From: Holtermannia corniformis
Lineage: Eukaryota > Basidiomycota > Tremellomycetes > Holtermanniales
Direction of reading: 5' to 3'
NCBI GenBank assembly: GCA_001599935.1
Contig: BCIJ01000002.1
Span: forward strand, 347,811-411,810
DNA length: 64,000 bases
Part shown: positions 1 through 64,000 of the stretch, in pieces
How positions within the stretch are numbered: the stretch's first letter is position 1
How the letters are laid out: every line of letters starts with the position of its first letter
Position numbers and translations under genes: made by a program
The notes under the pieces: generated by a model
The model's database searches: none
Told to the model about the DNA's origin: nothing
What the model saw: the letters and a program-made list of their open reading frames with translations, nothing else

Positions 1-34
1 AGCTGAGAGATATAGTGGTTTGACTCGCGCAAAG

Positions 35-923
35 TGTTCCTCGAGGCGCTCGAGACACAGCTCAAGGCTTTGGTCAAGTCGATCGATACGACTTCCAAGC
101 AGCGTCTAGGTGCGTGCGGTAGGAACGGCGGTGCAAAAAAGAGCTCACGACAATACAGAGCTAGCACTCAACGTTTCCGACTTTGCCGATTCAATCACTG
201 CACTCGTCGATGCCGACCTCGGTTCCGCCCTGTCTTCAGCTCTGGCCCGCCTCGCTGATCTCGGTCGGCAAGAAAAGGAAGCGCACGAGGAACAGGCGAA
301 AGCGGACGTCGTGTACATTATGAGTTCGGCAGACGAGTATCTGCGCTTGATTGGCAGTGTTCGCGTCAGTCGCTCGGGTTCAGCGGTCACAGGTGCGACG
401 CTGACGGTTTAGCTCGCCTTTGCATCGCGGATCAAGGAATACAACGCGTGGCAAAACGCAGAGAAGGACGTTGTGCGCTTACGCTCGCTCCGGGAAAAGG
501 CCCGTCAAGCGGGCAGGCTGGTAGGCGAGAGGGTGGCGTCCAGTCTGGCCGAAGTGGGAGAGGTGTGTCATGCTACATGGCCGACAGGAAACGGCTAACG
601 CGCGTCACGCCCAGTCGGAGCGCAGAGCGCGCGACGCCGCCGCAGAGTTTGAAACCGTCTCCAAGCTCGTCAAGACCGAGTTTGCGCGGTTCGAAAGAGA
701 GCGCGTGGAGGATTTCAAGAAGATGCTGGAGAAATACCTTGATGGCATGATTGGCCGCCAGCGCGAGGTGCGCCGTGTCTTGCTGTCACTGTGTACTGGG
801 CTGATGGGGTCGTGACGACAGTTGATCAAGGCCTGGGAAGAGTATCATGGTGTCATCTTGAAAATGGTGCAGTCGAGCCAGGGGCAAGGGCAGGGGCAGC
901 GCCCGGCGCCCGTCAACGCATAG
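35..923 (+). CDS. VPS5: Vps5/SNX1-like sorting nexin, C-terminal BAR region (5' partial)
   Basis: This is the 3' part of a sorting nexin of the retromer membrane coat, which tubulates endosomal membrane for cargo recycling. The spliced product is a long, charged helical segment typical of the Vps5 BAR domain, with DEYLRLIGSVR followed by LAFASRIKEYNAWQNAEKDV and, near the end, KKMLEKYLDGMIGRQRE and KAWEEYHGVI. Four short introns can be placed from gt/ag ends and conserved reading frame: about 109-169, 364-411, 562-614 and 768-820. The product ends in a Gln/Gly-rich tail with stop TAG at 921-923. The PX domain and N-terminus lie upstream of the window. The gene converges with the proteasome chaperone gene only about 50 bp away. 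Family assignment is confident; the choice of Vps5 over another SNX-BAR protein is less so. Confidence 0.82.
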
Positions 924-974
924 ATGCAGTACATGTCCATCCCTCACATCACGTCCAAAGCGTACAATCGCGGT

Positions 975-1308
975 CTAGATGCCGTGCTTCTTGGCCATGA
1001 CCTCGTGAATATCTTGCAGCTCGCCGTGGTGGGCGTCTGCCCGTATCAGCTCGGTGCTCTGTCCACAGATGTACATTCGACTCACCACCCGCCATAAAGT
1101 CACCGGCGTCGAGCGCCTCGTCGGTCCCATTCAGGATCTCGAGGTGGACGTTTGCGCCGCCACCGAGCGCTAGCGGGTCGGCCGCGAACAAGGGGTTGTG
1201 CATGTCTTCGGCCACAATCTTGCGGTCCATGGCCATGCGGAGTGGCATCCCAAGCCCGTACGTGTTGCGGTACATTGTCTGGTCGAGCTGTTGGCGTGTG
1301 CTGTTCCA
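975..1308 (-). CDS. UMP1: Ump1/POMP-like proteasome maturation factor (5' exons unresolved)
   Basis: Ump1 is a small chaperone that assists 20S proteasome half-mer joining and is degraded as the first substrate. The exon 1308-1086 encodes WNSTRQQLDQTMYRNTYGLG then PLRMAMDRKIV, matching the conserved W...Q...YRN.FG..EP.RR.ME segment of the family, then EILNGTDEALDAGDFMAG, like the conserved family tail. An intron (1085-1013) joins to the last exon 1012-975 encoding IHEVMAKKHGI and stop. The HPLE motif and N-terminus should lie in one or more exons upstream of 1309, behind an acceptor with branch-like gctaac, but I could not place them. A 47-codon minus-strand frame at about 1538-1406 does not obviously fit. 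Identification rests on about 85 residues. Confidence 0.72.
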
Positions 1309-3430
1309 CTGTGCAGGGTTAGCGCTTGGCGATAAAGGGATGACAGTGAAGGCTAATTAAACCAAAACATTGGCAGTGTACTAGCTAGACTTGCTCGCTC
1401 TGGAGTTTAGCCCTGTGCGTCGTAGAGCGTGACCGGCCAAGGAATGATGCCAGCACCTGTGCTATCTTCTCCCCACACGCGATACATCGCGCGCGTTGGG
1501 AGCCGCGGTGACAGGTGGGCATGCGACAGTAGCATCACCCTGCTCAGCATGGAGCTCGCCTCCAGCGAGGCGGCTCGAGATCATCGACGATCATCGACGA
1601 CTATGCAGCCAGCCGGTAGTACAGAGTCCTGCTTCAGCCCCGCTCTGTACACGCTACGTCACCAGCGCATATATCGCCGAGTGAGTGAAGCCAGGGAAAC
1701 AAATGTTAGACAGCAGACCATCGTCGCAAAGGCGCAAGACTGCACTTCAAGGTGGCTCACCGTTGAGCTGAATCGTGCCCGCACGCGTCAAGGTGGATGA
1801 ATTCACGTCAATATCAGAATTGGCTGAGCATGTACGGCAGCCCAGGGCATACGGTACAGCGCTGCGCTTCGCACTCGGCTGGTCATGTAGCCAGAAGCGC
1901 GCATAGATCTGCGCGGGACAGGTCACTGATCAGAGCCGCGAGGCAGACCGGCGCTGAGCACACAGAGACTGGTGGCTCAAGTCCAGACAGTGTCGAGTGG
2001 TAGCTAGCTGCCGGTGTGTAGGCAGGCGCGCAGGTCGGAGCTGGACCTGTCTGGGGGTGTGCAGGCAGCGAGCCGGCACCGCGCCGGATAAAACCAGCCG
2101 ATTGCAGTCAACAACACGCACGGACACGTTGCAGCGAGCGATAGCAAGGTTGCAAAGGGAACAGCGACGCGAGTTGACAAAGACGCCGGCTGCTTCTAGG
2201 TCACCGTGCTGTGTCTACAAGCATCCTAGCAGGAAACTGCGTGGTTGGCTTGCGAGATATAGCAGCAGACCTGAGATGGACTGAGCTTGTATTCGTCGGC
2301 GGTTGCGGCAGCTGCGTGGGAATGCCTAGGTGGCGCGATGATGCCAACGCCACACGATCCTTCCTAGCAGCTGTGCGCTATCGCTTTATAGAAAGCTGCA
2401 GCGACCGACAGTCAACCTGTGCGCCCTGCTATAGCTTTGACATCTGCGCCAGACGCTCGATGGCATGTCTGAAGCTAAAGCCACACAGCCGGTCATGGCC
2501 TATCGCCATGTCCGATTTCAAGTGAACCTCGCTTCTTTGACGCAGCGTGTGCAAGGATGTCAGGGCGCACGAAGCCGACGCAGCGCGATGCTGTGGGGTC
2601 AGAGCCGTGTCGACTGCCGCACCCACTCGATCTGATCGAGCGTAGTCATCCGCGAGCGAGCTGATCGCCGTCTGCAGTCGGTCGGCTAGCGAGCCAGCGA
2701 CCTTTGATGCAGTCCACATGTACCCAACGTCTCCAACAATTAAAAGTTGACGTAGCCCGATACCACAGCTTGGTCACCTCGCGCGAGCTCTCGATACGTG
2801 CGAGTGCAGGCAAGAACGAGCGAGCTGATCGTCATCTGCGGTCGGTCGGCTAGCGACAGCGAGTTGAGCCCCTCTTACCCAGCCCGATCTCGAATAAAGG
2901 CTCGTTTTGCGTTGGCTGCCTTACCAACCTTTTCAAGCCTGGCCTGGAGCGCACCGATCCCGCTGCCTGATGCGGCCAAGCCCGCTTGGGCCGTGATGGC
3001 GTGCCCTGCGGCTTTGGGACCGTGACGAAAGGTGTCGTGGAGATCGGTCGTCGGGTGCGCTGTTGCCTGTATGGGGTCAGCTCGGCTATGGCTGCAAGGG
3101 GGTGGAGCCGCTGCGCAGGGTGAAATGTTGCGAGTGGTAGAGCGACAGCAGCGAGTCTGCCGCTGGTCCATCGACGGAAGGATGGCACTCGACTGACCTT
3201 TGCCGAGGCAATGTGCGGTGCGGCTGATGTCTGCGCGGTCGGTGGGACGATCCTGTTGGACTGACTAGAGTGAGCTGATGTGCACCGGAGCTGGTACAGC
3301 CACAGCAACCCACCATTGTGACTGGATTGATGACGAGGATGCACGCACTCGCGTCGGTTCATTGGTGGTGGCGGCGGTTCCGAGTTAAAGTTGGCTGCCT
3401 AACCCCTATAAATCTCGGCGTTATCTCCAA
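1309..3430. other. No confident gene
   Basis: Open frames here are short and none shows a recognisable motif. The stretch should hold the missing 5' exon(s) of the Ump1-like gene and its promoter on the minus strand. A minus-strand frame ending at 2875 has a lysine/arginine-rich helical tail (LEKVGKAANAKRAF) that looks more protein-like than its surroundings, but I cannot attach it to a gene. A short direct repeat lies inside. Confidence 0.4.
2652..2863. repeat. Imperfect direct repeat of about 45 bp
   Basis: The segments at about 2654-2700 and 2816-2862 share a gagcgagctgatcg core followed by gtcggtcggctagcga, with only a few mismatches. They are separated by about 115 bp of unrelated sequence. 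No coding frame is conserved across both, so this looks like a local duplication in noncoding DNA. Confidence 0.6.
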
Positions 3431-3435
3431 AACGC

Positions 3436-3905
3436 CGAGAGTGGGGGTCAGCGCGCGATGACAGTCCTTCACCGCGCCAGCAACCGTCCACTGTCGCCCT
3501 TCCATCTTCGCTCTCTCCTTGTCGTTCGTTGGCGCCGCTGTCCACCTGCAAGCGTCCGTCTGCACCACCACCAACCTACAGTCCTCGTACGTGCCCGTCC
3601 CGCGCTCCCATCCGATCCCAACATCGAAAGGGGCCACCGCTGACAAGCAAACTCTAACCCCCCCTTGTCCACCACCGACCGCTCCTTTCACCCTGCCTGC
3701 CTCGCCTCATCGACTCGCGTCTCCATTCACCCGCGCTCGTCTTCTTATACCACCGCCCGGCTCTGGCTCCCCAACGGTACCAATCCATCCCCATCTCGCG
3801 CACCGATTCGACCGATCACGCGCGCCATCGGACCATCGCGACCAACAGTACCAACAGTGGCTAGAGACGTCTAAAGGCAAGACTCGGTCTGCTCCGTCGG
3901 TGAGT
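3436..3905 (+). promoter_or_regulatory. CT-rich leader-like tract ending in a consensus splice donor
   Basis: The plus strand is strongly pyrimidine-rich, like the leader just upstream of the casein kinase I start (about 6035-6148). It ends in cggtgagtc at about 3900, a good intron donor. This suggests a transcribed leader on the plus strand whose coding part I could not identify. An open frame runs through the tract (from 3519) but its Pro/Ser/Arg-rich product resembles a translated CT tract rather than a protein. Alternative readings are a noncoding RNA or a very long upstream leader. Confidence 0.3.
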
Positions 3906-4252
3906 CTCTCGCTTCTTGAGCTTTGGCATGGTCTTTGCTTGGCGTATGGTGGCAGCCGGATCGGATGCGAACACCCCGAAGGGGTCGGTGCGGATCCAAC
4001 CCGCCGCTTGGCCGCGCACATCGTGTCAGGTCGGGTACATCAACAGTAGTGCCATAGCAAATCTTCCACTGCTGCGGCACAGTCTGCAAGGAACCCATAC
4101 CGCGTATGCGCCGTACAGTCGGCTTTGCACGGCACGCGCCCGATCTCAGTCTAGCGACCCATCTCAAGTGTGAGTAGTACGACAATCCAGTCGTACTATA
4201 TACACGACTGCGAGATGGCTGAATACGACGACACGGCCGCGCTCTGTCTCGA

Positions 4253-4815
4253 GTGACCATGTACGATTGTGCGTCCGTGCACGGGCCGTGCCGAGTCAGC
4301 AGACGTGACGCGACGTTCTGCTCCGTGATCTCTCGGCTACCCGGCGCATACGATGGTTGCTATCTCGGTTATCCACCACACGCCTGTTGGGATCAGATCC
4401 CAGCACGGCCATCGTTGGCGTGTGGTGGATATAGCCGGGCGACATTGGAACCGAACAGTGGTCCAAGAACGAGCCATCCGTGGCTCCGTCTGACGCTGCA
4501 TCCGGTACCCAGAGGCAGTCAATAGCACCACGGACTTGACCTGTCCTTTGATCTTGCTTGTTCCCGTTCACAAAGCAAGTGTCGCCCGCCGTACATCATC
4601 GCTGCTATCTCGACCGCATCGAAGATAACCGGTTGGGGTCAGATCCCAACACGGCCGACGATAGCGCGAGATGTCTTGCCGAGTGACGTTGCCCGTGCTT
4701 GTTAGTGGTCGTGTCAAGCCATTCGTGGCTGCCAACATCCACATACGGTTTCATGGGTCAGAACCGAGTGGATGCATCGTTGACAGCACGGACTCTGACC
4801 TGCTCGGCCGTTTGA
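4253..4815. repeat. Old tandem duplication (~250 bp units) carrying palindromes
   Basis: Two diverged units are offset by about 246-258 bp. Shared landmarks are gctatctcg, then gttggg(a/g)tcagatccca(a/g)cacggcc (4385-4410 and 4632-4656), then a ccat(c/t)cgtggct block, then cacggact..gacct (about 4528 and 4786). In unit 1 the core TGGGATCAGATCCCA at 4388-4402 is a perfect palindrome around one base. It is enclosed by perfect 15-bp inverted arms at 4370-4384 and 4417-4431. Unit 2 keeps most of the core palindrome but the outer arms are degenerate. No reading frame is conserved, so a structured RNA or protein-binding site is more likely than coding. Confidence 0.65.
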
Positions 4816-6034
4816 ATCGATGAACCAAGTCACCAGTCTATCAATCGCGGCAAGGCTGAGCCACCGCGTTCAGCTGAGAAGCTGAGCAGAGGTAACAGCC
4901 GCAGGCGGGTCTGCATCTGCTCTCGTTCAGTCTCGACGTCACCTACTCAATACGGTGCACGCTAGCTTGTGTCTGGGAACACCACTGTGTGATCAAAACG
5001 CAGTCTGTGACCTTGCGGAGCTGAACTGTAAGATGTGTGAGCGGCCGATGCCATGTCGCGAACCAATGTGTGCCTGCAGCAGAGTTGCTCTGCAGGTACC
5101 GTTGGTAGGTGCCATGTCGATTGATCCGCCTCGGCTGAGATTTGCCTGCGTAGCGGCTGTACGCTGCTGGCGTATTGTCGTTCGGTTGATGTCTCACGGC
5201 ATCCGCGGCAGGATTTCGCTTGCGCTGCTTGGCGCCGGTCAGGCGGTCCGAGTGGCTATCCTGCGGCTGCACTGTCCACACGGCGCTCTAGTGCGAGATC
5301 TGGTCGACGGCATTGTTAACCAAGCTTGCGACTACAGATCAATTCAGGCGCTCATTTGCGCTGCCAGAGTCATCTGAACCAACATACATCCAGAGCTCGC
5401 CTCTTGGCGAGGTCGTTTGCATTGACAGCTTCCTCGAAAACGCCACGAGGTGTGCTTCCGTTGCAATCTCACGAGTAAAGCTGCCGCTTTACCTTGTCAG
5501 GAATGCGATGGATGGACTTGGGCACTTGTTTGACCAAATGCGATCCTCAGGATTCGTGGCTTGACCCGGCTGATCCTTCGCCCTACGAACGCTCTCCGTC
5601 TAAGCGTCTCGTATGCGTTGGGAGTAGCTGAGGCGCTCTTGGCGTACTCCGTGAATCTGCATGGCCGTGCATTGGACGCAGATTGGCTCAACCGCGTCGC
5701 TAGAGCTTCCGAGATTTCGGTGTACGGTGCACGGCCTGGTAAGCTTGCCATTGCTATTTTGCGAGTCGTACCATTTCGCAGAAGCCAAGTGTTGGCTAAG
5801 AGTGGGTTTGACTGCGAATGCACCGAGTACGGAACAGTCCCTTGCTAGCCTTGCCACTAGTTTGGGCGTTCGTGGATTAGGTCAGCATGGTGCGCCGCTT
5901 AGAACCACACAGGCAGTCTGAAAGCTGCATCGCTCTTGACCTTTGGCCTGTCGTCTGAATCGTGCCGTCGCAGCAGGTGCGCGGAACCGCCTCGCAGCTC
6001 CCGGCTTGCAGCCCGACGCCTACGTCACGCCCTC
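4816..6034. other. No confident gene
   Basis: There are several open frames of 80-140 codons on both strands, none with a recognisable motif, splice-conserved pattern or family match. GC and codon texture do not favour any frame. The last part presumably contains the casein kinase I promoter. Confidence 0.4.
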
Positions 6035-6148
6035 GCCCTTCCGCTCATCGTCTCCTTTGTCACCGCCTCCTTTCTCCGCGTGCTCCGACACCGACGCTTG
6101 TGCTGACTCTCCTACGCTTCCAGCACCCACCACCCGATCCAAACCGCA

Positions 6149-7568
<1,420 letters not shown>

Positions 7569-8194
7569 ACAAACCTGATTTCTGAGCCTGTACCCGAGGG
7601 CGCAGGTGGCTCGGCAGCGACAAGAAGTCGGCGCGCCCGTGTGGCGTCCCAATCCCGTTTGTTCATTCCCTTGTCTGCGCCGCGCACCTCTCTCCCGTCG
7701 TCACCCTCACGACGCTGCTTCATCTTCGGTCTCCCGTCTCCGTCCACCCTGTCTGCCCTCCCCGTTCCGGCCTAATCCCACCCAACCACTCTTTGGCGCG
7801 CCGCCCTGCTTCACCCTGTACTGTCCACCCTGTTCTACCTACCTTTCCCTTCCCATCTGCGCCCCGCTTCGAGATCATTCCCCGTTCGCCCCGCGTCCGT
7901 CTCACCGTCCATTCCTTGTCTCTCGACTCGGAGTGGGGTTGGATCGCTGGGGGTATGCGGGAGGGCGCCGCGATGAGAGCAGTGGACGTAGTAGTCGGTC
8001 GGATGCATTCACGTTGTCACCTGTACAGAGAGCAATGAGACGCCAGGTAGCGAACAAGATGATGATGAAGGAAGGGCGAAGGAATGATCGGGGAAAAGCA
8101 CCGTGACCAAAAGTCGGCCGGCAGACGACCACTACGCTGGTGCTGTACCATGCACAGCACCGCCTGCTGCAGCTCTGGCACCATCTCGCTCGCC
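7569..8194 (+). other. Intergenic stretch between CK1 and LRR genes, CT-rich
   Basis: This holds the 3' region of the kinase gene and a long pyrimidine-rich tract (about 7660-7930) typical of promoters and leaders in this window. It probably drives the LRR gene downstream. No convincing coding exon is visible. Confidence 0.45.
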
Positions 8195-10171
8195 ATGAGC
8201 TACACTGCAGACCCAGGCAGAGTCGTCGACCCTCTATCGGGTATGGGAAGACCGATCCAACCCCAAGTCGACGACGGTCCACGGCGGTCCCTCCCTTTTG
8301 GCAAGGTGCCCGGTGAGCTCGACTATGGCGAGAGCAGCCCGAAACGTGCACAGCGAGAGAAAGAGTCTTTCAATCCGAATCATCCTCGCTCGCCGTACGA
8401 TACGAGATTGCCGGTCGCCCTTTCGCCTGGTCAGAGTTCGGCGCCGGCGACAAGCGATGCTGAGCCGCAGCAAGGGAGCGATGAGTGGATGGCTACGCTG
8501 GTCAAAGACTGGAAGAAGCACCCGCCACCTACGATCAACCTAAAGTGAGTGATTGAGATGCGCCGTGGTGGTGTGCAGCATTGATGCTGTAGTAGTGGTC
8601 TGGGCTTGACACGGCTATCACCTATCATTGCAGATCTACGCAACCTCGTCACACTGTCAACAAGGTCCCCGGCAGGATCACCTTTCACCTCGTCCCCTGC
8701 GTTCGCGCGCATGTCTCCTGTCCAACGGGCACTTGCGACTGTCGAACAGCAGACATCTCCACGTCAAGCCGTCCTCTCGCCGTATGCCGAGATCCGGCTC
8801 TCGGCCCAAGCACCACGCCGCGAACGTAGCTTTGGTCGTACCGCTTCGGCACCAGCTACAGCTGGCTTCTTCGAAAAGCTCAATAGCGGTAGCGCGCCGC
8901 CCGAGCGAGCGAGGTCAAAGCTAGCATTGGCCACACCACCTGCGCCGGACCCAGCCGCTCTCCAGCCAAGTCCGAGCATTGATGCATCCCAGCTGGGCAA
9001 GAAGAGAAGTTTTGGACGGAACAAGACGGTGCACGAAGTCGCGGTGAGGGAGCCGCAGTCGGCGAGTGTCAAGCTGCAATTGAATCTGTCGAATAATAAC
9101 CTCGACAAGTGAGTCGACTCTGTCGTGGACAGTGACGCCAGGCTGACGTGCAGACTGCCGAGCGCACTGTTTGAGCTGGAGAATATGATTCTGCTCGTTT
9201 TGCGTCCGTCTGTGCGCTGATAATTGAATTCGCGTTGATATTGGACAGGCCAGAATCGGTTCAAGCGACTGCCTGCGGGGATCGCCGAGCTGCGCAACCT
9301 CGAAGAGATCAACGTTGCCAACAATGAGCTTAGTGAGCTGCCGGCGACGCTGCTCAAACTGCAACAGAGTGGTACGAGCCGTTCACTGCAGTTCCGGGCG
9401 ACCATCAATCGGTTCATGCGACCGGACGGCGTGGCGGAAAAGCATCCGGTCTCTGGACGACTCCTGGGTCCTATCGAACGTCACTACCCCGCTGGGCAGA
9501 CTGTGCCGACACTGGCAGATCTATGCTGGACCGTGTTGATCAGCCCGCGACAACCGAATCATGTGGCGCCGCTCTTCGAGTATGACTTGGCGGTCGAGAA
9601 AGGCAAAGGCCATCCTCTACATTCGACCGAGGCGCTGCGCTCGATCATTCCACACATCACGACCGAGACGGCGAAAAGAGTGCAGCAGGCCGTGCGCTCG
9701 AGCCATGCGTGGGCCAAAGTCAAAGCTTCGAGCTCGCAATCGACTTCAATGCAATCGATCGAACCGCTCGCCCAGCGCTCACGATCATCATTTTCAAGAT
9801 CGCCCAGTGGCACCCCCGCTTCACCCTCCATGACCGCATCCCACCTCGACCCCTTCCCTGCACCACCCATCACGGCCTCGCCCAAGCCATGCGAAGACGA
9901 CGATGGCTCGGTCAACCCGTTTTTCGAACCGTGCCCATCCCCGCGCCACACCGAATACGACGATGAATCGTATCCCATGCTCCGGCCTTCGCGCCGCGTC
10001 TTTCTCCACGCTGCAGAGGAACGTGTCGAGTGGCGAATCGCGTTTGCAGAGAGCGAACTGCTGCCGTTTAGATGGAAGGGCTGTTCTCCGGGCTGTTTGG
10101 ACTTTTTGGACAAGGGAGAGGATGAGGACGTGGATGGCTTTGAGCTGTCTAGTACCGAGCTGGACGAGTAG
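8195..10171 (+). CDS. Leucine-rich-repeat protein of unknown function
   Basis: Four exons (8195-8544, 8593-9108, 9154-9203, 9249-10171) give a 612-residue product. Order: a Ser/Pro-rich N-terminus ending in ATLVKDWKKHPPPTINL; an LRR-like turn (LTRLSPIIADLRNLVTLS); a long disordered Ser/Pro/Ala linker with two RSFGR motifs; then three more LRR turns (LQLNLSNNNLDKLPSALFEL, RFKRLPAGIAELRNLEEINV, NNELSELPATLLKL); then a domain containing PTLADLCWTVLI and an acidic C-terminus. Splitting an LRR array by a disordered segment is unusual. The intron ends were set by keeping the LRR pattern in frame. LRR arrays with such flanks are usually protein scaffolds. I do not recognise the family, and the start could be an upstream ATG at 8152. 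Confidence 0.75.
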
Positions 10172-10340
10172 AGCAACGAGTGACGATTATATGACGATGC
10201 ATATGGAGATCGACGACGACGTGGATTACTCGAGTGATATTGGCTTTGAATAGGCTTGGTCCCATTCCGCTCGACTGCATGCAGTGCTCCTCATCCCACA
10301 GCAAGCCGGCACTCTCTAGCCAGAACGCAGCGATTCACAC

Positions 10341-10890
10341 CCGAGCTGTTCAACCATGGTGTGTCTCGACATGGTTTGAGGGCATTGTCGACGCCCTAGA
10401 GTACAATGCTACAAGCCAGACGGGAGATCACCCGGACCCTTGCGCAAGCTCTGACTGACATTTTGATTCGTCTAGGCGCTTGGGACCGACACATGACGGT
10501 CGAAAGAGCGCCCCTGCTTTCTCCACCCTCGAGTCGGCATTTAGCGTGGTAGCCGAGGAAGAGTACCGCAGTCTGTACCATCAATACGGACTCTGTGGCA
10601 ATCGAGGAGCCAAAAGGGCAAATCAGCAATGTTGCGACGTCTGTATATCCCTAGAATACGACAAGGTCACGCTCCTCGGCGAGGTAGAACCGTACGGGGC
10701 CGGACTCGACAAGGCCACGGACGCAGCCGAGCGCGAACGCTTGCACATCCATGCGGCAAGTCGAGCCACGTTCAACTTTGCTGCAGCCAATCTCCACTGG
10801 GGTACTAGGACCAGCTTCAGCCTCTCGTGCAGCTTCCTCGGCTGCTACTACGCCGCAAGCGACGAAACGATCCTCATGGTAGATTCAAAT
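10341..10890 (+). pseudogene. Decayed tandem copy of the downstream unknown gene
   Basis: Similarity to the gene at 10989 runs through three different frames. PWCVSTWFEGIVDAL matches RWCRSEWFGDLVEVL; EITRTLAQALTDILIRLGA matches EITTALVILMNNAIARLGA; EEEYRSLYHQYGLCGNRGAK matches QEEYRKLHEEYGLSGDRGAK; and the end, GTRTSFSLSCSFLGCYYAAS, matches GTTSGFSLTCGYLRRYYALS. At least two frameshifts separate these blocks. After ILMVDSNQ the similarity stops, so the C-terminal half is missing. No promoter-like leader or usable start is apparent. Exact order and one-sided decay indicate a tandem duplication with loss of the upstream copy, although sequencing errors could account for individual shifts. Confidence 0.7.
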
Positions 10891-10988
10891 CAACGACTGC
10901 GTCGCGCCTACGTCGTGGGGTTGGCGCCAACGAATCGCCGTCAATCGCCCGCCCAAGGCTCGTGACGCGTTTCATCCAACAATCAACC

Positions 10989-12256
10989 ATGACCACCGCG
11001 CGCCCGTCTCCCACCATGGCTGCGCCTGACCGGGATGAGCTCTTTCGAAGATGGTGTCGAAGCGAGTGGTTTGGAGACCTTGTCGAGGTGCTGCGCAGCG
11101 ATGCCGATCCCAACGCTGGATTACCGCCCGTCAACGAGGACGAGATCACCACGGCCCTGGTCATTCTCATGAACAACGCTATCGCTCGGCTCGGTGCTGA
11201 CGAGCAACATGTCATTGCCAAGGCCAACCTCGACTTGTCGACGTTAGCTCCCCGGTACATGTCGTGGCACGACAATCCCTTCCGCAAGATCTACCAGGAG
11301 GAATATCGCAAGCTCCACGAAGAGTACGGTCTGTCTGGAGATCGAGGAGCCAAGATGGCCGGGCCACGGCGAGCCGACGTATATGTCCACCGCCTCGGCC
11401 GTTTTGGCACAGAGCGTTTGGACGACGTCCAACTCGTGGGCCAAGTGAAGCCATGTGGATCCGGTCGGTCATGCGTGCTAGCCCACCTACACGGCGCAAG
11501 TCAGGGTGCCTACCATCTCGCAGCTGCCAAAGTCCAGTACGGCACAACATCTGGTTTCAGTCTTACGTGTGGGTATCTTCGGCGCTACTACGCTCTGTCA
11601 GACAACGTCATCCTCATCGAAGGGTCAAGAACATGGCCTTCGACTCAAGAGTCATACACATTCGAACAACTCGTCAACCAGCACTTCTTTGATGATCGCC
11701 TCGGACTCGGCTACCACCTACCCACACTCTGCCTCCCAAACGCCGATACCCGGCACCACATCGGCTGCGGTCTCGGTGCCGAAGCTCTCTGGGGACTGAT
11801 CACCCGCGCTGTGGATGATCTTTTGCGTACGACACCAGACCAGATGCCCTCGACATCCCACCTGGCGCACGCTCGGCAAACTGATGCGGCCAGCTTTCCT
11901 TCTTTGGTCCGCCATACGACGGCCTTTGAGGAGACAGCAGCGAGGTTGGCAGCGGCTGCGAGAAAGCGCAAGCGAGTTAATTCGGCATCTAGGCAAATCA
12001 ACGACGGTGGCGGTTCAAGGCGCACGGCACCCGAGGATGAATCTGCACCGAAGAAGTCAAAGACAAGCTCCAGTGCGGCAGACCAGACCGACCTTGCCTC
12101 CAGCGAGCTCGAACTTGAACTTGAAGAGACGCCAGAGGAGGCGCGGCGCCGAGAAGAGCTCGAGCACCGAGCACGCGTCCTCACTTTCGACCGCCTTGGA
12201 CTCCGGTTCAAGGTCATACCGGCGCCTCCAGCTCAACATGCTTGCGCTCAAGTTGA
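10989..12256 (+). CDS. Unknown gene, intact paralogue of the decayed copy upstream
   Basis: A single long frame starts at ATG 10989 (a second ATG lies 9 codons on). The N-terminal half contains the block shared with the decayed copy: WFGDLVEVL, EITTALVILMNNAIARLGA, EEYRKLHEEYGLSGDRGAK, then GTTSGFSLTCGYLRRYYALS and LGLGYHLPTLCLP. The C-terminal part is disordered and charged, with a KRKR-type basic cluster (possible nuclear signal) and an acidic run ELELEETPEEARRREELE. No enzyme motif is visible and I do not recognise the family. The frame has no stop before the UBP14 zinc finger. One extra G next to the presumed UBP14 start would restore a stop here at about 12256 and end the product in HGLRSS. 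The end given assumes that. Confidence 0.6.
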
Positions 12257-15198
12257 CTCTTTGCGGGCACCCGCCCCTTCCGACCGCGTAGATCGGTGAG
12301 CCTTGTAAACCCGGCTGGTGCTCTATGCTAACGGTGTACAAGCGAGGAGTGCACTCAGTGCTTCGACGGTCAGGTCAGCTGGCCCGTGTGATTACCGTGC
12401 AGCTGACTGAACGTCTCAGGATGACGGCGGCGTGATCGTCTGCCTGCACTGCTTCAACGGTGGCTGTGTCAGCACCGATCGCCATCACGCCAAACGACAC
12501 GCCGACAAGACGGGACACCAGCTCGGTCTCTTCATCAAGCGAACGAGGATCGAGTCGAGCAAGACGGTAAGCGAAGCTGGTAATGACAGTGATCTGACAA
12601 TGGCATAGGACTCGCAAGCGCCCGCACTGAAAAACCTTGCGATTCATGCGCCGAGAGAGGATGAGCTGTACAATGTTCACACCGAAGTCCGATGCTTTGG
12701 ATGCTCGAGTCTGGAGGGTGGAAAGACGGTTGATCATGTTACACCCGAAGTGAGCTTGATAACAACACATAATGTTACCGAGCTGATCCGCGCAGATCAC
12801 CGCTGTCATCTCGGGCATTCTCAAGTCGTACTCGTCGGCGCAGCAGGCGGAAGTCAAGGCATGGGAGGAAGAGATCTCGGCATGCGAGCACACCTTGATG
12901 CTGCAGCAACAGTCGGTGATCGAACATGGCAAGGGTAAGTCGTTCAGAGCTGTGTGAGAGACTGACGTGCAGTGCCGACTCAATGCACAAACTGCGAGCT
13001 CACCTCCAACCTCTGGCTCTGTCTCACGTGTGGTCTGGCCAACTGCGGACGGCAGCAGTATGGCGGGACTGGCGGCAACGGTCATGCTCTGCAGCACTTC
13101 AAGGACACTGGTCATGGCGTCAATGTCAAGCTGGGCACGATCACGCCCGAGGGCACTGCAGGTCGGTCACCGCGCGAATCCGATTCATTACTGTAAAGGT
13201 TGACGATGTGCAGACATCTACTGCTACTCGTGTGACGATGCCAAGATCGATCCCGAGCTGCCAGCTCATCTCGGTCACTTTGGCATCCAAGTCGAAGGAC
13301 AGACCAAGACGGAAAAGTCAAGCACAGAGCTGGTCAGTAGCCAGTTTGGACCTTGCGTGCAATCTGACAAGAGCAGCAACTCGAACACAACCTCAAATTC
13401 GACTTCAGCATGACCGGCGATGACGGCAAGGAGCTCGAACCCGTCTTTGGATCAGGGATGACGGGCTTCAAGAACCTCGGAAATAGGTTGGTACATCGAT
13501 CTCGTGATGTCATGCTGACTAGATAGCTGCTACATGGCTTCAGTCTTACAAACATTGTTCGCCCTGCCAGCCTTCCGAGATCGCTACTCGCCGGAAGAGT
13601 ACGTGGCCCACTTGGATACATGCAGCAACCCCGAGCCAGCGACCTGTCTCGAATGCCAGATGATGAAGATTTCGGACGGTCTCATATCCGGTCGCTACTC
13701 GCACGTCGCCAAAGCACCTGCTCCCACCTCGACTCTCGAGACACCGAGTGCACCTCGGTTCCAAGAAGGCATCAAGCCAAGTCACTTCAAGGCGCTCATC
13801 GGCGCCGGGCACGCAGAATTCGCAACAATGCGTCAGCAAGACTCGGAAGAGTTTTTGCAGTATCTCTTGACCAAGCTTCGCGACTATTCCGGGCAAACGC
13901 ACTCTGCGCCGACAGACGTCTTCAAGTTTGGTCTTGAGCAGCGACTGCAGTGTCCCGAGTGTGCGCGCGTGGGGTACAAGGTCGATCCGATGGATCTTGC
14001 GAGTTTGCCGGTTGAGGCTACGGAGACGGGCAAGGACGATGATGGCAAGACGCTGTATGAGCGCGTCGAGCTCGAGCGATGCCTAGCACGCTTGTGCGAG
14101 CCGGAGGAGATCGAGTACCACTGCGGGCACTGTCAGAAGCAGGTTCAGGCCGTCAAGTAAGCGACGAGCCGTACTCGTTGAGATTGCATATAGTTAACGC
14201 GCTCAGGACCAATGCTTTCAAGACGTTCCCGGACGTATTGGTTGTGCACATGAAGAAGTTTGCTCTCGTCAACTGGGTGCCGACCAAGCTCGGTGCGTCT
14301 ATCATGGGCCAGGGCTTGTGCTAACAGGCCTAGATATCCCCGTCAATGTGCCATCTGAGATTCAACTTGATCGTCTTGCCGGAAATGGACGACAAGACGG
14401 CGAGCTCGAGCTGGTGGATGGACAATCGGCTGGTGAGTTTTGTCTCGATGCGCTTTGACGGTACTGACCTCATTGTAGGTGCTTCGTCGAGCATGGCGCC
14501 AGAGTTCAACGCGACTGCACTCGCCCAGCTGGAGGCAATGGGCTTCCCAACGGTCCGCTGCCAAAGGGCGTTGCTGGCGACTGGCAACTTGGACGCAGAT
14601 GTTGCAACGGGCTGGTTGTTTGAGCACATGGAGGATCCAGGTCGGTACCTGTAGCTTTCGCCTTGACTGTGTAGAGTTGACAGGCTGTGTAGACATTGAT
14701 CAGCCGATCCCGACCACCGATTCAGGCTCACAAGCGGCTGGGCTAGAGCCATCCACCGAACAGATTGCGATGATTGCCGACATGGGCTTCAACACGGCTC
14801 AAGCACTCAAAGCGCTGCGCAAGTCGGTGAGCGTCGCGTCTTCCCTCACAAAGGCGATGCTGACTTGTCAGGACGGGAACGCGGAACGCGCGATCGAATG
14901 GCTCTTCAACAACCCTAACGATGACGGCCACGAAGAGCCTGCACCCTCAACCCAGGCAGCGTCGAGCGCGAGTACCGATATCGGCGGCAACGCTACCTTA
15001 CCGGCATCTTACCGTCTCCGCGCCTTCATCTCGCACAAGGGTCCCTCAGTCCACTCTGGTCACTATGTCACCACGATCCGTCAGGGTGAAACGGACGAGT
15101 GGGTGCTATTCAACGATGAGAAGGTCGTGCAGGCCGAGGCTGGAGGCGGTGAAGCTATGCGCGAGCGTGCATACTTGTACATTTATGAGCGTGTTTGA
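12238..15198 (+). CDS. UBP14: Ubiquitin-specific protease Ubp14/USP5 (isopeptidase T)
   Basis: This protease disassembles free, unanchored polyubiquitin chains and so keeps the ubiquitin pool and proteasome clear. The gene has about ten short introns and roughly 800 codons. It carries a first Zf-UBP (EECTQCFDGQ, VCLHCFNGGCVSTDRHHAKRH), a second Zf-UBP (PTQCTNCELTSNLWLCLTCG, then CGRQQYGGTGGNGHALQH), the Cys box NLGNSCYMASVLQTLFALP (catalytic Cys), QQDSEEFLQYLL, two UBA domains (LEAMGFPTVRCQRALLATGN and IADMGFNTAQALKALRKS), and the His box SVHSGHYVTTIR, ending WVLFNDEKVV. The complete domain order matches isopeptidase T. The start is odd: ATG 12238 is one base out of frame with the zinc finger. 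An extra G would give MACAQVDSLR, the expected N-terminus. The gene converges on the JmjC gene with a 38-bp gap. Confidence 0.93.
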
Positions 15199-15236
15199 GA
15201 TTGTACATACACGACGTTAATGACATTTACTCGTTG

Positions 15237-16825
15237 TTACCGACCCCAGTCTGCCGGATTCCACTCTTCGCCCGAGCAGTCACTCTCGCCTTCAGAGTGA
15301 TGGCCGTTGGCTTGATCCAGCTGCGGTGTACCGGGCGGCGGAGCGACCTCATCATCTACGAGGATCCCTGGCCTGCCTGCTGTCTTTGCGATCCGTCGGC
15401 TGAGCCGCTCAAGGGCATACCGCTCAGGATGGAGATCGGCAGTGTACCAACTACAAAGGTCTTTCAGCTAAGTGATCACCTCATGCTTGGTTAACTCACT
15501 AGTTGACGGCGACGCAGAAGCCTCCAGGACCAGACTGCTGCTCAACCGCATGCCACCAACCACTCGGGAGATAGAGTGTTTCGCCTTGGTTCACCGTCAC
15601 TTTGATAGGCTGTAATGGTGAGGGCCAGAGGTGTGAGAGCGCAGGTGGAGGAAGGGATGACCAAGGGACCGGATGGGCTGGTGAAGGGTCTGGCTCGATC
15701 GAGAGGTTTGCCGTGAGGGTGGCGGGTGGACGGAGGATCTCTGCGCGCTACGATGAGCGACAAGGGTGGTAGTGATTTGCAGAACGGGACGTACGGGATA
15801 GCCAGAGACCTTCGAGGGGTGGCAGAAGAGTGAATGTTTTACTGCCTGACAAGACGTGGTAGATGTTCTCATATCTGGCTGATCGTCAGTCGAGACTCCC
15901 AGCGTCGCGTTCTCAGCTACGCACGGATCTGCGTCGAGTGTCAGTTGTTGTTATCCAAGCTCAAAGTGACATACCATGATGCAAGCTCGTGACGCTGCGC
16001 TCATCTCCAATCCAAAGATTGACAGCTTCCGGCTTGACGTCTTGAAATGGGCATCAGCGAACAATCACCGTTTGCGCGGAAACAGCCCACCCAGCGCCTC
16101 GGTCATCCAGCTAATGTCTTCCTCGAGAACGTCCCGGAAGCCTCGCAGCTCTGGTTCAGGTCCTGTATCCGTTGCGCCTGGGTACTCTTCACGCCAGATG
16201 TTGCCATTCTGACTTTGAAGGTAGACAACCTCGCTTGACGATTTGTCTGCTGTTACCTCGGTCAGCTAGCCGTGCGCTAACACGGCGAAGAACGCGCCCA
16301 GTTTGTCAAAGAACGTTCCGATGGGCATCTTGGCTTCGTAAGGCTTGACAAAGTATGCTTGACCATCGGCAGGGTTCGACCGCACCGAATCTGCAAAGCT
16401 GTGGGCATCAGGTGCGATGGTCGTGATATGAGTTGTAGCTGACCCGTCATCTGTAACAGCTACGGTGATCTCAGATTGTCCTCCAGAACCGGCCTCGAGC
16501 TGCTTGATGAGCTCTGTTGGTGCAGACCACTCGAGCGGCGTAGCAGACTTGACGGGAGTGTAACCTAGTCCGATCAGCTCTGCGTTGACAGCAGTAGCCA
16601 TGATACGCCTTACCCTGTATCAGTGCCGGGTGGTTCTTGGACACCATTCGCAGTGCTTCAAGACCGGTCGGCGCATCTTCGAGGGTCGGACAGAATGACG
16701 GCGCAAGGTCTGTCTGCGTCAATTGAGGACTGTCTGAAGCAAAGTACACGGCCGAACAGACCTCGGTAGTCCTGTAGTAGCTCGTGCAGATGCCTCTCGA
16801 GCACTGGGATGTCTGCACTGTTCAT
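15237..16825 (-). CDS. JmjC-domain 2-oxoglutarate oxygenase, JMJD7-like
   Basis: This is a Fe(II)/2-oxoglutarate-dependent oxygenase; the animal relative JMJD7 hydroxylates lysine in developmentally regulated GTP-binding proteins. Visible in order: an N-terminal helix (PVLERHLHELLQDYR), EITVAVTDDGS, YFVKPYEAKMPIGTFFDKL, VVYLQSQNGNIWREEYPG, NLWIGDERSVTSLHHDPYEN with the HxD iron ligands, SGSKTFTLLPP with the 2OG-binding Lys, then TVNQGETLYLPSGWWHAVEQ with the distal His, and a C-terminal extension ending EEWNPADWGR. All active-site residues appear present. Two splice oddities: a 28-nt first intron (16734-16761) and a 4-nt exon at 15925-15928 that completes the HxD Asp codon. It diverges from the phosphatase-Rab escort gene, start to start about 180 bp. 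Confidence 0.87.
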
Positions 16826-17007
16826 CCTTGGCGACCGAAGCCGCTTGTCAAAAGTTAACAAGACGTTGGATGGTTGTTTGTGCACGGACGTCACGTGATC
16901 ACCCGCACTGTTCCTATGGATCATCTATCACTCTCTCTACAGTCACAAACGGTCATCCAGAGGTCTGTGGAGGACATTGCGAGCTGCTGGGATACGCCAC
17001 GATCAGA

Positions 17008-19577
17008 ATGAGCTCGAAAACAGCGAGTCCACAGCTTGTCCAGGTGCCCAACCTGTTCTCCATCGTGGAACCGGGCGTGTTTCGATGTGCCAGTCCAACA
17101 CCAGCTCAGGTCGGTCCATGGGAGCTTTGAGCAAGCTGTGGAGCTCACTCAGACTTATCAGATACCGTATCTGCAGTCGCTCGGCCTCAAGACAATCATC
17201 TCGTTGACGCCGGAGCACCCGATCAAGCCGCTGCTGGCGTATGCTCAAACCAACAATGTCAACTTTGTGAGCCACTCGTGCAACCGGGCTGCTGAACTCA
17301 CAACGTCAGCTTCATCTTGGTATCAAGCTATGGCGGCCAATCGAAGACTGGAAGCCAATCCGGGACGAGATTGTCAAGACGGCGCTCGAGCTGCTGCTCG
17401 ATGCACGCCAACACCCGCTTTTGCTAGTTGATCCGTAGGTGTGCTGGTCGAAATACAGTCGAGAGCTGATGCATTGTTAGGTTGGGCATTCATCACACTG
17501 GCATTGTCGTCGGGTGTCTGCGAAAGATGCAAGATTGGAACTTTGCTTCAACCCTCGTAGAGGTGAGCGCTACCATGTCACTGTCGTGGAGCCATTAACG
17601 AACACAGTACCGTGCGCACTCGGGTCAAAACAAGCATCGCTATGTGGACGAGCAGTATATCGAGGTCGGTCACACCTGATCAGTTGGACGTGCTGATTCA
17701 GCACAGATGTTCGACCCAGACTTGATCAACCTCCCTCCAAAAGAGCATCTGCCCAGCTGGTGGCGTCTCGACGATGAAGAAGCTGCAGATGACACGTCAA
17801 GAGCGCAAGCCGGCCCGTCTCAACCTGGCATGCAGGAGCTCGAGAGCGACCACTACGATGTCATCGTACTTGGGACAGGGATTGCCGAGAGTATTGCAGC
17901 AGCGTCAGTCCTTGGACCCCAAAGCATCTGGAAATCTGATCATGCAGTGCGCTTGCCAAAGCTGGTCAAACAGTACTACATCTCGACGAGAATGAGTATT
18001 ATGGCGGCGATCAAGCGAGCTTGACGGTTCCCGAGATGATCGATTGGTGCGCTCGCTCAGCACCATCAACAGTCTATTATACTGCTCGGGCCAAGTGCTA
18101 CACCGACACAAGCGCCACTCCCGACATCCCCAACGGAAGGCGCTATGCGCTCTCTCTCTTCCCAGCCATCCTCCCATCACGCGGACCGCTGATCGACACG
18201 CTCATTGCGTCCGACGTCAGCAAGTATGTTTCGTTCCGCATGCTCGGTTCCGTCGGGCTATACAACTCCACGACGGGTACATTGTCCAGAGTCCCAGGCA
18301 GCAAAGAAGCCGTCTTCAAGGAGAAGCGATTCAGTCTGCTCGAGAAGCGCAAGCTGATGAAGTTTTTGCTATTTGCTGCCGGCGAATTTGAGCAGGATGA
18401 GGTGTTGCAAGGTGCTTACTTGTGTGGGTGCTTGCGGATGATACGCTGACAGCAGTTTAGGGAAGGAGACTGAGCCGTTTGCGGAATTTCTTCGCAGTTC
18501 ATTCCAATTATCAGAAGCCATGGGCGAGTCGATCATCTATGCAATCGCACATGGATCGTCCACCCAAGGTGGGATTAGCATCACCGTGAGAGCCATACTG
18601 ACCCAGTCCCAGACGAGACCTTGCCAGCGCTCAAGCGCACAAGACGTTACCTGAAGTCTTTAGGTCGGTACGGATCCTCGGCGTTCTTAGTCGGGCAGTA
18701 CGGTGGTGCGGGTGAAATCTCACAAGGGTTCTGCCGGTGAGTGGCTCACCTGTCCAGTAATGACAGTTGTTGATACCAGCAGGGCGTGCGCGGTACACGC
18801 GGGCACGTACATCCTTGGATCACAAGCTCAACCGACTTCCCTCATCTTTGCCACCTCTTCCGAGATTGCAGAGCAAAAGGCTATACCGGTCTCAATCACC
18901 CTTCCCTCACACCCAAGGCCCGTGACAGCCAATCACCTCATCACAAACCTCGACTACCTCCCTGCGCCATCGACCTCGGCGGCATCACCGACCTTTGTGA
19001 CCGCCCACGCAGTCGCAATCCTGCCGTCCCTACCTCAACTCCTCTCGCATTCCCAAGAAGCCCCAGAGCCGCAAGAGGACGAGGACGCAGAAGAGGAGAA
19101 AACGGAAGACGGGATGATCGTCGTGTTCCCGCCTGAGAATGGCGTCGGTCTAGTACGAGCGCTCGTGATGGGTGAAGGAACCGGTAGCTGTCCTGCGGGG
19201 CAATGTGAGTATCCTGATACGCGGTGGCACACGCTGATGATTCGGTAGACGTTGTGTACTTGCAGACGATCTTGGTCAACGACCAGACGCCGGATGTTTT
19301 GCGACGATATCTTAGTCGCTTGCACCCTTTGCCGCTCTTCTCGGCGTTTTATGCCCAACGACATCAGCCAGCTGTTGCTCCTGCGGATATCCCGGACGCG
19401 CCAGGTCTTGTGCTTGTTCGACCTTATGAGGGCAAAGAGCCGATGACCGAAGGCCTCGATTGGGAAGCTGAGCAAGGTGAAAAAGCGTTCTGGGCGGTTG
19501 TAGGCAGAGATGGGACGGAAGAGCTCGGCGGATTCTTCGACACGACTCAAGCCGAAGTCGAGGATGATCCAGAGTGA
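17008..19577 (+). CDS. MRS6: Oca/Siw14-like pseudophosphatase fused to Rab escort protein (Mrs6/REP)
   Basis: Residues ~1-200 follow the Siw14/Oca phosphatase fold: VPNLFSIVEPGVFRCASPTP, LQSLGLKTIISLTPEHP, LHLGIKLWRP, HPLLLVDPLGIHHTG, VVGCLRKMQDW, and YVDEQYIEMFDPDLI then LPSWW. The catalytic HCxxGxxRT is replaced by VDPLGIHHT, so Cys and Arg are lost and the domain should be inactive. Without a stop the frame continues through an acidic linker into a Rab escort protein: YDVIVLGTGIAESIAA, LHLDENEYYGGDQASLTVPE, SKYVSFRMLGSV, YGGAGEISQGFCR, CAVHAGTYILG and VYLQTILVNDQTP. REP presents Rab GTPases for geranylgeranylation. About ten introns and roughly 700 codons. An internal ATG at 17830 could start REP alone. 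A genuine fusion is the literal reading; a 1-nt lesion after LPSWW is the alternative. Confidence 0.82.
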
Positions 19578-19689
19578 AGCCCGCTGGCAATGTTAGCACA
19601 GCTATGTACGTATATGCATTGTAGTAGAGTCCAACCAAATCACACAATGCTATGCACAACCACTCCCAATCGACGATCACTCTCTCCAT

Positions 19690-21888
19690 TCAGCTCGGCG
19701 AAGGCGCACGGCTGCTCTTTTCGGACCACATGGTTCTCCCAACCAGACCGCCATCGTAGCCCACACCTTTACTCTCCGGCCCAACCCCGCCTTTACTCTC
19801 CTCCATCGCGTGCTTGACCCACGTCAAATCGCCTTGCGCTTCTTTGGTTTCCGGTTGTGATGCGTTGCCATCGTCGGGCGCGGGCACAGACGGCGTCTTG
19901 CGCTTCGGCTTGGTCGTCGCCGAGGCGGGGAGGTGCGCTTTGAGAAGTGATTGACCGCCGAGCTTGAAGAACGCCATGGCAAACAGGATGCTGAGGTGGC
20001 CGTACCAGCCCATGGCACGCCACGCCCCTAGGCAGTCTTGGGTCGTGAGCAGGATGAAGGCAGATGCGACATAGTTGCTGAGCGGCGTCAGCCTGCGCTT
20101 GAGGTGCTTGCCAGACTAGACGTACACATGAGCCTGAACGACGAGCCAGCCGATAAAGTCATACAGGTTCTTGCGCAGAGACGACGAGGTCGGGTCCGAA
20201 GGCGCAAAGTAGGGCCGCACGTAGCGGCGAATCGTGCGTCCAAGCGAGGTGTAGAAGCCGCCGGTGATGAAAGCGACTGAGTGGGTCAGATGACGTGCAG
20301 AGTGTGAACTAGAAACTGACGATAGTAGCCAGGAGCAATACCGTGCTGATGCCGGTGAGCTGTTGAACTGCGCAGAACGCCTGACGACTAACCCAGAAAG
20401 CAGACGTCACGAACGTGATCATACTCTGCACACTGCCTGCCTTCTTGCCGTGCGGCGTCACGCGTTTGTAGACCGACTCGCGAAGCCAGACCTAGGCATG
20501 TCAGCGACTAGCGCGTGGATGAGGTCGGTCGACGCAAACTTACGTTGGTGCGGCAGTTCCAGTTGTCAAACAAGACCTTGAAGCTCTGCGCCGATTCGAT
20601 CGCAAGGATGTTGATGTTGCGCACGCGGTTCCACCGTGTCCGGCCAGTCTTGGGATCATAGCCGTTAAAGCCCAGACCAGTGAGGATGCAAGCGCCCTGC
20701 GAGTTCAGTCATGGTTCAGCTTGGTATGGCTTAGCAATCACCTCGGACAAGCTCCAGACGCCCTGCACAATGTCAGCTTCAGCCATGGCTTCACCGGAGA
20801 GCTTGGAACCTACATAGTACTTTGTGCGCGCGACCAAACCCGCCGCCTGGAAGAACGCAAACTTGCCGACCCAGCCCCACTTTGCCCAGACTTGCTCGCC
20901 GCGTGCAACCCTAGCATAGCCGATCGCGTTACCAAGCACGCTATACGTGCCAATGAACGCAAGACCGAGCACAAAGTTGAGATACGCTGCGCGCTTGCGG
21001 CCTTGAGGTACGCGACGGGCCGTTGGCGTTGGCGCGGGTGGGAAGAGCGTGTGCGAGACGAGCTGCTGGTAGGTCTTAAAGTCGGAGGCTGGACCGACGA
21101 GCATCGAGGGGAAGAAGAGGCTAGGGTTATCAGCGTGTAATCCTGTGCAAGCGCGCGTGTGACTTACGCGAAGCCAAAGAACTCGAGCAAACCCGGCACT
21201 TGATGGATGCAGTTCGCGAGTTGCGTCTCGTCCAGGTCCTATGGCTGTCAGCGAGCGTGCTCGGTAGACCGTTGAGCGAGCCTCACCTCCTTCTTGCGGC
21301 GACCATCTTGCACATTCCACGCAAACGTCGTGAGCTTCATCGTGAGCACCATCTGCATGTTGGTAATGTCTATGGTGGATTCGGGGAGCGAGCCGAACGC
21401 GCGTAGGCAGTGGCTACCATGTTAGACAGCTACTCTGGCCGATGGAGAGGCGTACTTGACGGTGAGGTGACCCATGACGACGCTGCAGTCCCGGGTCAGC
21501 TCAAGTCGAAATAAAGGACCGTGCACTGCGCTCCATCCTCGGCACAGACACTCACGCAAACACAATCCATGGCATGTGGCGGCCCTTGTACACGCTCGTG
21601 ATCACCCACGTTGCCATCGAACTCGCACAGAGTTCAGCGAGACCCCATTTGAGGTCGAGCAAGCCAGCGAGGAAGACACCGCTGACGACGATGGAGAATA
21701 GATGGGCGACGGCCGGATGGCTAGCTGGGATCCTGACGAAGACGGAGCCGAGTGGGAACGCGACGAGGAGTGCGAAGATGAGCTGGATGAGTCAGGACGG
21801 TTCGTGTCGCCTTGCAAGGCCAGCTCACCGCGATCTGGTCTTGTTCCGCGCCGAGAGCTTCGGCGAGAGAGTGTCCGACCGAGAGCAT
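19690..21888 (-). CDS. ALE1: MBOAT lysophospholipid acyltransferase (Ale1/LPCAT type)
   Basis: This is an ER membrane enzyme that re-acylates lysophospholipids with acyl-CoA. Start ATG at 21888 (MLSVGHSLAEALGAEQDQIA); about eight introns; several hydrophobic segments, e.g. AYLNFVLGLAFIGTYSVLG and FFQAAGLVARTKYYVG. Diagnostic motifs are NWNCRTN, WLRESVYKRVTPHGKKAGS and TSAFW joined across an intron to HGIAPGYY, which carries the MBOAT active-site His. The tail is cytosolic-looking and Lys/Pro-rich (TTKPKRKTPSVPAP). It converges with the Rab escort gene (about 110 bp between stops). Its start faces the left edge of the accessory island at about 22.1 kb, so island insertion may have affected the promoter. 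Confidence 0.88.
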
Positions 21889-22127
21889 GGTAGTGTACCT
21901 GCGTGAATCAGCTCTGTGCGTAGTGTCAAGGTAGCAAACGCACAGATGAGTACAGTATCAACGGCGACAAGCCCAACTCGTACAAGTGCGCACTGTACAT
22001 TGGTAGCTGCACCGCGGATCAGCTCATCACCTTGTGACACAACCCGGTGGCCGCACATAAACAGTCTCTAAGGCTGTCGCTGGCAATGCCGTCATTGCAC
22101 CTAATAGGCCCAAATGGCATGTGGCGC

Positions 22128-22151
22128 GGGCACGCGCCGCACCGCGTGCCC
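22128..22151. repeat. Perfect 9-bp inverted repeat at the left edge of the island
   Basis: GGGCACGCG (22128-22136) and CGCGTGCCC (22143-22151) pair perfectly across 6 bases. The hairpin sits between the ALE1 promoter and the 3' end of the transposase gene, about 20 bp from the first GTTTGCAAAC copy. It may be a transcription terminator for the transposase gene or part of the element terminus. I did not find a matching copy at the right side of the island. Confidence 0.5.
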
Positions 22152-22191
22152 ACTCAATTTTGCCCGTGGTTTGCAAACTTGTGGCAGACTG

Positions 22192-25100
22192 TCACTCAGT
22201 GGCATATGCAGGCTGGCTATTAAACAACTCGTCCAGAGCCGGGTTGTGTTCCTCCAGCAAGACTTCCTCGTCCTCCTCCTCCTCAGCGTCCCGTGGCTCA
22301 TCATCATTGACCTCGTTGACATCGGCCTCGGCAACGACGTCTTGTATACCTGCTGCTGGTTCGTCGTCCTTCCACCCGCCGAAAGTATGGACTCGGAGTA
22401 CTTCACCAAGCGGATCCAGCCTATCGGGATGTCCAGGTTTCCACTCTGCACGGTCCGGACCCAGCCACCTGTCCGGCAATGGGCTGTCACCGTTTACACC
22501 GAGCTGGTGTTGTACCTTCTTCAGGTCAGATCTGATGTAGTCGTGCACATGCCGCATTTCCTTGCGGTACTGCGATACCTGCGCCACCTGACAGACAGCC
22601 ATCTTGCGCGCGTGGATTTGACGGAGTCGAGCCTCGATGTTGGGCTCGTCAGGCAACGGCTCGCCGACTTCTCGGTACAGAGCGTCTTCGATGCTCCGCA
22701 GTCGTGCGTCTTCGTCGTCCACCCATGCTCGGATACGCCTCCACTCCACTCGTAATCGTATCAGTTCTTCGCGGGTGCGTAGAACCTTATGATAGTAGCG
22801 CACAGCCTCGCGCATATGGGGCGTCGCCCATGCTTTCGTAGCTGGAACAAATTAGTTTGCAAACTTTGTGTGTGCGTACCTGTCACTGACCCACCCCATC
22901 CGGTCGCAGATCCTTGAGCGCCTCGAAGCCATCTCGTTCACCGAACTGTATGATTTCTTGGAAAGTAACGGTTGGTTTGTTCACCCGTCTGGCCACGTTA
23001 TTATACTTGGTGATCTTCGCCTTGATAGCCTTGTTACGTTGCCCGAAAGCATTGTTGATTTGCTGCCTTGCTTTGTAACCTGCGGGTGCCAACAGTTTGC
23101 AAACTTCCGGGACGCTCGCAGTCAGGTGCACACTCACCCGTGCCGGCCAGTCCCATTTTGTCCATCTCGAACAAGCGCTTGACTACTTCGCGCTCCAGTG
23201 TGTCGACGACTTCAAGGTATTCCAGTTGGTGTTCCATGGCTTCGACTCTCACCCATTCCGGGTCGCCCTCCTTGGGATACGGCACCTGCCAGTCATTGGG
23301 ATATTCCATATGTCTGACGGCGTGTCGATCGGCCAACTCGCGACATCTTTCCTGGTGGTCCCATGGTCTGCTTAGCTCCTCCACTGTTATGCGCGCGATG
23401 GCCATTGGATTCTGCGCGTTCACCGCATGTGTAGATCTGTATCGTGTCTCCGCCGCTTCGTACGTTCGTCTGTGATCGCGTCAGGCTCTCTCACCAACAC
23501 CCTGGCCAACACTACTGTAATGCATAAAACTTACTTGGCCTCGTAGTATGTCCGGAGCAGTTGGATGAACTTGACGGCCTTGCGATTGTCGTCTCTTTGT
23601 TTCTTCTGGGCCGCAAAGTCCATCCCTTGAACATATGATGCCTCATCGGTAAAAGCCTTGGTGATCAGGACGTCTGTAAGCCCATATGTCAACTTGAGGG
23701 CATCTAGCCGTTTGAGAGCCTTGTCGTGGTCCTTGATGGCCGCGGTCACTCTGCCGCCAAGCAATCGGGCTACATTTATCAGCAAAGCAATGTATAAGCC
23801 GGCTCACCCATGTAGCGATACTTCTGCCCATTCCAGTGCCGTACTGCTTGCTCGAGTAGCCAGTGTCGTAGGTACTTGGTAGATCGGCTGCGCCATATCA
23901 GCCTTTTAGTTTGCAAACTGCTTGCATGCGACCCACCGCGCCATGCCTGCGAACCGGTTGGTGTACGCGAAAAGTCGTTCGTTGCCTTCAAAGTCCTCTG
24001 TACCAGCGCCGGGCGTGCACATCGGATGATACACTACTTGGCAAGTGCGACTGTGTGCGTAGCCGTGGAAGGATCCCATTACTGCTCCGCCATCAGCGCA
24101 TGTCCACATTGTCCAGATCGGGCGCACGTACAAATGTGCAACCCGCGCAAAGCAGCCAAATCTTTGACCATCGGTGCATTTGCCACGGTTGAGCTGAACT
24201 TGCATCCAATGTCGTATCCAATGACGTTGTTCGCACCACAGTTTTGCAAGAGCCAACGCGTGATGCTCAGAGCATACTTTGACCTAACGGCAGTCAGTCT
24301 CTGAAGTTTGCAAACCGTTCGCAGACCACTGACCTTTCTCCAGATTTGATCATGTCGCAATACTGATGCACCACCCCATGCCGACAGATTAACGGGAACC
24401 ACCCCGTCTCATCCATTTTCTTGTTTCCTGCAATGCTATCACCGCGTGCAGCCTTCCAACGCTCAGCGCAAACATCCCCTTCAACGGCTGCATCTACGAC
24501 GCGGTATCCGTAGTCTGGGTCTTGACGGTCTCGCTCTTCATTTTCTTCGTGGTTGTCGTCGAGGTCGTCTCGCAAAGCAGCGGCATCAGCCCGAGCTTTC
24601 TTGCGGGCGGCGGCAGCGGCGTCTCGCTGCTTCTTGTTGCCGCGGAGTTGCAGATCGCATTCATTGACAAAGTGTTCCTGCAGACGGTGGTGGTCCGTTG
24701 AATGAGGCCATCGATGTTCCTGGTTAGGAACGTTGATGCGCTGTTGCGAATTGTTGCCATCAATGGTGAACATTGCGTTGAACCTCATCCAAGGTTCATC
24801 TGCGAGCTGCCGAAACGGTTGTCAGTTCAGTGCGATAAGGACAAGGACATCTTCGACACTTGCCTTGTAGAAGCATTGCGGACAATCCCACGCTGCCAGT
24901 GCCGATCCTACTTTTCTTTTTCCTGTAATGTCATTGGCCCCAAAAAGGTGCGATGTAGATCGTTGTAGAGCTGTCATGATTTACCAGGCTTGTCAGCCAT
25001 ACAATCAGTTTGCAAACTACTGACCTTGAGCCTGTTGATGTGTTCGAGTCGCGAGTATATCCGGACCGCGTTGCTGAACAAGACTCTTGCATGATCATTG

Positions 25101-25650
25101 TACTCGATCTGATCATGTCAGTCCCGCTAGGATTATCACCTGGTCTACCAACTCCACTCAGGTCACAGAGCGTCCTGGTCATAGCCTGACGTGACACTTG
25201 TGCGTACGCAAGTAGCTTGAGATATAATTGAAGAGTGGGTACAGCAAACGCAATCGGATTTGGTCCGCGCGAACCCGGGATCCAGCCTCGGGAGACGAGC
25301 TCCTGATGGAGTGAATGCGCATCAGGCTTCTTGCATCGCCGGCATGGCGATGCCGCCGCCATGCTGACTTGCTCTCGACCTGGACCGCGTCACTACAGAC
25401 ATAGATGTTTGGTAATGGTATACTCACCGTTGACACTGATGAGCTTGAGACGGTGGTCCGTGCCCCTTCTCCACGGTTGAGGGTTTCCGTGTCGGTACTC
25501 CAAGAGCGAATCAGCAAGGTCATCGTATTCCTCTTCCCACCGAGTGTTACGACCCTAACCTGGTGGTCACGAGTGCCAGGCGGAGTAGACGGCGAGTCGT
25601 AGGGTTTGCCACGAAAGTCTTGTGAAAGGGTTGGACAATGGGCTACCTGA
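22192..25650 (-). CDS. KDZ (Kyakuja-Dileera-Zisupton) family transposase
   Basis: This is a cut-and-paste transposase with an RNase H-like fold. Near the N-terminus is a Cys cluster remnant (CRRCKKPDAHSLHQELVSRG then WIPGSRGPNPIAFAV), as in fungal CxC-KDZ proteins. It is followed by YLKLLAYAQVSRQAMTRTLCD, the Cys pair LAAWDCPQCFY, FNAMFTIDGNNSQQRI, ETGWFPLICRHGVVHQYCDM, VIGYDIGCKFSSTV, FHGYAHSRTCQVVYHPMC, GAGTEDFEGNERLFAYTNRF and a helical region (HWLLEQAVRHWNGQKYRYM, DHDKALKRLDALKL). The conserved acidic residues in IDGNN, YDIGC and EGNER are intact. A long acidic tail ends in SQPAYATE. About eleven introns; most carry the palindrome and one has a GC donor (24807-24863). The exact start between 25.6 and 25.8 kb is unresolved. 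No internal stop interrupts the conserved blocks, so the gene may be functional. Confidence 0.88.
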
Positions 25651-26404
25651 GGATTAGACTACGGTGGCGACGTAGCAGGTAGTGGCGAAGTCGACCGGGG
25701 TTGAGCTTGCAATACAACGGGTTGCGTGAAGTCGACTGGTGACCGTGTTTCTAGATAGAAAGCACTAGTAACATACGATATTTGATCCTTGAGAACAAGG
25801 GTCAAATCACTGGCTTATATACAAATTTGGGCTAGCTACGCTATCACACAACTCGTGATAGCACCGTGAAGGCAACACTCTAATATCGCGCTTCTGCGTA
25901 GCGTTGCACCTTCCTGTCGTGAGCGTACATTGGCGTAGTGTTGGCGCCTGGTGGTTGGCGTGGCGAATCCTTGGGCAGTGTCCCTGTGAGTTAGTGGTGA
26001 TGGCAGTGGATGGCCCAGTGGACAGTGTGCGTTGGCGAAGGGATGGCAGTGGAGAGTGTGCGGATGGCAGCGAATGGCATGGTCTTGCCATTGAGAGCGG
26101 TTGGCGTGGATTTGCCACCCAGCCAAGTTGGCTGTGAGCGCCAGAGTAGGAGGGCGGTGTTGGTGAGCTGCTGGCGAGGATTGGCACGATGATGGCAGCG
26201 GGATGGCCGTGATTGTCGGTGGGCTGGCGTACTGATAGCAAGCTGATAGCGCGTGGATGGCTTTTGCTAGGGGCATGACGCGGGAATGGACCGGGTCGTG
26301 ACACCGAGCCCATAGATGTTCTTGCCGCTTCGCGTATACGGGACTGCGCCGCGGGGTTATTCGGGCGCGTCTGGGAGGCTCAGAGTCTTCTACCGATGCG
26401 CAAA
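25651..26404. other. Promoter side of the transposase gene with degenerate short repeats
   Basis: At about 25900-26270 the plus strand is a run of imperfect units around ggcagtggatggc / ttggcgtgg, with low complexity and no stable reading frame. At 25779-25803 ttgatccttg and caagggtcaa form a short imperfect hairpin. I see no gene, though the transposase 5' exon(s) may lie in the first 150 bp. Confidence 0.4.
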
Positions 26405-27198
26405 CTACACGCACGGATTCGCTGTCCGTAACAGGAGCTCAGCAACAGCCAGGTCGTTGTCTTGTTCCGTTACGGAGACCAGCTCATCTTCGGAATCCCC
26501 GTTGAACGCTCCACGCCTCGCGTTGTTGGCCCGATTGACTGCCGCAGCAGCAAGATCATCCAGTGCACCGTTTACGTTGGGTGCCTCTTCGCGATCAAGC
26601 CCCTCATCGTCTTCGAAGTCCTCGTCATCGACCCACCCGCCCTCGTCGTTGCCATCTGTGCGATTGTCAGCATTGCCAACTTCGTACGTTGACACGAGCC
26701 ATGGGACTTACCCATTACATCTTCGTCCATACGCACTAAGCCCATACCCAGTTGAGCATCTCGAGCCGCTTGTTCGTCCATATCGTCGAAGTGTTTCTTC
26801 ATGTCGCGCACTTTCTTGAGCAATCGTTGCCCGGACAGTTTGCATTTACCGTCTGCTGCACGCATTTCGTTGAGCCGAACACCTCGAGCCTTCTCTTCAA
26901 GACTCGCTAAACCATATACCACAGGTCGGTAGACTGTCTTGCATTGATGTTCCCTCGTCTAACACAATGTCAGAGAGGTAAGGCCCACTTGTACATCACC
27001 GTCGCTGACCACAGTGTTACCGTCGCCCCTCAGCTTCATCATGTACTTCAACTGATTAAGCCGTGCATCGTTGCTGTTAGGGCTAGCCCCGGGAGGATTT
27101 AGGGTGGCGACGAGGTCCCGTCGGTGAAGTAAATCAGTCGCGTAGGTGTAGTCGACGACTGGCGATCGCTGGCGATCGCTGGGAAAAGTGGTGGGCAA
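26405..27198 (-). CDS. Unknown island gene, basic helical protein with acidic tail
   Basis: Three exons join in one frame: VVDYTYATDLLHRRDLVATL and LNQLKYMMKLRGDGNTVVSD; then an intron ending gtgttag; then KTVYRPVVYGLASLEEKARG, SGQRLLKKVRDMKKHFDDMD and LGMGLVRMDEDVM; then an intron starting gtaagtccc; then an acidic tail (GGWVDDEDFEDDEGLDREE) ending LLLRTANPCV. Start at ATG 27198. I do not recognise the family. Spacing from the transposase start and same orientation suggest an accessory gene of the element. It has no palindrome in its introns, unlike its neighbours. The acidic tail resembles the transposase tail in composition only. Confidence 0.5.
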
Positions 27199-27279
27199 GT
27201 AAAGTGACGAGTAATGGACAAGACGAGAACCAGGAAGCGGCCTCGGGAGTTTAGGGTAGCCTTTGCTTAGAACCTATGA

Positions 27280-27579
27280 TTAAAGCTCTCGAAGACTCGA
27301 GCTTGTACAATTGTTCGACAAGTCCCCGCCGCGGCACTGCCCACGGCCAATTCCCCGTAATCCCCAACCCCTCCGTAACCCCTCTTGTCCCGTCGCCTGG
27401 CCCGTAACAGTTGCCTGGATCGTACTTGATATTGAACTTTCTTGACATGCTGCGATGTATAAACCTGCGTGAGCAAGCATAACACGCTCATACGCGTCAG
27501 TGAAGCCACGTGGCGGTGTCACCGTGGTGGCAGGTTCGAACGCCCGCAAGCAGTTTGCGAACTGGCATGACGTGCACAT
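27280..27579 (-). CDS. Possible small or partial island gene
   Basis: A frame containing TPPRGFTDAYERVMLAHAGLY then AACQESSISSTIQ looks protein-like up to about 27420, then becomes low complexity (Gly/Arg-rich) and stops at 27280. The variant palindrome GTTTGCGAAC (27553-27562) lies at its 5' side, consistent with an intron there as in neighbouring genes. Upstream exons were not found. It could be a remnant or a 3' exon of a gene interrupted by the paralogous gene next door. Confidence 0.25.
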   Translation of the reverse strand: MCTSCQFANCLRAFEPATTVTPPRGFTDAYERVMLAHAGLYIAACQESSISSTIQATVTGQATGQEGLRRGWGLRGIGRGQCRGGDLSNNCTSSSLREL

Positions 27580-27792
27580 TGCTGGGTTGCTGGTTGGATG
27601 AGCTTGGCACTAGGTAATGCAAGAACCCAAATTAATATGCAGTGCGTGGTCCCTGTGGCTGTACGATTTTGCTGGTCACTGAAGTAGGGTGATTGTAATG
27701 ATGCGTCGGCAAACCACCACTGTCAAGAACAAGCATCTCTGCATATCGAAGACCTTTGCACAATGATCTCAACCTCAATCACAGCTGCAGAT

Positions 27793-28483
27793 CTACGCGA
27801 GCGTCTGTATCGACGACATTGGCGTCGAGCTCCCGACGTCTAGCTCGGCCTCGCTGCCGTCACCTCCGCGACTGTTCTCGGCTTCGTCCTCATCATCGCT
27901 GTCGACTGACGAGCCCAGCACCCGCCTCATCTCCCCAGGCGTCCAGCAACCAATAGGTTCCTGCAAGAGCTCATAGTGCTGAAACCCTGAGGTCAGACTG
28001 TCCCACAGCCGCATTGGGTAGAGGGAGGCGTGCATGAGAGAGAGGCACAGGTCGTCGATGCGTTGTTTCAGAGGGTACCGATCCCATTGGGGTGGGAACA
28101 GTTCAGCAGGTACGCTGCAGTGTTGGTCTTCTGAGACCTGTCAGCTCTCCTTGTACCCGTGTCACCTTGTCGCCTGGTCGCTTACGATGTAGGGCACAGG
28201 CCCGTGTAAGCCGTTCACGCAAGTAGTTGAAGTAGTCCACTCGCTCGAAACGGGCACCGTCAGGGCGCATGTACCAGCCTCTTGCGTCCAGGATCGTAGA
28301 GAGGATGACAATATGGTTCCTCTCCTGTACAAAGTGAAGAAGAACCCGCTTGGTACTGGTGGGCAGAGAGATAGGCTTTATCTCTCCTGGCCCGCCACGT
28401 TGTCGGAACCGGTCGCGCCTCTCGTATTCACCATCCGATGGTAGGGTTGGCAATCCATACTCGCGTGACGGCAAGGCTGTCAC
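27793..28483 (-). CDS. Unknown island gene, copy A of a paralogous pair (5' end uncertain)
   Basis: Two exons joined by an intron starting gtaagcgacc (about 28185) give VQERNHIVILSTILDARGWY, then VPAELFPPQWDRYPLKQRID and DLCLSLMHASLYPMRLWDSL, and an acidic tail (SSVDSDDEDEAENSRGG). It aligns with copy B (29512-30279) in the same order: HFVIIRDHVVGLAQEMTARG, MFPAAWSLMPLEERLYNMGI, and an SDSDEDD tail. No in-frame ATG lies between the conserved start and an upstream stop, so the first exon is missing or the gene is truncated. The assembly gap is only about 90 bp upstream. Function unknown. Confidence 0.5.
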
Positions 28484-28502
28484 GACTCCGGCCGAGCGGT
28501 AG

Positions 28503-28571
28503 TCTATCAGAATATGTCCAGATCGAGGTTACTCCCGTAACACTCGATATTGACCTTTTTAGGGCAGCGGT
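28503..28571. repeat. 69-bp direct repeat, left copy abutting the gap
   Basis: This 69-bp block, from tctatcagaatatg to gggcagcggt, is identical to 28872-28940. The left copy ends exactly at the first N and the right copy begins exactly after the last N. That is the pattern of two contig ends that overlap but were not merged, so it is probably an assembly artefact rather than a biological repeat. Confidence 0.9.
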
Positions 28572-28871
28572 NNNNNNNNNNNNNNNNNNNNNNNNNNNNN
28601 NNNNNNNNNNNNNNNNNNNNNNNNNNNNNNNNNNNNNNNNNNNNNNNNNNNNNNNNNNNNNNNNNNNNNNNNNNNNNNNNNNNNNNNNNNNNNNNNNNNN
28701 NNNNNNNNNNNNNNNNNNNNNNNNNNNNNNNNNNNNNNNNNNNNNNNNNNNNNNNNNNNNNNNNNNNNNNNNNNNNNNNNNNNNNNNNNNNNNNNNNNNN
28801 NNNNNNNNNNNNNNNNNNNNNNNNNNNNNNNNNNNNNNNNNNNNNNNNNNNNNNNNNNNNNNNNNNNNNNN
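28572..28871. other. Assembly gap, exactly 300 N
   Basis: Unknown bases. A round gap length plus identical 69-bp flanks suggests a default or misestimated gap. The true sequence may have no gap here, in which case all coordinates to the right are inflated by about 369 bp relative to the chromosome. Confidence 0.97.
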
Positions 28872-28940
28872 TCTATCAGAATATGTCCAGATCGAGGTTA
28901 CTCCCGTAACACTCGATATTGACCTTTTTAGGGCAGCGGT

Positions 28941-29511
28941 AGGGACTGGACACCCATGCCGTCACAAAGGCCATTGGCATCTGCTCCTTTGAAGCGGGAT
29001 CTCGTTGGAGATCCCATTGATGTTTGGTTGCCCCGGTACGCAGCCGCGACGGATGCGAGAATGTGAGTGCGGGGCAGCCGCGGCGAGCGAAGAGGTTCAC
29101 TGCCGGAGGGAGGGGTGAGATGAGATGATTCGATGATTCGCTGGGAACCAAGTTTGTATCTGGATTGCAGCCAGTAAGTAACAAGAGTGTATACCAGAGC
29201 ACGCCTACCATCGCCAGTACTGTCACGGCTGAGAATCGGTACGCTCATTGTAGATCAATGGTACTGAAGTTGCTCTGTGAAGTCGGTCTGCGCGCCTCAG
29301 CCTGTTCAAATACGCCCGCCATGTTAACACCTGATTCCTTAGGCACAACACGAGGACGGAGCACTCCTTTGATGACGGCGATTTGGAATGCCTGCGTGTG
29401 ACGGTTTGCAAACCACGGGCGTACTGGAGTTACTTTGTGTGAATTTTGACAACAACTGGTGCGAGCACGACAAGGATACATCAATCGCCGCCCGTCACAA
29501 TTGCATCTCAT
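28941..29511. other. No confident gene (island spacer)
   Basis: Short frames on both strands without motifs. One palindrome copy lies at 29404-29413, close to the 3' side of copy B. It could be in a 3' untranslated region or an unrecognised intron. Confidence 0.4.
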
Positions 29512-30279
29512 TTAGGGAGTGATCGACTCCCGTCCCTCCGAGGCGCGCTTGACCTCCATCTCCTTCCTGGCAAGCATAACATAGTCATCCTCGTCGCTGT
29601 CAGACAGCGACAAAATGGACGCGGGTCGGGTGGCCGCTTTCGCAATCGCCACTTCAGCCTTCTCGACAGTGACCACAACTGCTTCCTCCGTGTCACTGTC
29701 CGACAGGTCGCAAATGGACTGCTCGCGGGTCACTCCAGTCTCGGCGTTTTCCGCAGGGCCATGGCGTTCTGGATCCAACAGCTCGTATCCTTCCGTCACG
29801 ATCGCCCAGAGGTACTCGGGATGGAATTTAGCAGCTCGGATGAGGATGCCCATGTTGTAGAGGCGTTCTTCGAGGGGCATAAGGGACCACGCCGCTGGGA
29901 ACATCCAGCCGGGCCCAGAGGACGATGATGTCTTGCGCTCTGCTTGACCTTTAGCTTCGTCCAGTAGGTTGTGCTCGCAGCACAACTTACCATAGACAAA
30001 CCACTCGCAGCGCAGACGCATACGGACGACAATCTCGACCTCGACCTCATGCACTAACACGCCGTGAGAGTCTGAGAGCCACCCGCGCGCAGTCATCTCC
30101 TGGGCGAGACCCACAACGTGGTCACGAATGATGACAAAGTGGTGGATCAGACCCGATGGCGTCTCTGGCAGGGGTGCAGGCTCGGATCCGGTGCGCATCG
30201 CATACTCCCTCTGGTACTTGCACCGTTCCAGAAGCTTGTCAACGTCTTTGCGTCCCGCCTGGCTCTGAGCGTGCGCCAT
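29512..30279 (-). CDS. Unknown island gene, copy B of a paralogous pair
   Basis: An intronless frame of 255 codons from ATG 30279. Conserved with copy A: KYQREYAMRTG near the N-terminus, HFVIIRDHVVGLAQEMTARG, a middle region MRLRCEWFVYGKLCCEHNLL (not clearly present in A), MFPAAWSLMPLEERLYNMGI, HPEYLWAIVTEGYELLD, then an acidic tail with two SDSD(E/T) motifs that resemble casein-kinase-type or SUMO-interacting acidic patches. The lack of introns contrasts with the rest of the island. No catalytic motif is visible. The presence of two diverged copies in one element suggests an element-specific function. Confidence 0.6.
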   Translation of the reverse strand: MAHAQSQAGRKDVDKLLERCKYQREYAMRTGSEPAPLPETPSGLIHHFVIIRDHVVGLAQEMTARGWLSDSHGVLVHEVEVEIVVRMRLRCEWFVYGKLCCEHNLLDEAKGQAERKTSSSSGPGWMFPAAWSLMPLEERLYNMGILIRAAKFHPEYLWAIVTEGYELLDPERHGPAENAETGVTREQSICDLSDSDTEEAVVVTVEKAEVAIAKAATRPASILSLSDSDEDDYVMLARKEMEVKRASEGRESITP

Positions 30280-30818
30280 GGGCGTGATTGGAAGTGAAGA
30301 AGGAGAGGCAGTAGAGTGTGTGACGAACGAGGAGGGGATTGACGAGCGTTAGGTGACTGTTACCATCAGCATCAGAGCATCGGGATCACGAGGGACCTAC
30401 TGATTCTGTCGACGGCAAGAAGTCAAAGACTCTGAGAGTGTGGTTGATGGTCAGATATGACTCTGAGATGGGTCGGCGACGCAGGGACGTGGCCGTGTAG
30501 ACGTCAACCAACAGGTTCTTTTAGGCACGCTCGCTCGGACGTTGAACACCCCGGCCATCGCGACTTAGAGTTTAGTCGAAGGCGATCACCCCTTTGCCTT
30601 GGCAGAAACCGCGGCAGTTTGCAAACTACGTGCGCAAAGGTACCTTTGAAACACCGTCGGTCTGAGCTCGGACCGTTGTCTAGCTGTGACTTTGGATTGA
30701 TGTTTCAACATGCCGCGCCAGTGGTTTCATGTCTAGCGTACATATCCCGCCGATGAGTACATGTGCGTCTTCTTCGATCCACCACAGCGCCAAGATACTA
30801 CAAGCAACCGAAAAAGAA

Positions 30819-33216
30819 ATGAGCCGTCAGACATCAGCCGTGCAGTCAGTGTGGGACCCGAAGGCACAAGGTTACTGACGCTCTTCGCACAGAGACGCGC
30901 CTATCGTGATTTCCAGTGTCTGCACATCGTTCCCTACTGACACCTGTAGGCAACGGTCGAGGGCCGCACTCTCACTCGCCGCCAAGCCAGCAGGTTGGCA
31001 GCCGGCGAGGAGCTACCCGCTACTGGCCAACCGAGACGTCGTCGGGCACAGCGCCCTTCCGGGGGTACGTCGAGCTCTGACGATACGTATTGAGGTAGTT
31101 GACGGCTAAATAGGCGAAGGGATCGACCCGGACATCACGAACGGGGATGAAGTGAATGGTTTGGTGGCGAAAGCTGCCGGTGAGTACTGCACGCGCCGAC
31201 TCCATCCATCTCTCATCCATCACAGGATTGGATGATGTGACGATGGACGACGCTGAGGTCGAGGACGCGGTGGATAACTCGGCGGCATTAGCTCTGCAAG
31301 AAGAGGTTGCAGACGACCAAGGTAGGTCTATACGGCCGACTGTTTTACTAGCTGTACGAAGGGTCATAGCTGTCGCAGACGGTAAGCCAGTGGCGGCACC
31401 GCCCGAGGTATCGCCTGCTCGTACTTCAAGCATTGTCCTGGAAGCCACGACGCGGGCTGCAATCTCGAACCTGTCCTCGCTAGGCCCGGCCCCCTTGTCC
31501 ATCGCCGAACAGCAACATGATCTCGACGAGATAGGCGCTGCAACCTTGCATGAGCTTGCCAACGACGCTCAAGAAAAGGCAGCGAGTTCAAGTGTTGTGC
31601 CGGGCGTTGATCCGAGACTCGACGAGGTCGCCGCTGCTTTTACCAAGCATGGCGGGGCTGCGACGTCGAATGTCGCCGACGTGGAGATGACTCCTGCTGA
31701 AGAGGTGCTCGCAGAAGTATCTGCGAGTGAACAAGGTTAGCAGCGGGTTTGCAAACCGTTTGTCAAACCCGGTCTGATGTTATCAGTTGTACACAGGCTG
31801 CCGCCCCGGCAAACATCTGCAGCGCGAGCTCGTCGGCCTGTTGCTGGCACAAGGGCCGTTACCCCTCCTCCGCCTTCCTCATCGTCGTCGTCGTCATCTT
31901 CCTCGTCTTCGAGTGAATCGGAGTGTGCTGACCAAGCGACTACCCCTCCGTTAGCTGCATCTGAAGGATCAGCTAAAAAAACCCGGGATCAGTCGCCGCC
32001 CACACATTCGGTGCGCGAAATGTCCCTGAGACAATCTCCACCCTCGCCTGCCGCTCTGTCGCCTCCCCCTCTGTCGCCTGCCCCTCCGTCGCCCGCCCCT
32101 CCGTCGCCCGCCCCTCCGTCGCCCTCGCCCAAAAAGGCCAAAAAGACCAAAAAGACCAAGGAGGCAAAGAAAAATTCTTCGCCCCTGGTCAAGGACGACG
32201 CTGACGAGGATGAGCCGCTCAAGTCGGTCAAACAAGAAGACCACAAGCCCTTGGCCCCAGGCAAGGGCTACACGCGTAAGCGCACCCTGCAAGAGCCGGA
32301 CGAGAACGGCAATGTTCCCGTACGTCAGTTCAGCGCGAGAAGTTCATGCTGACGGTTTGCAAACCTGGTGCATGTAGAAGGCTCAAGCTCGCGCGCAAAA
32401 GTGCCGCCTCAGCGCCATCGACGCCGGTCTCTACACAGAGGCGATGCCCAACAAGAGTGAGGACCTTTGTTCGCGTTGTGTTGGGCGCTTCAAGCGCGGA
32501 CAGGTCAACCCGAGTGAGAAACCACTCATCGGGTGTTACGTGTCTCCGGAAAAGGGCTTCTCCGCTTGTGCAGAGTGCATCCTGAAGTCGACTGAAGGCT
32601 CGTGCGATTTCAAGCATGTGAATAAAGCATTGGCGGCAACAGGGCGTACAGTTGCAGAGCGGGAGGCAGCCGCGCTCAGGCAAGAATTCGGCTTCGTCGA
32701 TACCCCGCAGCGACGGTCGCAGATCTGCGACCGTTTTGACGAGCTGCTGGAGCGGGTCCGAGCTACGTACAAGCAGGGCGGGTGGATCTCGCAGGAACGG
32801 GAATCATGGGAGAAGTTCTTGGTGAGCTTTAAGCTCCCGAGTTGAAAGTAACTGACTGTGATCTAACAGGAAAACACCCTCAAGCGCGAGCGGCTGTTTG
32901 GCGCCCATGCAGCTGCGTCGTCTTCCTCTCCCCGCAAGCGCAAGGCCAAGGCACGCCGCAAGTCCACCGACGAGGACGACGAGGACGACGTCGACGTCAC
33001 TCCGTCGAAGAAGCCGCGCAAGACAGTATGTATTGCGTGTATAAGAGGGACAAGGAAACTGACAAATATACATAGGTGGTCACGGCAAGGGTGAAGACGA
33101 AGCTGAAGGCAAAGGCGAAGGCCAAAGGCAAAGGCAAACGTCGAGAGATCGAGTCTGAGTCGGCGTCTGAGTCGGCGTCTGAGGTGGACGAGGACTCAGA
33201 CGATGACGATTTTTAA
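30819..33216 (+). CDS. Unknown island gene, Ser/Pro-rich protein with Cys cluster and basic C-terminus
   Basis: Multi-exon plus-strand gene; the start is probably ATG 30819 (MSRQTSAVQ) but the first two exon joins are uncertain. Order: an acidic/Ala-rich region (GLDDVTMDDAEVEDAVDNSA); a serine run and a repeated PPSPAP stretch with KKAKKTKKTKEAKK; a Cys cluster (EDLCSRCVGRFKRGQ, PLIGCYVSPEKGFSACAECI, GSCDFKH); a helical segment (QICDRFDELLERVRATYKQG); and Lys/Arg-rich blocks ending in an acidic ESASESASEVDEDSDDDDF tail. Introns at about 31736-31796 and 32323-32377 contain the palindrome. The Cys pattern resembles small fungal Cys-rich domains linked to transposons. A DNA- or chromatin-binding role is an inference from composition. 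Confidence 0.6.
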
Positions 33217-33430
33217 TGGCCTTGGCCAGGTCGTTGTTGTAGGGTTGTCCAAGATGTACCATGCGGCCTTCTCCAGCGTACAGAGTTTGCAAACTGTTTG
33301 CGTTTGATGAATGAGGAACGAGTTGTCATTTCAGAGCTGCATTCTAAATAAATAAGCGGTGAGTTTGCAAACTGTTTGTATCGGGACCGGCAGGACTCAA
33401 CAATACATGACAACACACGACGGTACATAA

Positions 33431-35140
33431 TTATGCAGGATCCACGTCCATGTCATCATCCGCAACCAGATCGGCTTCCTCGAGGTTATCATCGTGGTAC
33501 GTATCCCATCCACGGGCCCTCATCGCAGCTTCTTGCCTATCATATGCCTGCTGCCTCTTTTCCTGAACAGTCGCCGCGCCTTTGTGTAGACGTATCTGTC
33601 GAGCCCCCGCAACCTCAGCCGCTCGCAAGCACAGTAACTGTCTGAATGTCTCTGCGTGCTGTTCGTTTGTGCGAGTGGTCAGACGAACGAACCCGGCATT
33701 ATTGGGCAGCGCTAGCCGCATCGCTTGGCACTGCACACGTTCAGTGACCAATCCGTCGACTATACTACAGCACTCACTTGATCTCCGCGCTTACGTCCGT
33801 AAGCGATCCAGTCGAAGTCGAGAGGTAAGCCGTTGAAGAAGACTCGCGCCGTGACGCATTCAGAGATCATAGAGCCCCATTTGATAGCCTTGAGAGGGCC
33901 TTTGAGCAACTCCGCGGCAAAGCAGCTGCCTCGTACACCCGTAAAGGCGTCGGCTATCATACTCATAAGACGCGTCAAGTAATGACCGAAGCAGCTCACT
34001 GATACTCTGCTTGATATGATCAAGCTGCAGGGCGCGAGCTTCGTCTTTGCCAGGCTTGCTGAAAATTCGGAGGGCCTCCTTGTTGCTTGCCTCCCTCAGG
34101 GCTGCAGGATCATTCAGCTCGGCGGTGTGCCCACAGTTTGCAAACTGACCTTGTTCCTCTTTTTCCTTATCACCGCGACCCGCCAGCGTCTTGTCTCCCC
34201 GGCCCGCCATTGAAACCGACACATGAGTGCGGAGTACTGACAATAGGTCCTGGCGACGAAAGATACCAGTGCGTCGCAAGAGCCACTGGTCCAGGACGGC
34301 GTGATTGGTCAACCACGCGGTCTCAACGCTGTTGGAATCTTGAAAAGGCGTTATGAGGGCGGTGCCAGCGTATCCCAGCCATTCGAGCATTCCAAGCTGG
34401 GCGAGCGGTAAGTTTACAAACAGTTTGCAAACAGTTTGCAACACTCACATCATGCTGTATGCGTTGAATCGCTCGCTCGGCTTGCCTTGCCTTCTTCGGT
34501 GCGGTCCACAGTCGCACGGTTTGCTCTTTGTACGCCAGGGCGCCCTGCAAGGCCAAGTCGGACTTGTACTCCTCTTTCTCTTCACTAGTCTTGGCATCCC
34601 AGAGACGCTTGCATTCGGGGATGAAGCTGCCTACACGGGAGAAAGGGTGCACATAGTCGGGATCTAGTTGGGTGTCAGCTGCGACCGTAGTCTGATAATA
34701 TTGAGTCACTTACCTTCGGCGCGACGAGCGGCTGTCTCCTTTTCCCAGATAGACGATTGTAGTCGCAGGAATGTATTCCAAGCGGATGGAGCTCGCTCGG
34801 CAGCAGTGACAGGTGTAGCAGATAGGCGAGCCCAGACAGAATTGATAGTTCCTCCGTACTTGAGGGCGTGTGTTTTACAGAGCTGGGAGCACTGAACAAA
34901 CAGTACTTTCAAAGCTTGGGCTTCCTCAGCTGTGCTTTCCCGGGCCTGCGTCGACAAAGGGTTTTCGCCGCTGGCTGGTGCGAATTCTGCGTTGAACGCG
35001 CGGAGGCTTGACAGGATGGCTTCATTGGTTTGTTCCTCAGTCAAGGGCGTCGCCGTGGTTTCTTCACTGGTAAAGGGTGTCGCCGTAGGTGTCGGGAGCA
35101 GGACTGGGTCAATGCAGAGGTCTGGGAAAGGGTTCGTCAT
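33431..35140 (-). CDS. Unknown island gene with HMG-like segment
   Basis: Start ATG 35140 (MTNPFPDLCIDPVLLPTPTA). The spliced product has a Thr/Glu-rich N-terminus, then APSAWNTFLRLQSSIWEKE and, after an intron, GSFIPECKRLWDAKTSEEKE then YKSDLALQGALAYKE, a pattern like an HMG box (aromatic...Trp...SEEEK.EY). Next come LGMLEWLGYAGTALITPFQD, WLTNHAVLDQWLLRRTGIFR, VRGSCFAAELLKGPLKAIKW, VFFNGLPLDFDWIAYGRKRG, and a C-terminal region rich in Arg/Gln ending in an acidic VADDDMDVDPA. Introns near 34137 and 34423 carry the palindrome, the latter with neighbouring near-copies. About five introns. The HMG call is from spacing of hydrophobic residues only. Function is unknown; DNA bending for the element is possible. 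Confidence 0.58.
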
Positions 35141-35391
35141 GATGTCGTGCAACGTCAGTGGCGTCGGTGGCAGGCAGCCACGAGCCAGAATGCCTGCAGT
35201 TTGCAAACTTCTAAGTCGAAAATCTGCGGGCGCGTGCCAGGGCGCGTGCCGGCTAGCGGGTGCAATTGGGGCTCTTAGGCCCTTTCGTGGCAAAATGGTG
35301 TCAATCTTAGAGGCCCGTCTGATTGGTCGTGACAGGTGTTGTGACATCATGGCAGCCGCTCTGTACGTACCACATGGTCAGAGCTCCCGGC

Positions 35392-37421
35392 TCACTGCTT
35401 CTCCTGCCCCGACTCCCTCTCCTCCTCTACGCTTCCGGATGCTAGTCTCCGCGCGGCCTCCAAGTCTCGCTGAGCTTTGGTCCTCTTGGTCCTCTGCGCC
35501 TTTTTTTTCTTTTTGTCATAAGCGCGAGCGGCGGGTGTCTTCACCTTAGCCGGCCTAGGGCTGTCGAGTTCTTCGAGCTCCTCGCGAACCTTGTCCGAAC
35601 CCCCTGCCTCGGTCGATGCGTCATCAGGGTCAGCCTGGCGCTTGACCCACCGGCTTGATTCGTCGCGGAAGTCGGTGAGGAACTGATACTCGCGCTTGAG
35701 TGCTCGCCTCGGCAGGTTGTCCAGAATCCACTGGTTTAAGCACGCTTTCAGGATGATTTCTCGGATAGAGACGAGAGAGAGGGAAAGGTGGAAATCGTGA
35801 ACCCAGTGGAGCAGAGCATCCGACAGAGTGGCATGGACCACCTTGGCGTCCACATCTCCGGTGCCAGCGTCGTGCTCGTGGAAGAAAGATCCCAGGGCAG
35901 TCAACAACCCCGCAGTAAACGGCAAGTGCACATCGGTAACTCCAGTCACCAGCTCATAGTCATCATGAGCCTTGAACCAAGTTGACTGGCGATGGGGAGC
36001 GGTTCCCGATTGATCAACTTGATCCAGCAGCGGCTGAAACTCCTGTTCCAAGTATGAGTCAAGAACATATAAGAAAAACCTGCTTACCGGGAGTTTCGCA
36101 TACTTTTTGTAATCTTGAAGCGGTAAGACCCGGAAGCCTGCCGAGCGTCCGACGGTCCATTGCTGAGCCAAGTAGTCGTCCGAAGTGCCCGTATTGCCTC
36201 CATCCGGCTGCTGCAAGGCAACGAACAGCGTGGCGCGAGGATCCAGAGAGTTCTCTCTCTCGCTGCCATCAATCTTGAGCCCGATGGCGAAAGCGGCTGT
36301 ACGTAACGTCTGTATGAGCTTGATGGTGTGTACATACCTTGACATACCGTGGCGGCTCCACATCGAGACCTCCCTCGCCATTTCCACCAGGCTCTCGTTG
36401 GCGTACGCCACCTCGATGGCTAGTAGCAAGGCATCGGGGTTGTGTGCGGCTACCATCAGCCCGTCCGCCTCGCGGACTTGGTCATCATCAACTATCGGCC
36501 GCCGGCGTTCCTGCTGCCACCTTGATGGGATTTTGATAGCTGCCGAGCCAAGCTACATCCCAGATCAGCTTCAACTCCTCTGACCGAAGCACTGACATTC
36601 TGAAAAAGTGCCACATACAAGGCTTCGCCCCGATTGCACTGCTTTTGCTCGCCCAATTCGCGTACCCTGTTCTCCAGGACGTCCGGTAATGCAGGGGCAG
36701 TGTTCAGTGCAAGCTCGAACTGCTTTCGGATATACGTAGTCGTCTGAGCCAGTCAGCCTGGTGTACGCGAACGCCGGTCAGCCTACCTCGGCTATAGCAT
36801 TCTCGTGCACCGTGCTAGGATCGCCCGTATAATACACGCTCTTGTCTCGCCATTGAAAAGTGGCCCAAACTTCGGTCTTGGTGCGCACGAAACTCCCTGT
36901 GTCAGCGAGATGCGACACAGGATTGTTCAGACGTACTGTTGGAATACCTCTTCGCTGACATCGGTAGCCATGAGATGCGGCCCTTCATCTGTGCGTTCGG
37001 GCTGTCCATAGATCTCTTTCAGACGATCCTGACAGGTGCTGTAGAGGGCTTCCACTTGCGGCCAGACCGCAGTCGCTAGTGAGTTGCTGTCAGGTCGCGC
37101 AGGAGTACGAATGGTGAAGGTCGGGTGGAATGGAGTTCTGTCTGTATAAGTAAAGCTGTCTGCCCAACCTTCAAGGGCATACTGCGGATGTCCTGACAAC
37201 CTTAAACGGTCAGAGGCGATCCCAATGGTGACGAATGCGTACATTTCCTCAGTGAGCTGACGCTGGCCCGCCTTGCCACCTCTTTGCGCCTGAAAGCTAG
37301 CCAAGCTTTCTGACGACCCGATTTTGGGCGTCACTGACAAGGATTCAGAGGCCGTGATGGCGCTGGTATGATAGGTTCGGTGTTCGCCTTCATTCTGGAT
37401 CAGCCAGGTACGCAGTATCAC
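35392..37421 (-). CDS. Unknown multi-exon gene at the right side of the island
   Basis: Four exons stay in frame: an N-terminal part (ASFQAQRGGKAGQRQLTEEM, VWPQVEALYSTCQDRLKEIY), then KTEVWATFQWRDKSVYYTGD, then YIRKQFELALNTAPALPDVL and RGEALYVALFQN, then a long last exon from about 36560 to the stop at 35392. The last exon contains NPDALLLAIEVAYANESLVE, YDDYLAQQW-like and LPLQDYKKYAKLPVSRFFLY segments, WVHDFHLSLSLVSIREIILK and a Lys/Arg-rich tail (AYDKKKKKAQRTKRTKAQRD). No known domain recognised. Its introns lack the palindrome, so it may lie outside the element. The gene starts near 37421 or in a small upstream exon around 37440. Confidence 0.6.
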
Positions 37422-37576
37422 GTGCTGAGCTTACTCCATCGGTGCCGACATTTTGAAGGGTCAGACTTGGAGGCTAGAGCTGATATGGCGTCATTCTGGG
37501 CATTCGTCCGTCAACGACGCCGTCCGCGACGGGTATAAGATCGTCGGCGACGTACCGTGACGAGTATGGGCGAGTG

Positions 37577-37897
37577 TTATCGGCATCTACGCCCAGGAAG
37601 GGATCCCCTGTAGCCGACGGTCTCGCAGCGTTTCAGTATTGCTTGGACGATCTGTTCCTTGGGCCCTGGTGCTAGGTGTGCATCAAGCACTTCCCAATTG
37701 TGCGACGTGGTTGACAGCAGAGCGCTCTGAACGGCCTCCTCCCACCTCACATGATCGGTTGAGCCAAGCAATGGGTTCACCTCTTCCAGCGCCGCGAGTA
37801 GTTTAACGCGGACGGGCTCAGTCAATTCGGCCACCGCCGGCAACACATGCGCCTGTAAAGACGGCGCTTGACCCCGATGTCTCTTCCTAGGCAGCAT
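37577..37897 (-). CDS. Unknown gene, minus member of divergent pair 1 (short)
   Basis: Starts at ATG 37897 (MLPRKRHRGQAPSLQ), 106 codons. Conserved with the minus member of pair 2: SLQ.HVLP.VAELTE..R..LL.....VNPL.GS.D..RW...VQSA....T.H.W...D.HLAPG..E..VQ.IL.R...VG.RG.L. It stops soon after that point, while the pair 2 copy continues for another 110 residues. The stop is reached just after a possible gtagat donor, so a further exon is conceivable. Family not recognised. Shares its promoter region (about 290 bp) with the plus gene at 38190. Confidence 0.5.
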   Translation of the reverse strand: MLPRKRHRGQAPSLQAHVLPAVAELTEPVRVKLLAALEEVNPLLGSTDHVRWEEAVQSALLSTTSHNWEVLDAHLAPGPKEQIVQAILKRCETVGYRGSLPGRRCR

Positions 37898-38189
37898 GAT
37901 CGTGATAGCTCAGTCCATCACCAGCGGACGCCGACCCCGCTTGCTTATGCATTGAATCAACGCAGAGCACGCAGAGAACAATAGTCTATCGAAGACAATA
38001 AAGACGCTGCACAGTTACGTCGAGTGCACAAGGCCAAAACTGTTCACGAACAAAAGGACGCTACGAAAGAGTTCCACAGTGAGTTGCTAGTGGTTCGCTA
38101 GGACGTCCGGAAGCCAATGGGACGAAGGACATAGTCTGAAAGCGCTTGACGAGTCACACACACTGCTTGACGCCTCGTCACGTCCGCTC

Positions 38190-39399
38190 ATGGTTCACAT
38201 CGAAGACACTCGCAATGCGACTTTCTTGGACGTCAGATCCTTTGCATATATGATCCCAGACTCTCCGGAGATCTCAATCAGACATCGGACGAGTGGCGAT
38301 GCTAGGATCAAGGAGTATTTCCCGTCGCACAGCATCTTGTTTGACTTTGATCCAACCTTGGCAGACCAAAGCGTGAGTGCTGCGTAGCTCCTTGGTGATG
38401 ACTGTTGACGTAAGGAAGGTCGCTGGTGGACCGACGGAGGCGTTGCTTGCAGTGGGGGACCTCACCAAGGCCGTCAAGCTCTCGGTGACGGAGGGATTGG
38501 GAGGGCAGTACCGGCTGCGGCGACTGCTGGACGGCGAGACTAGTGTCGTTGACAACGACACACGGTGGATCGCACCATTGGATTTTGCCTTTTTGTGGAG
38601 CTCAGGTGTGTAGCACGACATGTGTAGGCTTGTAGGCTGACACGTCTTGCAAGAGAACGCCTTGCCATCTTCTAGCTACCACGGCACTTACCCCTGCTGG
38701 CTGGGTGCATCACTGGTCATCACCACGTCAGAGCCTCGATTGTGGACGGCAAACGATGATGTCGAGCTGGATCGGCATTTGCTCGGGTTCGACTCTTTCG
38801 GAAATCATGACACAGTCATCACTCGCCACCGACTGGGATTCAAGCACGGAGGGTCGCAGCATGATGAACCAAGAGCCGCTTTGACGGCGGTCATGCTGCG
38901 CCGCAAAGCGGGGTAGGTATACATGATCGCTCGAAGCTACAATCTGATTGTCTCTAGCAAACGGTTTGGTTGGACGACATTGTCGTCTGGTAGTGACTCG
39001 GCTATGTACATAGCCGAGTTCACCCCAAATCTTGGAGAAACCGTCCGGCGGGTGCTGTACCCGGCCAATCGTGTGAAAAGCGATGTCAGCGACTGGCAGG
39101 CCAAGCATCGGGCTTGGGATCTGCTAGCTACCGACATGGGAGCCTTCGTGCGTGACTCTATTCGTTTTGAAGGCTCTTTCTAACAGATAGGACCTCAGCT
39201 TCTCGATCCCGAACAGTTGCCTCCGCATATCGCCGCACTCGGTATTCCCATTGTCACCAGTGACCAGGTACAGGCGCAGAAGGCCAACACCGAGGCTCTC
39301 ATCGCCGACTTGTACGACTTTGACGTGGGGCCCATCGACCTTAAGCCACTGCCTGCTCCGCCCGTCGCAGACTCGAAGCAGACCAACGGTTCAGGCTAA
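38190..39399 (+). CDS. Unknown gene, plus member of divergent pair 1
   Basis: Five exons give a product with blocks conserved in the pair 2 copy: ATFLDVRSFAYMIPDSP, ISIRHRTSGDARIKEYFPSH, LRRLLDGETSVVDNDTRWIA, PLDFAFLW, YPCWLGASLVITTSEPRLW, ELDRHLLGFDSFG, GGSQHDEPRAALTAVMLRRK, RFGWTTLSSGSDSAMYIAEF, TVRRVLYPANR, WDLLATDMGAF, and a C-terminus LDPEQLPPHIAALGIPIVTS then LPAPPVADSKQTNGSG. The second intron acceptor is ag before GTCGCTGG. No signal peptide, membrane segment or enzyme motif is evident. Strong conservation between two copies implies past selection. Family unknown to me. Confidence 0.6.
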
Positions 39400-39706
39400 G
39401 CAAATGGGCAGTATGAAGAGAAGTTCGACGTCAAGAAGAAATCCAAGGGAGACTCTAAAGCCCTTCGGTTTTTCTTTCCTACCAGGTCAAAGGAAACCCT
39501 CAAGGAGACTACCAAATGAGACTGTACCACTGCCTCTTATCTTGTGATTTGTACATTGATGTCACGACGTGCGCTCGCTTTCTACATCGCCCGCGCTTAA
39601 TTGTTCATCCCACAACATGAGAACATGACCTTTTGCTACCACATGGCAGAAGACACGATGCGATACCGGGATCGAGGTCGATTATTGAAAAACCTCAATG
39701 ACTAGC

Positions 39707-40444
39707 TTAAGGACTCGGGAAGTTCTGCGCCGGAGTACAGCGAAAAAAAAAGGGGTGAGATGTTCGATATCCGTATGTGGCTTCGCCGTCCCCGGCGAAC
39801 ATGTCTGCGAATATCGAGCCGAGTGATTCCCACTGGGCCGCTCGGGGGTCGTCTTGCCTGGCTTGCGCGAGCACAGCGCGCGACTGGGCTGCCATCTCTG
39901 ATGACACTTCAATACGTAACAGCGCCTTGTGCATGAATCCGTGGGATCTTGCCGTGTCCTCCGAGATTGATGACGCGCCCTGTCCACCATACTTTTCCCC
40001 TGCCACCCGGAATGACGACGCCAAGCTATGCGCTTGTTCAGACGCGACGGCTAGCTCGTGCTTGTGCGTGGCAAGGTTCCCCCTGGGCCCAGTGGACCCC
40101 GCGCGGCTCAAGATCCTTTGCACGGCCTCCTCCCTTGCGCTGGGTGCCATGTGTAGGTCCGAATCTCGCCAGGAATGTAAAGTCGAGACGGGGATGGCGC
40201 TCTGGCTCTCGCGCTGCCATCGATGATTGTCTTTCGACCCTTGAAGTGGCTTCACGTTTCCGATGGACGTCAGAACGGCTTCGCGGGCGTTCTCCGTGAG
40301 GTGAGCGATGGGCGGGAGGACGAATGGCTGCAGGCTGGGGGAGACTACGGGGTTGACGCTACGGGGCGCCTCGACGTCGCCTGGACATGATGTCGTTGTC
40401 TTGGGAGAGATTAATCTCCCTGATGTACGTCCCGCACGGCACAC
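39707..40444 (-). CDS. Unknown gene, minus member of divergent pair 2 (longer copy)
   Basis: An uninterrupted frame of 245 codons from ATG 40444. After a basic N-terminus it has SLQPFVLPPIAHLTENAREA, NVKPLQGSKDNHRW, STLHSWRDSDLHMAPSAREE and AVQRILSRAGSTGPRGNLA, matching pair 1. Then a helical Ala/Ser-rich region follows (HELAVASEQAHSLASSFRVA, LLRIEVSSEMAAQSRAVLAQ, WESLGSIFADMFAGDGEA) and a short tail. Its partner starts 163 bp away in the opposite direction. The residue pattern suggests helical bundles; no homeodomain or other DNA-binding motif is visible. Family unknown. Confidence 0.58.
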   Translation of the reverse strand: MCRAGRTSGRLISPKTTTSCPGDVEAPRSVNPVVSPSLQPFVLPPIAHLTENAREAVLTSIGNVKPLQGSKDNHRWQRESQSAIPVSTLHSWRDSDLHMAPSAREEAVQRILSRAGSTGPRGNLATHKHELAVASEQAHSLASSFRVAGEKYGGQGASSISEDTARSHGFMHKALLRIEVSSEMAAQSRAVLAQARQDDPRAAQWESLGSIFADMFAGDGEATYGYRTSHPFFFRCTPAQNFPSP

Positions 40445-40606
40445 CTGATCAGTCCGTACAAACCGCCGTCATGCGCAGGTCCTCGCACGAAAAGGCATAG
40501 TTCGAAAAATAAGCTAGTGGGCCACCACACACGTAGTGCAAGCTATCTGTTAGGATCAGTTTCAATCTGAACATCGAGGTTAAATCCATTCCCAACAACA
40601 ACCAAC

Positions 40607-41831
40607 ATGCCTACGATAGAAAACGCAAGGACCGCAACCTTTTTGGACGTTATGTCTTTGGCCTACATCATCCCCGATGTCTCCATACGTCACAGAACAG
40701 AGGAAGACGAGAAGATTCGTACGTCCTTTCCTCCGCACAGCATCTTGCGTCAAGACGACCCGACATCAGCGGATGGAAGCGTAAGTCTGGTGACGCTCCC
40801 GGGATAATTGTTGACTCACACGCGGGTTTCCGGCTCCGCGATGGAGGCTATGATCGCGATCAGCGACTTGACCGTTGCGGTCAAAGCGAAAGTGATGGAC
40901 TCTTGGGGCGGCAGCTGGCGCCTGAGAAGGTTACTCGACGGTGAAACCGGTATCGTCTCCGATGATGGTGTGCACTGGAACGCGCCGTTGGACTTTGCAT
41001 TCCTCAACACCCCCGCCAGTGAGTTCGTAGGACCGCTTGGACATGATTGATTGATAAGCACCGGCAGACGAAGCACAGCCCCTCTCAGTCTACCTTGACT
41101 CCTACCCTCGTTGGCTTGGTGCTGCCTTGATCATCAGCAACAATGAGCCACTGCTGTGGAAGGATCCAGATGATATCGAATTAGACCGGCGCTATCTCGG
41201 TTTCGACTCTGTGCGGGTTGCGTTCGAGCATGCTGGGTCCCACCATGACGAGCCCCGTGCGGCTCTGACGGCGGTAATCATCCGTCGCCAGACTGGGTCC
41301 GCGCAATCGGCCGTTTGATGCGTGAGAAACTGATTGAGCATAGTACACGGTACGCCTGGACCACCTTGACCTCCTGCAATGACTCTGCCATGTATATCGC
41401 AGAGTTCGTACCCGGAGTGGGGGATACGGTGCGCCGGGTCATATACCCCGCCTTGCGGGAAGAGAGTGTGACCAGCGGTTGGACCGCGACGCGCCGTGCG
41501 TGGGATATGATGGCCTCTGACATGGCGGCCTTCGTGAGTTGTCGATCATTTGCTTCACCCTCTGACGAGAGCTCAGATCATGAACCCGAATGAGCTGCCG
41601 CCAGGCATTAAATCTCTTGGTCTACCAGTCGTCGCCTCGGGCAGAGTCGAGGCACAGCGAGGCCTTTACAAAGCCCTGATGACCGACTTGTATGGACCCG
41701 ACGACGACACGGCTGGATCGACACCAGCGCCGTTTACTCTCAAGCCACTGCCTACCCCACCCGTCGTAGATTCGCCGCAGACCAACTGTTTAGGGAGTAA
41801 ATCAAAAGGGTCAGTTGGAAGAGAAGGTTAA
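40607..41831 (+). CDS. Unknown gene, plus member of divergent pair 2
   Basis: This matches the gene at 38190 exon by exon: ATFLDVMSLAYIIPDVSIRH, RLLRRLLDGETGIV-like block, PLDFAFLN, YPRWLGAALIISNNEPLLW, DIELDRRYLGFDSVR, GSHHDEPRAALTAVIIRR, YAWTTLTSCNDSAMYIAEF, TVRRVIYPALR, RAWDMMASDMAAF and the C-terminal LPPGIKSLGLPVVASGRVEA then LKPLPTPPVVDSPQTN. At the first intron the acceptor used in copy 1 reads gg here instead of ag; an ag 21 bp further on would keep the frame with loss of seven residues. Other introns look normal, so the gene may still be expressed with a small deletion. Confidence 0.58.
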
Positions 41832-42465
41832 ATGATGTCACGACGTGCACTCGCCCTCTACACAACATGAGCCCGCGCTCAACGGGGTTTTTCCACAACA
41901 TGGTGTTCCAGACGTACATCAAGTGTGAGCGTTTCTTGTAAAGGATTTGCCGGCAAAGTGAACGGAGTTACCTGTTGACCCAAAAGGGTACAATTACCAC
42001 TATGCAGTAATCTCTGGGTGCTGCAGAGTCCTCTCAGCCTCAAGATCTGACACTGGCTGTCTAGTCACCGCCAAGGTCGCCGACAGGAGGCTGCTGTCAT
42101 CACCGGCAAGTGAGAGTGTTCACAATCGACCTTTGTGCTTGATGACGAGTGGAAACGCCTTTATCAGTTGTAGTAACAGCGTAGCCTGTAATGTGACACA
42201 GTGACTGTGACCTTCGGATGGATCACCCTAGCGGATCCTCTCCTATCTCACCACGTACAATGCAATATATGAATGAGCTCATGGGGCAGCATGCAACGGT
42301 TTATGGACGGTTAAGCTGGACATGTACAGGGAAGGGGCACAGCTCCATGTCATCCCCACGTCATGCTCTTGCCGTCTTCAACCCCCTTTCGTCGCTGTTG
42401 GCCTGGTTCGCTGCAACAGTACGTGCCAACAGTACAAGCACTTGATCATCCATCGCTAGTTCATC
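41832..42465 (+). other. Intergenic stretch upstream of ISY1
   Basis: Contains the 3' region of the unknown plus gene and presumably the ISY1 promoter. Short frames only (for example from 42218), without motifs. Confidence 0.4.
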
Positions 42466-43691
42466 ATGGTACGTACTACCCGCATCTCAGTCGGTACGAG
42501 TTAACTCGACGACCAGGCGCGTAATCAAGAAAAGGCGCAGTCAATGCTGTATCGTGCGTTGCGTGCTCTTCAGACGACCCATGCTAACAGCGCCAGGCTT
42601 TCGCGAGACGCAGGCGCTCGAAATGGGCATCGGGCGCGCTCACGGTCGTCGCCCTCGGATGACTAGCAACGTCAGCAGTATCAAGGAGTGTGAGAAATGG
42701 CGCGCAGATATCCTCAAGGAGATCAGTCGCAAGGTTGCCAAGATTCAGGATGGTGCGTAGGCGGGTGACGATGATGCAGCACGGCGGCTGACATGCCCAG
42801 CTGGTCTCACCGACTATGAAGTTCGAGACCTTAACGATGAGATCAACGGCTTGATGCGGGAGAAGAGTCATTGGGAGCGGCAGATTATCACGCTGGGCGG
42901 CGCCAACTACAGACGCGGACGGACGGCCATGTTGGATGACGACGGCAGAGAGGTGCCAGGTACCAGGGGATACAAGCGAGTACAGTTTGTGTTTTGTTAG
43001 GACCGGTACTGATCGAGCAGGTACTTTGGGCGTGCGAAAGAGCTGCCAGGTGTCAAGGAGCTGTTCAACCGAGGAGGTTCGTCGATGGTCTCGCCAGGTG
43101 ACATATTCCTGACCGATCGCAGCAACGGAGGCATCAGAAGAGAGCGCACGTACAACGTCGTACAAAAAGTTTCAAAAGCAGGGCCCGGCTTACTTTGGCG
43201 ATGTCGATGAGCAGGATGAGGGTTTGTTGGAGGATGAGCAGGATCGGGAGCGTCTTGGTATGGCTGAGCCCGAATATGAAGACTCTTACTGACGACTTGT
43301 AGACTGGGAGACTGCAACAAAGGCTCTCGCCGACGAGCTTTCGGTAGACGCCGACACGCTACGGTCGTATCCCATTCCATCCTCTTCGAAGACAACTCTT
43401 CCACCGCCAATTACATCCGGTACGGCCGCTGCCAAGCGCAAGGCAACCGACGACGACCCCGAGGCAGACGTCGAGATGGCCGATGCAGGCAAGAAGAGCA
43501 AATCCGACGGCAAGACCGACGCCGCAGGCCCACCCGACACCGAGCAAACTGCGCCTGCCATCAACAACTTCCTATCCATCTTCGACCCGGCAAGTCTGGT
43601 CACGCCAGCGTTACCGACACGAGAAGAGATGGCGGCTGCACTGCTGGATGTCAGGAAACGGGCGTTGCTGGAGGAATATGGCGTCAATTGA
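42466..43691 (+). CDS. ISY1: Pre-mRNA splicing factor Isy1
   Basis: Isy1 is part of the NineTeen/Prp19-associated spliceosome and stabilises the catalytic core. The first coding exon is only the ATG at 42466-42468, directly followed by gtacgtact. The next exon starts ARNQEKAQSMLYR and splices to FRETQALEMGIGRAHGRRPR, giving the expected N-terminus. Further blocks: SIKECEKWRADILKEISRKV, GLTDYEVRDLNDEINGLMRE, GGANYRRG, RGYKRYFGRAKELPGVKEL, YKKFQKQGPAYFGDVDEQDE, DWETATKALADELSVDAD, then a disordered Lys/Asp-rich region and a helical end (TREEMAAALLDVRKRALLEE). About six introns. It is the first housekeeping gene to the right of the accessory region. Confidence 0.9.
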
Positions 43692-46489
43692 TGCATTCGG
43701 TACGAATTCGTTGCCTTGATCCGCTTCAGTCGGATGTCCCTGCACTTCATGGTGTCTCTGTTATTCGCAAGGTCGCAAAGGACTGGTCGCGCTCTGACCA
43801 CTCGATTGCCTCAACAAGGGCGACCGACAGTGAATGCGAGTCTCCCCAATCACTGACATGCTTTTGGGCAACTCGAAGCGCCGTCTCTTTGCTCGCTATC
43901 TCATCGCCCTAAGATCGCCTATAAACATTATGTTCTATGCTACCATGGTCTATGCTTGTCAAGACATAGACGCCTTCCTCGAGTGTGGACTTGAAGTCGG
44001 GCAACATCTTCACGTTGATGTTCGTGGCATCTACGATCTCTGCGCTAAGTGTTGATTTACGCCACTCAGCAAGCCATCTCGACGGAGGTCGCATCCGGCG
44101 AGCCGCATCCGTCCAGAGATGCAGTCGGGACTCATCCGACTAGGACGCATCCGGCCAGGATGCAGTTGGGACGCATCTGGCGAGACATCAGGACCGATGG
44201 ACCAAAGCCTATAAGGTAGTGTCGTAGTCGAGCGACATGCATCACGGTTCCCATCCCCATCTAACATTTTGCCAGCACGGTTCACCCGTCTAAAGGTCTA
44301 AAGTTGACCCAGTCATTAGTGAACATCTCGCGAAGCTCGCCCAAAGCGTGGTTCGTCACACATTCGAAGGGAAACTCTCATAGAGAACCCGCCACGAAGA
44401 AGAGTTGCAGAAGTGCGGGTGCTCTGACTCAGTTCTTGTTCTCATTGTGACAGGTTAATCATCGTCACTGAATCGCGACAGCGTTGTTGCAGATTACCAT
44501 TCAACGGTACTACGGTACTGTTCGATCGACAAAGTGGGCTCACCGTATGTTTAGATGTCACGGTTGTTTGGCCCGCGACACGCTCGCTCACAGCAAAGTA
44601 ACGCTATCACTCTACCATCCTGCACAGCACGGCGGTCAAGCAAGAAATCTCTTTCACGAGGATTGGCAACTGATGCATCCAACTCAACACCGCAGGACGA
44701 GCGCCTCGCCTGAAAGCCTCACCCTTGCGGTTCGCCCTTTTGCTCGTTGTACTCCCAGCCACTGTCTGTGCCAGGCCAGATGTCAACACTGGCTGAAGCG
44801 AACTCCTTCGACGTATCAATCATTGGTACGTCTACCAAATCCATGCTACAGTTGTACGTCGTGTTGGTCGACTTTATGTGCTTCCCGAGCATGTTCTGTA
44901 ACTCCTCTTGGGAGTAGCGTCTGAAGATCATCAAGCTATGCCTAGTATTTTGACGGTTAATCCGGCTGACGATAACGTAGTCGTTGCCTTTCGAAGAGTG
45001 CTGGAAAGTATCACGATCCATGATAGCGATGTATACAGTATAAGCACGACAGAGTCAGCTGGCGTGTTCTCTCTCTTTATGCTTGAGCTCAAAGGCTCGC
45101 CTTCTCGCTTGAATCGGCGTCGAAGGCGATCTCATGTGCAAATTGCTTCACTGGGTTAACTTCCACCTATCAACGGTCTTCTACCAGAAAGCACCCTTGT
45201 CAAAAACGGAATCACCTCGGAACCAGCTGCCCCACGCCCAAGGTATCACCTCCTTTTGAGGTCATAGGCATTTTCTGAACGCATCTCACCGGATGAGGAG
45301 CCCTTCTCGATGAAGTCCCTTATTGTTACATCGTGTTTGTCTTGAGCATAGCAGCCAGACAGCGCAGCCCGACATCTTGCGCTGCCAGAACCACCGGGGA
45401 AGGCTCCACAGTCGGGCAGCACTCTACCAGGACAAGGGATGTCTCTTTTGAGCGTAGTCTCCTTCTTCTTGCGCCTTCTTTGTGCCGGGCAGCCAGCCAC
45501 TTAAAGTGCATCCGTACTGTGACGCCCTCGCCTAAGGAAGACGAGGACTGGAGAGATCGAGGCGGGATCGGCGAAGATCTACCTCCGAAGGAGAAACTCT
45601 CGGTCGTGCAGCGGAAAGCCAGGTTCCGCACTACGAGGAACCTCAAGGATCGACGAGCGAGAATAGAGATAGAGCACTATAATATTCGAGTGATGTAGAT
45701 ACAACAAGAGACAGAGGCGGAAGACAGGGGCGCGCACGCGGCGCGGCGGCACAGCCGCAGTGCACAGACAGTGGTGCGATAGCACCAGTGGCACTCTGAG
45801 CGCCGCGAAGCGGCTACTCGCCACGTGACACCGCCATAGGCGTGACAATATCACGTCTCCTCGTCTTGGATATTTGGAGGAAGGCTTTTGACCGCAACGA
45901 GCGCAACCGAGGCGGAGTCCACGCCTGGCTCGTATTCGAGTGACCTGATACAGCCGCACGACGGCGTTGAGGAGTAGGGTACAGCTTCTAACCACACGGG
46001 CTCCGCATCTTGCGACGGCAGAGTCAGTGGGGGTGCTCCACCGGGAAAGGAATGTCTCCTTTGGCTGCGCTTCCCTTGACTTGGCGCCTTCTTTGCTTGG
46101 GGCAGCCAGGTACTTATGAGATACTGTGTATCATCCTTAACTCGACTCACACTATCACCGATGTCAATTCAAAGATCAGGGATTCCGAAGACTACGAATG
46201 GCCAGGTCCATGTTTACACTGAGACCTTGTATGAAGACTACAAGCTGACCGTCTCGGTCATGAAAGAAGCCATTGATATGACCGAAGTAGCGACCCTTGT
46301 CGATGAGCACCTCAACAAATTCGCCAAAAAGACTGGGCGTCAGTACATACTTGACGGCGAACTCAAGTGGCAGAAGATGGCTCCAACATACCACTGTGGT
46401 GAATGTGTCTTGAAGTTGTCATCGGAGGGGGGAAGCGCAGCGTAAATGTCGCACAAAGACATGCATCACTCGGCACTTTCATCCTCACA
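43692..46489. other. Gene-poor stretch with small repeats
   Basis: About 2.8 kb without a recognisable gene. At 44116-44139 and 44158-44181 a gatgcagt(c/t)gggac(t/g)catc unit is repeated, within a cluster of gcatccgg(c) words from about 44085. Segments around 45395-45515 and 46020-46115 share a diverged block (ccaccgg, aagg(g/a)atgtctc.tttg, gcgccttctttg, gggcagccag). A minus-strand frame 46150-45851 (SQDAEPVWLEAVPYS, SLEYEPGVDSASVALVAVKS) and one at 45021-44719 (RRYSQEELQNMLGKHI) look partly protein-like but cannot be joined to a gene. Confidence 0.35.
46161..46445 (+). CDS. Possible small unknown protein
   Basis: A frame from ATG 46161 (MSIQRSGIPKTTNGQVHVYT) gives 94 codons with mixed amphipathic character (LYEDYKLTVSVMKEAIDMTE, VATLVDEHLNKFAKKTGRQY) and ends in a Cys pair (YHCGECVLKL). 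The composition is more protein-like than its surroundings, but there is no family match and no obvious intron. It ends 45 bp before the 3' end of the convergent GIS2 gene. Confidence 0.25.
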   Translation: MSIQRSGIPKTTNGQVHVYTETLYEDYKLTVSVMKEAIDMTEVATLVDEHLNKFAKKTGRQYILDGELKWQKMAPTYHCGECVLKLSSEGGSAA

Positions 46490-48854
46490 TCAGCCGCTTT
46501 CCGCCGCCGCAACGAGCCCCGGGCAGTCCCTGTACACGTCAGCCACTCCGATCTTTGCGCTCCCATCCCAAACACCAAGCTGACCTGGCGATGTGGCCAA
46601 CGGTATTGCACCGATAGCACGTCTTGGCGCTCAAATCGCGTTGTGGCGGCGGCAGGGATGCCTGCAGGTCAGGTGGCGCCAGGCAGTCGCGAGCGAGGTG
46701 ATTATCACCTCCGCAACGGCTGTGGAAGTCAGCCTGCGCCAGTGCAACCCAGGGGCTATACGCCGAGCGACGGGCCTGCCAAGAAGACTCGCAGACTCAC
46801 AAACACTTGATTGTCCCCGCCCCACCAGCGGGACCGGAAAACTGTCCAGGAGGCGCAAAGCCCCTCGTTCCACCCTGTGCAAACCGTTGAGCGGCGGCAC
46901 CGAACGCATTGTTGGCGCCCGCGATGGCCGTGGGTCCTTGAGGGCCGATGGGAGAGCCCATGGGGCACTGGCGCGCTTGATGGCCTGCACGACCGCAATT
47001 CTGTGTAGTATTAGCATTGTACAGCTGGGTCATGCGGTGTGAAGGCTGGCTATGAATGCAACAAGCGCTCTGTCCCTCGACCGCCAACGGATTGCAGAGC
47101 CGCATGGCTCAACTCTGCGAGGCACGAGCGCCGGTCATCATCCAGCCCGCGACGGACAGAACCACCCTTCCACCTTCGCCGCACGATGATCATCCCAATC
47201 ACAGACAAAGACGACTCACAAAGCATCCAGCACCCCCACCCGAGGCCATCGCCATCCCAAACGGCGGCACGCGCTGCAACGTCGGACACGTGACGCGGAT
47301 ATGGCCAATCTCGCCGCAGATGTAGCACTGCTTTGCGTTGGTTGTGCGCGGGAGCGGGCAGGCGGCCGCTTGGTGCTCTGGGGACCTGCCGGGGGGCGTC
47401 AGCTGTGCTCTGCTTGCATAGGAGGGCGGAGGTGCGAACGGTGTAGCGCTGAAGCGGTGTGGTTGGCGATCTGAGCGACAGATCGGACCACACGCAGGAT
47501 CAGGATGGGTAGAGCGGTGGCGGCGCTGAGTACCACTCAGATGCTGAGAGCGAGTCCGCTTACGAGCACAGAGCACAGCTCTGGTATCCGTTACAGAGAT
47601 CTGGCTTGCAGCGCTTGACCGGCTCAAAGACCAAATGACTCGCGCTGTTCAGACACGAGCGCGAGTGAAGTGTGCAACAGCTGTACTGTTTCGCTTCAAG
47701 CGCGCGTGATACGGCGACCGAAAGCTCATAGGATAAAGCTATCTTGTGGCAGCGTGCTTTCAGCCTTGCTTTCCTAGCGTTCCTAGCGTAGTAAGATGTC
47801 TGCTCCGCGGCTGACGACAGCAGGCGAGTACCCTGTGGTATGAGCGCTCCGCGCTGGTCTCTTTGCGTCGATCGCGGTGTTTGGACAAGAGGTCACACAG
47901 GGGTGGTCAGCTCACAGGAGCTGACGGCTTGCGTGCTCTGTCCGCCAAAAGCAGCTTTGGGCCGTGCGCTCGATCTTACAGCCTCGCAGGGTGTAGATTC
48001 AGCTACGGCTTCGGATTCGGCATGGCATGAGGCTGCCATGCCCTACAGACCGCTTCAACTGACTGGATCATAGAAACAATCACCCGCCTAGGGTACGTCT
48101 GCGACCACGAGTCGAGCTGACTGAGACCGACGTGGTGGTCATAAAAACCTCGGGCTCTACAGCTTCTCGAGAGTGACCCTCGTAGCTTTGGTTCGCTCCT
48201 GAGCAGTGGCCCACACATGCAAACAGTCGTCGAGCGTTGTTGGCGATTCAGCTCGAGGCCCCATCAAGTTGTAGAGCAGCGCTCTACTTGTTCAGGTGCA
48301 TCGTGGAGCTTGTATACTGTCTGATTGCAGTCAAGGAAAAGACTGAATCGGAGGCTGGCTGCCTAGCAGCCCGGTCGATCACGAGGCGAGAATTGAGCTG
48401 TGCTAGCCTGTCCGGCGCAGCAAGTATCTGCTCGCCTTCTACGCGGCGACGAGTAGCTCTTCACTGCACTCGTGCTCGGCCAGGATCTCAGCACCCGAGA
48501 TACGCGCTCGGCAATCAGGTTGCTAGAACTTTGCTCGGACTTTGCCGACGCACAGACCGTGTTCGCTACAGGGAACGCCGACACTCATGCCTGGTACCGC
48601 CGCAATGTCTGTTCTTGCTGGCCTTGTAGCAGAAGACTCACTTGCAGTTGTAGCAGAGCGGGCCGGGCGACTCGCACGCTTCGGCAATGTGCCCGACTGG
48701 ATGAGATGGCGCGGCGTCAGCCAGCTTGTCACCGATTCGTCGGACGAGATGACGCACTCTGACCACACTTGAAGCAGCCCTGGCGCGAAGCCGGGATGAT
48801 GGCCTGATACCTGGTCTGTGTCAGCGCCGTCGCCACACTGAGCCGAGCTGACAT
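46490..48854 (-). CDS. GIS2: CCHC zinc-knuckle nucleic-acid-binding protein (Gis2/CNBP/Byr3)
   Basis: Gis2/CNBP binds G-rich RNA and single-stranded DNA and helps translation and stress granules. Six CX2CX4HX4C knuckles are reconstructed across introns: CFKCGQIGHIAEAC, CYNCKSPEHQAAAC, CYICGEIGHIRVTC, the knuckle NCGRAGHQARQC, CFRCGGDNHLARDC and CYRCNTVGHIARDC. A Gly/Ala/Pro-rich linker (GPQGPTAIAGANNAFGAAAQ) lies before the fifth. It ends PGLVAAAESG with stop at 46490. Probable start ATG 48854 (MSARLS then GCFKC) uses a weak gtggcg donor. The second intron (47386-48641) is about 1.26 kb, more than twenty times the usual length here. Confidence 0.85.
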
Positions 48855-49326
48855 TATTGCGATGTGGGCGTGTGCGTGGTCTGCACGGTCAAAGGGGTGT
48901 TACCGGTCTGCCACTAATGCTCTGTCGACTCCACCTCCCCTCGCCACCGAGCAGAGAGATCTCGTCGTGTGTACGGTGCGAGGACCGAGTGAGCTGATCG
49001 GAGCGGGGTGATGGCAGTGGCGTGTGCTGTCTTGCCTGTTTGCGCTTTTGCAAACTTTTTTTTTCCCGTGGGCCGCATGCTCAGTCTGCTAGCGTGCCCT
49101 GTCGAGTAGTGCCGTGTGTGTGTGTGCTCGCTGCGGGCTCCCTTTGAGACCGGGTGTGGCACGATCGCCACGGTCGACCACGCGAGACGGGATCACGGGT
49201 GCCACTGGGGGTTGGCCACGTGGCGGTCACTGCCCACCGCATTGCCACGTGTGAGACCGGCCGGTTACGTGATCCGACGGGACAAACACAATCGTGTTGG
49301 TGGACGACCGTGGCGAGTCGTCGACC
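48855..49326. promoter_or_regulatory. Divergent promoter region between GIS2 and the Zn2Cys6 factor
   Basis: The two genes are transcribed away from each other across 472 bp. It contains a run of nine T preceded by ttttgcaaac (49047-49065), the longest T tract in this part and a plausible nucleosome-depleted promoter element, and two cacgtg-type E-boxes or near-matches around 49219-49250 (gccacgtg). No gene is visible. Confidence 0.4.
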
Positions 49327-52300
49327 ATGCCACCGTCCCTCCCGCCGTACAGCTCGGCGTACCCTCCCAACGGAGCTCACAGCGCGCAGCTCCCGCCGTT
49401 CCCACAGCTCATGCACCACCACCCGCAGCGACAGAGCTCGACCGTCCTAGACGACGACGACGCGCTCTCACCCGAAGCGCTCGACGACGACGACGACGCG
49501 GCTACGGCCACAGGCCAGCAGACGGTCGAGGGGAAAAAGGTGAAGAAGGAGGCAAAGAGGCGCAGGCAGGTCCAGAGCTGCTCAGAGTGTCGCAGGCGGT
49601 CAGTGGTCGGGGTCGAGGTAGGGCAGGATGCTGATAGTGCGGACAGCAAGATCAAATGTGACAAGACGTGTGTGGATGGGTGCGAGCTCGTGTGGGTATG
49701 CGTTGATGCATCTGCAGGTTTCCGTGCGGACCGTGTGTGCTGCGCCAGGATCAGGCGAGGTGTCGCGAGGCGAGTTTGACACTATACGACGGTGCCATAC
49801 TGACATGCTCAGGTCGAGAAACATGCACCAGCGACGTATGTCCTGTGCTAGGCCCCAGCTTGCAGCTGACACGCCCAGAACGGCCTGCGCCACCACGGCC
49901 GACGTCGAAGCGCTCCGGTTCCGCATCAGCCACCTCGAAACACTGCTGATCCGTAACGGCACCCTACCCGCCGACCTCTCGCTCTCTCCCTCCAGTGCGC
50001 AACCGACCAGCGCTAGCGTCGGCACCGGTCCCGCCTCTCTCCCCAACACCAGCACCGGGTTCAAACCCGTGCCCGGGCGCCCGCTCAAGCCCGAGCCCGC
50101 CACGCCCGCCGAAGACGCAGACAGCGATACCGAAGGTGCCGCCATGACGCTCGAGCATCTCGCGTTTGGCCGTGCACGCGCAGAGTCCCGGTCTTTAGCC
50201 AACGCGCATTCAGGCTCGGCCTCTGCCGCGTTTGCAAACGGCACCTTTCCCGCCGTCTATCCCGATCTGCTCACGCGCGATGCAGCAGGCACAGCATTCT
50301 ATACGCCAAGTAATAAACCCCGTCCCGGAGGCGGCCTCGGCTCGTCGGGCGACGGAGGCGACGGCAGGATTGATTATGTCCAGGGACAGGCCAAAAAGGT
50401 CTTGGAGACACTGGAACCAGTCGAGGTCTTTAGCCTGTTCTACCAGCGCAGCGATGTCTTTGTCAGGGCACTGTTGAGCGTCATGCCGAGTCGCGAAAAG
50501 GGCGAGGTCTTGGTCCGAGCGGTGCGTCATCGAGGCTGCTTGGAGGTAGGCTAACGCGCGCGTGGTTAGTATCTCGAAAAAGTCGAATGGCTTCATCGCT
50601 GTCAGTCCCTGTCCCAGTTCCAGTCCTCATCTCGCCGCCGCTGACGCCACTCACAGGCCTGCACGTCCCCACGTTCCTAAAGCAATGCCAGCAAATGTGG
50701 GCCGTCCCTCTCGATCGTCTCGTGGTCGAGATCTCGACCCCGTTCTTGAGCTTGTATTTGATTGTCTGCTGTGTGAGTCTTTTTCTTGTTGGTCTGGCTT
50801 TGGCTCTTGCTCTGGCTCCGGCTCTGGGCCTGGAACTGGAATTGTCCGGATCGTTTGATTTGGTGCGGCGCTGGTGTTGACGTTGGTGTGTTTGGGAACG
50901 AGTTGCTTCATGGCGGACTCGGGCGTGGGTTGAGAGCCTGATGGTGCCGACTCGGCTGCAATACCCTGCGCAGGACGTAGCAGCAGTCTTATGCTACGGA
51001 TAGCTGCAGGGACGGTACTGGAGTCCAAGGCGCAGACCGACGGGCGCACCTGCGGTACCTGACGCGGGACATAACAGCATCTGTGTGCTGTTAGGTCACT
51101 GTAGGGAGTACTGGACTCGGAAGCGCGAACAAGGGGGCGCTGCGACAAGTGGGTCGATACGAGCTAAGCAAATGGTGGGAAATTGGTACATGCGGCCCAA
51201 CACTGCATGTGTCGAGTCTCGCTTTGAAGCTCATTCTCTCGCTTTGATGTTGGCAGCACCCCGATCGCCATGCGCAATGCGCAGACCGGATGCGGCGTCA
51301 CGGGACCGGCGCAATCGCGTGTCAGTGATTTCTACAGCACAAATGCATAGAACGGGCCAGACGATCAGACGTGCTCGTCGTACCTCTGGGGTCCACACTT
51401 TGACGCGCTTGCGGTCGATTGTAGCTGGTTCAGCTCTCCAAATCGCTCCAACGCGTCAAAACCATGGACATTCGTAGTCGCCCGGTTGGTGGTCTGTAGG
51501 AATCTGCGATTATCCGCACTATTAGCGTTGCGAGGACCGCTGCGCAGCGAGGGAGCAATGGTTCATCTTCCGAGGCGTGAGGCGCGTGCAAGGTGGCATG
51601 GAGCAGACATGGTCTTGTTGCTCGCGTGCCGCTTGCTGCGTGGACGAGTTTGTCCGTGCGCCGATGTGACTCGAGCAAAGCAGCTTACTACAACCTCGCG
51701 GTCTGATGGACCAGCACTCCTTCCCCGCAGCCGCTCGCGTACCTCTCAGCAACCCACCTCACAGCGCTAACACCCCGCAGCTCGGCCTCCACTTTATGGA
51801 CTCCCAAGAAGCCTCGTCGCACTTTACGTCACACGAAATCGAGACACTGCCGGACGTATGGTTCACAGCCGCAAGAGGGGTTCGTCCTTCCCAGTGGCTC
51901 AAATCAACATCGCTGACGATCACAGGGCATGTGGGGTGGTGATTTCCTGGCGGATCATACCATTGTTGGATTGCAGAGCTTGATCTTGTGTGGGCTGTTT
52001 CTCGTTCGTCGGATGGTGCAGGATAGGTTTGTGGGACTGACTCGACGCAGAACAATCGGGATCGGGCGGATGCCGCTTGGGCTTTACTGGGCGCCGGTAT
52101 CAAGGTCAGTCACGCGTTGTCAATATTGCGCCCGTCAGCTCAGCTCTGACCCCGCAGATGGCACAAGGCATGGGGCTCTCCCGCCTCGGTGGCGAGAACA
52201 CGAACGCGAAATGGACAGGCCAATGGGCGTCCCTGACGCAGCGCGAGGTTGGCCGCAGGCTGTGGTGGAACTTGGTGTTCTTGGACTGGAACATCGCTCC

Positions 52301-54016
52301 GAGCTATCATTATAGCTCGAGCATCCAGCCGAATCAAAGTGAGTAGTAGCGCGGTGCTGGTTTCGATGGGCTAGCCCTGTGCACGGGCCTGGTTTCTCCG
52401 CATCTGTCCGCAGGTCTAGGGTTGCCTGGCCTGTGCGCAGGTTTGATGCCTCTGGCGATACTTTCGTCTGCCTTTGCGAGCGTGCCGCAACCTATGCTAA
52501 CGTCTGCTAGTCAAGACAGCCATTCCCGCCAACATCGAGGATGAAGACCTCCGCGACGACCGGCCGCTCGTGCCCAAGCCGCCCACGGAACGCACCGGCA
52601 TGTCATACCACCTCGCTCGACTTCGTTTCGCCGAGATCTCGCAAAGGCAGATCTATCAGGCCAACTCGAGCCCGCACCCGCCATACTCGTTCATCCTCAG
52701 TGTTGATAGCGAGCTCCGCAAAGCCATTGCCGAACTGCCGGCTTTCTTTCAGCCAAAAGCATCGATCGTGCCTGAGGACTCGCGCTTACGTGTGCAGTAC
52801 TACGAGGTGAGCGATTTGCCTGAACGTGATGGCGTGGGCTGATGGGTTAAGAACATCATCATTCACTTGTCTGGCCATACGCGGTTGTTGCGTCTGCATC
52901 GACCGTGGCTATCGCGCGGTTATAAAGATCAAAGGTTGGTGACCGGTCGTCATCAGGTCGTTGCTGACGAATGCAGGTTCTCATACTCGCGCGAGCAATG
53001 TGTGCGCGCTGCTCGGGCGTCGCTGAAGCTCATGCGGGACAACGACGGAGCGGCCGTGTTCCTTGAACGTTGGTGGTGCGGCGGCTACCCTGATCGGTGA
53101 CTGGATACTGATTTGCCTAGGATCCCTCTGTTCTACGTGACGGTCTCTGGCAGTGTCGTTCTGATCGACTTACTTGTGAGTTTGGTCTACAATCGCAGTC
53201 ACAGCTGATTCGCGCAGCGACAATCGGACAAGGCGCTGCATTCGACCGACTCGCAGGCGAAGATCGATGAAGTACTCGGTGCGGTTCAACAGATGAAGTG
53301 AGTTCTCCCTCTGTTGTCCTAACCTCGTCTGACTCCTCAGGCGCATCCAGTCCGTCTCCTTTCCCGCACGCGACTCGATCAAGGTGCTCGAGACGCTGCT
53401 GGCCGAAGTCGAGGAGCGGCGCAACCCCGAGACGGTGCTCGGCAAGCGCAAGAACGAGGGTGATGGCACCGAGAGCGGCTTGAAGCGCGCCGTCAAGAAG
53501 CTTATCCTTGACGCGCAGCAATCACCGAGCGCGCACACGCACACGCCGTCGTCTTTACAAGCCGAGTCGCCAATGCTGCCGCTGCAGTCTACCCAATACG
53601 AGCAGAAAGCGCAATACCAGCAGGCGATCCCCCCGTCGTCGGACCAATACGCATTCAACAGTGCGAGCATTCCGTCAGGCTACCAAGCAGCCTTGCCGTC
53701 CATGTATCCATACCAGTCTCTCAACCTCGGTCAACAAAACGGTGATCCGGCAGTCCCGGCGGAAGTCTTCCCCTTCACCGGCCCGCCCTCGATCGACCCA
53801 ACCGTGAGCTCGATGCTGGCGAATTACTTTCCTCCACCCGACGCGACGGGTATGGGCGCGGGGACGGCACCAGCACCCGACGATTTCCTGCAGCGGCTGC
53901 TTAGCTTTTCGTGGGACGGAAGTCAGCAGGCGCGGACGGGCAATGCACCGGCCGATCAGAGTCAGGGCGAGTTTGCGCCGTCGGAAGGTTGGGGCAATAA
54001 TGGCTGGATGGGATGA
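49327..54016 (+). CDS. Zn2Cys6 fungal-specific transcription factor
   Basis: Start ATG 49327 (MPPSLPPYSSAYPPNGAHSA). An acidic DDDDA-type region and Lys/Arg block precede the zinc cluster. Joining three exons gives CSECRRRKIKC, then DKTFPCGPC and VLRQDQARC: all six zinc-binding cysteines in CX2CX6CX5CX2CX8C spacing. A coiled-coil follows (DVEALRFRISHLETLL). The fungal transcription-factor domain includes YVQGQAKKVLETLEPVE, YLEKVEWLH, LHVPTFLKQCQQMWAVPLDR, LGAGIKMAQGMGLSRLG, REVGRRLWWNLVFLDWN, MSYHLARLRFAEISQRQIYQ and HLSGHTRLLRLHRPWLSRGY. The C-terminus is Gln/Ser/Pro-rich (activation-like) ending NNGWMG. More than ten introns; one (about 50773-51779) is about 1 kb. The regulated pathway is not evident; adjacent transporters downstream are candidates. 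Confidence 0.88.
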
Positions 54017-54203
54017 GTGTGCCAATGTAGCATAGAGACGATTGTATACACCCTTGCGGCGTCCATGACACCCGGCGGCGAGCTTGCGCTCATCGACTTG
54101 GTTGATCGGAGCCCCTCAATCAGGCACAGAGTGATGTTGCGAAGACGCTCAGTGCTGGAGGATCAGCTGTGCAGTCTGTCGAGCCAAGGTATCCAAGATC
54201 AGC

Positions 54204-55876
54204 ATGTCAGCACGGCACGAATACATCCAGATCATCTGGGCATGTCTGTGAGCCGTATAACCCCGTCCACACACTCGCTGACACCCTCAGATCCTCCTGG
54301 TACTGTCCGTGCAGATGCTCAGGTTTGCCAAGGCTGACGTTCACCAGACGGCTTTCACCTCTCAGAGCTCAACTATCCTCAAGCGAGTCTGACATGCATA
54401 GCGGTACCAGGTGCAAAAGGGCCAGTTGGCTTGCCGGCTTGCCTTGGAATCAACGATAATCTGTACGGCTTGGTCACGGCAGTCTTTACGGCTGGGGGAC
54501 TTGCGGGGTCGTTGGCGAGCTCTAGTGTGACTCGACGATATGGTATGTGCATTGGAGACTGTTATCACGGGCTTCTGCTGATGGTGGCTAGGCATGCACA
54601 AGACTATTACCCTGACTGGGTGGATCAACTTGCTTGGGGTGCTGTGCATGTTCTTGGCGCCCCACTGGACAATCTTGGTACTTGGGCGGTACGCACTGTT
54701 TGGTATTGATACATCGCTGTGGCTGACGACACCCCACAAGAATAGCCGCAGGGGTCTCGTCCGGTCTCGCAGTCTGCGTCATCCCTCCTTTCCTATCGAC
54801 CGTTGCGGCGTCTTCGCCAACGCTACACACGCAGTCTGGCAAAGTTGGGACCTTGCACCAGCTCGCCATCGTATTGGGCATCTGCAGTGCACAGACGGCA
54901 GGCCTGGTGCTTACTGGCCGGAAGGGCGAAGTGCCCGGTAGCTGGCGATGGGTAGTGCTCATCTCTGGTATGGTGGCCGTTGGCCAGATCATCGGGGGTG
55001 CGGCGGTGGCTGGTGATCGCCAGGAGAAGTCTGTTGTCGAGAGCGGGGACGAAGGTTTGTCGACTGTCTGTCGGTGACACCGTTGACATCAGACAGAATC
55101 CCAGAGGTCGCCTTTACTTCCTAATGAGAGTGATGGCCACAGCAAGCCCGAACAGCTCTCGCTCAAATCGATTCTATCGTCACCGACACTCCGTCCACCG
55201 GCGCTACTATGCGCTGCCATCCTCATTTACCAACAAGCCAGTGGAGTGAACGCCGTCTTGTTCTACAGCGCGCGGATCCTCACTTCCGTTCTGCCCGCTT
55301 CAGCCGGCGTAATCAGCTTTGGAATCACGGTCGTCAACGCGCTCATGACATTCCCGCCCATCTTTCTGGTGGATGTAGGTTCACGCCGCACCGTCCCAAA
55401 CGCAGCTGACACACTCAGCGCCTGGGACGCAAAACACTCCTGATGGCGTCGCTGCTTGGCATGTGCGTCCTCAGCTTTGTGATAGGCTACGCGATCGATA
55501 GCCAGTGGAAGGTCGTCAGCTCGGTCGCTATCGGTCTCTTTATCGCGTGAGTGACCTTGGCAGACCAACAAGCGGCGCTCACACGCCACAGCGCATTCGC
55601 AATCGGCGTTGGGCCGATCCCGTTCCTGCTCGTGTCCGAACTCGTGCCTGCACCGGTCAGCAACATGCTTGCGATCCAACCGTGGCTGACGCCTCGCAGG
55701 CGATCCCGGCAGTGTCTTCACTGGCCCTTTCCCTCTCCTGGATCACCAATTTCATCGTTGCCGTTGCGTTCCTGCCCCTCCGAGACCTCCTCGGGCTCGA
55801 GGGTCGCGTCTTTTACGTCTTTGGCGCCATTCTCGTCTCGGCCATTCTCGTTGCCGGGCGTCTATACCAGTCGTGA
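54204..55876 (+). CDS. MFS hexose-type transporter (GLUT / Vps73-like)
   Basis: Twelve-helix sugar-porter. Segments in order: ILLVLSVQMLS then DGFHLSELNYPQASLTC (TM1 region), LYGLVTAVFTAGGLAGSLAS with SVTRRYG, TGWINLLGVLCMFLAP, RIAAGVSSGLAVCVIPPFLS, LHQLAIVLGICSAQTAG, SWRWVVLISGMVAVGQIIGG, a cytosolic loop (QRSPLLPNESDGHSKPEQLS), AAILIYQQASGVNAVLFYSA (QQxSGxNAV sugar-binding motif), GVISFGITVVNALMTFPP, LGRKTLLMASLLGMCVLSF, GVGPIPFLLVSELVPAP and FLPLRDLLGLEGRVFYVFGA. The usual PLYLSEIAP motif after TM4 is degenerate (VIPPFLSTVA), which may alter specificity. ATG 54204 is the likely start, but the first splice needs an extra G to stay in frame. Roughly 480 codons. Confidence 0.8.
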
Positions 55877-56035
55877 GGAGATGCACGTTGCCTGCAACGT
55901 TCGAACCGCAGCCTTCGCACGGCGCTATTCCCGTCCGCCGTGCCGGCATCCGGCACACATGATAAGCTTGAAACGCCGTCACCGCATGCTCAACCTGACG
56001 ACCATCTTGCCCTCTCGACAACCATCTCGTCAGCT

Positions 56036-58748
56036 ATGGGTCTGTTCAGCAAGAGCAATGCAGATGACACTGTCATCGAGCGCGATGGCGCTCACGAACC
56101 TGTCGAGAACAAGTCCCGTTTCGGCCTCGGCAAGAAGGGAATGTGAGTGTTCCTGGGCTCGGACGACCGCTGATGACTCTAGGATCTTTGCCTGTGTGCG
56201 TGATGAATCTGTTACAACGTAAAGGTAGAGACTGACGGCTTCAGGGTGCTGCTCTCTTCTCGGATGGGTCAGTGACTTCGGAGTGCATCGCGCCAGTACT
56301 AACGCCCGCCACAGTTATGCGTAAGTGAATTTGGCTATAGTATGCATTCCTGACGCGAATGTCACGACAGCAACGCTTCGATCGGTACGCTCACTCGCGT
56401 GGTATCAAATGTCGCTGACGATCCCAGGGCCGGTCAACACTATCCTCAAGATCCTCTACAAGGCTGAACTGGCAGACACCAACTACTCGTCATTGATCTC
56501 GAGTTTGGCATTCGCAGGGACCAGTACGTGACCGCGTGCCCGTCTGACACTCAACTCATCCAATGCAGTCGTCGGGATGCTAGGCTTTGGCTATTTCTCG
56601 GACAAGTTCGGACGCAAGCATGGTATGCTCATCTGCACCGGTATTGTTTTTGTAAGTCTTCAGGACTCACGCAGACTTGACTGACTCGCCAGGTGTTCTC
56701 GGCCCTTGAGGCGGCCGCCAAGGGCAAGGGAGTGCACGGCATGCTCAAGGCCCTCTGGTATGCGACACCAACATTGCGAGGCTTAGCTGACCGACCGACC
56801 CAGCGCATACCGATTCCTGGTCGGTATCGGCATCGGTGGAGAATACCCGACTGGCAGTACGGCCGCGTACGTCCCCTGTCGCGTGTAGAGCGCCTGCATG
56901 CTGACATACGATAGCTCGGAGAGCTCCGAGGACCCATCGATCAAAAAGAAGAGCCAGCAACGCTTGTTTGTGCTCGCGACGAACAGCATGATAGACCTCG
57001 GTTTCGTACTTGGTGGGTGATCTCCGACAAGCCAAGACAGTGCTGACGAACCAAGCCAACTTTGTTGCCCTGGTTCTGCTGTGGATCTTCGGCACGAACC
57101 ACCTTGGTGCCGGTAAGTACTTTAGTGGGTGATTGCTGTCGCCTGGGCTAAGGCTTGTCAAGTCTGGCGCATCACACTCGGTCTCGGTGTCGTGCCACCA
57201 TTGATCCTGCTATTCTTCAGGGTTTTTATGAAGGAGGTGAGTGGAATATGACTGTTTGTACAGTACTGACCACCGCAGCCTGAGAGCTATCGCAAGAACA
57301 GCATGTCGCACATGCGTATCCCGTGAGTCACACTGCTACACTTCGTGTTGCAGCAACGCTTACTTTGGTAGGCACTGGCTGGTCTTCAAGCGCTAGTACG
57401 TCACAAGCATCAACTGGCTTCGCACCTCGCTGACTGCTTCAGCTGGGTCAAGCTTGCCGCCGTCTCTATCACTTGGTTCATCTACGATTGGATCACTTAT
57501 GTCAGTTTTTGCACCTGATGTAGAAGTCGTGAGCTGACTTGTATGTCAGCCTTTCGGCTTGTACTCGTCCACGATCACTGCTGTTGCCGACGCGAATGGT
57601 GTGTCGGGAACCACCGGGTTACTGACCGGGCTCTGAATGAACAATTGCAGGGACGCTTTACACTGCATTCGGATGGTCCACCTTGGGTATGTGCAGCTTA
57701 GCTCTACCGCAACAAACTCACACGCAACACAGTCAACTTCTTCTACCTACCGGGCACGATTGCCGGAGCCTTTGTCGTCGATTACCTGGGTCCTAAGGTA
57801 CGCGGCGTCGATAGCATCCTGGTATACTGACAGTTGCAGTACACGATGATCACAGGTCTGCTCTGCCAAGCCGTTATCGGCTTCATCTTGTCCGGCACGT
57901 ACAAGCTGTATGTGTCGCGCACCTTGCCAAGTCACGCTGATTGCGACAGACTTGTCCCGAACCACATTGCGGGCTTCGCTATCCTCTACGGTATTTTCCT
58001 GAGCTTCGGGTGTGTGCGATACTCGGGTGAGACGCAGCTTGACTGACTTGCGTAGTGAGCTCGGTCCGGGCAACTGCCTGGGGCTGCTCGCTTCCAAGGC
58101 GATCGGGCCCACTGCTGTGCGGGGGTACGTGGCATAGTCGCCGACATATACCACAGCTGACGATCGTAGCCAATACTATGGTATCGCAGCTGCCATCGGA
58201 AAATGAGTAGACTCAATGGCGAAGCTACTGCAACTGACAAACAGATACAGTCGGCGCCTTTATCGGCACGTACACTTTCCCTCAAATCATCGACAACCTT
58301 GGTGCGTATTACGGATGATAGATCTTCGAAACTGACTGAACAGGTGGCTCGGGCACGTACGGCGGCGACACTGTGAGTGGTGAAGTGTACTAAGCGGACA
58401 CAACTCATTGATCGAAGGGCGTGTTCTGGATTGGTTCCGGTCTCGCCGTCGTGTCGGCACTGATCACCTTCTTCTTCATCGACCACATCAAGCCAGACCA
58501 CATGCTGCGTGAAGACCTTGCTGTGAGTACCACTGCACAACGACGGTCAGAAGGATTGACTTTCCAGTTCCGTGCTTATCTTGAGGAGAACGGCTATGAT
58601 ACTTCCAGGTAAGCTTTACATGCAGCGCTTCACAAGACATGCTCATCATTCCAGGATGGGCCTCGAGGACACGGTGACCGACCTGGAGCGCCGCGAGTCG
58701 CGTGACGCAATCAAGGTCGACCACGAGCCCGCCAAGGAGACGCATTGA
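56036..58748 (+). CDS. GIT1: Git1-type glycerophosphodiester / phosphate MFS permease
   Basis: This is a plasma-membrane proton symporter of the phosphate:H+ subfamily; yeast Git1 imports glycerophosphoinositol. A hydrophilic N-terminus (MGLFSKSNADDTVIERDGAH) is followed by the family signature FACGAALFSDGYANASIGTV, NTILKILYKAELADTNYSS, GMLGFGYFSDKFGRKHGM, FLVGIGIGGEYPTGSTAASE, LWIFGTNHLGAVWRITLGLG, FIYDWITYPFGLYSSTI, LPGTIAGAFVVDYLGPKYTM, GELGPGNCLGLLASKAIGPT and VRGQYYGIAAAIGKIGAFIG, ending RAYLEENGYDTSRMGLEDTV. Complete 12-TM layout, about 520 codons, some 18 short introns, the most intron-dense gene in the window. It follows the hexose-type transporter in the same direction after about 160 bp. 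Confidence 0.9.
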
Positions 58749-58872
58749 ACGACTGGCGCCTTCAACAGGTCTTCTTTACCTTCAACAGGGCTTGTAGCAT
58801 CGGGTGTATAATTTGTAGTGTACCGCGATGTACGAGGTTCAACCTTTGATCATGTACATTCGACGTCGACGT

Positions 58873-60106
58873 CTAACAGAAGGCGACCGTGTGCAGCAAC
58901 GCGTGCGGGTGGAGTTCGCTGTGCCGGAGCATGATGTCGTCGATGTCGGAATCGAGGTCCGGCGCGGCTTCGAGCTATACGAGTGAGCGGCGTGGGATTA
59001 CTGACTGAGTGGACATACCGCTTGAGCCAAGGCTAGGATCGATTGACCGGCAATGAGAGCCTCTTCGTGGTTATCCTTGATCTCGACGTTGATGATATGC
59101 ACGGGCTGGTTGAACTCGCCGCCGCGCGTAAGGAGATCTGCAATGTCAGCCACAGCATGCACCTCGTATCAACGGAACCCACCATCACAAACGGCATCAT
59201 AACACCGCTCCTCGCACGTAATCACTATATCCGCCACGACATGCTTTTGTTCCTGCCATCGTTCCGGCGCAAGCTTGACCTGACGATTCCGGTCGAGCAT
59301 GGGCAAGATGCCATTGACAGTGTAGAGCCGAGCGTCTTTGGCTGTCAAATCCTTGTAGATGTCATCGTAGGGCGTGCCAAAGGGATAGACGTTTGGCTTG
59401 TCGATCGAGGGGCCGGGTAGGCGGACGGCTGAGCCTGTCCCGGCAGAGATGACACGCATGCCCGCTTTGCTGCGTTGGGTCAGTGTTTGCTCACGCGGAG
59501 TACCATGATGTATGGTAGCTCTCCGGACAGACCTCAGCACGTTGTGAGCCTCCATCGATCGGTTCTGCGTCGGTTAGCTTGGGGATGGTCCGGACGAAAC
59601 GGCTGTCTTACATTGTTGCTCGCACAGACCACGCAGAACACGGGTCGCTTTCTTGCCTTTCCTTCGAGCACAGCAGCAGACGTTTCCGGTGCCAGTCCTT
59701 CCACACCGTCCATGGCGGCGTCGGCATCGGCATCGAGCGGCAGAGTGGTCAACAGCGGTTGGGTGGTCTGCGTCGCAGTCGGCGGCGGTGCCGATGGCGC
59801 ACCCGCGCTCTGTGTCCATCGTGGGTCGTTGCGGTTCGTCGAAGCATAGGGAAACTCTGGCATGGGAGGGGCAGCATTGTACTGCTGAGGGTTCCGTCTG
59901 GGATCCCCAGCTGGCTCCCTTCGCCTTGGGTCCGGAGCAAAGCGAGCAGCAGTAGGTTGAGCATTGAAGCTTGTAGGCTGACTGGGAGGAGCATAGCGCG
60001 AGTCACGGCCTTGGGGAGGATAGCCTTGCGGTGGGAACGGCGGGGTCGGTGTGTTCTGGTAGCCCTGGTTGGATGATGGCGGTGGTCGCCGCCGAGGATC
60101 AGACAT
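58873..60106 (-). CDS. SSU72: Ssu72 RNA polymerase II CTD phosphatase with long N-terminal extension
   Basis: Ssu72 dephosphorylates Ser5/Ser7 of the RNA polymerase II C-terminal domain within the cleavage/polyadenylation factor. The core starts [20 protein letters not shown], with the low-Mr phosphatase-like CX5RS loop split by an intron after CASNN. It continues [37 protein letters not shown] and [20 protein letters not shown], then the C-terminal [20 protein letters not shown], and ends [10 protein letters not shown] (stop at 58873). In front lies about 165 residues of Pro/Gln/Arg-rich sequence ([36 protein letters not shown]) absent from the usual ~200-residue protein. The ATG at 60106 is the only in-frame start found for it. 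Confidence 0.9.
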
Positions 60107-60582
60107 GACTGAGAGTGTCAGGACCGTACAGCTGCAGAGCTACAGGCGCTCAGAAGTATCTGAAGCATCCACTTGTCACCCAGCGAGCTCGATCAAGCGA
60201 CCGAGCTGGCGGATCGATGCGGCGGAGCGGACTCCCTCTTGTTTCATCACGGCGCAAGGACGTTGAGCGACAGACGTGTAGACTCACTCGCTGAGGATGT
60301 ATCCTAGCCTTGTGTATACCTGTCGAGGAGCAGGATGACTGGCAGTTGGATCGAATAGTGGTCAAGGTTGAACCGACAGACACGCCACGACCGACGCTCG
60401 TCAAAAGTTGCACCCAACAACATCCATCCATCTTTCACAAGCGTTTGTCACTCTATAAAGCTGTCAAAAGGACTCGGAAGCCTTGAAGACCTCAGCCAGA
60501 GCGTCGCATACTAGGCGTACAACGTTGGCGGGATCAAGGTGTGTTCACCACGGTCGTTGCTGCAGCAAGCTCATCCGTGCAG

Positions 60583-63500
60583 ATGCTGGGCCGCTATTGC
60601 CCACAGCAGGCTGTCCATACCCACCTGCCCATCTCTCCTGCTGCTCCGCATGCTGTGCAAATCCACGAGATCCCTTCGAATCGCCCGTTCCCCACGTCCT
60701 CCACCGTCTACACGTCTCCCCTTCATCCCGAGCACGCACTGTACACGGCTGCCGATACTGCCTCTGGAGTACAAGCTCGAGTGATCCAGAACGGCTACAC
60801 TCTTGAGCTTCGATCGTGTCAGCTCTCAGCCCCATCCTCGTCGACTCAAGACCCAACGACGCTTCGAGTCACCTTTCCCGACGCGATCGCACCCTTGTCA
60901 TCGACTTGCATCACCACCGCCTACACGCAGGGCAGGGCTTTCTTGTATGTCTTGCTGCTGTCTACAAGCTTGCAACTGTATCGTCTGCGGTTCGCGCGCT
61001 CACATGGTCTGCAAACCTACGCGCTCGATGACGGCTGGAGCGAAGAGATAGACATCCCAGCAGACAAGGTGCATTCTGCCGCTGGCGTCGGTACCTACTC
61101 GGTCGTGACCGAAGACCTCGTCGTACTAGGCATGGGCGATGGCGGGATCCTCAAGGCTGAGAGACTTGATGATGGTTCAGAGGGTACGTTTTTTTGCATA
61201 CGTCAATCAAAGCTCACGCCCAGTAGCCTGGGCATTCTCCAAGCTGTCGACACCCTTCGCATTCAAGCTCCCTAGGTTCTCTTCTCGCGAGTTGCCATCT
61301 CAGCTCGTCTCGGTTTGCGCGCCAACCGAAGGCGATGCCCCAACAAAGGTCTACACCTTGTCGCGCGACCGGACGCTGCGCTGCTGGGACTACAAGTCCA
61401 ACACGCACAAAGCCGCAGTGCATCTACCGGCAATCTTCACAACGGGCTCAGAGGTCGCCCTGCCAGATAGTCCCAGCACCGAGACGTTGCTCAACGCCGG
61501 CGTGCAGTTGTTGCAAGTCGTGCCCAACCCTGTCGAGGTGTCACAATATGGGCACTTCCTGATCGCGCACATTCCTCATCCGCGTGCTGGATACTTTCGC
61601 GTGTTCGGCGTCGCCAAAGACGACTCCCGTGAGCTCGGACACGATCTGGGAGGCATCCTGTGCTCGGAAACGGCTCGCGGAGCCGAGCTACGGGGCTTCG
61701 GCGTCGCTGCGACGGAGCAGGGCTGGCGACTGTGGGCGGCGTACGATGTTCACGGTCGCTTGGAGCTGCAGACAATATCGCTCGATGCTCAATGTCGCTA
61801 CCACGGATACGACGATTCCTCTGAGCCCGCTGGCTGGAGTCCACTGGCGACGCCGGCATACGACGAAGAGGCAAAGCTCGATGCCGCATACTTTGACGCC
61901 TTGGCACCATTGACGCCGGATGAGCAAGACCCACTCGACTTTAGCGACATCAGCCGTCTGTTCATCTCGCACCTCTTCCAACCTCGCCGCTTCTCCGCTC
62001 AAACTCTCACGACCGCCTTGTCGGAATACATTGGTACACTGCCTAAATCCTCACCTCAAATACAAGCCCTCTACCCATCGCTAGAGGCTAGGTTCGCGGC
62101 GCTCGTTGGCTGCACCTTGTCAGTCGAGTACAGCCCGCAGACCGGAGCACCAATGGTCGAGGCGCACCGAGCAAAGCTCAAGCGCGAGTGGCTCGGCGTA
62201 TGGGCGCGGACCAGAGAGATAGACAAAGAGGCTCGTTGGCCCGTCGCAGTTATCTCGAGTACGACTGGGGTACTTGTTGCCTTGCGCGAAGGCCTAGTCA
62301 TGCCCATGGCTGAAGACGTCGCCGGTGTTCTCCAGCGAGAAGACGACGCGCTCTGGAGCTTGCCACCGGGAGCCCTGGCAGGCTATCCCTCTCTAGCGCC
62401 TCCCGAGGCCCGACGATCGATTCTATCCGTTGTCAAGGCTGGCGCGACGTTGGCATCAATCCTTGCTCAGCAAGACGATGCACTGCAAGCTTTCGAAACC
62501 GAGTTGGACGCCGTCACGTCTGCTGGACCTGTCGAGGCCGTCGAAACGTATGGCGCACGATTGTGGGATGAGCTCGTCGAGGGCTATGTCGAGCTGCCGG
62601 CCGAAGCCATTTCTGCCCCCGGTATCGAGAGGGCGTTACAACTTCTTGCGACATTCAACGAACCCGAAGAGGCTCAGCCGTCAACATCCCTCGGGAACTC
62701 TCTCGCTACGTCAGCTATTGCCCAAGTTGTGACAGCCCGCCGGACGCTCGCTCGCGATCTCGTCTTGGCGACATTGCTGCTTCTGGACACCGATGAATCC
62801 GACGAATTGACCGAGCTCCTCGCTCAAGCGTTCACGCTGTATCACCGATATCGCGTCTTGACGTGGCTTGCCAATCAGAGGACGGTCGACAAGCGAGCAC
62901 AAGATGGCGACGATGCGCTGCTCGAAGGTCTCACCGATTTGCGGGTAGGCGAGAAGACGGATGGTGGCGACGGTTCAGCCTTGCAACCGCTACTGGCACG
63001 GTATCCTTCACCATACTCGACGGATCTCTCGAGCGCGGTCTCTGTATTCGTCCGGTCGACGGGGATCCTCGCTGGGGATCTCTACGAATCGCTGGCGACA
63101 CCTGCGGATGTTCAGCTTGCCCACGCACTGGTGCTAGCAGGTCAAGCTGCGCTCGCCAAAGAGCTCGTCGCATTGTACCCTCCAGACACCGGCATGACGT
63201 TTGTGGGCGCCCAAGCGTCGATTCAGCTTGATGCAGTTGAAGATGCCGTGCGGGCGTTCGAATCTGTCGCTCCTATTGCCAGTGAGTCGCCCGTAAGATC
63301 TACCCACGGTGTTGACAAGTGCAGGTGTGGAAGGCTGGGCGGCTGCAGACGAGACCGGACTGGCAAAAGTGCTGCCCGAAGCTGCCCACAGCCTCTTTGG
63401 CTATTTCCGACACGTTTCAACACTGCTAGATGGCTACGAGGAAGCCAAGATCTACTTTGCAAAGCTCGCAGTCGAAGTCGCTCCCGACGAAGCAGCCAGC

Positions 63501-64000
63501 TTGCCTCTGTGGAGCAAGATCTTCTTGGGTTACGTCGCCCTCGGCCAGTTTGAGGAGGCGTATTCGGCTTTGACGACCATGCCAAAACAGCTGTGAGTGA
63601 CCGCTTTGCATATTGTCGGCACATGTTGATCGCGCAGCAAAAACGATTGCCTGCCAACATTGATCGCATCCATGTGTGAGGGTAACGAAGTCGGGCGGTT
63701 GACGCAGTTCGGATTCGTAGGCTTCCAGGATGAAGTGGAGCGCACCCTCCGCTTCAAAGCTCGTAACTCGGATCCGCTGCGCTTCCCAAACTACTACAAA
63801 GTTTTATACTCTTGGCACATTTTCCGTGGTGACTATCGAAGTGGTGAGTGCATTCAAGTAACGCTTGTGCAGCGCTTATGCGTTGCAGCTGGTTCCACGA
63901 TGTATGAGCAAGCGAGGAGCTTGGCGCCTAGCCTCAGCAAGCCCGGCCAGTACCTCACAGTGGCCGCTATGCAAGCGCGCAGTTACTTGTCGGCCATCAA
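60583..64000 (+). CDS. NUP120: Nup120/Nup160 nucleoporin, Y-complex (3' partial)
   Basis: A scaffold nucleoporin of the Nup84/Nup107 Y-complex. Start ATG 60583 (MLGRYCPQQAVHTHLPISPA), possibly behind a leader intron. The N-terminal half is a beta-propeller-like region with CITTAYTQGRAFLYVLLLST, VYTLSRDRTLRCWDYKSNTH and GHDLGGILCSETARG. Then comes the helical domain: FSDISRLFISHLFQPRRFSA, YVELPAEAISAPGIERALQL, VLTWLANQRTVDKRAQDGDD. Diagnostic near the window end: AAHSLFGYFRHVSTLLDGYE, KARNSDPLRFPNYYKVLYSW, HIFRGDYRSA and STMYEQARSLAPSLSKPGQY, matching the Nup160 C-terminal helical repeats. Introns are few and short (about 61184-61224, 63282-63326, 63597-63638, 63844-63888). The remainder lies beyond the window. 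It diverges from SSU72 across 476 bp. Confidence 0.85.

What the first reader, a model, noticed from the sequence alone, without database searches (positions are those of the whole stretch)
22169..35208. A 10-bp palindrome, GTTTGCAAAC, marks introns across a 13-kb island
Fifteen exact copies and one one-base variant occur in 13 kb, against one copy in the other ~51 kb. A given 10-mer is expected about once per megabase, so this cannot be chance. Nine copies sit inside introns with clear donor and acceptor sites, in genes on both strands; others are intergenic or just past stop codons. Introns of housekeeping genes in the window lack it. Intronic placement would let an element keep many protein-binding sites without harming coding. 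Candidate explanations: binding sites of the transposase or an accessory protein (compare repeated subterminal binding sites of plant Spm/Ac elements), an element-specific splicing or silencing mark, or intron sequences that spread by copying.
Basis: partly seen in the sequence, partly recalled or inferred. Interest (0 to 1): 0.88.

Follow-up and report, generated by a model that had tools for sequence, protein, structure and literature searches.

The report
Transposon hides binding sites in introns
In a likely fungal genome, a 13-kb jumping gene of the KDZ family carries fifteen copies of one ten-letter DNA palindrome, nine in predicted introns and none in predicted exons; the copies are likely docking sites for one of the element's own proteins, which would make introns a place where a mobile element keeps control sites without harming its genes.

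Summary
Observation confirmed: GTTTGCAAAC occurs 15 times at 22169-35208, with two one-base variants, and once elsewhere in the window. The island is one complete KDZ-superfamily DNA transposon, 22040-35338, with an 8-bp target-site duplication and ~130-bp inverted ends whose inner edge is the palindrome. A second copy, 73-80% identical in the aligned blocks, lies across two contig ends with its own 8-bp duplication. Ten of 11 comparable window palindromes are identical at the matching place in that copy, while intron interiors are 56% and one spacer 49% identical. Of 88 genomic copies, 28 lie in these two elements; of the other 60, 51 fall in predicted exons. None of 265 predicted host introns near the two copies carries it. 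Degenerate half-sites flank the core one helical turn away. I conclude that it is a DNA site kept by selection, likely bound cooperatively by an element-encoded protein at the ends and along the body. The protein is not identified. KDZ elements are known; an element-wide, intron-borne array looks like a new variant, as far as eight literature searches reach.

The parts
22040..35338 (.). KDZ-superfamily DNA transposon, copy 1 (13,299 bp including nested insertions and an assembly gap)
   Evidence: homology with copy 2 starts and stops here, flanked by an 8-bp duplication
22032..22039 (.). left target-site duplication TTGTGACA
35339..35346 (.). right target-site duplication TTGTGACA
22040..22178 (+). 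left inverted end; its inner edge is the palindrome 22169-22178, 129 bp from the tip and just past the KDZ stop codon
   Evidence: palindrome exact in copy 2
35199..35338 (-). right inverted end; its inner edge is the palindrome 35199-35208, 130 bp from the tip and 59 bp upstream of the predicted gene E start
   Evidence: palindrome exact in copy 2
22192..27448 (-). KDZ transposase gene, 14 predicted introns; interrupted in copy 1 by two nested repeats
22855..22864 (.). palindrome in predicted KDZ intron 22842-22890
   Evidence: exact in copy 2
23095..23104 (.). palindrome in predicted KDZ intron 23080-23137
   Evidence: exact in copy 2, but this stretch is nearly identical throughout
23909..23918 (.). 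palindrome in predicted KDZ intron 23875-23932
   Evidence: exact in copy 2
24306..24315 (.). palindrome in predicted KDZ intron 24284-24333
   Evidence: exact in copy 2 while the rest of the intron diverges
25008..25017 (.). palindrome in predicted KDZ intron 24981-25024 (no AG acceptor in copy 1)
   Evidence: exact in copy 2
26396..26405 (.). degenerate site in predicted KDZ intron 26371-26414; copy 2 has the exact palindrome (C20:381687)
27553..27562 (.). one-base variant 105 bp upstream of the predicted KDZ start; copy 2 also has a palindrome upstream of its start (C20:382510); equivalence by position only, the DNA does not align
27793..28434 (-). gene B, uncertain model next to the assembly gap
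29404..29413 (.). palindrome about 100 bp past the gene C stop; a 42-nt intron was predicted here but not supported
   Evidence: no copy-2 counterpart available
29512..30279 (-). gene C, single-exon 255-aa frame, no known domain; 42% identical to a frame in copy 2
30617..30626 (.). palindrome between the divergent predicted starts of genes C (30279) and D (30753)
   Evidence: no copy-2 counterpart available
30753..33216 (+). gene D, 673-aa predicted protein with a cysteine cluster (weak DUF3716, below cut-off), 9 predicted introns
31747..31756 (.). palindrome in predicted gene D intron 31736-31786, with an imperfect second dyad (GTTTGTCAAAC) one turn away
   Evidence: no copy-2 counterpart available
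32355..32364 (.). palindrome in predicted gene D intron 32320-32377
   Evidence: no copy-2 counterpart available
33285..33294 (.). palindrome between the convergent ends of genes D and E
   Evidence: exact in copy 2, spacer 49% identical
33363..33372 (.). second palindrome between genes D and E
   Evidence: exact in copy 2
33431..35140 (-). gene E, 488-aa predicted protein, 5 introns, HMG-box-like stretch (below Pfam cut-off), no homologue found
34136..34145 (.). palindrome in predicted gene E intron 34102-34149
   Evidence: exact in copy 2
34412..34443 (.). tandem array at 11-bp period (one-base variant 34412, exact palindrome 34423-34432, degenerate third 34434) in predicted gene E intron 34397-34448
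   Evidence: copy 2 has one exact palindrome here, aligned to the variant
25545..26301 (.). nested 757-bp repeat in a KDZ exon, no palindrome
   Evidence: other copies on C32, C1, C8; absent at this place in copy 2
27075..27410 (.). nested 336-bp repeat in the first KDZ exon, no palindrome
   Evidence: 34 matching stretches in the genome

Best explanation
The island is a 13,299-bp KDZ-superfamily DNA transposon with an 8-bp target-site duplication, and its palindrome is likely the core of a repeated binding site for an element-encoded protein, kept at both ends and along the body in predicted introns and spacers. Inferred mechanism: a dimer (the KDZ transposase, or an accessory protein such as the product of gene D or E) would sit on the central dyad RGTTTGCAAACY, and further subunits would bind the degenerate half-sites 11 bp out, on the same face of the helix. 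The sites at the inner edge of both inverted ends would mark the ends for pairing. The internal sites, including those upstream of the predicted starts of KDZ, gene E and genes C/D, would hold the element in one protein complex and tune its genes. Introns and spacers would be used because a fixed 10-bp word constrains codons.
For: Element structure: 8-bp duplications TTGTGACA (window) and TCCGACGA (copy 2, the same on contigs C20 and C24), inverted ends, KDZ domain over profile positions 2-217 of 217 in the spliced copy-2 protein. Co-occurrence: the two KDZ loci of the genome are the palindrome clusters. Selection on DNA: 10 of 11 comparable window sites identical in copy 2, against 409/727 intron-interior positions, 96/194 spacer positions and 25/688 perfect 10-bp intron windows (binomial 4e-14; 10 of 13 counted from copy 2, 1e-12); 28 exact sites against 3 one-base variants in the copies. 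Symmetry: R...Y flanks in 26 of 28 element sites against 7 of 60 elsewhere. Phased half-site: at least 5 of 6 matches to GTTTGC at +2..+7 on the better side in 13 of 28 element sites against 2 of 60 elsewhere; rank test P 2e-8, window copy alone 6e-7. Placement: 0 of 15 in predicted exons though exons are about 69% of the element, 9 of 15 in introns that are about 12% (which assumes 480 bp for gene B).
Against: No binding protein was identified: structure models of a gene D exon and of gene C were too poor to use, gene E has no homologue found, and the HMG-like and DUF3716 matches are below cut-off. Only two copies exist, so conservation rests on one comparison; the stretch about 23045-23290 is nearly identical throughout, and at the exon conservation rate 10 of 13 has P 7e-5 only. 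Two copy-2 sites (C20:381687, 382510) have no exact partner in the window, and window site 34423 has no identical word under it. Four window sites have no counterpart because copy 2 is incomplete. Known transposase sites in the papers seen cluster near ends. Spacing is only weakly more even than random (CV 0.59 against 0.93, P 0.014, two non-exact sites counted, gap length unknown). Introns are predicted only.
Confidence: 0.62

Rival explanations
1. The sites are bound by a host regulator or silencing factor; the element carries them as a borrowed enhancer or as a host-imposed mark.
For: Sites or a variant stand upstream of the predicted starts of KDZ, E and C/D genes, as transcription-factor sites would.
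Against: A factor that also served host genes should have the word in host spacers; of 60 copies outside the elements 51 are in predicted exons, 8 in predicted introns and one in a spacer. A silencing mark should decay rather than stay exact while introns diverge.
Confidence: 0.2
2. The palindrome acts in RNA, as a splicing signal or a pairing element of the element's introns.
For: Nine of 15 copies are in predicted introns.
Against: 19 of 28 predicted element introns lack it; the distance to the donor ranges 4-35 nt and to the acceptor 13-34 nt; six of 15 copies are terminal or intergenic; 0 of 265 predicted host introns near the copies have it.
Confidence: 0.08
3. The introns are introner-like units that spread by copying and brought the word with them.
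For: The site-bearing introns have similar lengths, 44-58 nt, mean 52 against 49 for those without; their masked similarity score is slightly higher (-0.04 against -0.11).
Against: The best masked pair scores only 0.27 of a possible 1, and six sites are outside introns. The matching introns stand at the same places in both copies.
Confidence: 0.04

Closest known systems
Cryptococcus KDZ1-KDZ3 DNA transposons (PMC12810828, passages read)
   Same: KDZ-domain transposase, about 9-11 kb, 139-241-bp inverted repeats, 8-bp (KDZ1) or 4-8-bp (KDZ2, KDZ3) target-site duplications
   Different: The passages I saw mention no internal repeated site; those transposases have a predicted CxC1 domain, which the Pfam scan did not find here
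Kyakuja/Dileera/Zisupton elements of fungi with TET/JBP genes (PMC12730594, abstract and passages read)
   Same: KDZ transposase; 8-bp duplications reported for Zisupton
   Different: No TET/JBP domain in the four element proteins scanned whole; the terms 'subterminal', 'binding site' and 'HMG' do not occur in that paper
Hermes subterminal repeats bound by BED fingers (PMC10368747, passages read)
   Same: short repeated sites, a quasi-palindrome at the left end bound cooperatively by the transposase's own zinc finger; 8-bp target sites
   Different: Sites lie in the ends, concentrated towards the tips; here they also run through the whole body and introns
[quoted passage not shown]
   Same: an inverted motif about 100 bp in from each tip; 8-bp duplications
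   Different: one set per end; no array along the body in the passages seen
Spm/CACTA subterminal repeats and TnpA-like proteins (PMC2613891, passages read; maize details recalled)
   Same: repeated short motifs recognised, or presumed so, by an element-encoded accessory protein
   Different: confined to the ends; different superfamily with 3-bp duplications

Membership tests
KDZ superfamily of DNA transposons | KDZ transposase domain (PF18758) | tested here: met
   six exon hits over the cut-off at two loci; 163 bits, positions 2-217 of 217, in the spliced copy-2 protein
KDZ superfamily of DNA transposons | 8-bp target-site duplication | tested here: met
   TTGTGACA and TCCGACGA, perfect at both copies
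KDZ superfamily of DNA transposons | terminal inverted repeats | tested here: met
   92 of 130 aligned bases identical in copy 1, 101 of 125 in copy 2
KDZ superfamily of DNA transposons | CxC zinc-chelating domain | tested here: inconclusive
   no CxC family at E up to 1 in the copy-2 protein; the CxC2 genome search found nothing and its controls were silent; two C-x-x-C pairs are visible in the sequence
KDZ superfamily of DNA transposons | ability to transpose | not testable with these tools
   two insertions at different places with their own duplications show past movement only
Subterminal transposase-site arrays (Hermes, P, Spm type) | repeated short sites in both ends | tested here: met
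   one exact site at 129 and 130 bp from the tips in both copies
Subterminal transposase-site arrays (Hermes, P, Spm type) | sites confined to or concentrated in the ends | tested here: not met
   17 exact or variant sites along the whole element
Subterminal transposase-site arrays (Hermes, P, Spm type) | binding by an element-encoded protein | not testable with these tools
   no binding assay
Introner elements | introns alike over their whole length | tested here: not met
   masked site-bearing introns hardly more alike than others

The most novel reading that the evidence does not exclude
A eukaryotic DNA transposon that labels its whole length with a composite, helically phased operator: its own protein coats or loops the 13-kb element from end to end, and the element's short introns exist, or are retained, as coding-neutral harbours for these sites.
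Probability: 0.4. Interest if true: 0.8.

Novelty: new variant of a known kind. Interest (0 to 1): 0.62.

Why it matters
It would give introns inside mobile elements a job: keeping DNA-level sites out of codons. It also offers a concrete, testable site for KDZ transposition, for which the passages I read name no binding site. If other KDZ elements carry their own dyads in introns, the words would let one pair element proteins with their targets from sequence alone, and might help to explain the many short introns of such elements.

Tried and rejected
Co-regulated host gene cluster: rejected, because the borders are transposon ends with target-site duplications and predicted introns of neighbouring host genes lack the word. 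Splicing mark and introner spread: see rivals. Chance or base composition: rejected. Nested repeats as carriers: the two delimited ones contain no palindrome. Structure models of the gene D cysteine exon (mean pLDDT 44.7) and of gene C (37.7) were too poor to search with. Homologue search for gene E: none at E up to 0.001. Relatives of KDZ in viral contigs: none confirmed. Host name: three hits without names, so 'fungus' rests on KDZ relatives at 28-31% identity in mushroom-forming fungi, genome size and intron type. The 29404 site was first predicted intronic and is reported as intergenic. An E-gene intron was first taken as 33659-33777 and corrected to 33731-33777; the conservation counts that used it are replaced by those. 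Literature: eight searches; the word itself occurs in 17 papers, of which I saw titles and abstract openings only, none on transposons by title; no listing described an intron-borne site array.
Full report
WHAT IS THERE. The word GTTTGCAAAC occurs 15 times between 22169 and 35208 and once at 50230, with two one-base variants in the island. In the 20.2-Mb genome it occurs 88 times. Two complementary searches list the places: 15 in the window island, 8 at C20:378190-382510, 5 at C24:670-2651 and 60 scattered. The Pfam KDZ model finds six exon hits at two loci, C2 (this window) and C20.

THE ISLAND IS A TRANSPOSON. Window DNA is 80% identical to C20 from 22040 on, and 73-79% identical in four blocks to the start of C24, up to 35338. 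C20 ends, and C24 begins, inside the element. The window copy is flanked by TTGTGACA at 22032 and 35339. The second copy is flanked by TCCGACGA at C20:378053 and at C24:2791, so the two contigs hold one split copy; its middle part is missing. The ends are inverted repeats of about 130 bp (92 of 130 and 101 of 125 aligned bases identical) whose inner edge is the palindrome, 129 and 130 bp from the tips in both copies. The spliced copy-2 KDZ protein (14 introns, 1160 aa, no stop) has a complete KDZ domain and relatives at 28-31% identity in mushroom-forming fungi. Copy 1 has two nested repeats in KDZ exons and one predicted intron without an AG acceptor, so its transposase is probably not made; genes D and E read open.

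THE PALINDROME IS KEPT BY SELECTION ON DNA. Of 15 exact window sites, 11 lie in alignable parts; 10 of these are identical at the matching place in copy 2, and the eleventh (34423) stands next to a variant (34412) that aligns to an exact copy-2 site. Counted from copy 2, 10 of 13 are exact in the window: C20:381687 faces a decayed word at 26396, C20:382510 has only the variant 27553 at a similar place, and C24:1754 faces the variant 34412. Intron interiors are 409/727 identical and the D/E spacer 96/194, KDZ exons 2328/2792. Perfect 10-bp windows: introns 25/688, or 6/658 without the one near-identical intron; spacer 0/167. The binomial chance at the intron rate is 4e-14 for 10 of 11 and 1e-12 for 10 of 13; at the exon rate 10 of 13 has 7e-5. 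The copies hold 28 exact words against 3 one-base variants. Caution: this is one pair of copies, and 23045-23290 is nearly identical throughout.

PLACEMENT. Nine of 15 are in predicted introns: KDZ 5, D 2, E 2. Six are terminal or intergenic. None is exonic, though exons are about 69% of the element (gene B's 480 bp assumed). Nine of 28 predicted introns of genes KDZ, D and E carry the word, against 0 of 265 predicted introns in 91 kb of host DNA around both copies. Of the 60 copies outside the elements, 58 were labelled by my simple gene finder as 49 exonic, 8 intronic and 1 intergenic; the other two (50230 and C20:369498) are in predicted exons.

THE MOTIF IS LARGER THAN 10 BP. Element sites read R GTTTGCAAAC Y in 26 of 28 cases against 7 of 60 elsewhere. 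Folding the flanks shows a degenerate second half-site GTTTGC starting one base out: G at +6 in 41 of 56 flanks against 35 of 120 elsewhere; mean match 2.9 of 6 against 1.4 (P 2e-8; window copy alone P 6e-7; matching sites of the two copies are not independent). At 34412-34443 three units follow at an 11-bp period. The pattern fits a dimer on the central dyad with further subunits one helical turn away; this step is inferred.

HOW IT PROBABLY WORKS. Shown: element, ends, duplications, conservation, placement by predicted genes, extended motif. Inferred: an element protein binds, at the ends for pairing and along the body for compaction or control of the element's genes. Candidates are the KDZ protein with its two CxxC pairs (seen in the sequence), gene D with a cysteine cluster (weak DUF3716, below cut-off) and gene E with an HMG-like stretch (below cut-off). 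Structure models did not help.

COMPARISON. By the tested features the element is a KDZ transposon: 8-bp duplication as stated for Zisupton in PMC12730594, size and ends as for Cryptococcus KDZ1 in PMC12810828 (passages read). The CxC domain was not found by the Pfam scan and stays open. The site array resembles the subterminal sites of Hermes (PMC10368747), the P element (PMC7776569) and CACTA elements (PMC2613891), passages read in each, but is not confined to the ends. Eight literature searches listed no such array in a KDZ element; most subscription papers are not in that library.

Noticed in passing
28503-28571 and 28872-28940: A 300-N assembly gap is flanked by an identical 69-bp duplicate; the stretch after the gap matches short repeats on several contigs.
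   Followed up: partly
27075-27410: A 336-bp repeat with 34 matching stretches (74-99% identity) elsewhere in the genome, inserted in the first KDZ exon of copy 1.
   Followed up: partly
25545-26301: A 757-bp repeat, 93-97% identical to copies on C32, C1 and C8; contig C20 ends inside another copy of it within the second transposon.
   Followed up: partly
32713-32734: A perfect 22-bp palindrome inside a predicted coding exon of gene D.
   Followed up: no
38996-39019: A perfect 24-bp palindrome in flanking DNA outside the transposon.
   Followed up: no
L014:2280-2420: In copy 2, gene E holds a tandem Ala/Ser-rich repeat that copy 1 lacks.
   Followed up: no
24807-24863: A predicted GC-AG intron in copy 1 where copy 2 has GT-AG.
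   Followed up: no
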